From Bermanella sp. WJH001 (GTDB taxonomy: Bacteria; Pseudomonadota; Gammaproteobacteria; Pseudomonadales; Oceanobacteraceae), in contig NZ_JASJOO010000003.1 in the NCBI RefSeq assembly GCF_030070105.1, positions 1,101,155 to 1,165,154 on the forward strand: a stretch of DNA of 64,000 nucleotides. Direction: 5' to 3'. Both the position numbers and the translations under genes were made by a program. Numbering within the stretch: the first letter of the stretch is position 1; each line of letters opens with the position of its first letter. Positions 1 through 64,000 of the stretch are shown here, in pieces. The notes under the pieces were generated by a model. That model searched no databases. It saw nothing but the letters and a program-made list of their open reading frames with translations, and was not told the DNA's origin.

Positions 1-37
1 CTGCGTCGTTAGCGATTACCAAGGAGCATGGTTTGTC

Positions 38-1015
38 ATGAGTTCAAACCCATCAAATGAAGCCGGGCTCAAACGAGACAGTCTCTGGCAAAACATCATC
101 CGCTGGGTTGATTCAGAGGCACCGGTTGGCCCTGAGGTTGATGAAAATAGTTTGCGCATCAACTGGGTGCGCTGTTTGCCATTCTTTTTTGTGCATGCCA
201 TGTGTTTAGGTGTTATCTGGGTGGGGGTAAGCCCAATCGCTGTGATCATGTGTTTATTCTTTTTTTGGGCACGCATGTTTACGATTACGGCCTTTTATCA
301 TCGTTACTTCTCTCATCGCAGTTTTAAAGTTAATCGTTTTTGGCAATTTGTTTTCGCCTTTATTGGCAATAGTTCGGCGCAACGTGGCCCGCTGTGGTGG
401 GCCAGTCATCACAGAAAACATCACAAACACAGTGATGAAGAAGATGATTTACATTCACCTGTGAAGCATGGTTTTTGGTGGTCACACATGGGCTGGTTTA
501 TTTGTGAGGCGGCTTTTAAGACGGATTACAGTGTTATTAAAGATTGGGCAAAATATCCCGAGCTTAGATTCTTAAATCGCTTTGATATTATTGCACCCGC
601 TGTATTGGCGGTCTTTACATTTGCCCTAGGTGAAGGTTTACAAGCCATGTGGCCAAGTTTGCAGACCAGTGGTTTGCAAATGTTGATCTGGGGCTTCTTT
701 GTCTCCACTGTACTGTTATTCCATGCCACGTTTACGATTAACTCACTGGGACATATATATGGAAAACGCCGTTTTCCCACCAAAGATCACAGCCGCAATA
801 ACCCTTGGTTAGCCTTTATAACGCTAGGAGAAGGTTGGCATAACAACCATCATCGCTTTGCTACATCCGCTCGCCAAGGATTTTACTGGTGGGAGATCGA
901 CATATCTTACTACACACTTAAATTACTGAGTTTTATGGGCATTGTTCATGATCTAAATCCTGTACCAAGTCGTATTTTAAAAGAAGGTCGTGATTATGAT
1001 CACGGGCAAAAATAG
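38..1015 (+). CDS. Acyl-CoA/acyl-lipid delta-9-type fatty acid desaturase
   Basis: Integral-membrane di-iron desaturase that would introduce a cis double bond into a fatty acyl chain. All three histidine boxes are visible: H88-RYFS-H93, H125-RK-HH129 and H268-NN-HH272, with hydrophobic membrane segments around residues 47-80 and 185-235. The 325-residue length is usual for bacterial delta-9 acyl-CoA desaturases. The start at 38 is preceded by AAGGAG at 21-26 with a long 11-base spacer; the ATG at 28 is out of frame and leads to a stop after ten codons. The first 12 bases read as the last codons of a preceding frame ending in TAG, so an upstream operon gene may exist. It is the first complete gene of a lipid-modification operon with 17-35 base gaps. 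The exact substrate is not readable from sequence. Confidence 0.9.
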   Translation: MSSNPSNEAGLKRDSLWQNIIRWVDSEAPVGPEVDENSLRINWVRCLPFFFVHAMCLGVIWVGVSPIAVIMCLFFFWARMFTITAFYHRYFSHRSFKVNRFWQFVFAFIGNSSAQRGPLWWASHHRKHHKHSDEEDDLHSPVKHGFWWSHMGWFICEAAFKTDYSVIKDWAKYPELRFLNRFDIIAPAVLAVFTFALGEGLQAMWPSLQTSGLQMLIWGFFVSTVLLFHATFTINSLGHIYGKRRFPTKDHSRNNPWLAFITLGEGWHNNHHRFATSARQGFYWWEIDISYYTLKLLSFMGIVHDLNPVPSRILKEGRDYDHGQK

Positions 1016-1031
1016 GCGGTAGGAATCGAAG

Positions 1032-1496
1032 ATGAATAGTCAGCAAAAACCCCCTGTCGACCTTAAGCAGGCGCAGTTATTAGTCGAATCATTTAAACAC
1101 TTATATAACACACTCAATATTGATACCTGCAAAAGTGGCATTATCGAAATGGTGTATGACGACAATATGGTTTTTAAAGATTGTTTTCATGATATCAGCG
1201 GTATTGAATCTTTTAGAAATTACTGCGCGTCTATATACGAAAATGTTCAATTTTGTCAGTTTAAATTTCATGATGAATTTATCAAACAAGATAGCGCCAT
1301 GCTCACTTGGACCATGGCGTATGAACATCCACAATTAAATGGTGGTCATACCATTTATGTAAATGGCAGTACCCACATCAAGTTTGATGAAAAGGTTTTT
1401 TATCATCAAGATTATGTTGATGGCGGCGCATTATTATATGAGCACATACCGGTGTTAAAGCGCATTATCAAATTTCTTAAAAAGCGCATGAACTAG
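1032..1496 (+). CDS. SnoaL-like / NTF2-fold protein
   Basis: A 154-residue protein of the nuclear transport factor 2 / SnoaL-like superfamily, judged from the overall pattern: an N-terminal helix around an LYNTLN motif, a region reading VYDDNMVFKD, and a C-terminal stretch with HIKF and VFYHQDYVDGG. Such small cone-shaped domains bind hydrophobic ligands or act as isomerases or cyclases; no catalytic residues can be assigned here. It lies 16 bases after the desaturase and 22 bases before the FAD protein, with a purine-rich site (AGGAATCGAAG) just before the ATG, so it is part of the same operon. SnoaL-like genes commonly accompany the amine oxidase/DUF1365/Cfa set. Function unknown. Confidence 0.75.
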   Translation: MNSQQKPPVDLKQAQLLVESFKHLYNTLNIDTCKSGIIEMVYDDNMVFKDCFHDISGIESFRNYCASIYENVQFCQFKFHDEFIKQDSAMLTWTMAYEHPQLNGGHTIYVNGSTHIKFDEKVFYHQDYVDGGALLYEHIPVLKRIIKFLKKRMN

Positions 1497-1518
1497 CCAA
1501 AAATATTAAGGGTATAAA

Positions 1519-2778
1519 GTGAATAAACAAAAAATAGCCGTTATTGGCTCTGGTATTGCTGGCTTAACTTCGGCACATCTTTTAAGCACTCAACATGAAG
1601 TGAGCTTGTTTGAAGCGAATGATTATTTAGGTGGCCACACCCATACCAAGCCTGTTGAAATTAACGGTAAAGTCTATCCAGTTAACACAGGCTTTATCGT
1701 GTTTAATGATTGGACATATCCAAACTTCATTAAACTGATGGATCAGCTAGGGGTTCAAAGCGAAGCCTCAGACATGAGCTTCAGTGTGCGCGATGAAAAC
1801 ACCGGTATAGAATATAACGGTACCAGCTTAAACAGTTTATTTGCACAGCGTAGAAATTTATTTAGGCCTTCCTTTTTAATCATGGTAAAGGATATTTTAA
1901 GGTTTAATAAACAAACCGTTTCGGCACTTGAGAATAACGAAATAAGTGACGAGCAAACCCTCGGCGAGTTTGTCACAAAATATGGTTACTCAAAGTCTTT
2001 TGTTAATCACTATATTGTACCAATGGGAGCGGCTATTTGGTCGGCATCAGAAGATGTAATGATGGACTTTCCGCTTAAATTCTTTTTGCAGTTTTTTAAT
2101 AATCACGGCATGTTAAGTGTTGATGAGCGCCCTTTATGGCGTGTTATTTCTGGTGGATCTCAATCCTATATAAAACCCATCACGCAGCGATACCAAGAGC
2201 GCATTCATTTAAATACCCCTATCACCAAGGTGCAACGCCATGAGCAGGGTGTGACCCTATATAGTCACGATCAGCGTTTTGAATTTGACCAGGTTATTTT
2301 TTCTTGTCACAGCGATCAAGCATTGAAAATGTTAGATCAACCGACTCAGTTAGAAAGTGACATTTTAGGTGCGTTACCTTTCCAGAAAAATGATGTCTAC
2401 CTGCATACAGATGACAGCATGATGCCCAAGCGTAAGTTGGCGTGGGCCAGTTGGAATTACCATATTCCTCAGCGTAAAAGCGATACCGCCATGTTGACCT
2501 ATAATATGAATATGCTGCAAAACTTTGATGATGCCCCAGAAACCATCCTTGTGACGTTGAACCGTTCACAAGAGATTGATCCAAATAAGGTGATTGCCAA
2601 ATACAGTTACGCTCACCCGGTATTTACCCTAGACGGTATTAAGGCACAAAATCGCCATAGTGAGATTAGCGGTCAAAATCGCAGCCATTATTGTGGTGCC
2701 TATTGGTTTAATGGCTTTCATGAAGATGGCGTTAATAGTGCTTTAAGGGTAGTCAAACAATTTGGTATTACGCTATGA
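1519..2778 (+). CDS. FAD-dependent amine-oxidase-like flavoprotein
   Basis: A 419-residue flavoprotein of the NAD(P)/FAD-binding amine oxidase superfamily (COG2907 type). The Rossmann nucleotide-binding motif G10-S-G-I-A-G15 is followed by the acidic FAD-ribose residue in LFEAND and by the GGHTHT segment. The start is GTG with AAGGG at 1508-1512 six bases upstream. The stop overlaps the DUF1365 start by four bases (ATGA), implying translational coupling. In many proteobacteria this gene, DUF1365 and a Cfa-like methyltransferase form a stress-related lipid operon. In Rhodobacter sphaeroides, as I recall, counterparts are tied to the ChrR/sigma-E singlet oxygen response and furan fatty acids. 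The family suggests oxidation or desaturation of an acyl chain, which is inference. Confidence 0.85.
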   Translation: MNKQKIAVIGSGIAGLTSAHLLSTQHEVSLFEANDYLGGHTHTKPVEINGKVYPVNTGFIVFNDWTYPNFIKLMDQLGVQSEASDMSFSVRDENTGIEYNGTSLNSLFAQRRNLFRPSFLIMVKDILRFNKQTVSALENNEISDEQTLGEFVTKYGYSKSFVNHYIVPMGAAIWSASEDVMMDFPLKFFLQFFNNHGMLSVDERPLWRVISGGSQSYIKPITQRYQERIHLNTPITKVQRHEQGVTLYSHDQRFEFDQVIFSCHSDQALKMLDQPTQLESDILGALPFQKNDVYLHTDDSMMPKRKLAWASWNYHIPQRKSDTAMLTYNMNMLQNFDDAPETILVTLNRSQEIDPNKVIAKYSYAHPVFTLDGIKAQNRHSEISGQNRSHYCGAYWFNGFHEDGVNSALRVVKQFGITL

Positions 2779-3608
2779 CAGCTGAGTCATTAAATAGCTG
2801 CATTTATCAAGGGCGTGTGCGCCATAGGCGTTTTATGCCGGTTAATAATGCCTTTAGTTATGACATGTTTATGCTTTATCTTGATTTAGATGAAGTTGAG
2901 TCTCTGTTTAGTAACAAATGGTATGCCGGATACAATCGATTTAATTTGGTCAGTTTTAAACGCAGTGATTATTTTGATGCTCAAAAACAAGATTTAAAAC
3001 AAGCGGTAGTCGATGCAGTGCATCGCTATGCAAAACAGCATGGCAAACTGACCCCCAGTATTAGCAAAGTAAGATTGCTGACACACGCGCGATATTTTAA
3101 CTTTATTATTAACCCAGTTAGTTTTTATTATTGCTTTGATGAAGATGAAAAACTCATATCCATTTTAGCTGAAATCACCAATACCCCTTGGGGAGAGCGC
3201 CATAGTTATGTGTTGCTCACGGGTGAAGAAACCGGTGATCGCCAGTACCAGCCAAAAGGTGATCGTCATCATGTTTTTCAGTTTGATAAACAGTTTCATG
3301 TATCACCGTTTAACCCTATGGATATGCAATACAACTGGGTGTTATCTGAGCCACTTGAAAAGTTACACATACATATGGATAACACGCAGCAGCAAGGTGA
3401 GCTAATTGATAAGCATTTTGATGCCACCTTGATGCTTGAAAAGCATCCTTGGCAGTCCCACTTTGCCAAAAGTTTGATCCAATACCCGTTTATGACCGTA
3501 AAAGTGGCAATGGGTATTTATTGGCAGGCTCTGAAGTTATGGGTTAAAAAAGCGCCTTTTTATGATCACCCAGATAGCCTTGAAAAACCGTTAAGCAATA
3601 ACAAATAA
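2775..3608 (+). CDS. DUF1365 family protein
   Basis: A 277-residue member of DUF1365, recognised from the conserved N-terminal YQGRVRHRRFMPVNNAF segment, the central FNFIINPVSFYYCFD motif and the HVSPF(N/M)PM stretch. There is no signal peptide; a weakly hydrophobic stretch near the C-terminus could touch the membrane. The family has no settled biochemical function but consistently sits with FAD amine-oxidase-like and Cfa-like methyltransferase genes, as here, where it overlaps the flavoprotein gene by four bases and precedes the methyltransferase by 43 bases. Its role is probably in making or modifying a cyclopropane, methylated or furan-type fatty acid. Confidence 0.88.
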   Translation: MTAESLNSCIYQGRVRHRRFMPVNNAFSYDMFMLYLDLDEVESLFSNKWYAGYNRFNLVSFKRSDYFDAQKQDLKQAVVDAVHRYAKQHGKLTPSISKVRLLTHARYFNFIINPVSFYYCFDEDEKLISILAEITNTPWGERHSYVLLTGEETGDRQYQPKGDRHHVFQFDKQFHVSPFNPMDMQYNWVLSEPLEKLHIHMDNTQQQGELIDKHFDATLMLEKHPWQSHFAKSLIQYPFMTVKVAMGIYWQALKLWVKKAPFYDHPDSLEKPLSNNK

Positions 3609-3651
3609 TATAAACGGGCAGCGTCCCGAGAAGATTTCAAATGGAGTGCCC

Positions 3652-4917
3652 ATGAATTCAGTTGCCAGTACCACCATCAAAAAAACACGTATTTCTATGC
3701 TCAGCCAATTTGCTAAAAGCATGGTATTGAAGCAATTAAAAAACTTGCACACTGGCTGTATTGTTATCAAAGATAATGATGAGACGATGCACTTTGGGCA
3801 AGCATTGGATTCAAGTGATGATTTGTACGGTGAGCTGACCATTGTTGATGTCCAAGCCTATAGCGACATTATGACAGGTGGCAGTATTGGTGCTGCAGAG
3901 GCTTTCATGACAGGTGATTGGACGACCCCCGACCTTACCCGCTTAATGCGTGTAATGGTGCGTAATATGGATATTTTAAACGGCTTAGAAGGTGGCTTAG
4001 CTGCTTTATCTAAACCGTTCTTAAAAGGTTTTCATTGGTTGAATCAAAATACTGAAAAAGGCTCACGCCGTAATATCGCCGCCCATTACGACTTAGGAAA
4101 TGATTTTTTCAAACTGTTTTTAGATCCTACCATGATGTATTCCTCTGGCATTTTTCCAAGCGATGATGCAACCATGGAGCAAGCCTCACTCAATAAACTT
4201 AAAACCATCTGTGAAAAACTGGATTTAAACGAAAACGACCACGTGGTTGAAATTGGTACTGGTTGGGGCAGTTTTGCTATTTATGCGGCCAAAAATTATG
4301 GTTGCAAAGTCACCACCACTACCATATCTGAACAGCAATATTTGTATGCAAAACAGCAAGTATTATTAGAAGGCTTAGAAGATAAAATTACGCTGTTAAA
4401 ACAAGATTATCGCAAGCTTGAAGGCCAGTTCGATAAATTGGTGTCCATCGAAATGATTGAGGCGGTGGGCTGGAAATTCTTTGATACGTTTTTTGCAAAA
4501 TGTTCTTCATTATTAAAACCTAATGGTGTGATGTTGGTGCAAGCTATTACCATAGAAGATCAGCGTTATGAAAAAGCGAAACGTGACGTTGATTTTATTC
4601 AGCGTTATATCTTCCCTGGCAGCTGTATCCCTTCTATTGCAGCCATGATGGATTCCACTAAGCGCTCAAGTGATATGAGGTTGGTACAAATACAAGATTT
4701 TGCTCAGCACTATGCCCGTACTCTAAAGGCTTGGCATGTGGCGTTTAATCAGCAAGAGCATGCCATAACCGAGCAGGGCTACAGTGATGACTTTAAACGT
4801 ATGTGGCGTTTCTATTTAAGCTACTGCGAAGCTGGGTTTGCTGAACGGGCTATTGGTGTGTCTCACCTGGTATATGCCAAACCGTTATACAGACAAGAAA
4901 AATTGCTGAGCGTTTAA
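3652..4917 (+). CDS. Cyclopropane-fatty-acyl-phospholipid synthase family methyltransferase
   Basis: An S-adenosylmethionine-dependent methyltransferase acting on double bonds of phospholipid acyl chains. The SAM-binding motif VVEIGTGWGSFA lies near residue 200, after the family-specific AHYDLGNDFFKLFLD and MMYSSGIF segments; the Cfa-typical RRYIFPG-like element appears as QRYIFPGSCIPS. At 421 residues it is normal or slightly long for the family. The ATG at 3652 is preferred over the GTG at 3646 because GGAG at 3643-3646 is five bases upstream of the ATG. Because it is grouped with an amine oxidase and DUF1365 rather than alone, it may be a UfaM-like enzyme adding a methyl branch rather than a true cyclopropane synthase; sequence alone does not decide. 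A terminator follows directly. Confidence 0.88.
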   Translation: MNSVASTTIKKTRISMLSQFAKSMVLKQLKNLHTGCIVIKDNDETMHFGQALDSSDDLYGELTIVDVQAYSDIMTGGSIGAAEAFMTGDWTTPDLTRLMRVMVRNMDILNGLEGGLAALSKPFLKGFHWLNQNTEKGSRRNIAAHYDLGNDFFKLFLDPTMMYSSGIFPSDDATMEQASLNKLKTICEKLDLNENDHVVEIGTGWGSFAIYAAKNYGCKVTTTTISEQQYLYAKQQVLLEGLEDKITLLKQDYRKLEGQFDKLVSIEMIEAVGWKFFDTFFAKCSSLLKPNGVMLVQAITIEDQRYEKAKRDVDFIQRYIFPGSCIPSIAAMMDSTKRSSDMRLVQIQDFAQHYARTLKAWHVAFNQQEHAITEQGYSDDFKRMWRFYLSYCEAGFAERAIGVSHLVYAKPLYRQEKLLSV

Positions 4918-4920
4918 TAT

Positions 4921-4946
4921 AAAAGGTGGCCTAGCCACCTTTTTTT
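4921..4946 (+). terminator. Intrinsic terminator after the lipid operon
   Basis: A ten-base-pair stem (4921-4930 with 4934-4943) with a CTA loop, followed by a T run. It begins four bases after the methyltransferase stop codon and separates the five-gene lipid operon from the SDR gene. Confidence 0.85.
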
Positions 4947-5015
4947 ATATGTGTTACTGCCCGATTAATGATCTGTTTACTTTCCTTGGGCGTAAAAATT
5001 AAAAAGAGGGTAAAT

Positions 5016-5810
5016 ATGAATATTTGGGTAGTAGGTGCTTCAAGCGGAATCGGATTGGCAGTGGCGCAGCGTTATGCAGAGCAAGGGCATAACGTGTGGA
5101 TCAGTGCCCGTAATGAAAAAGCGCTGGCCGATATTAGCAGTGATAATGTTAATTTATTGCCTTTGGCTATTGATGTAACTGATGATACTAGCTTGCAAGA
5201 GGCAGTGGCTCGCATTAAAAGAGTCAGCGGAAACTTAGATAAAGTGATTATCAACGCCGGTACCTGTGAATATATTGACTCATATGAGATTGAGCGTGAA
5301 AAGATTAGGCGTGTATTTGAAACCAATTTTTTTGGTGCATTAAATGTAGTGAATGCTTGCTTGCCACTTTTAAGGCAGTCTGTGGCATCTAAAGCCGTAC
5401 AGTCACCTCAGTTGGTGTTTGTCAGCAGTAGCGTGACCTATCAAGCTTTACCAAGAGCCGGTGCTTATGGTGCATCCAAAGCGGCATTGCGTTATTTTGC
5501 TGAAACCTTGCGGGCTGATCTTGTACATGAAGGCATAGATATTCGCATCGTAAGCCCAGGCTTTGTGAAAACACCGCTAACGGATAAAAATGATTTTCCT
5601 ATGCCATTTTTATTAAGTGTTGAAAACGCAGCAAATCGTATTGTAAAAGGCCTATCCAGTCATACATTCGATATTCATTTTCCAAAACGCTTTACGATAA
5701 GCCTAAAGCTATTAGCGTTATTACCAGACTGGATTAGATTACCACTGGTAGCAAAAGCGTCTCGTCATGATGTCAAACACATACCTCAAGCGTCTCATGA
5801 GCATGAATAA
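5016..5810 (+). CDS. Short-chain dehydrogenase/reductase
   Basis: A classical SDR of 264 residues: cofactor motif GASSGIG at residues 7-13, NAG motif (INAGT), catalytic Ser in VFVSSSVTY and the YGASK Tyr-Lys pair, then the PGFVKTPLT segment. The start is placed at 5016, where AGAGGG ends five bases upstream; a longer reading from 4968 would add 16 residues that do not fit the SDR N-terminus. It follows the terminator of the lipid operon and overlaps the next gene by eight bases. SDR genes are common companions of the amine oxidase/DUF1365/Cfa set, so it may act on the same lipid or on a ketone or alcohol intermediate. Substrate unknown. Confidence 0.88.
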   Translation: MNIWVVGASSGIGLAVAQRYAEQGHNVWISARNEKALADISSDNVNLLPLAIDVTDDTSLQEAVARIKRVSGNLDKVIINAGTCEYIDSYEIEREKIRRVFETNFFGALNVVNACLPLLRQSVASKAVQSPQLVFVSSSVTYQALPRAGAYGASKAALRYFAETLRADLVHEGIDIRIVSPGFVKTPLTDKNDFPMPFLLSVENAANRIVKGLSSHTFDIHFPKRFTISLKLLALLPDWIRLPLVAKASRHDVKHIPQASHEHE

Positions 5811-6345
5811 GCACACTATAAATTTAGTCACCAATGTTGTGTTATTCCAAGCAACTTGGTTTTCATTGGTGATGGGCCCGTTATGGTTGGCTGTTATACC
5901 ATTAACCACGTTGTTAATTCATGCTGGTATTTGCAGTGATAATGCAAAACGCGAAATTGCCTTTGCATTTTGTGTGATGTGTTTTGGTGTGATTTGCGAT
6001 TCAATAATGATGACTTTTAATATTTATTCGTTACAACCCCTATCGGTATTTGATCAATCACTGCTACCCAGTTGGTTGATACTGCTATGGGTTGCGTTTT
6101 CTATGAGCTTAAAACACTCTCTGAATTGGCTATTTTCTATGCCTAAAGTGATGCTGATTATTTTAACAATAGTAGGCCCAGCTAGTTATTATGCTGGTGC
6201 GCAACTGAATCCCCAACGTATAGTGATTGAACTTGATTTGATTTATTGGGTCATGATTCAGTGGGCAGTTTTGTCGCTGATTATATTGGGTTTACACGAA
6301 GCATTTTATAATAGAGCCCTTGAAAAAGAAGTTGGAGTTCAATAA
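5803..6345 (+). CDS. DUF2878 family membrane protein
   Basis: A small integral membrane protein of about 180 residues with four to five hydrophobic segments, matching DUF2878 by its N-terminal pattern (INLVTNVVLFQATWF), the central GVICDSIMM element and overall layout. In-frame ATGs occur at 5767, 5797 and 5803; 5803 is chosen because the protein then begins just before its first membrane segment, overlapping the SDR stop by eight bases, and no good ribosome-binding site supports a longer form. The arrangement suggests translational coupling. DUF2878 genes often travel with the DUF1365/Cfa lipid genes. Molecular function unknown. Confidence 0.8.
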   Translation: MNKHTINLVTNVVLFQATWFSLVMGPLWLAVIPLTTLLIHAGICSDNAKREIAFAFCVMCFGVICDSIMMTFNIYSLQPLSVFDQSLLPSWLILLWVAFSMSLKHSLNWLFSMPKVMLIILTIVGPASYYAGAQLNPQRIVIELDLIYWVMIQWAVLSLIILGLHEAFYNRALEKEVGVQ

Positions 6346-7062
6346 ATGAATGTAATTAGCGTTATATTAATGGCACTCATCTCTTTCAGTTTGCATGCTA
6401 ATTCAATGAACGTTGAATCCACTTTCACATTTGAAGGGCGTGCTTTCGACTTGGCGACAAATGCTCTTTTGTACAAAGAGCGTCACCTTGTGAAGCTTGA
6501 TAAGAACAATCAATATATACATAGCTCAGTGGTGTATTCTGATTCCAATGATGCTGTTTTTGCCAAGAAGACACTGGATTTCAGTGATAACTTAATGACC
6601 CCAATGGTGGATTTTTATGATGAGCGAGTAGGTACCAGAGTTGATGTGATTAAACGTGATGGTGCGATAGATGTTCGTTATAAAAGCGCGAGCGATGAGG
6701 CTAGCGCGTTAATTAAGGCGGCGGATATGATGGTTGTTGATGCCGGTTTTGATCAAATGATGATTCAATATTGGGACCGCTTATTAAAGGGGGAAGAATT
6801 GGAATTTGAATTTTTAGCGCCAACTCGTGCCCAGTTGATCAGCTTTAGTTTGAAACCCATAAAACAGGATGCCGCCACCATCAATCTGGCACTTTCGCCG
6901 AGTAATTTTATTTTAGGGCTGTTGTTTGACCCAATAAAGTTAACTTATGACAAATCCACAAAACGCATTCTAATTTACGAGGGCCTTACCAACATCGAGA
7001 AATTTGAAGATGGTAAAAGCACTGGCGATTACCATGTGGCTCGCATTGAATATAGCTATTAA
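6346..7062 (+). CDS. Secreted protein of unknown function
   Basis: A 238-residue protein that I do not recognise. Residues 1-18 form a signal peptide with a likely cleavage after LHANS, followed by a soluble domain with alternating polar and hydrophobic strands, suggesting a beta-rich periplasmic fold. Its ATG follows the DUF2878 stop codon with no gap, so the two are co-translated. The position corresponds to the small lipoprotein gene (DUF3833) seen downstream of DUF2878 in some relatives, but this protein is longer and has no lipobox, so that identity is not claimed. The 3' end overlaps by four bases the stop of the convergent histidine kinase gene, with no terminator visible. Confidence 0.75.
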   Translation: MNVISVILMALISFSLHANSMNVESTFTFEGRAFDLATNALLYKERHLVKLDKNNQYIHSSVVYSDSNDAVFAKKTLDFSDNLMTPMVDFYDERVGTRVDVIKRDGAIDVRYKSASDEASALIKAADMMVVDAGFDQMMIQYWDRLLKGEELEFEFLAPTRAQLISFSLKPIKQDAATINLALSPSNFILGLLFDPIKLTYDKSTKRILIYEGLTNIEKFEDGKSTGDYHVARIEYSY

Positions 7063-10000
7063 GCTTTAGAGCTTAAATTTAGCCATTTTTTTAATGTAGA
7101 GAATAATTTTTTCTCATCAATAGGTTTTGTTAAATAATCATCCATGCCAGCCTCTAAGCACTTTTGTTGATCCGTGTTCATAGCGTTGGCAGTCATTGCA
7201 ATGATATGTACGTTGCTGTCAGTGTGCTTTTCAAGTTTTCTTATTTCTCTGGTGGCATCATAGCCATCTAATATTGGCATTTGGCAATCCATTAAAATGG
7301 TATTGTAGCCATGACCCTGTTTAAGTGATGCTTTGAACTTCTCTACCGCTTCTTGACCGTTGTTTGCAACATCTGCGGTTACTCCCATTTCTTCTAATAA
7401 CATTAACGCCACTTCTTGATTAAATGGGATGTCTTCAACCAGTAATATATGAGCATGATTGGGCAATGTATCTTGATTATTGTTCGAATGCTCTATTTGG
7501 CATGATGCTGCATCAGGCTTAGACTCACCGATATTAAAACTTAACAATAAATCTTGAGTGGTAACGGGTTTGGCAAAGTGACCATCAAAGCCTGCCGCTT
7601 TAATCTCAATATCACTGGGCACTTGATTGATGGTTGTCATTAATATTATGCGCGCTTTTAATTGTGGGTGGTTTTCTTTTATTATTTTACATAATTCAAT
7701 GCCATTCATATCCTTAAGTGAGGCATCAATTAACACGACTTGAAAAGTGTTATTTTGATTTAAGGTTTCAATTGCATCACTCCCATTGTTTGCAATCGTG
7801 GGAATACAGCCCCATTTTAATAATTGTTGGTTTATGGCTTGCGAGGATTTTTGATTGCTATGAATAATCAATGCATTGATGTTTTTGAATTTATCAATAT
7901 TTGCGTTGTCGTGTGCTAGTTGGGATTGAGTAACCGGTATTTTAAAACTAAAGCAACTACCTTGGTTTTCTTTACTTTCTACCTGAATACTGCCGTTCAT
8001 TAATTCACATATGCGTTTGCAAATACTTAATCCTAAACCGGTTCCGCCAAACTTGCGTGTGGTACTGGCATCAACCTGAGTGAAACTGGTGAATAATTTA
8101 TCAATTTGATTAGCCGGTATGCCAATGCCGGTGTCTTCAATCTCACAGTGAAATACTAATTCATCATTTATTGTTTCAATTCGGCTTTTGACCCGAATTT
8201 CGCCATCAGAGGTAAACTTACCGGCATTGCCAATTAGGTTGGTTAGTATTTGGCGAAGCCTTACCGGATCCGATATAACATTTATATGATTGAGTTCACT
8301 GGAATCTATAATGAGCTCAATGTTTTTCTCTTGTATTCTTAATGCCATGGATTGGCAGACATCATCTATTAAATCACGAATGTTAAAGTCAATTTTTTCA
8401 AGCTCTAATTTTCCAGACTCAACCTTGGTGAAATCAAGTACATCATTAATGATGGAAAGTAATGACTCAGCACTGATTTTAGCGATATCGATTTTCTTAC
8501 TTTGATCGGGTGTCAGTTCGGTGCGCTGAAGCAGTGTCAACATACCTAGTACACCGTTCATCGGTGTTCTAATTTCATGGCTCATGGTGGCTAAAAATTC
8601 GGTTTTTGCCCGACCTGCGGACTCTGCATCATTTTTTGCCTCTATTAGGGCAAGTTCTGTTTTTTCTTTTTCTTTTATTGTAGCGACCCGTTCAATTAAT
8701 TGCCCCACTGTATTAGTTAAGGGAGCAAGCCAATTTACAAGGTTATTGTCATAGCCACTTTCACGATTGGCTAAACCAATAACACCTATGCATATGCCCT
8801 TTTGAATAATGGGAATTGAAATATAATTATTAATTTTTGGGTGTAGATCAGGCAGGCTTGATAAGTTGAATTTAAGCTCTGGGTTGTTTAAAAAAAGTGC
8901 TGTCTGACTGTTAACCGACTCAACAAATAAATTATCAGGTTTGGTGAAGGTAAGGCCGTCTCTTTCAAATGCATGTTCAAGGTCTGGGTGAATTACATCG
9001 TCTTTTACACTATTAAACGTGATTAATTTAATAAACGCTTGGCCTTTTTCATAACACACATCACCAATAAACGATAATTCACTTTCAGTAAGTATGTTAA
9101 TGCTATGGAGTAAGTTTTTAAATGCAGACTTATAATTTGTATTTTGAATGAATTCTCTTTGTGCGCTGGCTATGGTTTTTAATAATCGCATTTGTGATTC
9201 AAGCGACTCGTTGATTGTGGCTAGATTTGTTTCTGCTAATTTTTTTTCGGTAATGTCTAAATGGGTACCTACCATGCGCACGGGTTTGTGGTTTTCATCC
9301 CATTCGATAACTTTTCCTGTATCTAAAACCCAGATCAAATTGCCATTTTTGTGATTCATACGGCATTCAAAAATATAGTTGTCAGTTAAACCATCCCAAT
9401 GAGCTTGTAGTTTATTGCCTGACTCCTCTAAATCATCTGCGTGTGCATGTGTTAGCCATGTTTCAATACTAATATCCCCAAGTTCTTCAAGGCTGTAGCC
9501 AATGATCTGTGCCCAGCGTTCGTTTAGGGATAACTCTCCTGTTTGTACTTGCCAGTCCCATATGCCTACCTGGGTTGCCTCTATCACCAGTTCAAGTTGT
9601 TGGTTGTTATCTTTTAACCGTTTTTCAACCTGTTTTTGTAGTGAGGTGTTTTGTACAAAAGACCAAATTAAGTTTCGCCCTCTACTGTCTTGGATGAGGA
9701 CGCCATTTAACAAGATGGGGTAGGGCTCTCCTTGTTTGTTGATATATTCTTTTTCATATGGCCCATAAAACCCTGTTTTAATTAAGTCATCGATTTGTTT
9801 TTCTTCATCTTGTTGATATTTTTTTGGCGTTAAATCCCAATAACTTAAATTCTCAAGTTCTTTTAATGTGTAACCAGTATCCTGTGCTAGGCGATTGTTA
9901 ACACTTAAGTATTCACCGGTTTCAAAGTCATTGAGCGCAATACCAATGGGTGATAACTCGAATAGGGCTTTTAAGCGAAGTTGTTGCTCTCGACGTTCAT

Positions 10001-10916
10001 TGTTGGTCCAAGCGAGAAGTAAAACCGGGGCTAATATACAAAGAGATACGATGAGTAAAACTAACCGTAATGTCCAAGCATTGCTGGCCTGGGTAGGCCA
10101 GCCATTTTTGGGGATTGCTGCCAGTTGCCAGTTACCAAATGGTAATTCGATAAAAGCGATGACTGGGTGTTTAGTGAAAATAGTATCATCGCCATAAAAC
10201 GTGGTGCCGCTGGAAATACGCTTGTCTTGACCAAAAATCGCAATGTCCAACGTGAGGTCTGTATCAAGTAGTCCGCTTGCTTCATAAAGTTTATCCGTAT
10301 CAATGACGGCCGATACCAGCCCCCAGAATTGCCTTTCACCTTTGACAATATGATGACTGTAAACAGGAATACGACCAATAAAGCCCCTGCCGCCCTGAAC
10401 CAGATTGACTGGTCCTGCTAACACCAGTTGACCACTGTCTCTTGCGGTGATGGCACTTTGACGTTGTTTTTCATTTTTTAAGTAATTGAGACCAATGGCT
10501 TGTTTGTTTCCTTCAATGGGGTGCATCAGCTTAATGACCATATCAGGAGCAGCGGCAATGTTTCTTAATTGATTGTTAGCTTCTATTAATGGGGCGGCAA
10601 ATTGTGAAAAGCGCGCCTGTGACATATTAGGTTCAATGCTGATGGCAGAAATCAAACCATTGACCGCTTGAATGTTGCTATTTAATCCCCCCTCAAGGCG
10701 GGCGCGTATGGTACTTAATTGGTTTTGAACAATGGTACGAGACTTTTGCAAATAGGTTTTGTTGTTATTGTCATCAATAAACCAAGCGCAAGCGGTTATG
10801 ATGGTTGTTGCCATGATGGCAATGAGCCAGAAATGATAGCGCCAAAATAAGCGGCTTAAGCTCTTAAGGCCAGACTGGGCAGGTGAAATCTGCTTATTTA
10901 GATCGGTTTTAGCCAT
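7059..10916 (-). CDS. CHASE-PAS-PAS-GAF hybrid sensor histidine kinase with two receiver domains
   Basis: A 1285-residue membrane-bound hybrid kinase. Order: membrane segment near 28-47, periplasmic CHASE domain about 75-265, second membrane segment about 283-303, PAS about 315-430, PAS/PAC about 440-560, GAF-like region about 580-745, HisKA with phospho-acceptor H780 (MSHEIRTPMNG), HATPase with N, G1 and G2 boxes, receiver 1 with D1064, and receiver 2 with D1210 (ILMDCQMPILDG) and the TKP lysine. No HPt domain is attached and no HPt or response regulator gene is adjacent, so its partner is elsewhere. CHASE domains bind small extracellular ligands; which one cannot be told. No strong ribosome-binding site precedes the ATG. 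Confidence 0.93.
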   Translation of the reverse strand: MAKTDLNKQISPAQSGLKSLSRLFWRYHFWLIAIMATTIITACAWFIDDNNNKTYLQKSRTIVQNQLSTIRARLEGGLNSNIQAVNGLISAISIEPNMSQARFSQFAAPLIEANNQLRNIAAAPDMVIKLMHPIEGNKQAIGLNYLKNEKQRQSAITARDSGQLVLAGPVNLVQGGRGFIGRIPVYSHHIVKGERQFWGLVSAVIDTDKLYEASGLLDTDLTLDIAIFGQDKRISSGTTFYGDDTIFTKHPVIAFIELPFGNWQLAAIPKNGWPTQASNAWTLRLVLLIVSLCILAPVLLLAWTNNERREQQLRLKALFELSPIGIALNDFETGEYLSVNNRLAQDTGYTLKELENLSYWDLTPKKYQQDEEKQIDDLIKTGFYGPYEKEYINKQGEPYPILLNGVLIQDSRGRNLIWSFVQNTSLQKQVEKRLKDNNQQLELVIEATQVGIWDWQVQTGELSLNERWAQIIGYSLEELGDISIETWLTHAHADDLEESGNKLQAHWDGLTDNYIFECRMNHKNGNLIWVLDTGKVIEWDENHKPVRMVGTHLDITEKKLAETNLATINESLESQMRLLKTIASAQREFIQNTNYKSAFKNLLHSINILTESELSFIGDVCYEKGQAFIKLITFNSVKDDVIHPDLEHAFERDGLTFTKPDNLFVESVNSQTALFLNNPELKFNLSSLPDLHPKINNYISIPIIQKGICIGVIGLANRESGYDNNLVNWLAPLTNTVGQLIERVATIKEKEKTELALIEAKNDAESAGRAKTEFLATMSHEIRTPMNGVLGMLTLLQRTELTPDQSKKIDIAKISAESLLSIINDVLDFTKVESGKLELEKIDFNIRDLIDDVCQSMALRIQEKNIELIIDSSELNHINVISDPVRLRQILTNLIGNAGKFTSDGEIRVKSRIETINDELVFHCEIEDTGIGIPANQIDKLFTSFTQVDASTTRKFGGTGLGLSICKRICELMNGSIQVESKENQGSCFSFKIPVTQSQLAHDNANIDKFKNINALIIHSNQKSSQAINQQLLKWGCIPTIANNGSDAIETLNQNNTFQVVLIDASLKDMNGIELCKIIKENHPQLKARIILMTTINQVPSDIEIKAAGFDGHFAKPVTTQDLLLSFNIGESKPDAASCQIEHSNNNQDTLPNHAHILLVEDIPFNQEVALMLLEEMGVTADVANNGQEAVEKFKASLKQGHGYNTILMDCQMPILDGYDATREIRKLEKHTDSNVHIIAMTANAMNTDQQKCLEAGMDDYLTKPIDEKKLFSTLKKWLNLSSKA

Positions 10917-11023
10917 AGCCAGTTTTTTGCGCGCATCCTTTAACGTCTTTTAAGTGTAGATGATTCTGACAAGGTGTGAGCCAATTGCAGCAATTGCTCG
11001 TAAACGGATAAACAGGAGGGGTT

Positions 11024-11386
11024 ATGAATACAATCAGAGCAGTGGGTGTACTTTACATATTATCAGCACTTTGGTGCATGTTTAGATTAGAGCTTTCGGC
11101 TCAGGGGTTGGGTTTTGGTTTGTTAACACCAGGGGCCATGATTGAATATTTCAGCGTTTATGGGGGCTTACAGTTGGGATTGGGTTTGGCGATGATCGGG
11201 GTGACATTCAAACCCGGTATGTTCCTAGGTGGTTTGTTTTTTAGTTTGATTTTTTCTTGGGTTCTAGCGGCAAGTCGTGTGGTCGGGTTAGCTTTATATG
11301 AGCCTAATGGTCTTATGTGGGGCTTGTTGGTGCTTGAAGGGGCAATCGCGTTGGCCCTGTCTTATACATGGTACAAAACCAAGTAA
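11024..11386 (+). CDS. DUF4345-like small membrane protein
   Basis: A 120-residue protein with four hydrophobic segments and the conserved GAMIEYFSVYGGLQLGLG pattern found in DUF4345-type proteins. A strong ribosome-binding site (AGGAGGGG) precedes the ATG. It is monocistronic: divergent from the histidine kinase and facing the GDSL lipoprotein gene across a shared hairpin terminator. No biochemical function is known for the family. Confidence 0.72.
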   Translation: MNTIRAVGVLYILSALWCMFRLELSAQGLGFGLLTPGAMIEYFSVYGGLQLGLGLAMIGVTFKPGMFLGGLFFSLIFSWVLAASRVVGLALYEPNGLMWGLLVLEGAIALALSYTWYKTK

Positions 11387-11390
11387 TTAT

Positions 11391-11420
11391 AAAAGCCAGC
11401 TGCGTCTGCCGCTGGCTTTT
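11391..11420. terminator. Bidirectional terminator between DUF4345 and GDSL lipoprotein genes
   Basis: A ten-base-pair stem (11391-11400 with 11411-11420) of the form AAAAGCCAGC/GCTGGCTTTT with a ten-base loop. The A and T tracts on both flanks let it serve both convergent transcripts. Confidence 0.75.
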
Positions 11421-11449
11421 ATGTTGTTAGTGGGTCGTTATCACAGCCG

Positions 11450-12172
11450 TTATAGCAAGGGTTGTAACTTCGGCCAAATCAAGTCTGCCAGGGTGCGAGA
11501 GCCATTGGCGGTTGGGTGAATGTTGTCACTCAGTACATCTTGGGCTGGCACCATGCCTCGTGGATCGAGGAAGGTACAGTTTGCCGTGGTGTTGCTACAA
11601 GCTTGGCTTAGCTTGTCATCACCATAGTTAAGTGCACCGGTTAGGTTTGCATTACCACGTGGTAGTTCGTAGTAGCCTAGATAAATGACATTGCTCACGC
11701 CGTCATTATCCATTTGGTTCATCAGATTCACCAAATTAACGTATTGATCATTGATTAAATTCTTACAACTGCGACTAATGCTCCAACGCCACCAATGGGT
11801 ACGGCAACCATATGGGTCTAAGATGATCGCTGGGATCAAGATGTCGTTACCGCCGCCGTCCATCACGATTGTTTCGATATTGGCGTCTGTTGATTTGGCA
11901 TCTTGGTACTGACGCTCAACGGAATTAGCCACAATACCGCCTGATAATTCTGCACCGCTTAATGTGTAATCACGGAAGGTTTGACCGGCGCGGTCTTCTA
12001 AGATGCGTTGAATGTCACCCGATAAATCAAAGATCGAATCACCCAGTGTAATGATTTCGTTGCGATCTGCATTTTCTACATAGCTACCACTACCGCAAGC
12101 AATTAGTGACAACATCAGTAGTGAACCGACTAGGGCCTTAGTCGTGTGCACTAGGTTTTTTAGCATGGTCAT
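11450..12172 (-). CDS. SGNH/GDSL-family lipoprotein hydrolase
   Basis: A 240-residue lipoprotein with lipobox LIAC (Cys26) after a hydrophobic signal. Mature-protein motifs fit an SGNH hydrolase: block I ITLGDSIFD with the nucleophilic Ser, block III-like DGGGNDI, and block V DNIHPT with the Asp-x-x-His pair. It is therefore a probable esterase or lipase anchored in the outer membrane or facing the periplasm. The ATG at 12172 has AAGGAG eight bases upstream. It lies 160 bases downstream of the lipase-chaperone-like gene in the same direction, separated by a terminator hairpin, so the two are probably separate transcripts. The substrate is unknown. Confidence 0.85.
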   Translation of the reverse strand: MTMLKNLVHTTKALVGSLLMLSLIACGSGSYVENADRNEIITLGDSIFDLSGDIQRILEDRAGQTFRDYTLSGAELSGGIVANSVERQYQDAKSTDANIETIVMDGGGNDILIPAIILDPYGCRTHWWRWSISRSCKNLINDQYVNLVNLMNQMDNDGVSNVIYLGYYELPRGNANLTGALNYGDDKLSQACSNTTANCTFLDPRGMVPAQDVLSDNIHPTANGSRTLADLIWPKLQPLL

Positions 12173-12244
12173 TTAAGCTTCTCCTTATTATTTGTCTAAA
12201 TAGACAGGCTGAGTGTAGAAGCTGAAATTTTTCTACCAAAATTA

Positions 12245-12278
12245 AAAAGCGAACAGCTTTTAGAAAGTGTTCGCTTTT
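12245..12278 (-). terminator. Terminator downstream of the lipase-chaperone-like gene
   Basis: Perfect 11-base inverted repeat (12245-12255 with 12268-12278; arm AAAAGCGAACA) with a small inner stem CTTT/AAAG. On the minus strand it ends in a T-rich run, which suits termination of the gene at 12333-13361. Confidence 0.75.
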
Positions 12279-12332
12279 CATATATTTAGTATTATTTTTA
12301 GGATATTAATGTTTACCAGTGGCACACTTGTA

Positions 12333-13361
12333 TTAGTTGCTGCCATAAAGTCTTGGACGATTAAACCTAAAAAAACCGGAATCTTCTTCGGCTTTTATTG
12401 TGGGCGCTGCGTTTTTAAAATATTGCTCTCTGAGGTCTTGTAGTTTGTTTGTTAGTTCATCCCCTTTATACACCTGACTGAGTTGGTCACGAGCAGACAT
12501 GTATTGATGGCCGTTTTGCCAACGCTGTTCTTTAATTTGGTCCTCTTGTGCGAGTAGCTTGATGTCACTTTCAGAAAATCCCAGTTGCTTTCGACTGGCG
12601 TCAATTGCGCTTTGGCGCTCACTTGGGCTTAACTGTGCAAGGTCACTTTGTACGCTTTCAAGTTGGAAGTAGACATTTGAAATAAGACCTTTATTCATTG
12701 TGAAATTGGTCTGCTCTTCTGAATACAGTTCATCTAGGGTATTTTTGAGAATATACAGTCGTTCCTGCATGGTTATATCACTAGCATCATTAAGTGTGGC
12801 AATGGTTTGTTGTACGGTTTGACGTTTAGACTCTTGGCTTTGCAGTTCTTTGTACCAAATTTCTTCTGCCAAATCGCCAAAAATATCATGGCGTTTTTGC
12901 CATAAGGTACCGTCTTTAGTGAGTGGATCTAAGTCATTTAAATCCAATAAATTGTTTGCATACCATGTGTCGTATTGATCTAACTTACTGATAATTGCCA
13001 AGATATCGCTGGCGTATTTTGGAAAGGCTTGTTGGATAATGGTATTAAATAGAGTGTCCCCATTTTGAGGGAATTCTTCCCTTACAAAATCACGAAAGTC
13101 CTGCAGAGTGACTTGTACTCTGACTAGGTGGATTTCATGTTGATGCCGTTCAATTAGCGCTTTAATCATTTGATTAATAAAGGCTTCTTCGGTGGTGTGT
13201 TGCTGATTGAATATAATGGGGGGGACTGATTTTTGAGGATCAGTGACATTGTAATTTGAAGAGGCCGTTGTGGTGATGATGCTGGCGGTTTGAAAACTAC
13301 TGGCAATAAAGCCAATGGCTCCAAGCCCTACAATGCACAGACCTAAACGTGAGAGATTCAT
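12333..13361 (-). CDS. Lipase chaperone (Lif/LimK)-like membrane-anchored foldase
   Basis: A 342-residue protein with a single N-terminal membrane anchor (residues about 5-25) followed by a long, charged, almost wholly helical domain, the layout of steric lipase foldases of the lipase modulator family. Supporting stretches are a pair resembling the two mini-domains (LFNTIIQQAFPKY and the IFGDLAEEIWYKEL segment) and a late LSPSERQSAIDASRKQLGFSE stretch followed by W-x-x-x-x-x-Y-x-x-x-R. Such proteins fold class I.1/I.2 secreted lipases in the periplasm. No cognate alpha/beta-hydrolase lipase is adjacent; the nearest hydrolase is the GDSL lipoprotein. The canonical RxxFDY motif is not seen. ATG with GGTGG seven bases upstream. 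Confidence 0.65.
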   Translation of the reverse strand: MNLSRLGLCIVGLGAIGFIASSFQTASIITTTASSNYNVTDPQKSVPPIIFNQQHTTEEAFINQMIKALIERHQHEIHLVRVQVTLQDFRDFVREEFPQNGDTLFNTIIQQAFPKYASDILAIISKLDQYDTWYANNLLDLNDLDPLTKDGTLWQKRHDIFGDLAEEIWYKELQSQESKRQTVQQTIATLNDASDITMQERLYILKNTLDELYSEEQTNFTMNKGLISNVYFQLESVQSDLAQLSPSERQSAIDASRKQLGFSESDIKLLAQEDQIKEQRWQNGHQYMSARDQLSQVYKGDELTNKLQDLREQYFKNAAPTIKAEEDSGFFRFNRPRLYGSN

Positions 13362-13624
13362 TAAAATACCACCTTTTATTATTATAAGTTGATGCTAAAC
13401 CCTTAACGTTCTTTTTGCTTTTTAAAATACGAACAAAAAAATGGGCTTGTACGTATTTGGTTGTCTCGTCTTATTTTGACCTAGAATATATTATGAAAAG
13501 TGCCATATTTAGTATTGCTAGTGTTTTGTAAGCTGGCTATGTCAATACATGCCAAATGTTTTTTAATGGCAATTAAAGACGAAAATAATAATAAATTTGA
13601 AATATCGAATGTTGAGTTAATCTC

Positions 13625-14629
13625 ATGTTTAGTGATATTTATTTTAGACTTTTACTTGAAGTAATGGGTAAAGATCCGAATATAAAAAAAATTCCAAGTT
13701 TAAGACTTGATGGTGAAAAGAATTCAAACCTAAATTCGGTTGTGAATTTTCATCGTCTTATTAAAAGTATTTATGAGCAGTGCCCAGACTCAAGCATTGG
13801 TTTGGAGTTTGGTCGGCAAATAAAGCCTATTAATGCTTGTGATTTTTCACGTTTGATCGCCACATCAAAAGATGTCTCTAGCGGACTTGATGCGTTAGTT
13901 GATTTTTATCCTCGCTTAAATCTTAAGCCATTTCCGCTTTTGTATAAAAATGAAAAGCACATCTCAATTGCATTGTGCTTTCCGTATGAAAAAGCCATTG
14001 GCATGGCGCATAAGCGATTTTGCAGCGAAACATTTTATAGCTTTTGTTTGAATTTGCTTTGTGATGTGGTGATAGAGCCTATTAATGCGGTGAAGTTGTA
14101 TTTGGATTTCCCTAAACCAAGTTATGCCAGTGAATATCAGGCATTGTTTAAATGTGAGGTGGAGTTTGATGCGCCGTTGTCCATGGTTGTGTTTGATCGC
14201 TCAATCGAAAACTTACCACTTACCAGTGCGAATGAGTGTCTGCATGAGGTTTATTTAACCAAAGCCCATGAAGCTTGGCAGCAGGTGAAGCGTCAGCAGA
14301 ATTTCCAATATCGGACTTTAAGTCAATTAATGCGTGATTTTCCCGCCAGCTTTAATGGTCAGTACTTGGCGGATGCATTGAATATATCGCCAAGGGGCTT
14401 ACAAAAACGATTAAGTGCGGAAGGTTGCTCCTATTCACTGATGTGTCAGGTTGTAAGAAAAGAGTTAGTAAAGGTGTGTTTGTATCAGCGTCATTATGAG
14501 CTAGAGGATGTGGCGGCTTGTTTGGGCTTTCAATCCCAGGGGAGTTTCAGAAAGTTCTTCAAAGCGCACTTTGGTTTAAAGGCGCAGTTGCCTGATCTGA
14601 CAAAACTTGAGCGTTTAGAGCAGGCGTAA
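13625..14629 (+). CDS. AraC-family transcriptional regulator (Arabinose_bd N-terminal type)
   Basis: A 334-residue regulator. Residues about 20-210 resemble the arabinose-binding-domain-of-AraC type N-terminal region (OruR/ArgR-like architecture), and residues about 235-325 form the two helix-turn-helix units, with signature SPRGLQKRLSAEGCSY and the second helix in LGFQSQGSFRKFFKAHFG. It is divergent from the lipase-chaperone-like gene across a 263-base AT-rich intergenic region, so it may control that gene and the GDSL gene beyond. That link is positional inference. A hairpin terminator overlaps its stop codon. Confidence 0.88.
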   Translation: MFSDIYFRLLLEVMGKDPNIKKIPSLRLDGEKNSNLNSVVNFHRLIKSIYEQCPDSSIGLEFGRQIKPINACDFSRLIATSKDVSSGLDALVDFYPRLNLKPFPLLYKNEKHISIALCFPYEKAIGMAHKRFCSETFYSFCLNLLCDVVIEPINAVKLYLDFPKPSYASEYQALFKCEVEFDAPLSMVVFDRSIENLPLTSANECLHEVYLTKAHEAWQQVKRQQNFQYRTLSQLMRDFPASFNGQYLADALNISPRGLQKRLSAEGCSYSLMCQVVRKELVKVCLYQRHYELEDVAACLGFQSQGSFRKFFKAHFGLKAQLPDLTKLERLEQA

Positions 14630-14653
14630 AGTCAGCCACTAGTTGCTGACTTT
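14628..14653. terminator. Bidirectional terminator between AraC and SEC-C genes
   Basis: Nine-base-pair inverted repeat AAAGTCAGC/GCTGACTTT (14628-14636 with 14645-14653) with an eight-base loop. It overlaps the last two bases of the AraC stop codon and lies 15 bases from the stop of the convergent SEC-C gene. Confidence 0.75.
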
Positions 14654-14667
14654 ACTCAATGCGGTGC

Positions 14668-15009
14668 TTAAGCAGCGCAGCATTTTTTGTATTTTTTACC
14701 ACTTCCGCATGGGCATGGTTCGTTGCGGCTAGCTTGCTTGGTGGTTACCGCACTGGCTGCTTCTTGCTTGCTTAACAAGATTTCAAGATCACGAATATTC
14801 TCTTCTTTTTCAGGCTCTACATTAATAATGCTTGCCCAGCCATTGCTTTCAAAGACACTGATTAACTCAAGTTTACGCTCTTGCGTTTGTACGCTGATGT
14901 TTGCTGGCGCTTTATCTGTACCCAAGCGTACGACTTTATTAGTCTCAAAGGCCGGGCTGCTATGCGCGGGCTTCTTCATGGGTGTACCTTTGTAGAAGAA
15001 TTTGGACAT
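14668..15009 (-). CDS. SEC-C motif metal-binding protein (PBPRA1643-like)
   Basis: A 113-residue protein with a C-terminal SEC-C zinc motif: [17 protein letters not shown] at residues about 95-111, the same zinc-binding tail found on SecA. The N-terminal part (KFFYKGTP, then a domain with [11 protein letters not shown]) matches the small PBPRA1643-type family of marine gammaproteobacteria. The lone SEC-C tail implies zinc binding and perhaps interaction with the ribosome or SecB, but no function is established. It is monocistronic with its own terminator. Confidence 0.85.
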
Positions 15010-15222
15010 AAATCACCATTTAAGTTGCAGGCCGAGAAAAGGGTGGCCTAAATATGAGTTGGGCTTAAACCCAAGAATAAACGGCCTCTATTGTAGTGTA
15101 TTTACCATGAAATATCCTAACTAGTTCTAGTAAAGCCATTGAGCGAGCGTGAACCTTGTAATCGACTAAACTGACATGGTGATGGTAGCGGTTGTAATTA
15201 GCATTAAGGGGTGTAAATTTTG

Positions 15223-15251
15223 TTGTCAAACCCCCTTAACAGTGGTATTTA
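15223..15251 (+). promoter_or_regulatory. Candidate sigma-70 promoter of the M42-like peptidase gene
   Basis: TTGTCA (15223-15228), a 17-base spacer, then TATTTA (15246-15251). The match to consensus is moderate, but it is the only well-spaced pair close to the gene, and a perfect palindrome follows directly where the transcription start would fall. Confidence 0.4.
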
Positions 15252-15254
15252 GCC

Positions 15255-15275
15255 CATGACAGGCTGCCTGTCATG
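15255..15275. promoter_or_regulatory. Perfect 10+1+10 palindrome upstream of the peptidase gene
   Basis: CATGACAGGC, a single central T, then GCCTGTCATG: a perfect inverted repeat 14 bases before the first possible start codon. It lies just downstream of a candidate -10 element, the classical position for a repressor operator. It could instead fold in the mRNA leader. Confidence 0.55.
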
Positions 15276-15289
15276 TCATTCTTAATTAA

Positions 15290-16381
15290 ATGGATACGTT
15301 AATGACCAAACCTTTTACGGGTAACAATCTGCCCGATGGTTTCTTAGATCTTTTGTCGTCTTTGTTGCGCAACCCCAGTGTCGTGGGTGCAGAACACTCT
15401 TTCTTTCGTATTTTACAGCGTGAGCTAGAAGAGCGCGGCGCTAACGTAACATGGTATGAGGGTTTGTTGGTCGCACAAGGGAATGACCCTGATAGCCTTA
15501 TGTTTTCAGCCCATATAGACCGTCATGGTCTGATGTGTACGGGCCCGAATGAATTTCAATATGCGGCATTTGTGTCTGGTGCTCGCTCCGACCTATTAGG
15601 CAATTCAGTTGGTGAGCAACTGATGAAAAAAATTGTATACCGTTTTCAGAATGAGTCTGTGTATGCGTATGAGCCTTGGTCTGGTACATATCGCGGACGT
15701 GGTGATATTAAAAATGCGTATATTTGTGAATACCGCAACAACTTAATTTTTGAGCTAGAAGGGTTAGAGCATTTGGTTGCGGGTACCCCGGTTGCTTTCA
15801 CGGATAAATTAAAAATTCAGCCGGATACTATTTCTGGTCAGCTAGATAACGTATTGACCGCTGCTGCATTGGTGTATTTATTTGAATTGGGTTTTCAAGG
15901 CACCGCATTTTTTACAGCCCAAGAAGAAGCGGGTAAAAGCTGGCGTTATTTGTTGGAATGGTTTCGTCGTTTTGGTGGCTCCACTAACCAATTAATCGTG
16001 GTGGACACCAGTCCGTTTCCTGATATTCAAGCGGCCAGTTCACAGCATTTGGTGTTGCGCCATCAAGATGCGAACGCGCTGTTTAATGTGGCTTTGACTA
16101 AAAAATTGCAAGACACCTGTACAGACCTTGGTATTAGCTATTTATACAAGGATGCGTATGTGGAGCAATTAAATAAAGAATTGGTCGCCAAAGGTGAGAT
16201 GCCGCATTCAATGGGCTCAACAGAGTTAGGTCGTATTATCTCCGCTTCTAATGGTTTGGTAGATGGCACAACTTTGCAGATTCCAACCTCGGGTTACCAT
16301 ACCTTGTCAGAAACAGCGCCTAAAACATCGGTTGCTGCATTTTTATCTTTGCTCAGTTCATTATGTGAACTCGACAAATAA
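15290..16381 (+). CDS. M42-like metallopeptidase/aminopeptidase
   Basis: A 363-residue member of the MH clan (M42/M18/M28-like). Metal-ligand and catalytic motifs are visible in order: SAHIDRHG (His and catalytic Asp), GQLDN (bridging Asp), TAQEEAG (catalytic Glu and ligand), VVDTSPF (Asp) and TSGYHTLSE (His). This set predicts a co-catalytic di-zinc aminopeptidase or deacylase in the cytoplasm; there is no signal peptide. Starts at 15290 or 15302 are both possible; the second has a GGA six bases upstream, the first has no visible ribosome-binding site. It lies upstream of ptsP in the same direction, separated by an inverted repeat. The substrate is unknown. Confidence 0.82.
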   Translation: MDTLMTKPFTGNNLPDGFLDLLSSLLRNPSVVGAEHSFFRILQRELEERGANVTWYEGLLVAQGNDPDSLMFSAHIDRHGLMCTGPNEFQYAAFVSGARSDLLGNSVGEQLMKKIVYRFQNESVYAYEPWSGTYRGRGDIKNAYICEYRNNLIFELEGLEHLVAGTPVAFTDKLKIQPDTISGQLDNVLTAAALVYLFELGFQGTAFFTAQEEAGKSWRYLLEWFRRFGGSTNQLIVVDTSPFPDIQAASSQHLVLRHQDANALFNVALTKKLQDTCTDLGISYLYKDAYVEQLNKELVAKGEMPHSMGSTELGRIISASNGLVDGTTLQIPTSGYHTLSETAPKTSVAAFLSLLSSLCELDK

Positions 16382-16400
16382 AAAGCGTTAAAAACTGCTA

Positions 16401-16427
16401 CACTTGCCAACTGATTTTTGGCAAGTG
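16401..16427 (+). terminator. Stable hairpin between peptidase and ptsP genes
   Basis: Perfect ten-base inverted repeat CACTTGCCAA/TTGGCAAGTG (16401-16410 with 16418-16427) with a seven-base loop, starting 19 bases after the peptidase stop. Only a short T run follows, so termination may be partial; it also lies in the leader of ptsP. Confidence 0.5.
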
Positions 16428-16448
16428 TGTTTAATCCTTGAGTGCTAT

Positions 16449-18704
16449 ATGAATAACACCATTCTACAATTAACTCGCATTGTTCAGCAGGTTGCACTTG
16501 CTGAGTCACCGGCTGCACAGGTGACATTAATTGTAGATTCCATTAGTGATGTGATTCAGTGTGATGTGTGCAGTTTGTATCGTGCTAACCCAGAGCAAGA
16601 TATGGTGTTACTGGCCAGCCATGGTCTAACCAATAAAGGGCCGGTAACCATTCCTCGCGGGCGAGGCCTAGTGGGCTTGGTCGCAAAAAGTCGTCATCCG
16701 GTTAATGTAAAAGACGCCGCCTCCCATGAGCACTTTTTTTATGTGCCGCAAACCCATGAAGAAAACTTTGTAAGCTTTTGCGGTGTGCCACTTGTGTTGT
16801 TTGGCAAAGTCATTGGTGTTTTGGTTGTTCAAAGCCGTCAGCCTGAATTACTGGATAAAGAAAGCGAAGGGTTTCTGGTTGCGCTGGCATCTCAGTTAGC
16901 ACTGATTGTGTCTGATATTCCCATGGAAACTAAAATAGAAGATCAAAATGATCGCTATGTGGGTATAAAAGGTGCGCCTGGCATTGGTATTGGTGGTGTG
17001 CGTCTGTGCCTCAGCGGAGAGTTAAATGCTGTACCGGATGCCGAATGTGATGACGTTGAAGCAACAATAGAGAGCTTACACACGTTGTTAGCCAACGTTA
17101 AACAAGAGATACACAATGAACAAGTAGCGTTGGGCGCAGAAATGCCTGATTCGGTTTCGGGCATTTTTGATGCGTATCGAATGCTACTGGCAGACCAAGC
17201 TCTCATCGATAAAGTCATCAACGAAATTCGTTTAGGGCACTGGTTGCCTTATGCGCTTAAGTTGGCAATTAATCATTATTATGAAATCTTCCATGCAATG
17301 GATGACGCTTATTTCCGTGCTCGCGCGGAAGATATTATTCACCTGGGTAACAAATTATATAACTCATGGCGTGGCGCTAAGGGGATCGATGTAAATTTGA
17401 TCAGCAGCCCAGTTATTTTGGTTGGGGTGCAGGTTAGCGTCTCTGATATGGCGGCCATTCCAACAAACAAACTGGCAGGTATCGTGTGTTTTGAAGGTTC
17501 GAGCCTTTCACATACATCCGTACTGGCTAATGCCATGGGTATTCCTGCCGTGATGGGTATTGGTACAGTGAAAGGACTGACCAATGGGGATAATGCCATT
17601 ATTGATGGCAATGAAGGGCAAGTGATTCTGTACCCAAGTGATGTGGTGGAAGGGGAGTACAAAAAGCTTGTTCAAAAAGAAAAGAGTTTAAAAAAGCAAT
17701 TATCCCTACTTAAAGATTTACCCGCACAAACCACTGATGGTCACACATTAGAATTATTCACCAATACTGGTTTGCTGGCGGATATTACCCCGGGTTTAAA
17801 AAGTGGTGCAGAAGGTGTTGGTTTATATCGCACAGAAATCCCCTTCATGGTACGTGATAGTTTTCCAAGTGAAGATGAACAAGTGCAAGTATATGAACGG
17901 GTGTTGCAGGCCTATGAACACAAACCGGTTTACATGCGCACCTTAGATATTGGTGGTGACAAGCAGTTGCCCTATTTCCCAATTCATTTTGAAGAAAACC
18001 CAGCCCTTGGTTGGCGTGGTATTCGGTTTACATTAGATAATATCCAGTTATTGATGACCCAGGTGCGAGCTATGATTCGTGCGGCCAGTGGGCAAGATAA
18101 TTTGCATATTTTATTGCCCATGGTGATCTCAACCTCGGAGGTCACTACATTCTTAGAACTGTTAGATGATGCTCTGGCTCAGCTGAAAGATGAAGGTGTG
18201 GCGGTGAGTCGCCCTAAAGTTGGGGTGATGATAGAAGTGCCAGCGGCTATTTCACAAATTCCACTATGGGCTAAATACATTGATTTTGTATCCATCGGAT
18301 CTAACGATTTAAGCCAGTATTTATTAGCACTGGATCGTAATAACTCACAAGTGGCAGATCGTTATGATCATGTGCATCCGGCTGTTTTACATGAAGTAAA
18401 ACGCATTGTGGATTTAGCGCGTGTGCACAAATTATCATTAAGCCTGTGCGGAGAAATGGCTGCGGATCCGGTTGCGCTGGTTTTATTAATGGGCATGGGA
18501 ATAAAACGCTTATCAATGAGTGCGGCAAAACTGCCAAAAATTAAATACTTAATTCGCTGTATGTCATTGATGCAAAGCCAACAAGTATTAAACCAAGCGC
18601 TAACCCTAGAAAGCAATGAAGCAATACGTGCATTGGTTAATGAACATTTAGAACAAATTGGTTTTCATGAATTCATGCGAAATCAACAAGCAGTGGAGTC
18701 CTAG
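16449..18704 (+). CDS. ptsP: PtsP, enzyme I of the nitrogen-related phosphotransferase system
   Basis: Phosphoenolpyruvate-protein phosphotransferase EI-Ntr, which takes phosphate from PEP to the HPr-like NPr. An N-terminal GAF domain (about 17-160) is followed by the PEP-utilising N-terminal domain, the phosphohistidine domain with active His355 (SSLSHTSVLANAMGIP) and the C-terminal TIM-barrel with IGSNDLSQYLLALDRNN and LCGEMA motifs. The ATG at 16449 is chosen; upstream in-frame TTG would add 15 residues outside the family pattern. The length of 751 residues is typical. In many relatives rppH precedes ptsP, but here an M42-like peptidase does. The stop is six bases before an MgtC-like gene. 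EI-Ntr responds to glutamine and 2-oxoglutarate through GAF in other species. Confidence 0.96.
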   Translation: MNNTILQLTRIVQQVALAESPAAQVTLIVDSISDVIQCDVCSLYRANPEQDMVLLASHGLTNKGPVTIPRGRGLVGLVAKSRHPVNVKDAASHEHFFYVPQTHEENFVSFCGVPLVLFGKVIGVLVVQSRQPELLDKESEGFLVALASQLALIVSDIPMETKIEDQNDRYVGIKGAPGIGIGGVRLCLSGELNAVPDAECDDVEATIESLHTLLANVKQEIHNEQVALGAEMPDSVSGIFDAYRMLLADQALIDKVINEIRLGHWLPYALKLAINHYYEIFHAMDDAYFRARAEDIIHLGNKLYNSWRGAKGIDVNLISSPVILVGVQVSVSDMAAIPTNKLAGIVCFEGSSLSHTSVLANAMGIPAVMGIGTVKGLTNGDNAIIDGNEGQVILYPSDVVEGEYKKLVQKEKSLKKQLSLLKDLPAQTTDGHTLELFTNTGLLADITPGLKSGAEGVGLYRTEIPFMVRDSFPSEDEQVQVYERVLQAYEHKPVYMRTLDIGGDKQLPYFPIHFEENPALGWRGIRFTLDNIQLLMTQVRAMIRAASGQDNLHILLPMVISTSEVTTFLELLDDALAQLKDEGVAVSRPKVGVMIEVPAAISQIPLWAKYIDFVSIGSNDLSQYLLALDRNNSQVADRYDHVHPAVLHEVKRIVDLARVHKLSLSLCGEMAADPVALVLLMGMGIKRLSMSAAKLPKIKYLIRCMSLMQSQQVLNQALTLESNEAIRALVNEHLEQIGFHEFMRNQQAVES

Positions 18705-18710
18705 TGTTAG

Positions 18711-19193
18711 ATGGCAATCAGTGAATATTTTTCAATCGAACCTTATAGCTGGCCTGCAATTGGAACCGCTATTTTTTGTGCCAGCATTATTGGTTTAGAA
18801 AGACAACTTCGCGGTAAGCCTGTGGGGATTCGCACCTCTGCATTAATCATACTGGGTACGTATTTGTTTTTATCCACGGCTTTTTTATTAGAGGGCTCGG
18901 TGGTGGATCCATCTCGCGTAGTGGGGCAGGTCATAACGGGTATTGGCTTTTTAGGTGCAGGCGTGATGTTGGCAAAAGATGGTGCGGTGGTGGGCGTAAC
19001 ATCAGCCGCCACCATTTGGGTGCTTGCCGCAATTGGTGTCATGATTTCAACTGGGCATTTATCTGAAGCCGTCAAATTGTCTTTTGTGGTAGTGGCTATA
19101 TTGTGGGGCGTTGACTGGTTAGAGGAAAACACTCGCGCATTTAGCCGTGGCGTACACAGCAAAGTTCAAAATTACAAAGCTAAACGTAAATAA
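18711..19193 (+). CDS. MgtC/SapB family inner-membrane protein
   Basis: A 160-residue membrane protein with four hydrophobic segments and the family motifs IGLERQLRGKPVGIRTSALI and VITGIGFLGAGVML, followed by the SAATIWVLAAIGV helix. It corresponds to the short form that lacks the C-terminal ACT-like domain of Salmonella MgtC. It starts six bases after ptsP and is probably co-transcribed. MgtC proteins influence membrane ATPase and magnesium-limited growth, but short environmental forms are mostly uncharacterised, so the precise role is open. Confidence 0.9.
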   Translation: MAISEYFSIEPYSWPAIGTAIFCASIIGLERQLRGKPVGIRTSALIILGTYLFLSTAFLLEGSVVDPSRVVGQVITGIGFLGAGVMLAKDGAVVGVTSAATIWVLAAIGVMISTGHLSEAVKLSFVVVAILWGVDWLEENTRAFSRGVHSKVQNYKAKRK

Positions 19194-19279
19194 TTTCTTT
19201 CTGCTTTTTGCATAACAATACGCAACGAACAGTATTGCTTTAATGCATTGCTTCGTAAAAAAATAATAGTGATATCAAT

Positions 19280-20932
19280 ATGAATAAAACTCTTAAGGGT
19301 GCTGTAATCAGCACCTTGGTGTTTAGTCTTTTAGCATGTGAAAATGATCAAACTCAGCATGCTGTTAACAAACCCTCCTTAGAACATACCCATCAATCCT
19401 CAGCAAATATATGGTTTGTGAATGGGCAAGAAACCATTCAGCAGGCCATTAAACAGCATCAACGTATTAATAATAATAAAGGCAGTGCCAAAAATATTAT
19501 TTTGTTTGTGGGTGATGGTATGGGCATTTCCACAGTAACCGCTGCCCGTATTTTGCAGGGCCAGCGCAATGGTCAAACAGGTGAAGAGAATCAACTGAGT
19601 TTTGGCCGCTTTCCATTTACTGGGCTTGCGAAAACGTACAATGTCGATGCACAAACACCAGATTCTGCGGGCACCATGACGGCATTAGTGACGGGTGTGA
19701 AAACCGATGCCGGTGTCATTGGTGTCGCGCAGGGGGTTGTCTATGATGACTGCCACTCGGTTGTTGGCAATGAACTCACCACAGCATTAGAGCTAGCCGA
19801 GTTAGCAGGTATGAGTACGGGCATCGTCACCACCGCTCGAATCACCCATGCAACTCCTGCTGCCACCTATGCAAAAAGTGCGAATCGAGACTGGGAAGAT
19901 ATTTCCGACATGCCTAAAGCGGCCATCGAAGCGGGCTGTAAAGACATTGCTCAACAACTGGTTTACTTTGAGGATAACTTAGAATCCCGTTTTAAAGGGG
20001 TTGATGTAAATGGCCTAGACGTTGTCATGGGCGGTGGGCGTCGACACTTTTTAGCAAAAGATAAAACACAAAATTCCCCTGATGCAATAAGTGGCGTTGA
20101 AGGTGACCGCACCGACGGTCGCAATTTAATAAGTGAATGGCAGCAAAAATATCCGCAAGGTGTGTATGTGATGGATCAAGCGGGTTTTAACAGCATAGAC
20201 ACCCGTCAAACATCAAAGGTGTTTGCTTTGTTTAATGAAAGTCATATGCGTTATGAGGCGGATCGTAAAAACGATAAAGCGGGAGAGCCTTCCTTAAGTG
20301 AAATGACTCAAAGCGCCATTGAGTTACTGGCGAACAATGATAATGGTTTTTTTCTCATGGTCGAAGCTGGGCGCATTGATCACGGGCATCATGCAGGGAA
20401 TGCATACAATGCATTGACCGATGCCATTGAGTTATCTGATGCCGTAGAAATAGCGGTAAATGCAACCGATGATAAAGAGACATTAATTATCGTCACCGCG
20501 GATCACAGTCATGTGTTTACCATGGCGGGTTACCCAAAAAGAGGGAATCCCATATTGGGCAAAGTGATCAATGTTGGTGAATCAGAATACGCTTTGGCCC
20601 ATGACAACTTGCCCTATACCACCTTGGGGTACATGAACGGCTTAGGCCATAGACACAACCAAGATGAAACCGATAGTGATGGTGTGTATTGGGACAAAAA
20701 AGGCGCCATGACAGGGCGATATGACTTATCGGCTGTGGATACTCAGGCATCAGGATTTCATCAAGAGGCACTGGTGCCGTTAGAGTCAGAAACCCATGGC
20801 GGTGAAGATGTGGGTATTTATGCTCAAGGGCCTGGTGGGCACTTAGTGACAGGTGTGCATGAACAGAATGTGATATTTCATATTATGAACCACGCAGGCG
20901 CACTGTCTGACAGGGCCATTCAGGCTCATTAA
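19280..20932 (+). CDS. Alkaline phosphatase lipoprotein (PhoA family)
   Basis: A 550-residue secreted phosphatase. A signal peptide ends in lipobox LLAC (Cys20), so the enzyme is predicted to be lipid-anchored. PhoA-type motifs: FVGDGMGISTVTAAR (metal Asp), TPDSAGTMTALVTGVKT with the nucleophilic Ser, THATPAATYA, MVEAGRIDHGHHAGN and VTADHSHVFT metal ligands, and the C-terminal SETHGGEDVGIYAQGPG. All zinc and magnesium ligand stretches appear intact. It would release phosphate from phosphomonoesters in the periplasm or at the surface. No Pho box was recognised upstream by eye. It is separated from mgtC by 86 bases and followed by a strong terminator. Confidence 0.93.
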   Translation: MNKTLKGAVISTLVFSLLACENDQTQHAVNKPSLEHTHQSSANIWFVNGQETIQQAIKQHQRINNNKGSAKNIILFVGDGMGISTVTAARILQGQRNGQTGEENQLSFGRFPFTGLAKTYNVDAQTPDSAGTMTALVTGVKTDAGVIGVAQGVVYDDCHSVVGNELTTALELAELAGMSTGIVTTARITHATPAATYAKSANRDWEDISDMPKAAIEAGCKDIAQQLVYFEDNLESRFKGVDVNGLDVVMGGGRRHFLAKDKTQNSPDAISGVEGDRTDGRNLISEWQQKYPQGVYVMDQAGFNSIDTRQTSKVFALFNESHMRYEADRKNDKAGEPSLSEMTQSAIELLANNDNGFFLMVEAGRIDHGHHAGNAYNALTDAIELSDAVEIAVNATDDKETLIIVTADHSHVFTMAGYPKRGNPILGKVINVGESEYALAHDNLPYTTLGYMNGLGHRHNQDETDSDGVYWDKKGAMTGRYDLSAVDTQASGFHQEALVPLESETHGGEDVGIYAQGPGGHLVTGVHEQNVIFHIMNHAGALSDRAIQAH

Positions 20933-20965
20933 AACAATGAAACGCCATAGAAATATGGCAACTAT

Positions 20966-20991
20966 AAAAAAAGCCCTTACGGGCTTTTTTT
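20966..20991. terminator. Bidirectional terminator between phosphatase and ectR2
   Basis: GCCC-TTAC-GGGC core flanked by seven A and seven T residues; the A/T flanks extend the stem to ten pairs. It ends three bases before the stop codon of the convergent MarR gene and can serve both directions. Confidence 0.88.
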
Positions 20992-20993
20992 AT

Positions 20994-21503
20994 TTACTTA
21001 TCGTAGGCATCTACTTTTTCTGAGGGGTTGCTTTGGCGATCAAGGGTGCCGATGTCCAGAACAGGAGAGGCATCAATATGCTGTGCATCCATCATTTGAG
21101 CCACGCGCTGTAATGATGAAATGATCATGGTTTGCTCCCATTCCTGTAGATCCCCAAATTGACGGGTAAAGTGATCTTGCAAAGGCATTGGGGCATCTTT
21201 TAATACCTCAATACCGGCGTCTGTTAAATAAGTATGTACTTTTCGCTTATCGGTTGTTGAGCGCTCACGGTAGACCAGATTACGTTTTTCAAGGCGGTCT
21301 AATATGGTGGTCACTGTCGCCTGGCTTAAGCTAATGTCATTGGCCAGCTCGCCAATGGTGACATGGCCCTTATCACGAACAGCTTGCAGCAATAAAATTT
21401 GCGGAGCGGTCAAACCGGTGGTTTTTGCAAGGTGCTTAGAGTGTAAATCAGTTGCGCGAATCACTCGGCGTAAGGCAACCAAAACTTCATCTATCTGGCT
21501 CAA
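20994..21503 (-). CDS. EctR-type MarR family regulator, second copy
   Basis: A 169-residue MarR-type winged-helix regulator, closely similar over nearly its whole length to the regulator encoded just upstream (21586-22242): both share the run VLVALRRVIRATDLHSKHLA, then TGLTAPQ, and the recognition region SLSQATVTTILDRLEKR. It starts with TTG; an in-frame TAG five codons earlier rules out a longer N-terminus, and AGGA lies seven bases upstream. The 82-base gap to the upstream paralogue has no obvious terminator, so both may share a transcript. As a duplicate of the probable ectoine repressor it may form heterodimers or sense another signal; that is inference. Confidence 0.88.
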   Translation of the reverse strand: MSQIDEVLVALRRVIRATDLHSKHLAKTTGLTAPQILLLQAVRDKGHVTIGELANDISLSQATVTTILDRLEKRNLVYRERSTTDKRKVHTYLTDAGIEVLKDAPMPLQDHFTRQFGDLQEWEQTMIISSLQRVAQMMDAQHIDASPVLDIGTLDRQSNPSEKVDAYDK

Positions 21504-21585
21504 AGGATTGTCCTATCTGGGCGCAAAGCGATCATTATATAGAGGCCATGTCATTTCGCCAGCGCTAGCCTTACCTTTAAGGGAT

Positions 21586-22242
21586 CTAAGCAGTAATAGC
21601 CGTATGCTCTTGAATGTATGATTCATGACCTGATTCATGGGAGTGGCGGTCCAATTTGCCAAGGTCAAGCACAGGGGCTGCATCAATTTCATGGGCATCC
21701 ATCATCTGGGCAACTCGCTGCAAAGAGGATATCAACATAGTTTGTTCCCATAGTTGTAAGTGACCAAATTGACGAGTCAGCTGATCTTGTAGAGGGATTG
21801 GTGCATCCAGCAGCATTTCATCTGCATACTTAGTTAAGTGTGCATGAACTTTACGCTTGTCTGTAAGTGAGCGCTCACGATAGACCAATTCTCGCTTTTC
21901 AAGGCGGTCGAGGATCGTGGTCACGGTCGCTTGAGATAAGCTCACTTCAGTTGCAATTTCGCCAATGGTGACCTGACCCATATTGCGTATGCTTTGCAAG
22001 ATGAGCATTTGTGGTGCCGTGAGTCCTGTTGTTTTTGCTAGATGCTTAGAATGCAAATCGGTTGCTCGAATCACGCGCCGAAGTGCCACTAAAACCTCTT
22101 CGATACGATGATCAAGTTGTTTTGCTTGAGAGTCACTTGCCGAGTCGGTGCTCATGGGTACTTGTGTGTCGCTTGTTTCATTCATAGGCATCTTTGTTGT
22201 TGAGGTAATGGGTTGGTTAACAGGGTAAACCGTGTGCAACAA
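21586..22242 (-). CDS. ectR: EctR-type MarR repressor of the ectoine operon
   Basis: MarR-family regulator of 218 residues, divergent from ectA, matching the EctR repressors that sit next to ectABC-ask in Methylomicrobium and related halotolerant bacteria. A winged-helix domain at about 65-165 contains SLSQATVTTILDRLEKRELVYRE, preceded by an N-terminal tail of about 45 polar residues. The TTG start at 22242 is supported by GGGAGG at 22250-22255, seven bases upstream; ATGs at 22191 and 22185 lack such a site. Dimeric EctR represses ectABC-ask at low osmolarity; a near-identical version of the known operator lies in the intergenic region. It probably also controls itself. Confidence 0.9.
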   Translation of the reverse strand: MLHTVYPVNQPITSTTKMPMNETSDTQVPMSTDSASDSQAKQLDHRIEEVLVALRRVIRATDLHSKHLAKTTGLTAPQMLILQSIRNMGQVTIGEIATEVSLSQATVTTILDRLEKRELVYRERSLTDKRKVHAHLTKYADEMLLDAPIPLQDQLTRQFGHLQLWEQTMLISSLQRVAQMMDAHEIDAAPVLDLGKLDRHSHESGHESYIQEHTAITA

Positions 22243-22349
22243 TCCTTAGCCTCCCTTATAAGAGTCTGCGTTGATACTAGTTAGTGTGCATCAATAATGG
22301 TTAGTCATGGAATAATTTCGCCATATTTCCCATATCAATTAATTATTAA

Positions 22350-22367
22350 TATTTAGTGTACTATATT
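22350..22367. promoter_or_regulatory. EctR operator, strong match
   Basis: TATTTAGT-GT-ACTATATT: two eight-base half-sites with a GT spacer. It differs at only the last base from the pseudopalindrome I recall for EctR of Methylomicrobium alcaliphilum (TATTTAGT-GT-ACTATATA). A further half-site, TATAGTACTAA, adjoins at 22368-22378 and pairs with it, extending the symmetric region to about 29 bases. Confidence 0.8.
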
Positions 22368-22431
22368 TATAGTACTAAAGAAAATACCGATAAAAACCCC
22401 AGTTAATACCATTAATTTGTAATATTTTGTG

Positions 22432-22449
22432 TATTTATTGCACTAAATG
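22432..22449. promoter_or_regulatory. Second, weaker EctR-like operator
   Basis: Read on the minus strand: CATTTAGT-GC-AATAAATA, matching the EctR site at 14 of 18 positions. It lies about 84 bases upstream of the ectA start codon and 82 bases from the strong site, so two dimers could act together or one could block the ectA promoter. Confidence 0.45.
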
Positions 22450-22532
22450 GCTTTATTTTTGTGTTTGGGGTTTAAAAATTCTTTAGAGTAGTAAATAATA
22501 GAGTTCTTAAGGTAATACAGGAACAAAATTTC

Positions 22533-23036
22533 ATGTCACTAGCGATCGAATTACAGGTCCCGACAGCTCAAGATGGTATGTCGGTTTATGAGTTGGTAAA
22601 AAACTGCCCGCCTCTGGATACCAATTCAGCTTATTGTAATCTCTTGCAGTGCTCTCACTTTGCGGACACTTCTGTTGCAGCCGTTATGTACGGGGATGAT
22701 GGTGAAGGTAAGTTAGTGGGGTTTATTTCTGGGTATATATTGCCAGGTAAGCCAGATACCTTATTTGTTTGGCAGGTAGCCGTCTCTGACCAAGCTCGTG
22801 GTCAAGGATTGGCCTCGCGTATGATTCAACATATTTTACAGCGCAAGAATTGTGCGCAAGTAAAATTTATCGAAACCACCATTACCGAATCTAATGGTGC
22901 GTCATGGGCGCTGTTTGAAAGTGCCGCTCAAAAACTCAATGCACCATTGACTCGCTCAGTGATGTTTGAAAAGCAAATGCACTTTAATGGCGAGCACGAC
23001 AGCGAAATGCTGGTGCGTATTGGTCCATTTGGTTAA
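22533..23036 (+). CDS. ectA: L-2,4-diaminobutyrate N-gamma-acetyltransferase
   Basis: Second step of ectoine synthesis: acetyl-CoA-dependent acetylation of L-2,4-diaminobutyrate. The 167-residue GNAT fold shows the acetyl-CoA loop QARGQGLASRM and the EctA-typical stretches VYELVKNCPPLDTNSAYCNLLQ (read in two parts) and FIETTITESNGASWALFE. Length is normal for EctA. AGGAAC lies about 11 bases upstream of the ATG. It is the first gene of ectABC-ask, behind a 290-base leader containing two EctR-like operators. ectD (ectoine hydroxylase) is absent from the window, so the product here is ectoine. Confidence 0.96.
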   Translation: MSLAIELQVPTAQDGMSVYELVKNCPPLDTNSAYCNLLQCSHFADTSVAAVMYGDDGEGKLVGFISGYILPGKPDTLFVWQVAVSDQARGQGLASRMIQHILQRKNCAQVKFIETTITESNGASWALFESAAQKLNAPLTRSVMFEKQMHFNGEHDSEMLVRIGPFG

Positions 23037-23086
23037 TCCCAGTTTACGAAATCTTTTATTTAACTACTTAATATTTCTATCAGTAG

Positions 23087-24403
<1,317 letters not shown>

Positions 24404-24426
24404 TCATAACAGCGCGTTGAATCACC

Positions 24427-24455
24427 AAAGCATGGGCTAAGGCCTGTGCTTTTTT
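24427..24455 (+). terminator. Terminator-like hairpin inside the ect operon (ectB-ectC)
   Basis: Eleven-pair stem 24427-24437 with 24442-24452 (AAAGCATGGGC/GCCTGTGCTTT, two G-T pairs), TAAG loop, followed by more T. It has the form of an intrinsic terminator lying between two genes that must act together, so it is probably an attenuator that lowers ectC-ask expression or stabilises the upstream mRNA. Confidence 0.65.
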
Positions 24456-24483
24456 ATAATATCGAATTTAAATTGGTTTTATT

Positions 24484-24888
24484 ATGATTGTAAGAACACT
24501 ACAAGAAGCAGAACAAACAAATCGTAAAGTGGTTGATCCAAATAATAATTGGGATAGTACTCGTCTGTTATTAAAAGATGACAACATGGGTTTCTCGTTT
24601 CATATCACCACCATTTATGCGGGTGCTGATTTTCAGATGCATTATCAAAATCACCTAGAATCTGTATTTTGCATGTCCGGTGAAGGTGAGGTTGAAACGT
24701 TAGCCGATGGTAAGGTTTATCCAATTAAAGCGGGCACCATTTATATTCTGGATAAAAATGATAAACACATATTACGTGCCACTAAAGAAATGAAAATGGC
24801 CTGTGTATTTAATCCGCCTGTGATTGGTAACGAAGTGCACAACAAGGATGGTGCCTATGAGTTACAGGCTGATGTGATTACCGACTGA
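24484..24888 (+). CDS. ectC: Ectoine synthase
   Basis: Last step of ectoine synthesis: cyclisation of N-gamma-acetyl-diaminobutyrate with loss of water. A 134-residue cupin-fold, iron-dependent enzyme. Family stretches: [16 protein letters not shown] at the N-terminus, then [20 protein letters not shown] and [19 protein letters not shown], with the metal-binding Glu and His in HLES/YCISG-like and the late KHILRA His. The length is normal. It starts 80 bases after ectB, beyond a terminator-like hairpin; a TATAAT sequence at 24455-24460 has no convincing -35 partner. Confidence 0.97.
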
Positions 24889-24942
24889 TATTGTTCGTTC
24901 TTTTTAGTTAGTAATACATTTTCAGAATAAAGCGGAATAGTT

Positions 24943-26388
24943 ATGTCATTAGCAAATCATAGTGTAGAAAAAATTGGCGGTACATCAATGAGTGATTATG
25001 TCTCAGTTAGAGACAATATCATTCTTCAGCCGGCGCAAAAGGGTAACCTTTATCAACGGGTTTTTGTGGTCAGTGCTTACGGTGGTATAACGGATAAGTT
25101 ACTTGAGCATAAAAAAAATGGGCAGCCAGGTGTGTATGCTTTATTTGCTAATGCGGTTAATGATGAAAGTTGGCTGAGCGCATTATTACAGCTTAAACAA
25201 GATTTGATGGCGATTAATGCATCCTTGTTCAGTGATTTATTATTAATAAAAGCAAATGCGTTCATCGATGAACGCATTGAAAATGCACAAAAAGTATTAA
25301 CCAATTTACAACTTTTGTGCAGCCATGGTCATTTTTCTATTGAAGATCATTTAGCGCGTGTTCGAGAAATGTTAGCAAGTATCGGTGAAGCTCACAGTGC
25401 TTGGAATATGGCTCAGCTGCTTCAACGCGATGGGGTGAATGGTGTATTTGTTGACCTGACCGCTTGGCAGGGTGGGGATGATATCAGTCTTGATGAGCGC
25501 ATCTTACGGGCATTTGAATCCCTTGATCTGTCTTGTGAGCTACCCATAGTTACCGGTTACGCGTATAGCCCTGATGGTTTAATGAGTACCTTTGATCGCG
25601 GTTATTCAGAAATGACGTTTAGTCGTATCGCAGTATTGAGTGAAGCTAAAGAAGCGGTGATTCATAAAGAATTTCACTTAAGCAGTGCTGATCCAAGATT
25701 AGTGGGTGTGGATAATGCGGTTCCCATTGGGCGTACTAATTATGATGTGGCCGACCAGCTTGCAAACTTAGGAATGGAAGCGATTCATCCTAAAGCGGCA
25801 AAAGGTCTGCGCCAGAAAAACATAGCGTTGCGTATTAAAAATACATTTGAACCTGAACATAAAGGCACCTTGATCACAGGTGACTATGTAAGTGATGAGC
25901 CATGTGTTGAGATTATTGCAGGCTGTCGAGGGGTTTATGGTATTGAAGTGTTCGATCAAGATTTTGTGGGGGATATTGCCCGCATTGATCAAGATATACT
26001 TAAAATAATTCACCGCTTCAAAGCCAACATTATTTCAAAAGATATTAACGCCAATACCATCACTCATTATTTATCGACTAACCTTAAGACAGTTAAGCGT
26101 ATTCGAGCGGCCCTAGAAAAGCACTTTGATGAAGCTGAAATTAAACAGCAAAAGGTGGCCATTGTTTCTGCCATTGGCAGTGACATGCAAGTACCGGGTA
26201 TTTTGGCCCGCACAGTGAAAGCCCTTGCGGATCAAAACATCAGTGTATTGGCCATGCACCAATCCATGCGCCAAGTGGATATGCAATTTTTAGTGAATGA
26301 AAATGATTATGAACAAGCAATTAAAAGTTTGCATGGCTGCCTTGTTGAAGTACATGACCATGGAGACGCTATATGTCTAGCATCCTGA
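24943..26388 (+). CDS. ask: Ectoine-specific aspartate kinase
   Basis: Aspartokinase of the Ask_Ect class, supplying aspartyl phosphate for aspartate semialdehyde and so for ectoine. The 481-residue protein starts with the kinase segment VEKIGGTSMSD, then FVVSAYGG, and has GRTNYDVADQLAN and HPKAAKGL in the kinase core, with two ACT domains at the C-terminus (about 335-480). Such dedicated copies are known to be less feedback-inhibited than housekeeping enzymes, letting flux reach ectoine. It lies 54 bases after ectC and overlaps the following TPR gene by 16 bases. Confidence 0.93.
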   Translation: MSLANHSVEKIGGTSMSDYVSVRDNIILQPAQKGNLYQRVFVVSAYGGITDKLLEHKKNGQPGVYALFANAVNDESWLSALLQLKQDLMAINASLFSDLLLIKANAFIDERIENAQKVLTNLQLLCSHGHFSIEDHLARVREMLASIGEAHSAWNMAQLLQRDGVNGVFVDLTAWQGGDDISLDERILRAFESLDLSCELPIVTGYAYSPDGLMSTFDRGYSEMTFSRIAVLSEAKEAVIHKEFHLSSADPRLVGVDNAVPIGRTNYDVADQLANLGMEAIHPKAAKGLRQKNIALRIKNTFEPEHKGTLITGDYVSDEPCVEIIAGCRGVYGIEVFDQDFVGDIARIDQDILKIIHRFKANIISKDINANTITHYLSTNLKTVKRIRAALEKHFDEAEIKQQKVAIVSAIGSDMQVPGILARTVKALADQNISVLAMHQSMRQVDMQFLVNENDYEQAIKSLHGCLVEVHDHGDAICLAS

Positions 26389-27260
26389 TCAAGGGGTTGG
26401 TTTTATTGGTTTGTTTGAATAGTCAGTGGCTTTTGGCTGCTGGCGCTTCTGATGAACAACGTGATCAAAAACTAGAGCAATCCAAAGAAGTGGTTGAGAA
26501 CCTGACGGCTCCGCTCTACAACCCATTTGTCGAGCGCTATGTTCTGGATGACTTAAAGCAACTACGGACTGAGCTTGCTGCACAAAAGGCTGAAATTATT
26601 CAGCAAATTGTGGATCGTGAGCACACCAGTGTGGACCGTGCCGTGACATATGCCACCAATACCGTAACGTATTTCTTTTATTTAATCGCCGCGGCTACTT
26701 CTATTTTGGTGGTGGTGGGTTGGACTTCTATTCGCGATATTAAAGAGCGTGTGCATTCTCAGGCGGATGAAGAAATTTCCCGTTTAGTCGGGGAGTACGA
26801 ACGTCGCTTACACGCCATAGAAAGCCAGTTGAACCAAAGAACCCAGGATATCGAAGATAACCGCGAAGAAATTGAAATGACGCAAGAGCGCCAATCTTTA
26901 TGGTTACGCGCGGCAAGGGAAAACAATTATCACAACAAAATAGGCGTATATGATCAAATTTTGAAATTACGCCGTGATGATACCGAAGCACTGACGTACA
27001 AGGCAGACGCAGTATTAGAGCTGAATGAACCACAGTGGGCCATTAACCTATGTTATCAAGCCTTAGCCATCGACCCTGAAGATAGCCATGCTTTCTATCA
27101 GCTGGCTTGTGCCTATACGGTGCTGGGTATGCAAGAAGAGGCGATTAATTGCTTATCTGAGGTGTTAGAAAGAACAGATACCTATAAAGAAGACATTATT
27201 AATGACCCAGTTATGAAACCGCTTCACGAAAACGAGCAATTCAAGGCGCTGTTGGCGTAA
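26373..27260 (+). CDS. Membrane-anchored coiled-coil/TPR protein in the ect operon
   Basis: A 295-residue protein with no named family that I recognise. Layout: signal-like hydrophobic N-terminus (1-23), periplasmic helical stretch (27-95), one membrane segment (about 98-118), a charged coiled coil (120-178) and two or three TPR-like repeats (180-262) that would face the cytoplasm. The start overlaps the ask stop by 16 bases with GGAGA six bases upstream of the ATG, so it is almost certainly translated from the ectoine mRNA. It is followed by the operon terminator. Possible roles are scaffolding the ectoine enzymes, membrane-tension sensing or linking synthesis to envelope stress; none is demonstrated. 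Confidence 0.85.
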   Translation: MSSILIKGLVLLVCLNSQWLLAAGASDEQRDQKLEQSKEVVENLTAPLYNPFVERYVLDDLKQLRTELAAQKAEIIQQIVDREHTSVDRAVTYATNTVTYFFYLIAAATSILVVVGWTSIRDIKERVHSQADEEISRLVGEYERRLHAIESQLNQRTQDIEDNREEIEMTQERQSLWLRAARENNYHNKIGVYDQILKLRRDDTEALTYKADAVLELNEPQWAINLCYQALAIDPEDSHAFYQLACAYTVLGMQEEAINCLSEVLERTDTYKEDIINDPVMKPLHENEQFKALLA

Positions 27261-27287
27261 CTGAGCGGGCATAAACGTCACTAGCTT

Positions 27288-27318
27288 AAGGCCAAATGAT
27301 CCATCATTTGGCCTTTTT
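27288..27318 (+). terminator. Terminator of the ectoine operon
   Basis: Thirteen-base perfect inverted repeat AAGGCCAAATGAT/ATCATTTGGCCTT (27288-27300 with 27303-27315) followed by T residues. It is 27 bases downstream of the TPR gene stop and marks the end of ectABC-ask-TPR. Confidence 0.9.
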
Positions 27319-27392
27319 GATTTATATCTCCACAAGCCATGCACTCTACTGAATCTGATCTAATATTAAGGGAGGAAAGGTAGAGGTGTTCC

Positions 27393-28583
27393 ATGCAAAG
27401 TGCTCCACAGCATCCCCAAGAATCAAAACGCATTGCGGAATTAGCTCGCTTAGATGTGCTTGATACCGAAGATGAAGAAGCCCTTGATGAGCTCACGGAA
27501 TTAGCCAGCTCCATTTGTGGCACTCCTATATCCTTAATCAGCTTGATCGATACAGACCGTCAATGGTTTAAATCTAGGGTTGGCCTAGACGCGCATGAAA
27601 CCCCCAGGGAATTTGCGTTTTGTGCCCATGCCATTTTGCAACCAGATCTATTTGAAGTAACCAACGCCCTTGAAGACGAGCGCTTTCATGATAACCCGCT
27701 AGTAAGTAGTGATCCTAATATTCGGTTTTATGCCGGAGAGCCTTTAGTCACAGATAATGGTATGCCAATTGGCACCCTGTGTGTGATTGACCAAAAGCCA
27801 AAAAAGCTGACGCAAGAGCAAAAAAGAGCGCTCAAAATATTGGCAAAACAAGTGGTTGGTCAGCTTGAGTTGAGAATTAATTATAAAAAATTAAAACGTG
27901 TTGATTTAGAACGTGAAAAAATATTCTCGGTGATTGCTCACGATTTACGCTCCCCATTTAATGGCATATTAGGGTTATCTAAAATACTAAATGAAAAGGC
28001 GGCCACCATTGAAAGAAAGACTATACAGATGATGTCAGAAAAAATTCTAGAATCATCATTACAGGTTTTTCAAATTATTGATGAATTAATGCAATGGACC
28101 CAGCAACGTCTTGGTCGAAATCAAATAAAGATCTCCCCATGTAATCTGGCGTTAATGGTCAAAGAGACCATAGATCTATTAGCAGATGCATTGAAGTTAA
28201 AAGGGTTAACTTACAATGTACAGGTAGGTGATAGCGTTGAGGTTTTGGCCGATGCGGCCATTATAAAAATGATTCTGAGAAATTTAATAAGCAATGCCAT
28301 TAAGTATTCTAATGCCAATGAATCCATTGATATTGACGCAACCATTCAAGCATCTGAGATCATTGTCAGTGTGACTGACAAAGGTCAAGGCGTATCAAGT
28401 GAGGTGATGAACTCATTGTTCAAAGAATCGGTTGATAGTCAAAGTGACACACAGGGCTTAAAAGGTACCGGTATTGGTTTAAGTTTATGTGCTGAATTAA
28501 TTGTTACTCAAAATGGAAAAATTTGGGTAGATAAAAATTATACCCAAGGTGCAAGAATACAATTTAGTTTGCCTTTAGCCTAA
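27393..28583 (+). CDS. GAF-domain sensor histidine kinase
   Basis: A 396-residue soluble histidine kinase. The N-terminal GAF domain (about 25-165) begins with the common RIAELARLDVLDTEDEEALDELT pattern (read in parts) and includes the FCAHAI and FYAGEPLVTDNGMPIGTLCVID stretches. HisKA follows with the phospho-acceptor His in FSVIAHDLRSPFNGILGLS, and HATPase shows the N box (NLISNAIKYS), G1 (DKGQG) and G2 (GTGIGLSL). There are no membrane segments and no adjacent response regulator, so it is an orphan cytoplasmic sensor. It lies just beyond the ectoine terminator, but a functional link is not shown. GAGG precedes the ATG. Confidence 0.92.
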   Translation: MQSAPQHPQESKRIAELARLDVLDTEDEEALDELTELASSICGTPISLISLIDTDRQWFKSRVGLDAHETPREFAFCAHAILQPDLFEVTNALEDERFHDNPLVSSDPNIRFYAGEPLVTDNGMPIGTLCVIDQKPKKLTQEQKRALKILAKQVVGQLELRINYKKLKRVDLEREKIFSVIAHDLRSPFNGILGLSKILNEKAATIERKTIQMMSEKILESSLQVFQIIDELMQWTQQRLGRNQIKISPCNLALMVKETIDLLADALKLKGLTYNVQVGDSVEVLADAAIIKMILRNLISNAIKYSNANESIDIDATIQASEIIVSVTDKGQGVSSEVMNSLFKESVDSQSDTQGLKGTGIGLSLCAELIVTQNGKIWVDKNYTQGARIQFSLPLA

Positions 28584-28604
28584 AATAAGCCAAAACATCT
28601 CGAT

Positions 28605-28639
28605 GTCAGATTAATCCCTTTCAATCGTCAGATTAATCC
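28605..28639. repeat. Pair of 13-base direct repeats, 22-base period
   Basis: GTCAGATTAATCC occurs at 28605-28617 and again at 28627-28639, exactly two helical turns apart, between the histidine kinase stop and the GNAT gene. Such spacing suits a regulator binding two sites on one face of DNA, but chance duplication is possible. Confidence 0.5.
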
Positions 28640-28822
28640 TATTTAAACAATCACACCATTGATAAATAGCCACTTATCTTTGTCACCTAGACTGTAATAG
28701 CCTTTATTTGTTGGAGTGTGAAACTTTCATCAAACTGACATGTAATGTCACATCTTTGTCATACACCCTGCCTAATCTGAGTCCATAAATTGAACGAATG
28801 GCTTTGAAGTCAGGGAGACAAG

Positions 28823-29626
28823 ATGGGTAAATATCAGTATGAGCAGCTAATGTTTCCGGGCAAGTGCTTAACCCCAGATGCATTAAATTTGTTGGTGTTA
28901 GAGCTTAGAGAAGTGGCGGCAAGTTGCTTTAATAAAGTACCAAGTTATCAAGCCTTATCTGGCAAGCAATCTGAGCTTGAAAAAGCAGTGATCTGTCTCG
29001 CCCGTGATGAAAAGGGTCGTTTAATGGGGTTTTGTTCCGCGTTATTACTGCCAGTAGAAGGGCGAGGTGATGTATTACATCTAGGTCTCACGTGTGTGCA
29101 CCCGGATTCGCGCGGGCAAAATTTAACCCACCATTTAACCAGTAAATTATTATTAAATTTTATTGTTAAAAAATCTTTATTTAAAGAAACCTGGATCAGT
29201 AATTGTGCTTGCGTATTATCGAGCTTAGGCAATGTGGCCATGTACTTTGAAAATTTATATCCATCACCGTATGGTGTAAAAGCCCCAAGTGCGCGCCATC
29301 TTGATATCGCCCGAGCGATTAATGAAAACTACCGTGAATCCATTGCCATAAAAGAAAGTGCAAAATTTAATGCAGAGCGTTTTGTGTTTGAAGGCAGTGT
29401 AGGCGGAACGGTGTTTGAAAAAGATGCGGATGATGGTCGCTTTCACCATCGTGATCATGCGTTGACCGAATACTATCAAGATCTATTACGCTTTGATCGT
29501 GGTGATGAAGCATTACAAATTGGTAAAGTCAGCATTTTAACTTTTCCAAAATATTTAATGCGCAAAGCAGCTGTTAAAATGAAAGGGCTGCTGCCTAAAC
29601 CACGCAAACCCAATTACGCCAATTAA
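28823..29626 (+). CDS. GNAT-like N-acyltransferase
   Basis: A 267-residue protein with a GNAT-like core: CLARDEKGRLMGFCSALLLP and LTCVHPDSRGQNLTHHLTSKLL, the latter matching the acyl-CoA binding loop region (R/Q-x-x-G/N). It is longer than simple GNAT proteins, with a C-terminal extension of about 110 residues that ends in basic residues. GGGAGACAAG precedes the ATG. The gene is monocistronic with a 239-base upstream region carrying the direct repeats, and its 3' end lies 12 bases from that of the convergent Crp-like gene. The acceptor is unknown. Confidence 0.72.
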   Translation: MGKYQYEQLMFPGKCLTPDALNLLVLELREVAASCFNKVPSYQALSGKQSELEKAVICLARDEKGRLMGFCSALLLPVEGRGDVLHLGLTCVHPDSRGQNLTHHLTSKLLLNFIVKKSLFKETWISNCACVLSSLGNVAMYFENLYPSPYGVKAPSARHLDIARAINENYRESIAIKESAKFNAERFVFEGSVGGTVFEKDADDGRFHHRDHALTEYYQDLLRFDRGDEALQIGKVSILTFPKYLMRKAAVKMKGLLPKPRKPNYAN

Positions 29627-29637
29627 CGGCTATTGCT

Positions 29638-30324
29638 TTATGGCACCGGATCAGTGATGCAGAGCGCCATCAGTTGATCCGGCTGTTGTATGCATAAGTG
29701 GTTATATTCTAGTTTTATCCAATCTGCATGAGCCCATGCTAATAATATTTTTGACACAGATTGACGAGATACACCCATCATTTGCGCTAACTCTTGCTGA
29801 TTAATATTCAGGATATTGCCATCGGTTTTAGTTAAGGCTAAAACTCGCCTAGCCAAGCGCTCATGCAATGATTGAATCGTCATTTGTTCAACTAAATTAA
29901 ACACTAAGCGTAGTCGCTGACAAATATGCTGTGTAATGTGGCGTAACGACGTTACATCTTGCAATAAATATTGCTCAAAGCTGGTTTTTGGAATAACTAT
30001 AATTTCACAAGAGTCCAGTGCTTCACAATCGTGAGTACGTGGCACACCATCTACCAATGATATTTCCCCAAACCAATCACCGCCCTGCATAAAGGTTAGG
30101 GTTAACGCTTTGCCCTCTGGGTTGTGTGCGCTTACTCGTAAGCGACCAGACACCACACCATAATATCCAATTGCTTGGTCACCACGGCGATGCAAAAATT
30201 GCCCTTTATGAATGGATTTAACATAAATAGATTCAATAATATTTTGTTGCACCTTGGCACTCACCTGAGCTAAGCAGGGATTAGCCGCAATTAATTTTTT
30301 TTGCTCAGGGGTGAGGGTTACCAT
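29638..30324 (-). CDS. Crp/Fnr family transcriptional regulator
   Basis: A 228-residue regulator: cyclic-nucleotide-binding-like domain (about 15-130; QFLHRRGDQAIGYYGVVSGRLRV and GDWFGEISLVDG) and a C-terminal helix-turn-helix (INQQELAQMMGVSRQSVSKIL). The N-terminal cysteine cluster of Fnr is missing, so it is not an oxygen-sensing Fnr. The PBC residues of true Crp are only partly present, so cAMP binding is doubtful. It is divergent from the class II aldolase gene over an 83-base gap and is the natural candidate regulator of the aldolase-hydrolase pair. Confidence 0.9.
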   Translation of the reverse strand: MVTLTPEQKKLIAANPCLAQVSAKVQQNIIESIYVKSIHKGQFLHRRGDQAIGYYGVVSGRLRVSAHNPEGKALTLTFMQGGDWFGEISLVDGVPRTHDCEALDSCEIIVIPKTSFEQYLLQDVTSLRHITQHICQRLRLVFNLVEQMTIQSLHERLARRVLALTKTDGNILNINQQELAQMMGVSRQSVSKILLAWAHADWIKLEYNHLCIQQPDQLMALCITDPVP

Positions 30325-30407
30325 AGATTGTCCAATAGTTGACAGAGTTTTGCAGGTTAGCGGCGTAAACTAAAACGGCCATAACAATTTAAATATAAAG
30401 GTGCGAT

Positions 30408-31175
30408 ATGAATACCACAGTCAACACCGCAATCAAGGACTCCGTGGGCCAACAAGAATGGAAACTGCGCCAAGACCTTGCCGCATGTTATAACTTAGTG
30501 GCCCACTATGGTTGGGATGATCTAATTTTTACCCATATTTCAGCCCGGGTACCAGGCCCAGAACATCATTTTTTAATTAACCCCTACGGCTTAATGTTTG
30601 ATGAAATAACCGCATCCAGTTTAGTAAAAGTGGACTTAAACGGTGATAAGGTCATTGATACTGAATTTGAAATCAATCCGGCCGGTTTTACGATTCACAG
30701 TGCCATCCATGAAGCCCGTGATGATGCACAGGTGGTGCTGCATTTACACACCAATGCAGGTGTGGCGGTATCTGCACAAAAACAGGGGTTGCAAGCCATA
30801 TCGCAGCAATCGCTTTTTCCGTTAACCAGTTTGTCTTATCACGAATACGAAGGGGTAGCGTTGCGTGAAGATGAAAAAGCCCGTTTACAAAACGATTTAG
30901 GTGATACTTTTTTTATGATTCTGCGTAATCATGGTTTATTAACCTGTGCGCAAACCGTCGCCGATGCGTTTTTAAATATGTATATCCTACAGCGGGCCTG
31001 CGAAATTCAACTATTAGCCCAATCAGGTGGTGGAGAATTAACGCCGGTGCCAAGCGGTATTGTTGAAGGCATGCAAGCGGCAGCCAAACAAGTCACCCGC
31101 AACGCAGGCGGTGCATTGGCATGGCCGGGATTATTGCGTAAGCTAGATCGCTTAAATGCACCGTACAAACAATAA
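30408..31175 (+). CDS. Class II aldolase/adducin family protein
   Basis: A 255-residue member of the class II aldolase/adducin family (zinc-dependent FucA/AraD fold). The metal-binding pair is visible in VVLHLHTNAGVAVSA and the third His in FFMILRNHGLLTCAQTVADAF. Many bacterial proteins of this length and sequence type are annotated only as class II aldolase, with no sugar substrate assigned. It is followed 25 bases later by an alpha/beta hydrolase, so the two form a short operon divergent from the Crp-like regulator. A purine-rich AAAGGTG lies seven bases before the ATG. Confidence 0.88.
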   Translation: MNTTVNTAIKDSVGQQEWKLRQDLAACYNLVAHYGWDDLIFTHISARVPGPEHHFLINPYGLMFDEITASSLVKVDLNGDKVIDTEFEINPAGFTIHSAIHEARDDAQVVLHLHTNAGVAVSAQKQGLQAISQQSLFPLTSLSYHEYEGVALREDEKARLQNDLGDTFFMILRNHGLLTCAQTVADAFLNMYILQRACEIQLLAQSGGGELTPVPSGIVEGMQAAAKQVTRNAGGALAWPGLLRKLDRLNAPYKQ

Positions 31176-31200
31176 TAAACATAACGTTCACGGAATCACC

Positions 31201-32052
31201 ATGACATCACTTGCTCAATGGCAGCAACAAGGCCAAACCTTTACCTTTAAAGGTCATGATATTTTTTATCTCACACTGGGTGATAAACAAAAGCCGCCTT
31301 TGGTATTGATTCATGGTTTTCCTACTTGCAGTTGGGACTGGGCCAAGATCACCCCTGCATTAAGTGAGCATTTTTATTTGATTACCTTAGATATGCTGGG
31401 TTTTGGTTTTAGCGATAAACCCAAGCAGGATTATTCGATTTTTGAGCAGGCAGATATTTTTGAAGCATTACTTAATAAATTGGATATCAAACACTATCAT
31501 TTATTGGCCCATGATTATGGCGATACGGTTGCTCAAGAACTATTAGCACGCCATCATCAAAGCGGCAATATTGGTTCGGTTATATTTAGTAATGGTGGCT
31601 TGTTTCCTGAAACCCATCATCCTGTTTTATTACAAAAATTATTATTAAGCCCTATTGGGTTTATATTAAGTAAGCTTGTGCGTTATGAAAAATTTAAGAA
31701 AAATTTTGATGTTATATGCGCTAAAAAATTACCGGAAGATGAGTTAAAAGCGTATTGGCAAATGCTTGAGCATAAAGGCGGAGTGTTGATTATGCATAAG
31801 TTAATAGCCTACATGACTGAGCGTAAGGAAAACCGTGAACGTTGGGTTGGGGTGATGCAGCAAACACAAGTGCCTATGTTACTGATAGATGGTTTGTTAG
31901 ACCCTATTAGTGGAGCGCACATGGTTAAACGTTATGAAGAGTTGATCCCAAATGCACAGGTGGTGAAGCTTGAGGATACTGGTCATTATCCTCAAGTTGA
32001 AAGCCCAGCTGCGTTTTCCAGTGCTGCTTTGGCGTTTTTACTCGCACATTAG
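31201..32052 (+). CDS. MEST-like alpha/beta hydrolase
   Basis: A 283-residue alpha/beta hydrolase. The oxyanion region VLIHGFPTCSWDW is followed by the nucleophile elbow LLAHDYGDTVAQELLAR, in which Asp rather than Ser is the nucleophile candidate, then DGLLDPISG (acid) and DTGHYPQVE (His). The HDYGD element closely resembles the mesoderm-specific transcript (MEST/PEG1) family and is related to epoxide hydrolases and haloalkane dehalogenases. The ATG at 31201 is preferred over an earlier in-frame ATG at 31156 that lies inside the aldolase gene and adds 15 polar residues. The substrate is unknown. Palindromic repeats follow. Confidence 0.85.
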   Translation: MTSLAQWQQQGQTFTFKGHDIFYLTLGDKQKPPLVLIHGFPTCSWDWAKITPALSEHFYLITLDMLGFGFSDKPKQDYSIFEQADIFEALLNKLDIKHYHLLAHDYGDTVAQELLARHHQSGNIGSVIFSNGGLFPETHHPVLLQKLLLSPIGFILSKLVRYEKFKKNFDVICAKKLPEDELKAYWQMLEHKGGVLIMHKLIAYMTERKENRERWVGVMQQTQVPMLLIDGLLDPISGAHMVKRYEELIPNAQVVKLEDTGHYPQVESPAAFSSAALAFLLAH

Positions 32053-32061
32053 TTACTTATT

Positions 32062-32137
32062 ATTCGCTCGCAGGTGCGAGCTCGTACAGGTAATTGTTTA
32101 AATATAAAATTGTACGAACCCGCACCTGCGGGTGAAT
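32062..32137. repeat. REP-like palindromic element, copy A
   Basis: Imperfect inverted repeat with 27-base arms (32062-32088 and 32111-32137). The core is GCAGGTGCGAGCTCGTACA on the left and its near complement on the right, with a 22-base AT-rich centre. It lies between two convergent genes and belongs to the same family as 32154-32222 and 44251-44277. Confidence 0.8.
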
Positions 32138-32153
32138 CATATTTGCACAAAAC

Positions 32154-32222
32154 ATCGCTCGCGGGGCAAGCTCGTACAATTAATGATTATGTAAATTGTA
32201 GAAACCCGCACCTGCGAGTGAA
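32154..32222. repeat. REP-like palindromic element, copy B
   Basis: Second imperfect inverted repeat immediately after copy A (arms about 32154-32182 and 32194-32222), sharing CTCGTACAA and CCCGCACCTGCG core words. The two copies form a REP doublet between convergent genes, and they are the only structure that could stop either transcript. Confidence 0.75.
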
Positions 32223-32282
32223 CTGTATTAGTGGCAGATATCCCCTGCAGTGAAGTCTGGTGCGGTTTACGATTGTGGTGAA

Positions 32283-32714
32283 TTACTGGGCATAGCCTTT
32301 AGCATTGACTAATGGCACCTTGCTGCGAACAAATATACCATTTCCTCGAGCTAACTCTTTGCCTTCTTCGTTATAAAGCACAGCCTCTGCTATCCATTGA
32401 CTGTTGTTTTGGTTAACAACCTTACCTATGGCCGTGATCTTGCCTTCACTGATTGGCCGGGTGATATAAGTGGTAAAACTGGTGGTTAATACAAAAACAT
32501 CTTGCTCTAAACTATTACATGCAAACCAAGCTGCATCATCTAACATTTTAAAGTAGACGCTGCCGTGCATGCCCCCGGCGCTGTGATGATGGCGCGCATC
32601 AGTTTGAATGCTGATTTCAGCTTGGCCTTGTGTGACTGTCATAACGGGTTTGTAAAATTCATTGACCGGAGCCGCTTGATACATGGATTCTAGCTGGCGG
32701 TAATGTTGTTCCAT
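32283..32714 (-). CDS. PaaI-type hotdog thioesterase
   Basis: A 143-residue single-hotdog protein of the PaaI/YbgC-like thioesterase group: HHHSAGGMHGSVYFKMLDDAAWFA holds the characteristic HGG/HGS element and the catalytic Asp/Glu region, followed by the TTSFTTYITRPISEGKITAIGKV strand run. It would hydrolyse an acyl-CoA thioester; the acyl group cannot be told. It lies 22 bases downstream of folE in the same direction, so it is co-transcribed with the pterin genes, though no metabolic link is evident. Confidence 0.88.
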   Translation of the reverse strand: MEQHYRQLESMYQAAPVNEFYKPVMTVTQGQAEISIQTDARHHHSAGGMHGSVYFKMLDDAAWFACNSLEQDVFVLTTSFTTYITRPISEGKITAIGKVVNQNNSQWIAEAVLYNEEGKELARGNGIFVRSKVPLVNAKGYAQ

Positions 32715-32736
32715 TTACATTTTCCTAATTGTTACA

Positions 32737-33375
32737 TTACGCTAAAAATTCTGCCCTAGTATGTACGTTACTTTTAAAAATACCACCAAGGGCGGTTGTT
32801 ACGGTATGGGAGTGGGTGTCCATCACCCCACGAGATTTTACACAATAATGGGTTGCATCAATAGAAACCGCCACATTCTCGGTTTCAAGTAAGGTTTGTA
32901 AACTGATTAATACCTGCTGCGTTAAACGTTCTTGCACTTGTGGGCGCTGTGCAAAAAAACGAACCAGGCGATTAATTTTAGATAAGCCAATGATTTTATC
33001 TTTTGGGATATAAGCCACTTTTGCAAACCCATCTATGGTCACAAAGTGATGTTCACAGGTACTGGTCAAGTGGATGTCACTGACTTTCACCATTTCATCG
33101 ACTTGCATCTTATTTTCAATGACAGACATCTTTGGGAAGTTTGCATAATCCAAGCCACCAAAAATCTCATGCACATACATTTTGGCAATGCGATGTGGGG
33201 TTTCTTGAAGACTGTCGTCAGATAAATCCAAGCCAAGGGTTTCTACCACTGTGGTCATGGCATCTTTGATACGTGCGTATTTTTCATCATTTGAAAGACC
33301 CGTGTCTTTCATGGGAGTTTCTAGGCCTCTGGCCAACAAAGTATCGCGAACTAATTGAGCGGTTTCAGATATCAT
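32737..33375 (-). CDS. folE: GTP cyclohydrolase I
   Basis: Converts GTP to 7,8-dihydroneopterin triphosphate, the entry to folate and pterins. The 212-residue FolE shows the zinc-binding STCEHHF motif, the [17 protein letters not shown] substrate segment and the second Cys/His region [12 protein letters not shown], followed by [12 protein letters not shown] (typical form: S-x-T-x-T). Length is normal. GAGGA lies seven bases upstream of the ATG. It follows folX by 16 bases in the same operon. Confidence 0.97.
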
Positions 33376-33391
33376 GTTTAATCCTCGTATC

Positions 33392-33760
33392 CTATGCGTC
33401 TTTACGTTTGGCCAGTGTTAACGATACCGAATCGGCAAAGCGTAACGCATGGGGTTTATCAATGGTGACTTTCGCAAACGTGACAGAATTATGTTCACAG
33501 CAGATGTCCAAAACATCCGACACCAATTTTTCTAATAGCTTAAAACGCCCCCCTTCAACCAACGCAATCATATCTTTGGTGATGGTTTTATAATTAAGCG
33601 CCCCTTCCACATGATCGGTTAAACATAAGTGGCTAGCTGGATAATGAATCTCAGCATTAATGATCACGTCTTGTTGTTTTTCTTGCTCTTCAGGGTTAAA
33701 GCCAATAAACGTACGTAAACGTAAATTCTTGATATTAATGATGGCATTATTTTCAGGCAT
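33392..33760 (-). CDS. folX: Dihydroneopterin triphosphate 2'-epimerase
   Basis: Epimerises 7,8-dihydroneopterin triphosphate to dihydromonapterin triphosphate, for tetrahydromonapterin. The 122-residue protein resembles E. coli FolX more than FolB: shared stretches include [33 protein letters not shown] and the C-terminal [15 protein letters not shown]. The catalytic Lys lies in VTIDKPHA. It is upstream of folE in an operon. folM, the usual dihydromonapterin reductase gene, is not in the window. Confidence 0.92.
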
Positions 33761-33825
33761 ATTGGCTCTTCTTAAATTATTTTAAGCAGTTACGCTATGG
33801 TAATGGATTTGGATTCCTTTGCGCA

Positions 33826-34431
33826 TTAGTTTGTCACACATTTATGCAAATACCGGCTTAACTCATCATAGTCGCTGTACACGCTATGGGCTAAATCTGC
33901 ATATTCGGGTGTACCTGCGGGTGCATATAAGCAAGCGTGCATGCCAGCGTTAATCGCCGCTTGTAAGTCGTATTTATAATCCCCCACATACATGATGGTT
34001 TCAGGTGATTGTTGCCAATCCTTTGCCACCATTAATAAAGCGGTTGGGTCCGGTTTAGCAGGTGCGTCTGCACGGGTTAGAACCCGTTGAATGGGAATGC
34101 GATTATTGCTTACTTTAATGCGCGCCGCTTCTGGGCTGTTGCGGGTTACGATGGCCATAGGTAATCCAAGATCTGCTATTGCACTCACTAATTCAAGAGC
34201 ACCTGGCAACCATTTAGCATGTTGAGCATCGTCTAACTCATGCTGTTCAATAAAGGCATTGGCATGGGCTTTAGCGTGATCATCAAGGCTGTCCACATGG
34301 GTGAGCAGATCCAGGTGATCTGGGCAATTGAGTGATTGGCGTAAAAAAGCAAAGTCCAAAGAAGATTCCACTAAGGTGCCATCTAAATCAAAAATCACGC
34401 CAGTGAAGGTTTGCACGTTAAGGGAGTCCAT
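33826..34431 (-). CDS. HAD-superfamily phosphatase (phosphoglycolate-phosphatase-like)
   Basis: A 201-residue HAD hydrolase: motif I VIFDLDGTLVESS with the nucleophilic Asp, motif II AIVTRNS, the motif III Lys in KPDPTALL, and motif IV YVGDYKYDLQAAINAG. The small helical cap between motifs I and II is of the C1 type. It is 65 bases upstream of folX in the same direction. Because dihydromonapterin triphosphate must be dephosphorylated, this is a candidate phosphatase for that pathway, but a phosphoglycolate or general sugar-phosphate substrate is equally compatible with the sequence. Confidence 0.88.
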   Translation of the reverse strand: MDSLNVQTFTGVIFDLDGTLVESSLDFAFLRQSLNCPDHLDLLTHVDSLDDHAKAHANAFIEQHELDDAQHAKWLPGALELVSAIADLGLPMAIVTRNSPEAARIKVSNNRIPIQRVLTRADAPAKPDPTALLMVAKDWQQSPETIMYVGDYKYDLQAAINAGMHACLYAPAGTPEYADLAHSVYSDYDELSRYLHKCVTN

Positions 34432-34540
34432 GAAATGCCTAATACAAAGAATAAATATAACCAGTATACGTCAATGCTACCTAAGCGGTTTTATTCATTC
34501 TATGATGATAGGCGCAATCGATTGATGTTTAGCCGTGAAT

Positions 34541-35323
34541 ATGACAAACCCTTTATTATCTAAAGATACCGCCCAACAAATTAGGCAACAAACCTTAGCC
34601 GTGGTTAAGCAATACCACCTTGCTTGGCGTGAGCGTGATTTAGAGGGCATTCTTGGCTGCTATCATCCTGACATCCAATATCATGATTTTTTTCAAAATA
34701 AAGTGTTCACCCAAGCTGATATTAAGGGGTATATCCGTTCAAGCTTACCTTGTGCTGAGCTGGTTCACATTGCCCCCATACGAGCAGATGGTGATACCGC
34801 TTTTATTGAATACACGATTCGCTTGCAAGAGCAGCAAGGTTTAGCCGCCTTTAGAGCCAGCGAAGCCATTACCGTGAAAGAGGGCTTAATTTGGCGTATA
34901 CATGAGTATGCGAGCTTAATGGGGCAAAGCGCGGTGCAATCCTCGCGTGTTAAAAATGACTTAACGCGACTAGGTTTATCCACAAGGCAGGTGGCGGCCA
35001 TGTCTCAAGATATACGAGATTACTTGGCCTGCGCCAATGTGATTAATCAGGCAGATCTTAACTTACAAAAAATGGCAAACGATACGGGTTATACCCGAAA
35101 TCAACTATCGTATTTATTTAACCAAGTGTTTGGTAAGCGATTTTTGCAATACATAAATGAGCTAAGAATCCACTGGGTAGTGCAGCAAATACGCAGCGGC
35201 ATTAACTGTTCACCAGAAGCATTAGCACTGGATGCTGGTTTTAAAGGTAGTTCGGTTTTTTATAAATACTTTCGTGAGGTGACAGGTAAAACACCAAAAG
35301 CGTTTATAAAAACCAAGCTGTAA
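34541..35323 (+). CDS. SnoaL/NTF2-like domain fused to AraC-type DNA-binding domain
   Basis: A 260-residue regulator with an unusual design: residues about 15-130 form a SnoaL/NTF2-like ligand-binding domain (QYHLAWRERDLEGILGCYHPDIQYHDFF, read in parts, is a typical opening), and residues about 160-260 form an AraC HTH pair (LQKMANDTGYTRNQLSYLFNQVFGKRF and ALDAGFKGSSVFYKYFREVTGKTPKAF). Most AraC proteins carry a cupin-like sensor instead. Start codon candidates are GTG 34535 and ATG 34541; neither has a clear ribosome-binding site. It is upstream of an amine oxidase-aldehyde dehydrogenase pair with an 86-base gap, and so probably controls them. Confidence 0.85.
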   Translation: MTNPLLSKDTAQQIRQQTLAVVKQYHLAWRERDLEGILGCYHPDIQYHDFFQNKVFTQADIKGYIRSSLPCAELVHIAPIRADGDTAFIEYTIRLQEQQGLAAFRASEAITVKEGLIWRIHEYASLMGQSAVQSSRVKNDLTRLGLSTRQVAAMSQDIRDYLACANVINQADLNLQKMANDTGYTRNQLSYLFNQVFGKRFLQYINELRIHWVVQQIRSGINCSPEALALDAGFKGSSVFYKYFREVTGKTPKAFIKTKL

Positions 35324-35409
35324 AATCCTTGCGTGCACGCTGATAGGTTTTTTGAATAGCGGTTTGTTAGAGTCAGCTTATTGAGCATGGGTATTTAAAA
35401 AGGTGATAT

Positions 35410-36801
35410 ATGGTTAGTTTGTGGATGGAGCAGGTTACACACACAGCGCGCCCAAATTTGCAGCAAGATTTGGCGGTAGATGTGGTCATAATCGGTGCAG
35501 GCTTTACGGGCTTGTGGACGGCGTATTATTTAAACCAAGCCCAGCCGGATTTAACCATTGCGATTCTTGAAGCCAAACATGTTGGTTTTGGGGCATCAGG
35601 GCGAAACGGTGGCTGGCTTATGGGGGAAATAGCGGGGGCCGATGAGTTATTAAAATCGGCATCAAAAGCTGAGCGTCTAGCCAGTCATCATTTAATTCAC
35701 GATATTCCAGACGAAGTCGCGCGGGTTTGCTCACAAGAAAATATTCACTGTGATTTAAAAAAAGGCGGAGTGTTGTATTGTGCTGCCCGCTACCCAGAAC
35801 AAACTCAGTGGTTACATGACGCATTAAACGACTTTAAAAAAAATGATTACACTGAAGATGATTTTTGTTGGTTAGATAAAGCTCAATTAGATCAGCAACT
35901 TCAAATGCCCAAAGCGCAGGGCGCGATGTTTAGCCCTCACGTGGCCACCATTCAGCCAGCAAAATTAGCAATGGGTCTCGCTCAGTGTCTTGAACAAAAA
36001 GGCATTAAAATCTATGAAAATTCAGCGGTATTACAATGGCAAAGTGGTGAAGTTAAAACCCATTCGGCCAGCGTAAAAGCAAAGTGGATTGTGCCGGCAG
36101 TAGAAGCCTATGGCACGCAGCTCAAACCCATTGATAAATATCAGCTGGCAGTTTATAGCTTAATTATTGCAACCGAACCGTTATCACAACAGATTTGGGA
36201 TCAAATCGGGCTCGAAAAGGGTCAGGCATTTAGCGAGTCATCGCGTTTAATTAGTTATGGCCAGCGCAGCGCAGATAATCGATTGGTGTTTGGGGCACGA
36301 GGTGGATACAGTTTTGGTGGTCGTTTGCGTCATGACTTTACCCATACACAAACCGAAATGGCGTTGCGACTCAATTTATTGCATGAATGTTTTCCTGTAT
36401 TAAAACAACACAATGTCAAAATCACGCATTCATGGGGCGGCAACCTTGCCTTACCAAGACGCTTTCATCCACATATGGTGTGTGATCACAGCAATGGCAT
36501 TGCATTAGCGGGTGGTTATATTGGTGAAGGAGTTGGGGCCACAAACTTAGCCGGTCGCACATTAGCGGATTTAATTTTAAATAAACAAACCATTCATACC
36601 CAACAACCTTGGGTTAAAAATAACCAGCCCATTAGTGCGTTAAAAAAATGGGAGCCAGAACCGATTCGCTGGTTAACCTATAAAGCCCTTAATAAAATGT
36701 TAGCCTATGAAGATAAGGTTTTATCTGACTTGGCTTCAGCAAAATGGAAGCGAAAATGTGTGGTTGCCATTTGTAATATATTAGATTCAGTTATCTCTTA
36801 A
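35410..36801 (+). CDS. FAD-dependent amine/amino-acid oxidoreductase (DAO family)
   Basis: A 463-residue D-amino-acid-oxidase-like flavoenzyme. The Rossmann motif VVIIGAGFTGLWTAYYL lies near residue 30, followed by the acidic ILEAKHVGFGASGRNGGWL stretch typical of PuuB-like gamma-glutamylputrescine oxidases and related amine oxidases. The C-terminal FAD contact region GGYIGEGVGATNLAGRTLADLI is present. AAGGTGA precedes the ATG. It is 12 bases upstream of an aldehyde dehydrogenase gene, so the pair probably oxidises an amine to an aldehyde and then an acid. It is paralogous to the gene at 40766. Confidence 0.88.
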   Translation: MVSLWMEQVTHTARPNLQQDLAVDVVIIGAGFTGLWTAYYLNQAQPDLTIAILEAKHVGFGASGRNGGWLMGEIAGADELLKSASKAERLASHHLIHDIPDEVARVCSQENIHCDLKKGGVLYCAARYPEQTQWLHDALNDFKKNDYTEDDFCWLDKAQLDQQLQMPKAQGAMFSPHVATIQPAKLAMGLAQCLEQKGIKIYENSAVLQWQSGEVKTHSASVKAKWIVPAVEAYGTQLKPIDKYQLAVYSLIIATEPLSQQIWDQIGLEKGQAFSESSRLISYGQRSADNRLVFGARGGYSFGGRLRHDFTHTQTEMALRLNLLHECFPVLKQHNVKITHSWGGNLALPRRFHPHMVCDHSNGIALAGGYIGEGVGATNLAGRTLADLILNKQTIHTQQPWVKNNQPISALKKWEPEPIRWLTYKALNKMLAYEDKVLSDLASAKWKRKCVVAICNILDSVIS

Positions 36802-36813
36802 TAGGACTCAAAA

Positions 36814-38238
36814 ATGCAAGATTATTCACAGCTGTATATTAACGGACAATGGATAAGCTCTAGCGGTCAGCAAACCTTCGAGGTGATTAATCCAGCGACA
36901 GAAGAAGTCTGTGCCAATGTTGTCATGGGGACCAAACAAGATGTGGATCAAGCCGTTATTGCCGCAACGGCTGCCTTTAAAACGTGGTCAAAAACCAGCA
37001 GTGAGTATCGTGCTCAGATGATTCATCAACTGGTTAATAAACTACGCGAATACCGCCATGAGTTAGCACAGGTTATGAGTCTATCAATGGGCATGCCATT
37101 ACACCTCGCAGGGGAAGTGCAGGTGGATGATCAAATCGATATTTTAGAAACCTATGTGAAGCGTACACAATTAATGGATGAAATTAAAACCATAGGCAAT
37201 GCAAAAATTCTAAAACAACCCATTGGTGTCTGTGCTTTGATTAGCCCGTGGAATTATCCATTGAATCAACTGGTGGGTAAAATGGCTCCCGCACTGGCCG
37301 CTGGTTGTACCATGATTGTAAAACCGTCCGAGCAAACATCCCTGCAAGATTTTATCGTTGCAAAAGCTTGCGACGAAATTGGTTTACCAAAAGGTGTGTT
37401 TAATCTTGTACCTGGAAGCGGCCCAGAAGTGGGTGCCGCGCTATCGGCACACCCTGATATACAACTCATTTCATTTACGGGTTCAACCCGCGCCGGTATT
37501 CACATTGCACAAAATGCGGCACAAAATGTGAAACGAGTGGTGCAAGAGTTAGGTGGAAAATCCCCGCTTATTATTGATAAAGGCTGTGATATCGAAGCGG
37601 CTGTGCAATATGGCATGGATGACGTGCTCATCAATACGGGTCAAACCTGCACGGCATACAGTCGTTGGTTGGTTCACACAGATATTGCACAAGCAGTTAT
37701 TGCATTAGCCAAACAAAAAGCAGAAGCGGTTGTGATTGGTAGTGGGCCGGATGCGTTTATGGGGCCAATGGTAAGCCAAGCACAACAGCAACGTGTATTA
37801 AACTATATTGAGCGTGGCATAAAAGAAGGGGCCATGCTGGTCACCGGTGGATTAGAAAAACCAGCCGGAATTGATAAAGGCTTTTATGTATCGCCGACGA
37901 TTTTTGCAAATGTAAGCAATGATATGGTCATTGCCCGCGAAGAAATCTTTGGCCCTGTGATTTGTATTATTGAATACGATACCATTGAACAAGCTATTGA
38001 ACTGGCTAACGATACTCCCTATGGCCTAGCCGCAGCGGTTTATGCCAAAGACAAAACACTGGGTTTTGATGTGGCCAAACACATTGATGCAGGCATGGTG
38101 TATGTGAATGGTGGTCGCTATAATATAGAGGCTCCCTTTGGTGGTATGAAACAAAGTGGTAATGGCCGTGAATTTGGTGATGAAGGTTTGCATGAATATG
38201 TGGAGTTAAAAGCCATTCACGTGGATGAGTATGACTGA
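36814..38238 (+). CDS. NAD(P)-dependent aldehyde dehydrogenase
   Basis: A 474-residue aldehyde dehydrogenase with all core motifs: PWNYPLNQ and MIVKPSEQTS, the cofactor loop FTGSTRAG, the general base Glu in VQELGGKSP, the catalytic Cys in NTGQTCTAYSRWLV and the GGMKQSGNGREFGDEG C-terminal motif. Length is normal. It directly follows the DAO oxidoreductase and would convert the aldehyde product to a carboxylate, as PuuC or PatD do for putrescine-derived aldehydes. The real substrate is not readable. It is followed 10 bases later by a K+ channel gene. Confidence 0.93.
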   Translation: MQDYSQLYINGQWISSSGQQTFEVINPATEEVCANVVMGTKQDVDQAVIAATAAFKTWSKTSSEYRAQMIHQLVNKLREYRHELAQVMSLSMGMPLHLAGEVQVDDQIDILETYVKRTQLMDEIKTIGNAKILKQPIGVCALISPWNYPLNQLVGKMAPALAAGCTMIVKPSEQTSLQDFIVAKACDEIGLPKGVFNLVPGSGPEVGAALSAHPDIQLISFTGSTRAGIHIAQNAAQNVKRVVQELGGKSPLIIDKGCDIEAAVQYGMDDVLINTGQTCTAYSRWLVHTDIAQAVIALAKQKAEAVVIGSGPDAFMGPMVSQAQQQRVLNYIERGIKEGAMLVTGGLEKPAGIDKGFYVSPTIFANVSNDMVIAREEIFGPVICIIEYDTIEQAIELANDTPYGLAAAVYAKDKTLGFDVAKHIDAGMVYVNGGRYNIEAPFGGMKQSGNGREFGDEGLHEYVELKAIHVDEYD

Positions 38239-38248
38239 TAAGTGAGCT

Positions 38249-38608
38249 ATGGATTTTTCAATTACATTTTTTCAATTGTTCTTTTGGGGCATATTATTAA
38301 TTGCCCCAATCTTGACCCTATTGTGTGGGTTAATTACCGGCTTGGGTTTATTGGTTGGGCGCAGAGAAGGCTGGCCCGCATTTGATTCTTTGTACTGGGC
38401 GTTTATTACCGCATTAACCGTGGGTTATGGGGATATTCGCCCGATTAAAAAAACCTCTAAAGTGGTATCAATAATCATTGCATGGTGTGGTATTACGCTG
38501 ACTGGTTTGTTAGTAGCCATCGCAGTTAAGTCGGCCTCTACTGCCTTTGAAATTCACATGGACCCCGCCTTAATGCAGCATATTGAGCAGCGACTTCATA
38601 AAGGCTAG
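38249..38608 (+). CDS. Two-transmembrane ion channel (K+ selectivity filter)
   Basis: A 119-residue channel subunit of the Ion_trans_2 type: membrane segment (about 12-34), re-entrant pore helix with filter TVGYGDIRP near residues 65-73, and second membrane segment (about 75-100). There is no RCK/TrkA domain. The filter TVGYGD is the K+-selective signature. It starts 10 bases after the aldehyde dehydrogenase stop, so it is probably co-transcribed, though no functional link to amine oxidation is evident. Confidence 0.9.
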   Translation: MDFSITFFQLFFWGILLIAPILTLLCGLITGLGLLVGRREGWPAFDSLYWAFITALTVGYGDIRPIKKTSKVVSIIIAWCGITLTGLLVAIAVKSASTAFEIHMDPALMQHIEQRLHKG

Positions 38609-38717
38609 TAGCGATACATGCTTTTTTACTTCAAGCTGAATTATGTATGAGCCTTTCAATAAATAACTTAAAATCCCGTATCGCATTACTTATTGTTTAA
38701 GTACAAGGAGTCGTCTC

Positions 38718-39182
38718 ATCGCACTGTTACAACGAATTAAAAATAACCCCTTACACTTTGCATTAATCACCATTACGGCACCTGCCATATATGGGTTAAT
38801 TATTCCGGTTGTGTTTTTGGATCTCTTTGTCAGCCTATATCAAGCCATTTGTTTTGGGGTGTACAAAATTCCCAAGGTAAAGCGTAGCCAATACATATCG
38901 TTAGACCGTAAAAAACTTGCACACTTAAATACGGTGCAAAAATTTAATTGTCTTTACTGCGATTATGCCAATGGCATTCTAGCGTATGCCAGTGAAGTGG
39001 CAGGTCGAACAGAATGGTATTGGTGCCCAATTAAACACCCTACAAATGCACTGCGTGCCCATGATCATTATGATCAATTTATCGAGTATAGTGACGCAGA
39101 GGAGTTTGCGAAAAAACACAAACAACAGCGTCAAGCATGCCGAGCTTGTGAAAGCAGCTGTGGCTCAGAAAGTAAAGAATGA
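38718..39182 (+). CDS. Conserved small membrane protein with ATC start codon
   Basis: About 154 residues. A single hydrophobic segment (residues about 14-45; ALITITAPAIYGLIIPVVFL) is followed by a cysteine-containing domain (FNCLYCDYANG, YWCPIKH, ACRACESSCG). I recognise the beginning IKNNPLHFALITITAP and the LYQAICF/YGIPKV-like stretch as typical of a hypothetical protein family of marine gammaproteobacteria whose homologues begin a few residues earlier. In this frame there is no ATG, GTG or TTG ahead of the membrane segment. A perfect AAGGAG (38705-38710) lies seven bases before ATC at 38718. A GTG at 38811 would cut off the membrane segment. Function unknown. Confidence 0.7.
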   Translation: MALLQRIKNNPLHFALITITAPAIYGLIIPVVFLDLFVSLYQAICFGVYKIPKVKRSQYISLDRKKLAHLNTVQKFNCLYCDYANGILAYASEVAGRTEWYWCPIKHPTNALRAHDHYDQFIEYSDAEEFAKKHKQQRQACRACESSCGSESKE

Positions 39183-39335
39183 CATTTAAACACAGCAAGT
39201 GAATTAAATTAAACAGCGCATAAACTGCGTTCAATGCTTGTGTTGGGTTAGATGAAAACCCTCATTAAACATCTGTTTACGTGATTCATAATACTAATGC
39301 GTTATATGAAGTTAGCTCAAAACATAAGGAAAAAT

Positions 39336-39527
39336 ATGAAAACTATTTTATTATTATCAACCTTGCTTTTAGCAGGTTGTGCGTCTGGAGGAGTTGGTCA
39401 TCCAAGCAATGGTGCTGGCCAGGCAGCAACGGATGCGGCTAACACTGCAACTGCTGCGGCAAATGCGGCATCGAATCACATCATGCATCACACACCACCA
39501 CCTCCGCCTCCGCCACCTATGTTTTAA
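39336..39527 (+). CDS. Small lipoprotein with Ala-rich middle and His/Pro tail
   Basis: A 63-residue protein: signal peptide with lipobox LAGC (about residue 15), then a Gly/Ala/Asn/Thr-rich segment and a C-terminal HIMHHTPPPPPPPPMF tail. ATG 39336 follows AAGGA by five bases; an earlier in-frame ATG would add 13 residues before the signal peptide. The histidine-proline tail could bind metal or associate with the cell wall, but nothing more can be said. It stands alone between an upstream small-protein gene and a convergent hydrolase. Confidence 0.7.
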   Translation: MKTILLLSTLLLAGCASGGVGHPSNGAGQAATDAANTATAAANAASNHIMHHTPPPPPPPPMF

Positions 39528-39577
39528 TATATTAAATTAATGTCAGTCAGATAAAACATAGTATCGTTTGGCTGGCG

Positions 39578-40450
39578 CTAAGGCCTTTGGGTTATTAAAA
39601 AATTTAATATATTTTGGGTTAACCAATCAGGACACTCAACCGCTGTCATATGCCCACAGCTAGGGTGATGCACATGGCTAACCTGTTGGATGTTATCTAA
39701 AAAATAGCGACTGGTTTTTGTAAAGATACGATCAAGTTCGGCGGTAATGACTAGGGTTGGACAAATTATTTTTTTTAAGCCCTCTATGTGTGGGTTTTTA
39801 TCGTGATAAAAACTGCGCACAAACGCGCCGATGCTTTTGCCGTTGCCGTCTTCCATTAGTTTTAACGTTTTTTCGTACAACTCATCTGAATTGTTAGCCG
39901 CTGATAAACCCGCAAATAATGGCCCAGAATTGATTTTTAAACCTTGAATGATTAATGGCCAGCTAAAGTTTTCAAAACTGCTGGCCATAAAGGTAACCGC
40001 GGCTTGATTAGCCACGTCTGGCAAATTGCTAAACTGGGTGGATGAGCTGGTATTGCATAAAATAAGAGACAATAACCGATTATGATCGGCATGATTTTCA
40101 TCTATCGCGTATTGCATGGCGTAACGGGCTGCGATCATACCGCCGGTGCTGTGCCCCATTAAATGAAATTGATGCAAACCTAGGTGTTCTGCCAGTGCGT
40201 TAACGTCTTCAACACAGGTTTCAATGTTGTAGTTTTTTGGCTCACCTTCAATGGTGGTAAAACCGTGGCCACGAACATCAAGGGCAATCACTCGATAACT
40301 TTTAGCCAGCTGCTGCGCTACTCCTGTTTTCATCCAATAGGCGCTATGTTGTGCTAAACCATGCAGGGCAATGATGGGCTCGCCTGTGCCCATTTCTTCG
40401 TAGTGAAAATGAACGTTTTGATGTTGAAAACTGGGCATAAGAGGTTTCAC
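39578..40450 (-). CDS. Alpha/beta-fold hydrolase
   Basis: A 290-residue alpha/beta hydrolase with ALHGLAQHSAYW (oxyanion loop), ALDVRGHGFT, nucleophile elbow LMGHSTGGMIAARYA with Ser, acid Asp in TAELDRIF, and catalytic His in HPSCGHMTAVECP. This is the usual serine hydrolase pattern; candidates are ester hydrolases or enol-lactone-type enzymes. No signal peptide. It faces the small lipoprotein gene and lies 315 bases from the next minus-strand gene. Substrate unknown. Confidence 0.88.
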   Translation of the reverse strand: MKPLMPSFQHQNVHFHYEEMGTGEPIIALHGLAQHSAYWMKTGVAQQLAKSYRVIALDVRGHGFTTIEGEPKNYNIETCVEDVNALAEHLGLHQFHLMGHSTGGMIAARYAMQYAIDENHADHNRLLSLILCNTSSSTQFSNLPDVANQAAVTFMASSFENFSWPLIIQGLKINSGPLFAGLSAANNSDELYEKTLKLMEDGNGKSIGAFVRSFYHDKNPHIEGLKKIICPTLVITAELDRIFTKTSRYFLDNIQQVSHVHHPSCGHMTAVECPDWLTQNILNFLITQRP

Positions 40451-40765
40451 TTTTTATTGTATATACAGACTATTGCTGAGTTTTTAGTATAGGTCAAATA
40501 ACAGCAGTGAAGAGTCGTTTATCAATTTAGAGCGCTGATGTGGATTGCGATTAATGCACTGCGTGCTATGGGCGTGACGGTGTAGCTGGTGTTTTACCCA
40601 CGGAGCTTCACGGCAGTGAATCTTACCTACGAATGCGAGTATTCATGTCTCAAATAGACAAAACAGATTCGCGCGCAAGCGCCCTCCCACAAATTGAGAG
40701 AATATTGTGGGAGGGCGCTTGCGCGCGATAAATTAAAAAATATGTAAATGATGCTTGATAGCCGT
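40451..40765. other. Intergenic region with one REP-like palindrome
   Basis: This 315-base stretch separates two minus-strand genes. I find no open reading frame worth calling in it. The only structure is the palindrome at 40667-40729; the rest is unremarkable and presumably holds the promoter of the hydrolase gene. Confidence 0.6.
40667..40729. repeat. REP-like long palindrome (GCGCAAGCGCCCTCCCACAA type)
   Basis: Almost perfect inverted repeat with arms of about 25 bases (40667-40692 and 40705-40729) and a 12-base AT-rich loop. The arm GCGCGCAAGCGCCCTCCCAC strongly resembles REP elements of Pseudomonas. It shares the ATTCGCGCGCA opening with the copy at 44251, indicating one repeat family in this genome. 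Confidence 0.85.
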
Positions 40766-42070
40766 TTAACGCAACTTTTCTAACATCAAGTAATACCACA
40801 TGCCTAAAGCTAAGAACTGATTACCAATCCATTCGCTACCGGGTAAGCGAATATGTTTGCAGTTTGCAAAGGTATCGTAATCTTTCATTTGTCCTGTCAT
40901 GGCGTTGGCCATAATTTCACTGACAATATGAGTAAGCGCAATGCCGTGACCGGAATAACCTTGTGCATAAAACACGTTATCCGACAGTTTGCCCAATTGA
41001 GGAATACGGTTAATCACAATGCCCATCATGCCAGACCATTGGTAATCGACTTTTACGCCTTTTAAACGTGGAAATGTTTTTTCAATAGCAGGGCGCAATT
41101 CTGCATCGATGTCACGACTTTCACGGCCAGAATAATTGGCACCACCACCAAACAATAATCGTTTGTCAGCGGTTAAGCGGTAATAATCCAATACAAAGCG
41201 GCAATCATACACGGCCACATCTTTAGGGTTTATTAGATTGGCGACGTCATCACCCAATGGTTCGGTGACCACTAGGCCACCGGCAGCGGGGAAGATTTTC
41301 CCGCTCATTTTTAAGCGCTCTAATCTGTGATACGCATTACCTGCCAGCATCACGGTATTGGCGGTAACACTGCCTTTTTGGGTGAATACTTTTGCCGGTT
41401 TGCCGGTTTTATTATCGCCGTGATCAATGTCGATCACTTCGCTGTTTTCAAAAATTAAGGTACCTAATGATTCAGCTGCGCGCGCTTCACCTAAACATAA
41501 GTTCAAACTGTGCAGGTGCATGTTTTTTTTGTTGTAGATACCGCCGTGGTAGATGTCGGTTTCTAAAAACTCATTGATGCGATCGCGCTCAACAAATTCC
41601 ACGTCATCTTCCATACCGTGGTCTAAACATTCTTGATAGTTGGCACGCAGTTCGGGCAGGTGACTTGGTTTGTAAGCGGTATGCAAATGGCCAAATTTAA
41701 GGTCGCAATCGATGCCATATTTGGCAATACGATTTTTAATGATGTCATGACCATGAAAGCGCAGGTGCCAAATAAAGTCATCCACATCACTGCCTAAGGT
41801 TTTGCGCATTTGTTTACGCATCGCTTCGTCCCCAGACAGGCTGCCGGTGACTTGGCCGCCGTTTCGACCAGTGGCCCCCCATGCGACTTTTTTGGCTTCA
41901 ATCACCGCGACCTTTAAGCCCCGTTCGGCTAATTCAAGGGCGGTGTTGATGCCGGTAAAGCCGCCGCCAACAATGGCCACATCGACGCGGATATCGCCTT
42001 CTAGCTCTGGGTAGTCACTGTCTTGATTGACGGTGGCGCTGTAATACGCTTCACATCGCTTGGCTGTCAT
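40766..42070 (-). CDS. PuuB-like FAD-dependent oxidoreductase (gamma-glutamylputrescine oxidase type)
   Basis: A 434-residue DAO-family flavoenzyme. The N-terminus (AYYSATVN) leads into the Rossmann motif VAIVGGGFTGINTALELAERG and VIEAKKVAWGATGRNGGQV, all typical of PuuB-like gamma-glutamylputrescine oxidases. C-terminal QGYSGHGIALTHIVSEIMANAM carries the FAD contacts. Such enzymes oxidise primary amines or glutamylated polyamines to aldehydes. No glutamine-synthetase-like puuA lies beside it, so the substrate remains uncertain. A second, more distant relative is encoded at 35410-36801. Confidence 0.88.
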   Translation of the reverse strand: MTAKRCEAYYSATVNQDSDYPELEGDIRVDVAIVGGGFTGINTALELAERGLKVAVIEAKKVAWGATGRNGGQVTGSLSGDEAMRKQMRKTLGSDVDDFIWHLRFHGHDIIKNRIAKYGIDCDLKFGHLHTAYKPSHLPELRANYQECLDHGMEDDVEFVERDRINEFLETDIYHGGIYNKKNMHLHSLNLCLGEARAAESLGTLIFENSEVIDIDHGDNKTGKPAKVFTQKGSVTANTVMLAGNAYHRLERLKMSGKIFPAAGGLVVTEPLGDDVANLINPKDVAVYDCRFVLDYYRLTADKRLLFGGGANYSGRESRDIDAELRPAIEKTFPRLKGVKVDYQWSGMMGIVINRIPQLGKLSDNVFYAQGYSGHGIALTHIVSEIMANAMTGQMKDYDTFANCKHIRLPGSEWIGNQFLALGMWYYLMLEKLR

Positions 42071-42195
42071 GTTCGACCTTTTAAATCATTAAGATAGTTG
42101 AGGTTATTCTGAGCAACATCCGCTGGCTGCGCTATCGGGTCGAGTGGGTATTGATTTTTGTAAATCATCCAAACCAACCTACATATCATCTTGGC

Positions 42196-44013
42196 TTAAT
42201 GCTCGTGTTTGGCTTGTTTCGCTCGCTCTTTTGCGTCTTCTTTAAGTACCTGTTTCAGTTCTTGCAGGCCTTTTTGTACCGCGATGCCGTACTGTTTATC
42301 ATCCCCCCATACTTCCGCCAGTTTGCGCATGTTTTCTTCATCGTGCTGTGCGAACAACTTACCTGCATGTTGAGCATCTTCTTGAGTTACCCCCAGTATT
42401 TGTAACGCATCCACCCCTAGGTGTAAGGCGGAATCAAAGGTTTCACGGCGTAAGCCGTCAATCTTAGTTTGCATGATGGCATAAGCGTGACTTCTATCTA
42501 TGGCACGGGCCAGTATTTTTAAATGGGGAAAGTGTTGTTTTGCCATGTGAATAATGTCCAAGGTTTTGTCTGCTTCATCCACGGCGATGACCAATAACTT
42601 AGCCTCATTGGCTCCGGCAGCTTCAAGCAAATCTCGACGAGCGGCATCGCCGTAATAAACCTTGGTGCCAAAGCGTCGTACCAAATCCACTTGCCCGGGG
42701 CTGTGATCAAGTATGGTCAGGTTATAACCTTGTGCCATTAGTAAGCGCCCAATGATTTGACCAAAGCGCCCATAGCCCGCCAAGATCACGTGCTCGGTGC
42801 TTTCGATATTGGTGTCTGGTTCTGGTTGAGCTTGCTGGCCTTTGCGGCTGAAATACAACTCATAAGCCACTAATAACAAAGGTGATATCAGCATAGATAG
42901 CGCCACCACCACGGTAATCATGTTTACCAAGGCATCATCAAACACGTTAAATTGGCGAGCGCTACTGGCCAATACAAAGGCGAATTCGCCCCCTTGTGCC
43001 AAGGCTAAAGTAAACAACATGCCTTGCGAGCGCGTCATATTCGAAATGCCCGCAATGCCAGCTAATACCAGTATTTTTACTGCAATTAACGCCACAACCG
43101 ACAGACCAATAAACAAGGGCTGATCAAACAATAACTGAAAATCAATGCTGGCCCCTACGGTGATAAAAAACAGGCCAAGCAATAAGCCTTTAAAGGGCTC
43201 AATATCCACTTCTAATTCATGACGGAATTCGTTATCGGCCAGTACCACGCCGGCTAAAAAAGAGCCTAACGCTGGGGATAAACCAATGGCCTGCATCAAT
43301 ACAGTAATGGCCACCACAATCAATAACGCAAACGCAGTGAACACTTCGCGCATACGAGTTTCAGCAATAAAACGAAAGAAAGGGGCCGCCAGATACTTAC
43401 CGCCCAACACTATGGCTAATATAGTGGCGCTGGTGATCACCACTTGAATCCAAACAGGTAAGTGGCTGATCAAGCTGTCGTGTACATCAGCATTGTTAAT
43501 CACTTCACCCACTGCCAATAACGGCAGTAACGCCAAAATAGGAATCACCGCAATATCTTGAAACAACAAAACAGAAAAACTATTGGCACCGGCTTGGGTT
43601 TTTAATAAACCGCGCTCAGTGAGGGACTGCAATACAATCGCGGTGGATGACAATGCCAAGGTTAAACCAATGGCAAGACTGACCTGCCAGACAAAATCGC
43701 TGGCTAACATGATCAGCGCGCTAATCATGGCGGCGGTGAGAACCACCTGCAAACCACCCAGCCCTAAAATAGGACGACGCATTTGCCACAAGCGTGAAGG
43801 GCGTAACTCTAGGCCCACTAAAAATAACATCATCACCACGCCAAATTCGGCAAAGTGCATGACTTCGGTTTGATCACCAACGAGATGAAACACAAACGGG
43901 CCAATGAGCACGCCCGCGATTAAATATCCAAGCACAGAGCCCAAGCCCAAACGCTTGGCAATCGGCACTGATAATACAGCGGCAAATAAATAGATGAGGG
44001 CGCTTACGAGCAT
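42196..44013 (-). CDS. KefB/KefC-type monovalent cation:proton antiporter (CPA2)
   Basis: A 605-residue membrane protein: N-terminal Na+/H+ exchanger domain with about 12 membrane segments (residues 1-385) and a cytoplasmic TrkA-N/RCK domain beginning at VILAGYGRFGQIIGRLL. This is the architecture of glutathione-gated K+ efflux systems. The start is placed at MLVSALIYLF (44013), with AAGG seven bases upstream; the reading from 44118 adds 35 residues with no membrane-protein character. No KefF/KefG ancillary gene is adjacent. K+/H+ exchange is assigned by family only. A dense repeat patch lies upstream. Confidence 0.92.
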   Translation of the reverse strand: MLVSALIYLFAAVLSVPIAKRLGLGSVLGYLIAGVLIGPFVFHLVGDQTEVMHFAEFGVVMMLFLVGLELRPSRLWQMRRPILGLGGLQVVLTAAMISALIMLASDFVWQVSLAIGLTLALSSTAIVLQSLTERGLLKTQAGANSFSVLLFQDIAVIPILALLPLLAVGEVINNADVHDSLISHLPVWIQVVITSATILAIVLGGKYLAAPFFRFIAETRMREVFTAFALLIVVAITVLMQAIGLSPALGSFLAGVVLADNEFRHELEVDIEPFKGLLLGLFFITVGASIDFQLLFDQPLFIGLSVVALIAVKILVLAGIAGISNMTRSQGMLFTLALAQGGEFAFVLASSARQFNVFDDALVNMITVVVALSMLISPLLLVAYELYFSRKGQQAQPEPDTNIESTEHVILAGYGRFGQIIGRLLMAQGYNLTILDHSPGQVDLVRRFGTKVYYGDAARRDLLEAAGANEAKLLVIAVDEADKTLDIIHMAKQHFPHLKILARAIDRSHAYAIMQTKIDGLRRETFDSALHLGVDALQILGVTQEDAQHAGKLFAQHDEENMRKLAEVWGDDKQYGIAVQKGLQELKQVLKEDAKERAKQAKHEH

Positions 44014-44110
44014 GGGCAACCTTAAATGATATGAATGGTGTAAGTGTAGCGAATAAACTATGTATGTGGATATGTAATTAATATTATGCCAGTAGAAAGA
44101 GCAGCAAGAG

Positions 44111-44142
44111 ACTCCCATTAACGGACTACGTCCTATGGGAGT
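44111..44142. repeat. Nested inverted repeat
   Basis: ACTCCCAT (44111-44118) pairs with ATGGGAGT (44135-44142), and inside it GGAC/GTCC pairs around a TAC loop. The result is a compact cruciform-capable element opening the repeat patch. Confidence 0.6.
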
Positions 44143-44199
44143 GACGATTGCCAGAGCCGGTTTATATTCGTCATAGTCGAAGTAATTTTAAACGTCACC

Positions 44200-44213
44200 C
44201 CCGCGAAGGCGGG
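44200..44213. repeat. CCCGC-GAAG-GCGGG hairpin element
   Basis: Five-pair GC-rich stem with GAAG loop followed by CATCCA. This is a widespread short bacterial repeat type; a related copy with GCAA loop and GTCCAGC tail occurs at 55705-55722. Confidence 0.7.
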
Positions 44214-44250
44214 CATCCATTTTGGTATAGTTTGATACTGTGTAGAAATG

Positions 44251-44277
44251 ATTCGCGCGCAGGTGCGCGCTCGTACA
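44251..44277. repeat. REP-like half element (GCGCGCAGGTGCGCGCTCGTACA type)
   Basis: Twenty-seven bases matching, with two differences, the left arm of the palindrome at 32062-32088 and starting with the same ATTCGCGCGCA as 40667. It has an internal GCGC-CAGGTGC-GCGC palindrome but lacks a full right arm. Confidence 0.75.
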
Positions 44278-44302
44278 TTATGTTTTTATCTTTATCGTAG
44301 GA

Positions 44303-44338
44303 TGGGTTAGCTGCGAGTATCACGAGCAACGTAACCCA
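44303..44338. repeat. TGGGTTA...TAACCCA inverted repeat
   Basis: TGGGTTA at 44303-44309 and TAACCCA at 44332-44338, flanked by TAGGA and CC. This matches a repeat type found in many gammaproteobacterial genomes (TAGGATGGGTTA...CGTAACCCACC). Confidence 0.65.
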
Positions 44339-44349
44339 CCATTAATTAA

Positions 44350-44366
44350 GTCGGGCAGTGCCCGAC
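44350..44366. repeat. GTCGGGCA-G-TGCCCGAC palindrome
   Basis: Perfect eight-base arms around a single G, followed by CTACA. A widespread intergenic palindrome type, last of the five elements in this patch and 14 bases from the end of czcA, where it could also act as a 3' mRNA stabiliser. Confidence 0.7.
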
Positions 44367-44380
44367 CTACAGTTGCCGTT

Positions 44381-47300
44381 TTAATCTTTTTCTTTCTTCC
44401 CTGCTTTACCATGCACCCAGCCATACAAAATTGGCAAAACAAATAACGTTAATAACGTTGATGAAATAATCCCACCAATCACCACAGTTGCCAGTGGCCT
44501 TTGTACTTCTGCCCCTGTGCCTGTGTTTAATGCCATGGGCACAAACCCTAAACTTGCTACTAATGCGGTCATGAGTACGGGGCGTAAACGAATCACAGCC
44601 CCTTCCATAATGGCGTGAGTTAAATTACCTAGCTCTAAAAAACGTTCGCGAATAAACGATAACATCACCAAGCCGTTTAATACGGCAATGCCACTTAATG
44701 CAATAAAACCAACCGCCGCAGAGATTGATAACGCCATGTTGGTTAGCCAAAGAGCAAAAATACCGCCGGTTAATGCAAATGGAATCGCACTAAAAATAAT
44801 TAACGCATCTTTGAATGAGTTAAATGCCATGACTAATAATCCTAAAATTAATAACAAGGTCAATGGCACCACAATGCTTAAACGTTTGCTGGCGGATTGT
44901 AATTGCTCAAACGTGCCCGCATATTCCAGCCAATAACCAGCAGGCATGTTTACATTTTGTGAAATAGCGTGTTTGGCATTTTGCACAAACGAGCCTAAGT
45001 CCACGCCACGAATATTACTGCTCACAATAATACGGCGCTTACCTTGCTCACGGCTTATTTGATTTGGCTGAGGGCTGATCTCAATACGTGCCACTTGATT
45101 CAGTGGCACGTAATCACCACTGGCTAGAATAATCGGCAGTGCTCGTAATTCATTAATGTCGCTGCGTAATGTTTCTGGCAAACGCATGACAATATCAAAG
45201 CGTCGATCCCCTTCAAATATCAAGCCCGCCTGTTCACCGGCTATGGCGGTGGCCAGTATGGTTTGTATGTCAGTTAAGGTTAAACCGTATTCAGCTAACG
45301 CCAGTTTGTCTGGCACAATGCTTAACATGGGTAAGCCTGTTACCTGTTCGATACGGGCATCGGCGGCACCTTGTAGCGTTTGTATTTGCGTTAACACCGC
45401 TTGCGCTTGTGTGAGTAAAACATCTAAATCATCGCCATAAATTTTAATGGCCAAGTCAGAACGCACCCCTGAAATCAGTTCGTTAAAGCGCATTTGAATA
45501 GGCTGAGTAAATTCATAATTGTTACCTGGTAAATGGGCGATGGCTTGCTGAATTTTTGCACTCACATCGTGTTGCGTTAATGACGAATCTGCCCATTCGT
45601 TTTCAGGTTTTAACATCACAAAGGTATCAGCCACATTAGGTGGCATCGGGTCGGTGGCCACTTCGGCGGTACCGATTTTTGAGAAAACGGTTTTTACTTC
45701 ATCTACTTTTAGAATTTCGGTTTCAAGTATGGTTTGCATAGCGACCGCTTGTTCGATTCCTGTACCGGGTGTGCGCATGGCATGCAGTGCAATATCCCCC
45801 TCTTGTAACTGAGGAATAAATTGTGTGCCTAACGTGGTAGCAAGATACACACAAGCAAATACCAAGGCAGTGGCTAGGCTGATGACTAATCGCGGGAAAT
45901 TAAGCGCCCATTGCAGAGCTTTTTGATAGCCATATTTGGTTTTGACAATCACAACACTTTCTTTTTCATTGATGGGGCCTGTCATAAACAGCGCTACCAT
46001 GGCTGGCACAAATGTTAACGATAAAACCAAAGCAATGAGTAATGCCATGACCACGGTGGCGGCCATGGGGTGAAACATTTTACCTTCAACACCGGTTAAC
46101 GAAAAAAGCGGAATATAAACCAAGGTAATGATCAGCACTCCAAATAAGCTGGGGCGAATGACTTCATTGGTGGCATCAAATACGATGCTTAAACGTTCTT
46201 TTTTGGTTAATTTCTGGTTGTTATATTGGCCTAGCCGACGAATCGCGTTTTCCACAATGATCACCGCGCCATCGACAATTAAACCAAAATCCAATGCCCC
46301 CAAACTCATTAAATTGGCGGATACGCCTGTGCGTACCATGCCGGTAATGGTGCCTAACATAGCAAGAGGGATCACCGCAGCCGTGATGAGCGCCGCTCGA
46401 ATATTACCAAGTAATAAAAATAAAACGGCAATGACCAGTAACGCGCCTTCAATTAAGTTTTTTTGTACGGTGGCGATGGCTTTTTCAACTAATGTGGTGC
46501 GGTTATACACCACCTCTAGGGTAATACCATCGGGTAAACTTTTTTGAATTTCGATTAAACGTGCGGTTGCATCAAGCGCCACTTCGCGGGAGTTTTCTCC
46601 GGCAAGCATCATGGCGGTAGCGATCACTGTTTCTTCACCGTTATGGGTGGCCGCACCTGAGCGCAGTTCTTTGCCAATGGTCACATCCGCCACGTCTTTA
46701 ATGAACACAGGGCTTGAATCAACCGTTTTGATAATCACATTACTTATATCTTGAGTGGTTTTTAATTGCCCAGGTATGCGTACTAATAATTGCTGGCCAC
46801 GGTTTTCAATAAAACCGGCCCCTTGATTTTGATTGCTACTGATTAATGCTTTATGAATATCGGCCATGCTAACGTGTAAACCAAGCATTTTTTCTGGCCA
46901 TGGGGTAACGTGATATTGTTTTTCATAACCGCCAATGGCGTTGACTTCGATAATGCCTTTGACTAAAGCCAGTTGCGGTTTAATGATCCAATCTTGAATT
47001 TCTCGCAGATCAATAATGTCATAGGGCATCCCATTTTTTTTCAAGGCACCACTTTTTGCCCGAACGCTGTACATGAATATTTCACCAAGCCCAGTGGCAA
47101 TTGGCCCCATGGTGGCTTCAATGCCATTGGGTAATTGTTGATTAACCGAGCTTAAGCGTTGATCAATGAGGTTGCGGGCAAAATAAATGTCGGTTCCTTC
47201 TTCAAATACCAGTGTGACTTGCGATAAACCATAACGTGACAACGAGCGGCTGTAGGCCAGCTGTGGTAAGCCAGCAAACGCGGTCTCCACATTAAAAGTA

Positions 47301-47494
47301 ATGCGTTGTTCCACTTCTAATGGAGAATATCCATCGGCCTGGGTATTGATTTGTACTTGCACATTGGTGATATCAGGCACCGCATCAATAGGCAGTTTTT
47401 GGTAGTGATAAAAACCAGCCGCCATAATAAATAGCGCAAGCACCACCATGAGTATGCGTCGCTCGATGGAGAAACGTAAAATCGATTCGATCAT
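44381..47494 (-). CDS. czcA: CzcA-type heavy-metal efflux RND pump
   Basis: A 1037-residue inner-membrane RND transporter of the heavy-metal efflux class. It begins with a membrane helix and the KLPIDAVPDITNVQVQINT stretch diagnostic of HME pumps, and the transmembrane-4 motif DFGLIVDGAVIIVEN has the two acidic residues of CzcA-type Zn/Co/Cd exporters rather than the CusA copper pattern. Twelve membrane segments and two large periplasmic loops are apparent. It lies 9 bases after the adaptor gene. The metal is assigned by motif only. No outer-membrane CzcC gene precedes it. Confidence 0.92.
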   Translation of the reverse strand: MIESILRFSIERRILMVVLALFIMAAGFYHYQKLPIDAVPDITNVQVQINTQADGYSPLEVEQRITFNVETAFAGLPQLAYSRSLSRYGLSQVTLVFEEGTDIYFARNLIDQRLSSVNQQLPNGIEATMGPIATGLGEIFMYSVRAKSGALKKNGMPYDIIDLREIQDWIIKPQLALVKGIIEVNAIGGYEKQYHVTPWPEKMLGLHVSMADIHKALISSNQNQGAGFIENRGQQLLVRIPGQLKTTQDISNVIIKTVDSSPVFIKDVADVTIGKELRSGAATHNGEETVIATAMMLAGENSREVALDATARLIEIQKSLPDGITLEVVYNRTTLVEKAIATVQKNLIEGALLVIAVLFLLLGNIRAALITAAVIPLAMLGTITGMVRTGVSANLMSLGALDFGLIVDGAVIIVENAIRRLGQYNNQKLTKKERLSIVFDATNEVIRPSLFGVLIITLVYIPLFSLTGVEGKMFHPMAATVVMALLIALVLSLTFVPAMVALFMTGPINEKESVVIVKTKYGYQKALQWALNFPRLVISLATALVFACVYLATTLGTQFIPQLQEGDIALHAMRTPGTGIEQAVAMQTILETEILKVDEVKTVFSKIGTAEVATDPMPPNVADTFVMLKPENEWADSSLTQHDVSAKIQQAIAHLPGNNYEFTQPIQMRFNELISGVRSDLAIKIYGDDLDVLLTQAQAVLTQIQTLQGAADARIEQVTGLPMLSIVPDKLALAEYGLTLTDIQTILATAIAGEQAGLIFEGDRRFDIVMRLPETLRSDINELRALPIILASGDYVPLNQVARIEISPQPNQISREQGKRRIIVSSNIRGVDLGSFVQNAKHAISQNVNMPAGYWLEYAGTFEQLQSASKRLSIVVPLTLLLILGLLVMAFNSFKDALIIFSAIPFALTGGIFALWLTNMALSISAAVGFIALSGIAVLNGLVMLSFIRERFLELGNLTHAIMEGAVIRLRPVLMTALVASLGFVPMALNTGTGAEVQRPLATVVIGGIISSTLLTLFVLPILYGWVHGKAGKKEKD

Positions 47495-47503
47495 GTTTTT
47501 CTC

Positions 47504-48499
47504 CTAATGAACGTGTTCTGCACCGGACTTTTCTAAGTCCGCTTTGATGAGATAACTATTTTTTACAACGTATTCATCGCCCTTGTTTACACCCGTTAAT
47601 ACTTCGCTGTATTGATTATCGCGTAAACCAATGATGACAGGCGAAGGTGTATAGCGATTATTTTCTTTGATAAAAACCACGGTTTTATTTTCAAATTGTT
47701 GCACAGCCGCGTTCGGGATTCGAATCGCCACTTGTTTGCTTTGGGTGACTACATCTGCTTTTAGGGTGACACCGGCACGCCAGCCATGGTCATGATTATC
47801 TAAACGCACTCGGGCTAATTCAAAAGGCAGGTTGTTTTGATTGGGAATAATGTGCGCAATGTTAAAGACTTCATGATCAATGATGACTTTTTGCCCTTTT
47901 TTAATCATGCGCATTTGATTGGGAAATATTTTAAATTCAGCCCATAAAATATTGTCGTTAAACAAGGTAAACAAAGGTTGATCTTGTGTGAGCTCACCAG
48001 GGTTTGCATGGCGCTCGATAATCATGCCGCTAAAGGGGGCTTCTACATAATATGGGTGTAGACTTTGATTGGATTCAATACGGGCCAGCTTGTCACCTTT
48101 TTTAACGGTTTGCCCTACGCTTACGTTGACTTGAATGATGGTGCCGTCAAAGCGCGCGCCGATGTGACTAATTTGACTGGCATCATTAACAACCTTGCCA
48201 TATACCCGTTGCGTCGACATAACAAAACCCGGCTGAGCTTTATCGGTTTTGATATTTGACTGCTGTGCGGTTGTGTCATTAATCGTGACACTTTCAGTGT
48301 GGTTGTGTTCGTCTTGGTGATCGGTATGTTGATCTTCAGCATGCTGCTCGTGCTGGGGATTTAATTGATGCTCATCAGGGCGATCATGCTCATGATCATC
48401 ACCTGCTAATGCATGCGCGCTAAAAAAGCATAAACAGATTGAAAAACAGGTTATGGGCAGGGCATTAAAAAAAGTGCCACATCGTAAAAATGTAAACAT
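47504..48499 (-). CDS. czcB: CzcB-type periplasmic adaptor with histidine-rich N-terminus
   Basis: A 331-residue membrane-fusion protein. After a signal/anchor segment (about 13-32) comes a strongly His/Asp/Glu-rich linker (about 34-68) with around a dozen histidines, likely to bind metal ions. The lipoyl/barrel-sandwich hybrid parts are visible in QVNVSVGQTVKKGDKLARIES and VEAPFSGMIIERHANPGELTQ, followed by the beta-barrel domain. The long alpha-hairpin of other adaptors appears very short. It is co-transcribed with czcA (9-base gap) and follows the czcI-like gene by 55 bases. Confidence 0.9.
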   Translation of the reverse strand: MFTFLRCGTFFNALPITCFSICLCFFSAHALAGDDHEHDRPDEHQLNPQHEQHAEDQHTDHQDEHNHTESVTINDTTAQQSNIKTDKAQPGFVMSTQRVYGKVVNDASQISHIGARFDGTIIQVNVSVGQTVKKGDKLARIESNQSLHPYYVEAPFSGMIIERHANPGELTQDQPLFTLFNDNILWAEFKIFPNQMRMIKKGQKVIIDHEVFNIAHIIPNQNNLPFELARVRLDNHDHGWRAGVTLKADVVTQSKQVAIRIPNAAVQQFENKTVVFIKENNRYTPSPVIIGLRDNQYSEVLTGVNKGDEYVVKNSYLIKADLEKSGAEHVH

Positions 48500-48554
48500 G
48501 GGTTGTTCCTAGAAAATTCAAAATTTAACAAATTAAAATAAAACGAAGATTGAA

Positions 48555-48905
48555 TTACGCTCTAGGAGGGCGATAAAACCCATTAGGCTGTTGGGTAAGT
48601 TCAAGTTGATGAGTAAAAGAATGTTGGGGGCTTTGCCCAAATAGTGTATTGGAAGAATACAGCGAAGTGATAAAACTAGAATGAGCACCGTGGCAGTGAC
48701 AGCAATGGTGACAGTCAAAACCCGATTGATTATTTGAACTGGCGTTGTCTTGTTTGACCATTTGAGCATGATCGTCACCGTGCTGATGCTCAAACTCTAA
48801 ATGCTCAAGCCCGCTTTGATGAGTGCTATGGGCATCCGCCATCGACCATACCGATTGCGTTGCAATCAATATAATCATGAGCCATTGGATACCATTTTTA
48901 AACAT
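48555..48905 (-). CDS. CzcI-like small histidine/cysteine-rich periplasmic protein
   Basis: A 116-residue exported protein (signal peptide about 1-25) with a His-rich middle (HSTHQSGLEHLEFEHQHGDDHAQM) and a CHHCCHCHGAH cluster, ending in RPPRA. This is the pattern of CzcI-type metal-responsive proteins (related to DUF2946) encoded ahead of czcCBA. ATG 48905 is chosen; a GTG six bases earlier is possible. CzcI is thought to modulate efflux induction in Cupriavidus. Here it precedes czcB directly, with czcC missing. Confidence 0.75.
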   Translation of the reverse strand: MFKNGIQWLMIILIATQSVWSMADAHSTHQSGLEHLEFEHQHGDDHAQMVKQDNASSNNQSGFDCHHCCHCHGAHSSFITSLYSSNTLFGQSPQHSFTHQLELTQQPNGFYRPPRA

Positions 48906-48994
48906 AGTCACACATCAACTGGTTTTGAATAAAGGATGTTAGCCTACAATGCGGCGTTTTTCAGCTGTTTTGTCGGCACGATCTAATCGGTCTT

Positions 48995-51900
48995 TTAATC
49001 TGCTTGCCTTTGGGCAGCCAGTTGTCGATTAAGTTCCGCCTCCATTGCCAAAGGCGATTGTGTGTTTTTGGCGAGCAATTTGTACATAACTGGCACAATG
49101 ACTAACGTGAAGACCGTTGAGACGATAATACCGGTTAGCACCACAATACCGATGACGGTGCGCGTTTCGGCCCCTGCACCAAATGATAAAATTAACGGCA
49201 CTGCGCCAAATGCGGTGGTGATGGCGGTCATTAAAATTGGGCGCAGGCGCACGGTGGCCGCTTCAATGATTGCCTGTTCAAAAGCCACTCCTTGATCGCG
49301 TAATTGATTACAAAACTCCACAATTAAAATGCCGTTTTTAGCGGTGAGCCCCACCAGCATAATTAATCCGATTTGAGAATAAATATTCAACGACTGCCCA
49401 AAAACATATAACCCTGTTAATGCTCCAATCATAGCCATGGGTACGGTGAGCATAATCACAAGAGGGTGAATGTAACTTTCAAATTGTGCTGCTAGTACTA
49501 AAAATACAACCACAAGAGCCAGTGCAAAAATAAAGTAAATAGACTGGCCACTGGTTTGCAGATCTTGAGATTGCCCTTTATAACTAATGACCGCCTCAGC
49601 TGGTAAATGGGTTTTGGCTAAGTCGTTTAGGTATTCAAGTGCTTCACCTAGGGTGTAACCATCTGCAAGGTTGGCTTCAAGGGTGATTGCGCGAATACGA
49701 TTGTAACGGTTTAGGGTATTGGCATCGGCTCGCTCTGTAATGCTGACTAAGTTTGCCAGCGGGATTAACGCATCGTTATTACGACTGCGCACATAGATGT
49801 TTTTCATATCCAAAGGCGTATTTTGCAATTCACGTTCACCTTCTAAAATCACATCGTATTCTTCACCACGATCTAAAAAGGTGGTGACACGACGGGAGCC
49901 TTGAAGCGCCGCTAAGGTATTGCCAATTTCTTCAGCGCTTACGCCTAAATCGGCAGCACGTTGCGTATTTATATTGATTAAGACTTGAGGCTTGGTTTCT
50001 TTATAGTCGTGATCAAGGCCTATGAGCTTGGGGTTTTGTGCTGCCTGGGTTAATAAAATATCACGCCATTGGGCCAATTGTTCATAGTTACTGCCACCAA
50101 TAACAAACTGTAATGGTTTACCAAGACCACGCCCTAACGCTTGACGCATGATGGCAAACGCACGCACTCCGGCTAAGTCGCTGAGGTTTTTATTAATGCG
50201 CCCAATGACTTCATTAGCAGGTGGGCGTTCGCTCCAATCTTCTAATACCACAATAACAAACCCACCAGAAAAATCAGACGAGTCGCCAAAGCCACGAGGG
50301 GTTCGCACTAATAGACGTTTGACAATACCTTCGTCTACTAATGGCATTAAGCGCGTTTCGATTTCATCCATGTAGGCTTTTGAATAATCATAACTTGAGC
50401 CTTCAGGGGCTGAGACTAAAACAAAAAATGCACCGCGGTCTTCTTTGGGGGTGAACTCGCTGGGGATGTGATTAAACAGCCAAGCGCAACTTAATAATGC
50501 GATGCCTAACAAAATAATGGTGCGTTTAGGCGCGTTTAGGGCGTGATTTAAATAGTCTTTATATTGCTCACGTAATTTATCTAATACACGGTTTGTTTTT
50601 TGCGTAAGTATGTTGGGTTTATCGTTGGCGTGTAATAAACGGGAGCACATCATAGGTGACAGAGACAGTGCAACCAAAGACGAAAAGCCAACAGCGGCTG
50701 ACATAGCAATGGCAAATTCGGTAAAGAGTTTACCTAGATCCCCTTCTAAAAAAATAATCGGCAGAAATACAGAGATTAAAACCGCTGTGGTGGCCAGTAC
50801 CGCAAATGAAACTTGTCGCGCACCTAAGTAAGCGGCCACTAAAGGGGATTCTCCTTCATCAATGCGTCTGTGGATATTTTCTAACATCACAATGGCATCA
50901 TCCACCACCATGCCGATGGCAAGAATCAGCGCTAAAAGGGTTAGCAGGTTTATGGTGAAACCCAGCATGTATAAAATGAGAAAGGTGCCCATTAGGGAAA
51001 CAGGCACGGTAATGGCGGGCACTAATGTGGCCCGTACATTTCCTAAAAAGATGTATATCACCAGTATGACCAGTGCCATGGCAATGAATAGGGTTTGATA
51101 TACCTCTTTGATGGAGCGCTCGATGAATACCGAGCTGTCATAACTGGAAAGCAGTTCCATGCCCGCCGGTAAACTTGGGTTAATCTCTGCAAGTAATGCA
51201 CGCGCTTTGCGGGCCACATCTAAGGTGTTGGCGGTGCTTTGTTTGGTGATACCCACGCCCACCATGGGCACGCCATTGCCGCGGAACGATTTACGATGTT
51301 CTTCAGCGGCCAGTTCAACCCTGGCCACATCTTTGAGGCGTACTTGGTAATCGTTGTGGGCACGTATGACCAGTTGCCCAATTTGCTCAGGGCTTGGGTA
51401 GGCACGCTCTAAACGTACCGTGAATTGGCGTTGGTCCGATTCAATACTACCGGCTGGCAGTTCGACATTTTCGCGACGCAGAGCATCTTCAATGTCACTA
51501 ATCGTTAGCTCACGGGCAGCCAGTGCTTTACGGTCAATCCAAACTCGTAATGCGTAATCTAAGCCTCCACCCACACGCACACGGGCAACCCCATCAATCA
51601 CACTAAAGCGATCCACTAAATAGCGGTTTGCATAATCGGTAAGTTCTAACAATCCCATGCGATCGCTGACAAGGTTAAACCACATGATGGTGTCATCGTC
51701 AGCACCGGCTTTTGATACCTCTGGCGGATCAGCATCATCAGGTAAATCATTGAGCACTCTTGAAACACGATCACGCACATCATTTGCCGCAGCATCAATG
51801 TCTCGGCTCACATTAAATTCGATGGAAATATCAGAGCGGCCATCTTTGCTTGAAGAAATAATATTCTTAATGCCTTCAATCCCTGAAATACGATCTTCAA

Positions 51901-52099
51901 TCACTTGAGTAATGCGTTGTTCAACAATGGCGGCAGCGGCACCTTTGTAGTTGGTGCTAATACTCACTACTGGGGCGTCAATGTCTGGGTATTCGCGTAA
52001 GGGCAGTTTATCAAACGCCAATAACCCAAACGCTAGAATCAGTAAGCTAATAACCGAAGCAAGAACGGGACGTTTAACCGAAAGATCCGTAATGATCAT
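48995..52099 (-). CDS. HAE1-family RND multidrug efflux pump
   Basis: A 1034-residue AcrB-like transporter of the hydrophobe/amphiphile class. Features: N-terminal DLSVKRPVLASVISLLILAFG and LPLREYPDIDAPVVSI, the transmembrane-4 motif LAIGMVVDDAIVMLENIHRR with the two Asp residues of the proton relay, and the later GLTAKNGILIVEFCNQLR with the relay Lys. Twelve membrane segments. The start overlaps the adaptor gene stop by four bases (ATGA). Substrates are not predictable. No outer-membrane TolC-like gene is adjacent. The czcI-czcB-czcA genes follow in the same direction after 89 bases. Confidence 0.94.
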   Translation of the reverse strand: MIITDLSVKRPVLASVISLLILAFGLLAFDKLPLREYPDIDAPVVSISTNYKGAAAAIVEQRITQVIEDRISGIEGIKNIISSSKDGRSDISIEFNVSRDIDAAANDVRDRVSRVLNDLPDDADPPEVSKAGADDDTIMWFNLVSDRMGLLELTDYANRYLVDRFSVIDGVARVRVGGGLDYALRVWIDRKALAARELTISDIEDALRRENVELPAGSIESDQRQFTVRLERAYPSPEQIGQLVIRAHNDYQVRLKDVARVELAAEEHRKSFRGNGVPMVGVGITKQSTANTLDVARKARALLAEINPSLPAGMELLSSYDSSVFIERSIKEVYQTLFIAMALVILVIYIFLGNVRATLVPAITVPVSLMGTFLILYMLGFTINLLTLLALILAIGMVVDDAIVMLENIHRRIDEGESPLVAAYLGARQVSFAVLATTAVLISVFLPIIFLEGDLGKLFTEFAIAMSAAVGFSSLVALSLSPMMCSRLLHANDKPNILTQKTNRVLDKLREQYKDYLNHALNAPKRTIILLGIALLSCAWLFNHIPSEFTPKEDRGAFFVLVSAPEGSSYDYSKAYMDEIETRLMPLVDEGIVKRLLVRTPRGFGDSSDFSGGFVIVVLEDWSERPPANEVIGRINKNLSDLAGVRAFAIMRQALGRGLGKPLQFVIGGSNYEQLAQWRDILLTQAAQNPKLIGLDHDYKETKPQVLININTQRAADLGVSAEEIGNTLAALQGSRRVTTFLDRGEEYDVILEGERELQNTPLDMKNIYVRSRNNDALIPLANLVSITERADANTLNRYNRIRAITLEANLADGYTLGEALEYLNDLAKTHLPAEAVISYKGQSQDLQTSGQSIYFIFALALVVVFLVLAAQFESYIHPLVIMLTVPMAMIGALTGLYVFGQSLNIYSQIGLIMLVGLTAKNGILIVEFCNQLRDQGVAFEQAIIEAATVRLRPILMTAITTAFGAVPLILSFGAGAETRTVIGIVVLTGIIVSTVFTLVIVPVMYKLLAKNTQSPLAMEAELNRQLAAQRQAD

Positions 52100-53175
52100 G
52101 CGTCACCTTGGTCTTTACTGGTTTTAGGGTTGCGCCATGTTTCGGTTTGTTCGATCACCGTGCTGCCGGGTTTTACTTTGAGTAAACCCTGCCAGACGAT
52201 TTTATCGCCTAATTCTAAACCGCTTAGTACTTCAACCAATCCATTTTGGCGAATGCCGATTTCAATGGCCTGTTCTTGTACGGTCATATCCGCATTCACT
52301 TTGTAGACTAATTGCTGATTAGCGCGCATAAAAACCGATTCTTCGGGCAGCATTTTAGTGATACGTTGCTGGTGAATTAAATCTAAGGTCAAAAGCATGC
52401 CGGGTCTTAATAGGGCTTGTTTGTTATCTATCTGCGCTCGCACCTTGATGCTGCGAGTATCAGAGTTTACCCGTGAGTCTAACGTGATGATTTTGCCGTC
52501 AAAGGTTTGCTGCGGATAGGCCGCGCTATGGGCTTTGATGCTTTGACCTACCTTTATGCGAGGCAGATAAATTTCGGCCAAATTAAAATCCATTTGTAAT
52601 TGCGTTACGGAATCAAGGGTGGTGATTTCATCCCCTGGTTTGAGAAGTGTACCCACACTTACATTGCGTAAACCTAACAAACCATCAAACGGGGCTTTAA
52701 TCACACGATCTTTCAACGTGGCCTGAACTTGGGCAATGCGAGCTTGAGCGGTATCAATGGAGGTTTGTAAGCGATCAAGCTCAGAGCCGGATACAGATTT
52801 TTGCTTAACCAGATTTTCAATACGACGATATTCACGTTGTTGATTGGCTAGCTCGATTTTAGCGGCATTGAGTTGTGCTAACTCTTCATCGTTGGCAAGG
52901 GTAAGCAGTACTTCGCCTTGTTTGACAAACTGCCCTTGCTCAAAGGCTATTTTGCTGATTTTTTCTGTCACGCTAGAGGTGAGAATAACGGATTCAGCTG
53001 CCCGTGCATTGCCAAGGGCTTCAAGGGATTGAGTGATTTCACTTTCTTTTACTTCAAATAATACAACCTGAGTTGCTGCACGGGGTCGTTGGTTTGACTG
53101 AGTATCTGTGTAATAGCGCCATACAACAGCAGTGATGATGATAATGAGGGAGCCATAAGCAAGCTTGCGCAGCAT
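52096..53175 (-). CDS. RND pump periplasmic adaptor (membrane-fusion protein)
   Basis: A 359-residue adaptor: N-terminal membrane anchor (about 5-22), lipoyl half-motifs AFEQGQFVKQGEVLLTLANDEE and VIKAPFDGLLGLRNVSVGTLLKPGDEI, the intervening coiled-coil hairpin (about 95-150), and the C-terminal beta-barrel region. It pairs with the following HAE1 pump, sharing a four-base overlap. There is no lipobox, so it is anchored by its N-terminal helix. It is probably the first gene of the efflux block. Confidence 0.93.
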   Translation of the reverse strand: MLRKLAYGSLIIIITAVVWRYYTDTQSNQRPRAATQVVLFEVKESEITQSLEALGNARAAESVILTSSVTEKISKIAFEQGQFVKQGEVLLTLANDEELAQLNAAKIELANQQREYRRIENLVKQKSVSGSELDRLQTSIDTAQARIAQVQATLKDRVIKAPFDGLLGLRNVSVGTLLKPGDEITTLDSVTQLQMDFNLAEIYLPRIKVGQSIKAHSAAYPQQTFDGKIITLDSRVNSDTRSIKVRAQIDNKQALLRPGMLLTLDLIHQQRITKMLPEESVFMRANQQLVYKVNADMTVQEQAIEIGIRQNGLVEVLSGLELGDKIVWQGLLKVKPGSTVIEQTETWRNPKTSKDQGDA

Positions 53176-53262
53176 GGGGACGTCCTGATTTAAATGAAAA
53201 ATATCGTGCGCACTATGATGCCAATAATGAGAATTAGTTTCATTAAACCAGTGCGCAGTACG

Positions 53263-54381
53263 TTAATTTTCTTTTGATAAATGAATTTGTACCTGATTGC
53301 GACCATTTTGTTTTGCCTTATAAAGAGCGTGATCGGCAAGGGTCATAAGTTGTGTACGGGCAAGGGACGAGGTTGGATGCCAATGAATGAGGCCTGCGCT
53401 GATGGTGATGCGGTTTTCTGCATCTGAATACGCATGGGGTAGGTTAAGAGCGTAAATGGTATTAATGATTTTTTGCCCCCAGCGTGTGGTTTCTTCCAGT
53501 GTGACCCCATAGCGAATTAAGATGAATTCCTCGCCGCCAAAGCGAATGCACGCATCCAGTGGGTGACGCTTTAAGGTTAACAACCCATGGGCCACTTTAA
53601 TGAGGCATTCATCACCGGCCAAGTGTCCATAGTTGTCGTTGTATTGTTTAAAGCAGTCAATATCAACAATGGCAATTGCAATGCCTTGGTTTTCTAGCTT
53701 GCCCTGTTCCAATAGCTCTACAAAGCGCTCATCAAATTTATGACGATTCTCAGTGCCGGTGAGTTGATCGGTGCGCGCCATGGATTCTAAAAATTGCGTT
53801 TTATCAAAATTAGATCGGCGTTCTTTATCAAAACTGACGCTATGAACGAGACCGGCCAGATTAACAAAAAATAAATAGATGGCGGCGCGAATAATTTCGT
53901 TTTGAGGTAAGTCAATATAGTGCAAAAACGAAATGTACCAAAACATAATAAATAAGCTAAGTCCCAGTTTTTGGTAGTAAAAAATATTGGGAATAAAATA
54001 GGTGATTACCGAGCACAATAAAATACTGTCAATGGGCAAGGTGATGCCAAGGTTGTAATAAATAATATGAACCATGAATAAACTGGAAAACACCATTAAC
54101 ATGCCCAATGTCACCAATTGATGTAATGGCACAACAGGCTGCACTTGATAAGTTTTGATAAAAATGAAAATAAACAATGGCAGGGGGATGGCAAAACGAG
54201 ATAACAACAAGGCGTAGATGGCATCATGGGATGCCCCAAGATAATGAATGTCCCAAAGTGAAAATGCGAGCAGGGCAAATAATACACCCGCACAAACATA
54301 CTGGGCATTGCGGCGCTGCTGAAGGTTAAACTTGCTGATATAGCTGGCACGAGTTTTATGGGTGACTTGATCTACACTCAT
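53263..54381 (-). CDS. Membrane-bound diguanylate cyclase, no canonical I-site
   Basis: A 372-residue protein with about six membrane segments (residues 28-190), probably a MASE-like sensory domain, followed by a GGDEF domain (about 205-370) with active-site RFGGEEFILIRYG. It therefore should make cyclic di-GMP from two GTP. The residues five positions before GGEEF read HPLD, so the RxxD inhibitory-site arginine is replaced, and product inhibition through this site is not expected. The gene is monocistronic and divergent from the aminotransferase gene. Confidence 0.9.
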   Translation of the reverse strand: MSVDQVTHKTRASYISKFNLQQRRNAQYVCAGVLFALLAFSLWDIHYLGASHDAIYALLLSRFAIPLPLFIFIFIKTYQVQPVVPLHQLVTLGMLMVFSSLFMVHIIYYNLGITLPIDSILLCSVITYFIPNIFYYQKLGLSLFIMFWYISFLHYIDLPQNEIIRAAIYLFFVNLAGLVHSVSFDKERRSNFDKTQFLESMARTDQLTGTENRHKFDERFVELLEQGKLENQGIAIAIVDIDCFKQYNDNYGHLAGDECLIKVAHGLLTLKRHPLDACIRFGGEEFILIRYGVTLEETTRWGQKIINTIYALNLPHAYSDAENRITISAGLIHWHPTSSLARTQLMTLADHALYKAKQNGRNQVQIHLSKEN

Positions 54382-54544
54382 ATGGCCATCGCCTTATTAA
54401 TACCCAAATACACATAAAGTGTAGTGCATACAAATACAGATGGTTAATGATGTAGCCAGTTAAACGAGCTGTTGCATGATTGCCTCTTTACACTGACCAA
54501 GCTTTCTTCTTAAATACCCCTGATTTTCACGATTCGGAGCCAAC

Positions 54545-55669
54545 ATGGCGTTATTAAACACAGTAGACCCAGATGGCCTATTAGAATATTCAGTGGTATT
54601 TACTGACCGCTCATTGAACCACATGTCACAAGCCTTTCAGGGCGCCATGCGTGACATTTCAAGCACTTTAAAAGACGTATACAACGCCGATGGCGTGGTG
54701 GTGGTACCAGGTGGCGGTACTTATGGGATGGAATCCGTTGCCCGTCAATTTGCTCAAAACAAAAAATGCCTAGTGATCCGTAACGGCTTTTTCAGCTTTC
54801 GTTGGAGCCAGATCTTTGAAATGGCTTCTCTACCAAGTGAAGAGATCGTACTAAAAGCACGCCGTGCCACTGCAGGTGATACCGCACCGTTTGCCCCTGC
54901 ACCCATTGAAGAAGTGGTTGCTACGATTAAAGCTGAAAAACCAGACATGGTATTTGCCCCTCATGTTGAAACCGCATCGGGTATGATTTTGCCAGATGAT
55001 TACATCAAACAAGTGGGAGAGGCAGCCCGTGAAGTGGGCGCCTTATTTGTTTTAGACTGCATCGCATCAGGTACCGTTTGGGTAGACATGAAAGCAGTGG
55101 GCGTTGATATTTTAATCAGTGCGCCACAAAAAGGGTGGAGTGCATCCCCTTGTGCCGCTTTGGTGATGCTTAATGAGCGTGCGTTAAGCGTACTAGAAAC
55201 CACCACTAGCAACAGCTTTGCCTGCGACCTTAAAAAGTGGCAGCAAATTATGCAGGCCTATGAAAATGGTGGTCATGCTTATCATGCAACCATGCCAACA
55301 GATGCCTTGCTTAAATTCCGCGATACCATGTTAGAAACCAAAGAATATGGTTTTGATAAAGTAAAAGCGGAGCAACTAGAGCTTGGGCAAAAAGTACGTG
55401 CCATGCTTGAAGCCCGAGGTATTGAATCGGTAGCGGCTGAAGGCTTTAAAGCCCCTGGCGTGGTAGTGAACTACACCGACGATGCGGATATGCAAAATAC
55501 TAAAAAGTTTGCAGCTCTGGGTATGCAGGCAGCTGGTGGCGTGCCATTAATGTGTGATGAGGGTGAAGGTTTTAAATCTTTCCGTCTAGGTTTGTTTGGT
55601 TTAGACAAGCTGCACAATATTGATCGTACCGTGGCGAACCTTGAAGCTGTATTGGACAAAATGCAGTAA
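54545..55669 (+). CDS. Class V aminotransferase (serine/alanine-glyoxylate type)
   Basis: A 374-residue PLP enzyme of the class V family. The glycine-rich VVVVPGGGTYGMESVARQF cofactor segment and ISAPQKGWSASPCAALVM with Schiff-base K196 are clear. The sequence is closest in flavour to alanine-glyoxylate or serine-pyruvate aminotransferases, but amino-donor specificity cannot be read. GGAGCCAAC precedes the ATG. A strong terminator follows. Neighbouring genes import a basic amino acid, but no functional link is shown. Confidence 0.88.
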   Translation: MALLNTVDPDGLLEYSVVFTDRSLNHMSQAFQGAMRDISSTLKDVYNADGVVVVPGGGTYGMESVARQFAQNKKCLVIRNGFFSFRWSQIFEMASLPSEEIVLKARRATAGDTAPFAPAPIEEVVATIKAEKPDMVFAPHVETASGMILPDDYIKQVGEAAREVGALFVLDCIASGTVWVDMKAVGVDILISAPQKGWSASPCAALVMLNERALSVLETTTSNSFACDLKKWQQIMQAYENGGHAYHATMPTDALLKFRDTMLETKEYGFDKVKAEQLELGQKVRAMLEARGIESVAAEGFKAPGVVVNYTDDADMQNTKKFAALGMQAAGGVPLMCDEGEGFKSFRLGLFGLDKLHNIDRTVANLEAVLDKMQ

Positions 55670-55704
55670 TAGCGACAACACAAACACAGCGTATTTATTC
55701 GTCT

Positions 55705-55722
55705 CTCCCGCGCAAGCGGGAG
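55705..55722. repeat. CTCCCGC-GCAA-GCGGGAG hairpin element
   Basis: Seven-pair stem with GCAA tetraloop and TCCAGC tail, 36 bases after the aminotransferase stop. It is related to the element at 44200-44213 (same loop position and ATCCA/GTCCA tail). Confidence 0.7.
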
Positions 55723-55779
55723 TCCAGCTAACGTTCATTTATCACCAATGAATAATCGTTATACCTGATAAAACGCTAT

Positions 55780-55819
55780 AAAAAAGGCCCTAACTTGAAT
55801 AAGTTTAGGGCCTTTTTTT
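55780..55819. terminator. Terminator between aminotransferase and ABC permease
   Basis: AAAAAAGGCCCTAA paired with TTTAGGGCCTTTTTT across an inner CTT/AAG step and GAAT loop. Long A and T flanks let it work in both directions for the two convergent transcripts. Confidence 0.88.
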
Positions 55820-55837
55820 ATTGATAAGATAAATGAA

Positions 55838-56551
55838 TTATCGAGGCTGTAAATGGGCCAATAAACGATCTTCTAATTTTTTGAAAATAAAGATAATCGT
55901 AAACGTGATACACAAATAAATAGCCGCCACAAATAAGAAGCTTTCAAACGGTGCGTAATAGCGCGCATAAATATCACGAGCAGCACCGGTTAAATCAATA
56001 ATGGTCACGGTGGATGCGATGGCGCTGGCATGCAACATGAAAATGACTTCATTGCTGTATGCCGGTATGGCGCGGCGAAAGGCACTGGGCAGCACAATAC
56101 GTGTGGTGCGTTTAAACCAGTTCATGCCGTAGGCTTTTGCCGCTTCTATTTCACCTTTAGGGGTGGCTTCTATGGCACCACGAAAAATCTCAGTGGTGTA
56201 GGCGGCTGTGTTTAATGCAAAAGCGATTAAACAGGGATAATAAGCACGCTCAAAAATCACCCAGAAAACCGAGTCTTGAATTCCATTGATCAAGGTGACA
56301 CCGTAGTAAATCATGTATAACTGAATCAATAATGGTGTGCCACGAAACACATAGGTAAATAACCATACAGGGTAATTTATAAATGGGTTTTTACTGTTGC
56401 GCATGATGGCAAGCGGCACAGAAATGATTAAACCAATCAGCAGTGACATAAACACTAACTGTACGGTCATTAACAAACCATCCCAATAATGAGCAAGGGT
56501 GGTTAGATTAAAGATTTTATTGGCATCAATAAGGGCAAGTAGTGATTCCAT
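55838..56551 (-). CDS. Basic amino acid ABC transporter permease (AotM/HisM type)
   Basis: A 237-residue inner-membrane permease with five membrane segments and the polar amino acid permease motif: VFRGTPLLIQLYMIYYG and the cytoplasmic EAA loop EAAKAYGMNWFKRTTRIVLPSAFRRAIP. Together with the adjacent permease it forms the membrane channel for arginine, ornithine or lysine uptake. It starts two bases after the other permease gene. The fit with AotM or HisM is by family and context. Confidence 0.92.
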   Translation of the reverse strand: MESLLALIDANKIFNLTTLAHYWDGLLMTVQLVFMSLLIGLIISVPLAIMRNSKNPFINYPVWLFTYVFRGTPLLIQLYMIYYGVTLINGIQDSVFWVIFERAYYPCLIAFALNTAAYTTEIFRGAIEATPKGEIEAAKAYGMNWFKRTTRIVLPSAFRRAIPAYSNEVIFMLHASAIASTVTIIDLTGAARDIYARYYAPFESFLFVAAIYLCITFTIIFIFKKLEDRLLAHLQPR

Positions 56552-56553
56552 AA

Positions 56554-57261
56554 TTAAGCCTCCACCGTGCCAGCGTTATAACGTTTTTTAAGAATGGCAA
56601 AGCCCCATTCGGTTAAAGCGGTCAGCGCTAAGTAGACACCCGCCACAGGAATAAAAAACAAAAACGGCTCGCCTGTTGATTTTGCCGCTTCGGTGGCCAA
56701 GCGCACCATATCGGCTAAACCAATCACACTAACCAGTGCGGTGGTTTTAAGTAATACTTGCCAGTTGTTACCAATACCAGGCAGTGCATGGCGCATCATT
56801 TGCGGAAACATAATGCGTTTAAATACTTGCAGGTTACTCATGCCGTAAGCTTTTCCTGCTTCAATTTGACCGTGATCTACGGCAATAAACGCACCGCGAA
56901 AGGTTTCGGTCATATAGGCGCCAAAGATAAAACCAATGGTGATGACGCCGGCTACAAATTCATTGATGTTAATAAAAATATCGATTTTTTCATCGCTTGC
57001 GTAATACAGCCATTCAGTGAATGTATTGAAGGCAATTTGACCGCCAAAGAAAATTAACATCATTAATACAAGGTCAGGTACACCGCGAATAATAGTTGAG
57101 TATAAAGTGGCGACGGTTTGCGCTACGCGATTATTTGACTGTTTAGCCACAGCACCTAACAGCCCTAATATAAAAGCGATGGTCACTGAAAAAATAGCTA
57201 ATTTTATGGTGACAATGGCGCCGCTAAAAATGCTTGGGCCATAGCCGTGTAAATCCAACAT
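56554..57261 (-). CDS. Basic amino acid ABC transporter permease (AotQ/HisQ type)
   Basis: A 235-residue permease subunit with five membrane segments, YSTIIRGVPDLVLMMLIFFGG in the N-terminal region, and EAA loop EAGKAYGMSNLQVFKRIMFPQMMRHALPG. It is the partner of the permease downstream (two-base gap) and lies 139 bases after the binding-protein gene, beyond a hairpin. Together with ATP-binding and binding-protein genes it makes a complete importer. Confidence 0.92.
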   Translation of the reverse strand: MLDLHGYGPSIFSGAIVTIKLAIFSVTIAFILGLLGAVAKQSNNRVAQTVATLYSTIIRGVPDLVLMMLIFFGGQIAFNTFTEWLYYASDEKIDIFININEFVAGVITIGFIFGAYMTETFRGAFIAVDHGQIEAGKAYGMSNLQVFKRIMFPQMMRHALPGIGNNWQVLLKTTALVSVIGLADMVRLATEAAKSTGEPFLFFIPVAGVYLALTALTEWGFAILKKRYNAGTVEA

Positions 57262-57354
57262 AACGTGTGCTCGTTTTAAATCTGGAATCAGTTTTTATTG
57301 ATGAAACCACTTACAACCTAAAGAGTGCGAAAAACTGTACGCCTCTAAAATAAC

Positions 57355-57386
57355 AAATGCCCAAGCAGCAAGCTGCTTGGGCATTT
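57355..57386 (-). terminator. Intercistronic hairpin between binding-protein and permease genes
   Basis: Fifteen-base perfect inverted repeat (57355-57369 with 57372-57386; arm AAATGCCCAAGCAGC) with only AA between the arms. On the minus strand it follows the binding-protein stop by 14 bases and precedes a T-rich run. It should terminate part of the transcripts or protect the upstream mRNA, keeping binding protein in excess. Confidence 0.75.
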
Positions 57387-57400
57387 ATGACTAAAGGTAA

Positions 57401-58150
57401 TTATACCTTAATGCTGTAGCTGAAGTATTTCTTCATGATTTTATCGTAAGTGCCGTTTGCTTTTAGTTTATCCAGTGCAACGGTGACTTTTTCAGCAAGG
57501 GCTTTGTCACGCTTACGGAATGCAGCGGCGATACCTTCACCAAAAATGCTAACCGGTTGAGACACCATTTCCCCTGCTTGGGTAAACTTAGCTTTGCCTT
57601 TTAACATGTCTTCGCCCACTGGTGCATCAACGAAGATAGCATCTAGGCGGCCGCCTTCAAGGTCAATTACCATATCGTCTGCTGTGGTGTAACGTACAAT
57701 CTCAGCATCTTTTTTCAGTTCAGTTAGGTAGTTGTCTTGAACAGTGGCGCGTTGAACACCAATACGTAAACCTTTTACATTGCTTGCATCAAACTTGCCT
57801 TTAACTGGGGCAAAATACGCAGAAGGCACTTGATAGTAAGGCTTAGAAAATAATACTTTTTCTTTGCGCTCTTCGTTTACAGACATAGAAGAAAATATCA
57901 TGTCGTATTTACGCGCTAATAAACCAGGGATGATACCGTCCCATGCTTGCACTACCCAGTCACAATCTTTTTTTGTGATCTCTTGGCAAACTGCGTTGCC
58001 TAGGTCTACTTCAAAACCAGTTAATGTACCGTCAGGTGCTTTGTATTCAAACGGTGGGTAAGGTGCGTCAACCGCAACACGAATGCTGTCGATTTCAGCG
58101 TGAGCGCTTAGGCTTAAAACACCGGCTAAGGCTAATAAGGTTTTTTTCAT
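57401..58150 (-). CDS. Basic amino acid ABC transporter substrate-binding protein (AotJ/ArgT-like)
   Basis: A 249-residue periplasmic binding protein with a 19-residue signal peptide (ending SAHA). Typical type II fold segments: IRVAVDAPYPPFEYKAPDG, GFEVDLGNAVCQEI, CDWVVQAWDGIIPGLLARKYDMIFSSMSV (read in parts) and LRIGVQRATVQDNYL, the last like the arginine contact Arg/Thr region of ArgT and AotJ. The ligand is expected to be arginine, ornithine or lysine. It lies 36 bases after the ATPase gene. Confidence 0.92.
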   Translation of the reverse strand: MKKTLLALAGVLSLSAHAEIDSIRVAVDAPYPPFEYKAPDGTLTGFEVDLGNAVCQEITKKDCDWVVQAWDGIIPGLLARKYDMIFSSMSVNEERKEKVLFSKPYYQVPSAYFAPVKGKFDASNVKGLRIGVQRATVQDNYLTELKKDAEIVRYTTADDMVIDLEGGRLDAIFVDAPVGEDMLKGKAKFTQAGEMVSQPVSIFGEGIAAAFRKRDKALAEKVTVALDKLKANGTYDKIMKKYFSYSIKV

Positions 58151-58186
58151 AACGTTGCTCCAACGACTTTTTGTTTTGGTTTGGTT

Positions 58187-58960
58187 TTAATATACAGAGG
58201 AAATAAATTGTTTAAAGCGCTCTGACTTGGGATGCTCAAATACGACTTTTGGATCGCCGTATTCTTCAATCTTTCCTTGATGTAAAAACATTACCTTGTT
58301 GGAAACGTCTTTTGCAAATGCCATTTCGTGGGTCACCACCACCATGGTGCGACCTTCTTCAGCAAGCTCTCGCATCACTTTTAATACTTCACCCACAAGC
58401 TCAGGGTCCAGCGCAGAAGTGGGTTCATCAAATAACATGACCTCAGGATTCATGGCCAGAGCACGGGCAATCGCGGCCCGTTGCTGTTGACCACCTGACA
58501 TATGAGCGGGGTAATAATCTTTGCGCTCATATAAACCCACGCGGTTAAGGTGCTCTTCAGCGCGTTCAATGGCTTCTGCTTTACTGATGCCTAATACTTG
58601 GATAGGCGCTTCAATGATGTTCTCAAGTACCGTCATATGGGACCAAAGGTTAAACCCTTGGAATACCATGGCCAATTGAGAGCGCATGCGCTCTACTTGG
58701 CGATTGTCAGCGGGTATGCGCTCACCTTTACGGTCTAGCTTGAATTTTACTTGCTCGCCATGGACTTGAATGTCCCCTTTAGTGGGCACCTCAAGCATAT
58801 TGATGCAGCGTAAAAAGGTACTTTTACCTGAGCCCGAAGAGCCAATAACCGAGATCACATCCCCTTTATTGGCTTCTAGTGAGACCCCTTTTAGGACTTC
58901 ATTGTCACCAAACTGCTTATAAATATTGGTGGCAACCAGAGGGGCGATTTGTGGACCCAT
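58187..58960 (-). CDS. Basic amino acid ABC transporter ATP-binding protein (AotP/HisP-like)
   Basis: A 257-residue ABC ATPase: Walker [11 protein letters not shown] loop [17 protein letters not shown], signature [17 protein letters not shown], Walker [15 protein letters not shown] and H loop VVTHEMAFA. First gene of a four-gene operon in the order ATPase, binding protein, permease, permease, as in arginine/ornithine systems. AGGAG is close to the ATG. No ArgR box could be confirmed by eye. Confidence 0.94.
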
Positions 58961-59407
58961 GTTGGTCTCCTGTGTATTACGTTTATGTCCATTGTTTCAC
59001 CCAATTGATATTGTGGGTTATGAACATAACTATTGGTTATAGAAGGTCATCCTATACCGGTAAAATGCTTATTAATCAGCTGCTTCTGTTTAAATCAGCC
59101 AGTGCAATCGCAAATTTTATACCAAAACAAAAGTTAATGCCTTATTAGAAGTAATTTGCACATTACAGGTACATTCATGGTGCACATCAGGGCATGGGTG
59201 TCTTAATGGCTCAATAGGCGGGGTAATGAATGGCTTGGTATGGCTTCTTATTGGTGCACTTAAAAATAAGTGCATTATTTTAGGGATAAAAAGCCACAGG
59301 CCACTTGGCTTGTGGGAAATGGCAAGATCACAGTCTTGTATCTATTCTTATAAAGGCTGTCGGTAAGAAACGGTACTGACTTTTATAATATCCCTTAGAG
59401 CATCTTT
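58961..59407. other. Long divergent intergenic region with hairpins
   Basis: This 447-base gap separates the ABC operon from the diguanylate cyclase gene. No convincing open reading frame is present. It holds a TGCACTTA-AAAA-TAAGTGCA hairpin (59255-59274) followed by TTATTTT, which looks like a weak terminator with no gene before it, and an imperfect CCACAGGCC/GGCTTGTGG hairpin (59294-59315). It could contain a small RNA or a long leader. Confidence 0.5.
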
Positions 59408-60397
59408 ATGAGCAGCGACGTGTTAAACCAAGCTTTTGCACTATCAATTCGATTGCTCGAGCATAAGACTTACCATGATCTCACCCATCAATTTATTAAT
59501 ATTCTGATGGAGTTTGAGGGGGTTAAAGATGCCGCCTCCTATGAGATATTCAGCCTATCTCGCAAACATAAAGATGATATCGCGGCATCTCATATTGAAT
59601 ACCTAGTAAGACGTTTTCCATTATCGCTGGATGATAATGTGCATGACGAGTACAGCCACTTAATTGATCAGATTGTTCAGCAGCACCAAGGTGGCATTAT
59701 TCATTTAAGTGATGAACACGAACGCTACATCGCGATGGATGTTGTTGAAAATGTCAAACCTAGGCGTGTGGTATTGGTTAAGGGCTCGATCAATGAGGCG
59801 GACTATGAGCAGCTGGTCGGCTTATTTAAAGTCTATGAGCGTTTAGTTATTTTATTGGACTCAAAAGAGCGAGATAACCTTACCCACTTACATAATCGAC
59901 AAACCATGGACTTAATCTTAAATCAGGTCTTTGAGTATTACCAAACAACAGGCACCGATTGTGAAGAAAAGCGTTCATGGGTCGCCATTTTAGATATTGA
60001 TCACTTTAAAGCAGTGAATGACAATTTTGGCCACTTATATGGGGATGAAGTTTTAATCTTGTTCTCAGGGCTAATGGAAAAAACCTTTCGCCACACGGAT
60101 TTTTTATTTCGTTTTGGTGGCGAAGAATTTTTAGTCATCATCAATCGAGTATCTAAAGAGGGAGTGGCACAGGCGCTTGAGCGCTTTCGGAAAGAAGTTG
60201 AAAGTTGTTATTTTCCATTTGGTAAAATCACCGTCAGCATTGGCTACACGTTTGTGAACCCAAATGTTGATCAGCGTAGTTTGCTTGAGTTCGCAGATGC
60301 GGCCTTGTACACGGCAAAGTCCAATGGTCGAAATCGTATCGAATATGAAGACCAAAAAAAATCACAAAATGATGCTAACGATATAGAATTTTTTTAG
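59408..60397 (+). CDS. Cytoplasmic diguanylate cyclase with I-site
   Basis: A 329-residue soluble protein: N-terminal domain of about 150 residues that I cannot place, then a GGDEF domain (about 160-325) with [13 protein letters not shown] at the active site. RHTD lies exactly five residues before GGEEF, the canonical RxxD inhibitory site, so the enzyme should be subject to product inhibition. It should synthesise cyclic di-GMP. No membrane segments. It is followed 55 bases later by an EamA-family gene. Confidence 0.9.
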
Positions 60398-60452
60398 AAT
60401 AGCATTCGTTACATTACCCTTTATACTCCTGCTTTTTATATTTAGGCTTTTT

Positions 60453-61361
60453 ATGTCAGATAGTTTTCGTGCCCATCTGTCATTGCTGATTGCGATGACA
60501 CTATGGGGCAGCTCATTTGTTGCGTTAAAAATAGCGGTGACAGATATGCCCCCAATGATTGTGGTGTTTTTACGCATGCTGGTGGCTTCAATGGCATTTA
60601 TGGTGCTGGCAATCTGGTTGCGCCCTCGTATTCAATACCAACAAGGGGACTGGAAGTACTTGTTAGGCATGGCATTTTTCGAGCCCTGTTTATACTTTTT
60701 ATTTGAAGCAAAAGCCTTGCAATATACCAGTGCAGGTCAGGCGGGTATGGTCACTTCGTTACTGCCTTTGATGGTGGCGGTTGCTGCTTTTTTTATATTT
60801 AAAGAGCGCAATACAGCCAAACAATGGTTAGGTTTTTTAATCGCATTAAGTGGCGTATTGTGGATGAGTCTATCAACTCAAGAGTCTGACCAAGCAAGCA
60901 ATGCTTTGCTGGGTAATTTTCTAGAACTGATGGCCATGGTCACAGCCGTTGGCTACACCCTGCTAGTTAAACATCTAGTACAGCGGTATAACGCGTTTGT
61001 ATTAACCGCGTTACAAAGTTTTATGGGGGCAATTTTCTTTTTACCTTGGGCGCTCATGTCACAATGGCCAACTCAGGTGGAGCTATCAACCGTTGCCATG
61101 ATTGTTTATCTTGGTTTGGTGGTGACCTTGGGTGCTTATGGCTTATATAATTATTCATTGCAGTTTGTAAAAACATCGACGGCAGCAGGTTATGTGAATT
61201 TATTACCTGTCATGTCATTACTGTTTTCAATGTTATTATTAGGCGAACGCTTAGTGATACAGCAATGGTTGGCCATTATTATCATCTTTGTGGGTGTTTA
61301 CTTTAGTCGTGAGCCTAAGGTGTTAAAAAATAAAGAAATACCACCTGCGGTAACGGGTTAA
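60453..61361 (+). CDS. EamA/DMT-family transporter
   Basis: A 302-residue membrane protein with ten hydrophobic segments arranged as two EamA repeats (about 10-140 and 150-290), opening with LSLLIAMTLWGSSFVALKIAV as usual for the family. Such proteins export amino acids or other small metabolites. Substrate unknown. It is separated by 29 bases from the next gene, and the two may be co-transcribed. Confidence 0.9.
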   Translation: MSDSFRAHLSLLIAMTLWGSSFVALKIAVTDMPPMIVVFLRMLVASMAFMVLAIWLRPRIQYQQGDWKYLLGMAFFEPCLYFLFEAKALQYTSAGQAGMVTSLLPLMVAVAAFFIFKERNTAKQWLGFLIALSGVLWMSLSTQESDQASNALLGNFLELMAMVTAVGYTLLVKHLVQRYNAFVLTALQSFMGAIFFLPWALMSQWPTQVELSTVAMIVYLGLVVTLGAYGLYNYSLQFVKTSTAAGYVNLLPVMSLLFSMLLLGERLVIQQWLAIIIIFVGVYFSREPKVLKNKEIPPAVTG

Positions 61362-61390
61362 TATTCATTAATAAGTATTAGGGATAGTTT

Positions 61391-64000
61391 GTGAAATTTG
61401 GATTCAACGGTTTACTGTTATGCTCGGCATATATTGTTAAGTTAAGTCTACTTACTGTTAGTGCTGCGGCCCTTGAAGTCAGTGCACAAGAGATTGTATT
61501 CCCTAATAGTGCGGTGGTGCCTGAGGATGATCCATATTTCATCCAAGACTCAACCAATGCTCGTTTAATTTATACACAGAAAACCAAACCACAGGCAGAA
61601 CATGCCGCGGCTTTAGGTGATAAGTTGCACCCCTTGTACGAAGCGACTTTTGGTTATCAATTAGATACGCCATTGTCAGTGGGGTTGATTTCAGGCAATA
61701 ACCAAATCGCCAATGGTTTTTCTACCCAGTATCCATCTAATCGTCAAATTAACTACATGGGCGGTGCACAGGTGCCGGATTACTTTGCATCAAGTTCTTG
61801 GTTAGATACCTTGTTATTGCATGAAACAGCCCATAACTATCAAACCAATGCGAAAAACAATCCGGTTTCCCGTGGTGTTTATAATGTGTTTCGTAATGGC
61901 AATATTTTCTTGCCGTTTTTCCCCGCGGTTACCCCCAATGTATTTGAATCCAGTTTTATTTTAGAAGGCAATGCTGTACTTAATGAGTCGTGGCATGGTC
62001 GAGGTGGCCGACTTTACAGTGGTCGCTATCGTGCTATGACCCATGTACAGGCCCATGCTGGCAACTTAAAAAAAGAACGTTTATACAATCAATCGCTGAA
62101 CTTTCCCTATCGTGAAGGGCATTATATTTTTGGTGGGCACTATCAATATTTCTTGGCTGAGAAATATGGTTTAGATAAAACCAATGAGTATTTTAAAAAC
62201 CGATCAAAATATTGGTACTTCCCTTTTAGTGTGAACAAACCAAGCAAAAGAACCTTTTTACAAAATTTTGATAGAAACTTCGATGAGTGGGTCGCCGCCA
62301 CCCAGAAAAAATCCGCTTCAATGGTGCTGACAAAAGGCGAGGTGTTGGCTCGTTCAAAATATTACTCTGATATGAATACACAACAGAATAAAGTTTTGTT
62401 GTTGGCATCAGAGGATGGGGTGACAGGCCCTGTGCTGTATCAGTTTGATATGGCCTCACAATCCATGAACCAAGCCTCATCATCGTTAGCTTTTGGACGG
62501 GTATTTTTACAGGATGGTGAATTTTATACGGTGAATGGTCGTGCAACCTCACCTTGGAAAATAACCCAAGGCTTATTTGATGAAAACGCTCTAATCAAAG
62601 AGGGCACTCAAGGAAAAATCATTCAAGGATATATGGATGATGGCCGTGCGGTTTATTTTGATGTGCTTTCATCATTTGTTAATCCCCAGTTGTATATCGG
62701 GGATGCATTTTATGAATCGGTACATTCGTCGGTTTTGGTCAGCAACGATCATCTTTACTATTTTAAACAAGATGGTGATAAACGAACCTTGTATCGAGAT
62801 AAACAAGCGCTTTACAGCTTCACCGGATTTTACGGTATTGTGGCCGATGTGGATGCAACAGGTGCGGTTTATTTTATTGCAAATAGCCCATTAGGCAGTT
62901 CTGTTTATAAGGTAAAAGATAACAAGGTAAATCGCGTAGCAAAGGGTGATAATATTGTTGCGGCTAAATTAGCAGGCAATAATCAGCTCATTGTTGAGGC
63001 CATATCAGCCGATGATTATTATTATTCATTAATTAAAATGGATGAGATATCTGAATCACCTTATGTTGTGACATTGATGTGGGACAATGCGGATCATCCG
63101 TTACATTCACAGTTAACACATTTTGATGATTTAGAAAATCAAACATTAGACAACGAAGAGCCTTATGGTTTTTTTAATACTCTAAGTTACAGTGCTGGTA
63201 ATGTTTTAGTTGCCAAAACTGAAGATGGTGATTCAGTTTATGATTTTTCAGCTGTTTTTTCTGACCCGCTTACTTACCATGAATTAACACTAAGAGCCCA
63301 GCGCGATGAAGATAAGAGTGTTTTACTTGGTGCCCGTTATAGTAATAATCAGCATTTTTTATTGTATGGCTTTGAAAGCTATTATGTTGCAAAAGATGGT
63401 CTTGAAGAGTACAAAAATTTAAGCACTCGTGATTTAGATAGTCGTGATTATGGTATTGCGGTCGATGTAAAACTGCCTTTTTTAAGATCCGGCTATTGGA
63501 GTGGGGCGCTGGATGCAGGCTTTTATCAAGATTATAAAAATATTGATAGGGAGCCATTATCACTTAATGTATCCATTAATCGAGCACAAGCATTTGGCCA
63601 TAGCTTTTATTATAACGAACTCTTTTCAATGAATGCATATGCCACTGAAGATCGTGGTGATCAAATAACAGGGGCGGCTTTGCGAGTGGCTACTTCCTTT
63701 CCTTATGAAACCTTTGCTGGGATTAAAGCAAAATACTCAGAAAGCGATGCAGGTGTTTCTCAAAGTGAGCGACGAGGGGTTGAGTTAAACGATGCTATTT
63801 CCTTTTTAGGTAAAGACCCAAGTGCATTTGTAATGACGTCTTTAAAAGGGGATGTGTACGCCAGTCGTGTGAGTTTTACTGAAATTAACGCATCAAAAGT
63901 ATTTAATGGTTCGGCTTATTATTTTAAGTTTCCATTATCACTACAGCGTGAGGTGCTCAGTCTTGCTTATCGTCATTATGAAATTGATGGTGTGTTAGCG
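61391..64000 (+). CDS. Partial: large secreted HExxH metallopeptidase-like protein with beta-propeller and barrel-like C-terminal part
   Basis: Open for 870 codons to the window edge; the 3' end is missing. GTG start with AGGGA (61380-61384) six bases upstream. A signal peptide (about 1-26) is followed by a domain with the zinc motif H144-ETA-H148 (LLLHETAHNYQ) and a candidate third ligand E192 in FILEGNAVLNES, a gluzincin-like layout. A long middle part has repeated short blocks resembling a beta-propeller, and the last 200 visible residues show alternating amphipathic strands with aromatic ends like an outer-membrane barrel. I do not recognise a named family. It would act at the cell surface; the role is unknown. 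Confidence 0.78.
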   Translation, partial: MKFGFNGLLLCSAYIVKLSLLTVSAAALEVSAQEIVFPNSAVVPEDDPYFIQDSTNARLIYTQKTKPQAEHAAALGDKLHPLYEATFGYQLDTPLSVGLISGNNQIANGFSTQYPSNRQINYMGGAQVPDYFASSSWLDTLLLHETAHNYQTNAKNNPVSRGVYNVFRNGNIFLPFFPAVTPNVFESSFILEGNAVLNESWHGRGGRLYSGRYRAMTHVQAHAGNLKKERLYNQSLNFPYREGHYIFGGHYQYFLAEKYGLDKTNEYFKNRSKYWYFPFSVNKPSKRTFLQNFDRNFDEWVAATQKKSASMVLTKGEVLARSKYYSDMNTQQNKVLLLASEDGVTGPVLYQFDMASQSMNQASSSLAFGRVFLQDGEFYTVNGRATSPWKITQGLFDENALIKEGTQGKIIQGYMDDGRAVYFDVLSSFVNPQLYIGDAFYESVHSSVLVSNDHLYYFKQDGDKRTLYRDKQALYSFTGFYGIVADVDATGAVYFIANSPLGSSVYKVKDNKVNRVAKGDNIVAAKLAGNNQLIVEAISADDYYYSLIKMDEISESPYVVTLMWDNADHPLHSQLTHFDDLENQTLDNEEPYGFFNTLSYSAGNVLVAKTEDGDSVYDFSAVFSDPLTYHELTLRAQRDEDKSVLLGARYSNNQHFLLYGFESYYVAKDGLEEYKNLSTRDLDSRDYGIAVDVKLPFLRSGYWSGALDAGFYQDYKNIDREPLSLNVSINRAQAFGHSFYYNELFSMNAYATEDRGDQITGAALRVATSFPYETFAGIKAKYSESDAGVSQSERRGVELNDAISFLGKDPSAFVMTSLKGDVYASRVSFTEINASKVFNGSAYYFKFPLSLQREVLSLAYRHYEIDGVLA

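Follow-up and report, generated by a model that had tools for sequence, protein, structure and literature searches.

The intergenic region upstream of the ectoine genes of Bermanella sp. WJH001 probably acts as a shared control region for the divergent ectR1-ectR2 and ectABC-ask genes, in which dimers of the MarR-type regulator EctR would sit on a set of dyads and repress the ect genes; we give this reading a probability of about 0.83. The 18-mer at positions 22350 to 22367 of the window (the whole stretch of DNA analysed, 64,000 nucleotides) is very probably a real, conserved EctR operator, and it very probably belongs to a cluster of EctR sites with fixed spacing around the promoter. This is a known kind of control system, refined here by a more elaborate, spacing-conserved operator array than the original prediction saw.

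Genes and candidate sites upstream of ectA

The plus strand of the window carries ectA, ectB, ectC and an aspartokinase gene; divergent from these, the minus strand carries a tandem pair of MarR-family genes. The region has the composition of an EctR-ectABC module: an EctR-type MarR regulator adjoins the ect genes, ectABC is followed by a downstream aspartokinase gene, and an A/T-rich 8-2-8 pseudo-palindrome lies 5′ of ectA, seen at 22350-22367 and in the footprint motif. The closest EctR relatives that we found likewise adjoin ectA; of the named relatives found, the closest is a Bermanella sp. metagenome assembly (L004), whose EctR is 76% identical. The open reading frame of ectR1 starts with TTG, and its true start is probably an internal ATG. 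A 14-bp matrix trained on 47 other regions placed four dyads with p ≤ 1e-4 between ectR1 and ectA. The features are as follows.

20994..21503, minus strand: ectR2, second MarR-family regulator, in tandem with ectR1 and 76.7% identical to it over 159 aa
21586..22242, minus strand: ectR1, MarR-family regulator, transcribed away from ectA; its best counterparts in L103 and L104 show 75.8% and 77.7% identity
22350..22367, plus strand: O1a, primary candidate operator, 18-mer TATTTAGTGTACTATATT, kept in relatives
22352-22365, plus strand: 14-bp dyad core of O1a, TTTAGTGTACTATA, matrix p 3.2e-7
22359..22364, plus strand: candidate -10 hexamer TACTAT within O1a's right arm, with 1 nt between it and O1b, suggested by a T bias at position 13
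22366..22379, plus strand: O1b, second dyad, TTTATAGTACTAAA, abutting O1a at a step of 14 bp downstream, p 3.0e-5
22432..22449 (core 22434-22447), minus strand: O2, weak site, CATTTAGTGCAATAAATA, p 6.3e-5
22464..22523, plus strand: best-conserved intergenic block in the three nearest genomes, containing O3 and the probable ectA ribosome-binding stretch
22482..22495, plus strand: O3, proximal candidate EctR site, TTTAGAGTAGTAAA, p 5.0e-7
22533..23036, plus strand: ectA, diaminobutyrate acetyltransferase, TIGR02406 at 205.1 bits against a cut-off of 120.6
23099..24403, plus strand: ectB, diaminobutyrate transaminase, TIGR02407 above cut-off
24484..24888, plus strand: ectC, ectoine synthase, PF06339 above cut-off
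24943..26388, plus strand: ask_ect, ectoine-operon aspartokinase, NF006614 (aspartate kinase) above cut-off and located 3′ of ectC

Farther downstream, searches of Pfam and NCBIfam at E 0.001 gave nothing for a 267-aa open reading frame at 28823-29626.

The 18-mer of O1a, from which the original prediction started, is present as an exact match 165 bp 5′ of ectA and is the sole match with three or fewer mismatches in the 64 kb (shuffled sequences average 0.15). An EctR1 operator was reportedly described for Methylomicrobium (Methylotuvimicrobium) alcaliphilum 20Z by Mustakhimov et al. in 2010. With the string that the original prediction gives for that operator, 22350-22367 has 17 of 18 bases alike if the string is right; the claimed one-base difference holds against this string, which appeared in no paper searched, the 2010 source paper lying outside that search. 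A minus-strand copy at 22432-22449 had been put forward as the second site. It exists, with 14 of 18 bases matching the operator string of the original prediction and 13 of 18 matching O1a, and by our own arithmetic about 0.04 matches of its quality (p 6.3e-5) would be expected in the region. As a conserved second operator we rejected it, since O2 is the weakest of the four dyads and is not kept in the two nearest relatives in a three-sequence alignment. What the choice of this copy had overlooked is O3, the second strongest dyad, which lies in the best-conserved block 37 bp 5′ of the ectA start and is identical over its 14 bases in L103 and L104. The L103 row of the three-genome alignment begins downstream of its O1, and only its proximal part is usable. 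O1a, too, is kept in close relatives.

Recurrence, spacing and promoter context of the dyads

A first set of 52 distinct ectR-ectA intergenic regions, 50 of them divergent, was taken from whole genomes among the matches listed. When these EctR-containing genomes were scanned for the 18-mer upstream of ectA, as had been proposed, it was found at four or fewer mismatches in 24 of the 52 regions; 23 of the 24 matches share one orientation, and 22 lie 80 to 206 bp from the aligned ectA start, the other two being at 307 and 327 bp. Unseeded motif discovery in 47 regions (left out were the window, L103, L104 and two codirectional regions) returned the motif TgTTTAGtGTtCTAAa with a log-likelihood of 226, while the best value from three shuffled sets, run with fewer starts each, was 53.4. 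Applied to the first set, the resulting matrix found 117 sites against 3.2 expected, with at least one site in 46 and at least two in 41 of the 52 regions, 47 of which had served for training. In the held-out set it found 84 sites in 52 regions, again against 3.2 expected, with at least one in 45 and at least two in 28. The held-out loci, part of a search that matched 197 of 341 genomes, numbered 64 (24 remaining after removal of six seen or own loci and 40 chosen for family spread), and 12 of these had ectR without ectA in the stretch, leaving 52 regions; near-identical genomes are present in both sets, and the effective number is 76.6 of 102. No site was found in six of the 52 first-set regions, whose EctRs are distant (41.9 to 60.1% identity) and two of which are codirectional, or in seven of the 52 held-out regions, including L172 and L203 (EctR identity 70 to 72%) and three codirectional ones. 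A matrix derived from 47 promoters and checked on 52 others thus defines the predicted EctR operator from the genome side, a kind of definition of which we found no example for EctR in the literature searched, the main experimental papers being outside its reach. Two sites had earlier been taken as a hint of cooperative or graded repression; because more than one site per promoter is common in both sets, multi-site repression is plausible, but the copy on which that claim relied is the weak, unconserved O2.

Counted from the strongest site in 83 regions, the commonest dyad offset was 14 bp: the weighted count reached 12.0 at +14 and 6.0 at -14, where chance would give about 0.12 per offset. 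Of 102 regions, 25, including the window, carry a tandem at this step no more than 250 bp from ectA, and in the held-out set the layout extends to several further families of the order; L143 has three dyads in a row at the 14-bp step. The adjoining half-site that the original prediction had noted at 22368-22378 does add symmetry, but it is better described as part of the full dyad O1b. Neither the 14-bp tandem nor the proximal site was described in the literature searched, which did not reach the main experimental papers, and we make no claim to a first report. In a second layout, present in 20 of the 52 first-set regions, all from other genera of the window's family, the dyads are 36 to 37 bp apart; by eye, the upstream dyad holds TTGTAA or TTGTAT, fitting a -35 element, and TATAAT- or TAAATT-like hexamers stand just before the downstream dyad. 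The final 75 bp ahead of ectA hold a site in 18 of the 25 tandem regions, in 1 of the 20 with the 36/37-bp layout and in 15 of the 57 others, where about 0.012 would be expected per region.

Among 29 tandem pairs, three of which (L116-L118) lie about 300 bp upstream and probably do not mark promoters, position 13 is T in 90% of upstream dyads and in 14% of downstream dyads. This bias suggests that a -10 element of pattern TAC[TAG]AT is built into the right arm of O1a. A simple promoter scan, in which 4 promoter-like hexamers were counted against 2.1 in shuffles, picks instead TATAGT at 22368-22373 with TTAATA at 22346; both the position-13 bias and the scan are consistent with an overlap of operator and -10. 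The scan yielded no convincing -35 for the distal O1 promoter. By eye, several relatives with the 14-bp layout have a CTGGA-like word about 17 bp 5′ of O1a, possibly a -35 or the site of another factor, which is absent in the window.

Specificity and alternative readings

The sites could in principle serve mainly the autoregulation of ectR1-ectR2, with ectA affected only through divergence. They do lie between two divergent genes, EctR controls its own gene in M. alcaliphilum according to passages of one source (PMC5924519), and among 18 EctR-type loci whose stretch lacks ectA, 3 carry a site of score 11.5 or higher within 450 bp. This reading is nonetheless improbable in view of the sites close to ectA in most tandem regions (18 of 25), the whole cheW-like gene that separates ectR from ectA in 12 genomes, and the arrangement in genome G018. 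There, ectR and ectA are about 640 kb apart on one contig, and the operator pair is found at ectA (L131); near the displaced ectR (L038), no site reaches the cut-off used there. G018 thus offers a natural test of regulation in trans. In G012, EctR is also distant from ectA on the same contig.

The cheW-like gene is an observation in its own right. Twelve distinct genomes, representing both layouts, carry this single-domain gene in the ectA-ectR interval and on the same strand as ectR (L104:843-1277, minus strand; L103, L024, L026, L046, L120 and L125-L130). PF01584 was found in all three of the proteins tested, and at L104 the frame overlaps the start of ectR1. The window has no such gene between ectR and ectA; three CheW-like matches occur elsewhere in its genome, the best at 41% identity. 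A literature search for CheW together with ectR and ectoine turned up one paper, in which they are named in separate passages.

Fifteen ectA loci without EctR in the stretch were available as controls, of which L048 (11 bp upstream only), L114 (whose stretch starts 504 bp 5′ of ectA at a contig end) and L131 were set apart. The remaining 12, whose genomes lack an EctR match at E 1e-20, gave one weak motif match against about 0.8 expected. The operator pair is present at both L131 and L114. Motif presence follows EctR presence across genomes. As properties of the predicted sites, the motif, its conservation, its spacing, its position and its link to EctR presence are seen in the sequences themselves.

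These controls bear on a second alternative, that the palindrome is nothing but an AT-rich promoter (-10 and start region), its likeness to an EctR site being promoter sequence plus chance. The right arm of O1a can indeed be read as a -10 (TACTAT), the scan places promoter-like hexamers there, though 4 against 2.1 in shuffles, and loose matches to the 18-mer are common in the organism's own genome, where three or fewer mismatches gave 3 matches against 5 and 6 in the reversed control; being no rarer than the control, such matches prove nothing alone. An AT-rich promoter by itself would not account for a motif that falls to chance level in the 12 ectA regions of EctR-less genomes, for dyads that recur at fixed 14- and 36/37-bp steps, or for the low log-likelihood of shuffled regions, about a quarter of the observed value at best, and we regard this reading as very unlikely and largely refuted by motif discovery, the matrix scan and the control regions. 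At one mismatch or fewer, the operator string of the original prediction had four matches in 369 genomes of the class and none in the reversed control; the window, G211 and G214 each have theirs in the ectR-ectA interval, and the fourth is in G373. The tandem 28-bp pattern at three or fewer mismatches had one match, at the ect promoter, in each of 3 of 10 genomes.

That the dyads are bound chiefly by some MarR-family protein other than EctR1 or EctR2 seems hardly credible: operators of MarR proteins resemble each other, and the genome has nine MarR-domain matches, eight above the curated cut-off and EctR1 and EctR2 included, but motif presence tracks EctR presence across genomes.

For a scan of the window's own genome, a sequence model was built from 61 of 72 sites, with O1a and O3 of the window excluded and the sites of near relatives kept. 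With 150 of 1103 candidates scored, O1a ranked first and O3 second, followed by one weak match (E 8.7) whose adjoining open reading frames look cobalamin-related by eye; so short a motif is not unique in a genome. A wider EctR regulon found no support beyond this single weak extra match among the 150 candidates scored, and weaker targets may exist.

Regulators, descent and proposed mechanism

A MarR domain is present in both EctR1 and EctR2, and among proteins of solved structure their best sequence matches are other members of the MarR family (MgrA, E 3.8e-10). Among the loci of the first set, the tandem ectR1-ectR2 pair occurs only here and in G002 and G008; in trees, the EctR1 copies and the EctR2 copies each group as three, the EctR1 group on a longer branch. 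The helix stretch SLSQATVT is identical in 14 EctR rows (three EctR1, three EctR2 and four for each layout); when it is extended by one residue to SLSQATVTT, the last residue differs in one row. Because of this identity, EctR1 and EctR2 would be expected to read the same dyads, and mixed EctR1-EctR2 dimers are possible. A change of layout caused by the protein was considered but found no support, as no SLSQATVT column differs between layouts; other EctR positions do differ, for example S to G at position 80.

The layouts were assigned by hand, the one 16-bp case (L046) being placed in the 14-bp group, and trees were pruned to 46 of 55 EctR rows and 43 of 52 EctA rows by dropping nine long-branch loci. 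On both pruned trees the two layouts separate by a single change, so that joint inheritance of operator layout, regulator and operon seems likely; the full EctR tree requires three and two changes for the layout groups. Horizontal transfer of the EctR-operator pair had been considered because EctR identity is high in other families. Forcing the window's family into one clade costs about 15.7 log units per tree, yet this constraint was not rejected (p-AU 0.142 for EctR and 0.063 for EctA); vertical descent therefore suffices, and we do not claim transfer. The suggestion that the pair moves and evolves as one module survives in part: the putative operator is found where its regulator is and the two vary in step, but these trees do not show that they are transferred as a unit.

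The preferred reading, of EctR as a repressor in a shared control region, can be put in steps. EctR dimers, made from ectR1, ectR2 or both, would bind dyads of the type TTTAG-n4-CTAAA. One dimer would occupy O1a, with the -10 element of a distal promoter for ectA in its right arm. A second would lie 14 bp on, at O1b, over the start-site side of that promoter; O3, 37 bp before ectA, may control a proximal promoter or early elongation. Occupancy would block RNA polymerase and keep the ect genes low when ectoine is not needed. In this scheme we infer binding, repression, the promoter positions, the signal and any cooperativity of abutting dimers. A bolder version, which we offer tentatively and with the odds somewhat against it, is that the array is a spacing-coded multi-dimer operator: abutting dimers exactly 14 bp apart, with the -10 inside the first and a third dimer on the ectA leader, would form a steep or graded switch; one branch would have re-spaced the dyads to 36-37 bp around the -10, changing promoter geometry with the core of the recognition helix unchanged; and ectR would then have been duplicated in the Bermanella-like group, where mixed EctR1-EctR2 dimers could tune the switch.

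The closest known system is that of M. alcaliphilum 20Z. Passages of the sources describe its operator as A/T-rich, with two 8-bp half-sites and a 2-bp spacer (PMC5924519), and its EctR as a repressor of a gene set with two ect promoters, the footprint overlapping the -10 of the distal one (PMC5924519; PMC3979721). As far as these passages go, the two organisms share a MarR-type EctR beside ectABC-ask and an 8-2-8 operator; on the same comparison, the region studied here differs in having four dyads, two of them abutting and one proximal, and two ectR genes. Salt induction persists without EctR in M. alcaliphilum, according to passages of two sources (PMC5924519; PMC8759281), so EctR need not be the osmotic switch; here it would be expected to determine how deep repression goes, not to act as the sole salt sensor. 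In Methylophaga thalassica and M. alcalica, EctR is described as repressing or binding the ect promoter region, the part of the operon at which it is also placed here; the passages report that autoregulation by EctR was not found in M. thalassica (PMC5924519), and those examined contain no operator sequence for EctR of either species.

In Vibrio, passages of PMC7876524 describe CosR, a MarR-type repressor of ectABC-asp that is 51% identical to EctR1, as a global regulator of several solute systems, and cosR of V. cholerae is reported to lie away from the ect genes (PMC3979721). In the genome studied here, by contrast, the two strongest matches to the own-genome model both fall in the ect region, with 150 of 1103 candidates scored. 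Four Aliivibrio species have an additional MarR-type gene, ectR, clustered with the ect genes (PMC7876524), which, as described in the passages, provides a precedent for two regulators.

Work on EctR extends to no more than a few methylotrophs, and the signal that releases it from DNA is given as unknown, according to passages of PMC5924519. The genomes assembled here supply natural experiments, with the 14-bp layout set against the 36/37-bp layout, one regulator against two, and ectA genomes that lack an EctR match. Comparing these could show how ectoine genes are held down, which bears on salt tolerance and on industrial ectoine production.
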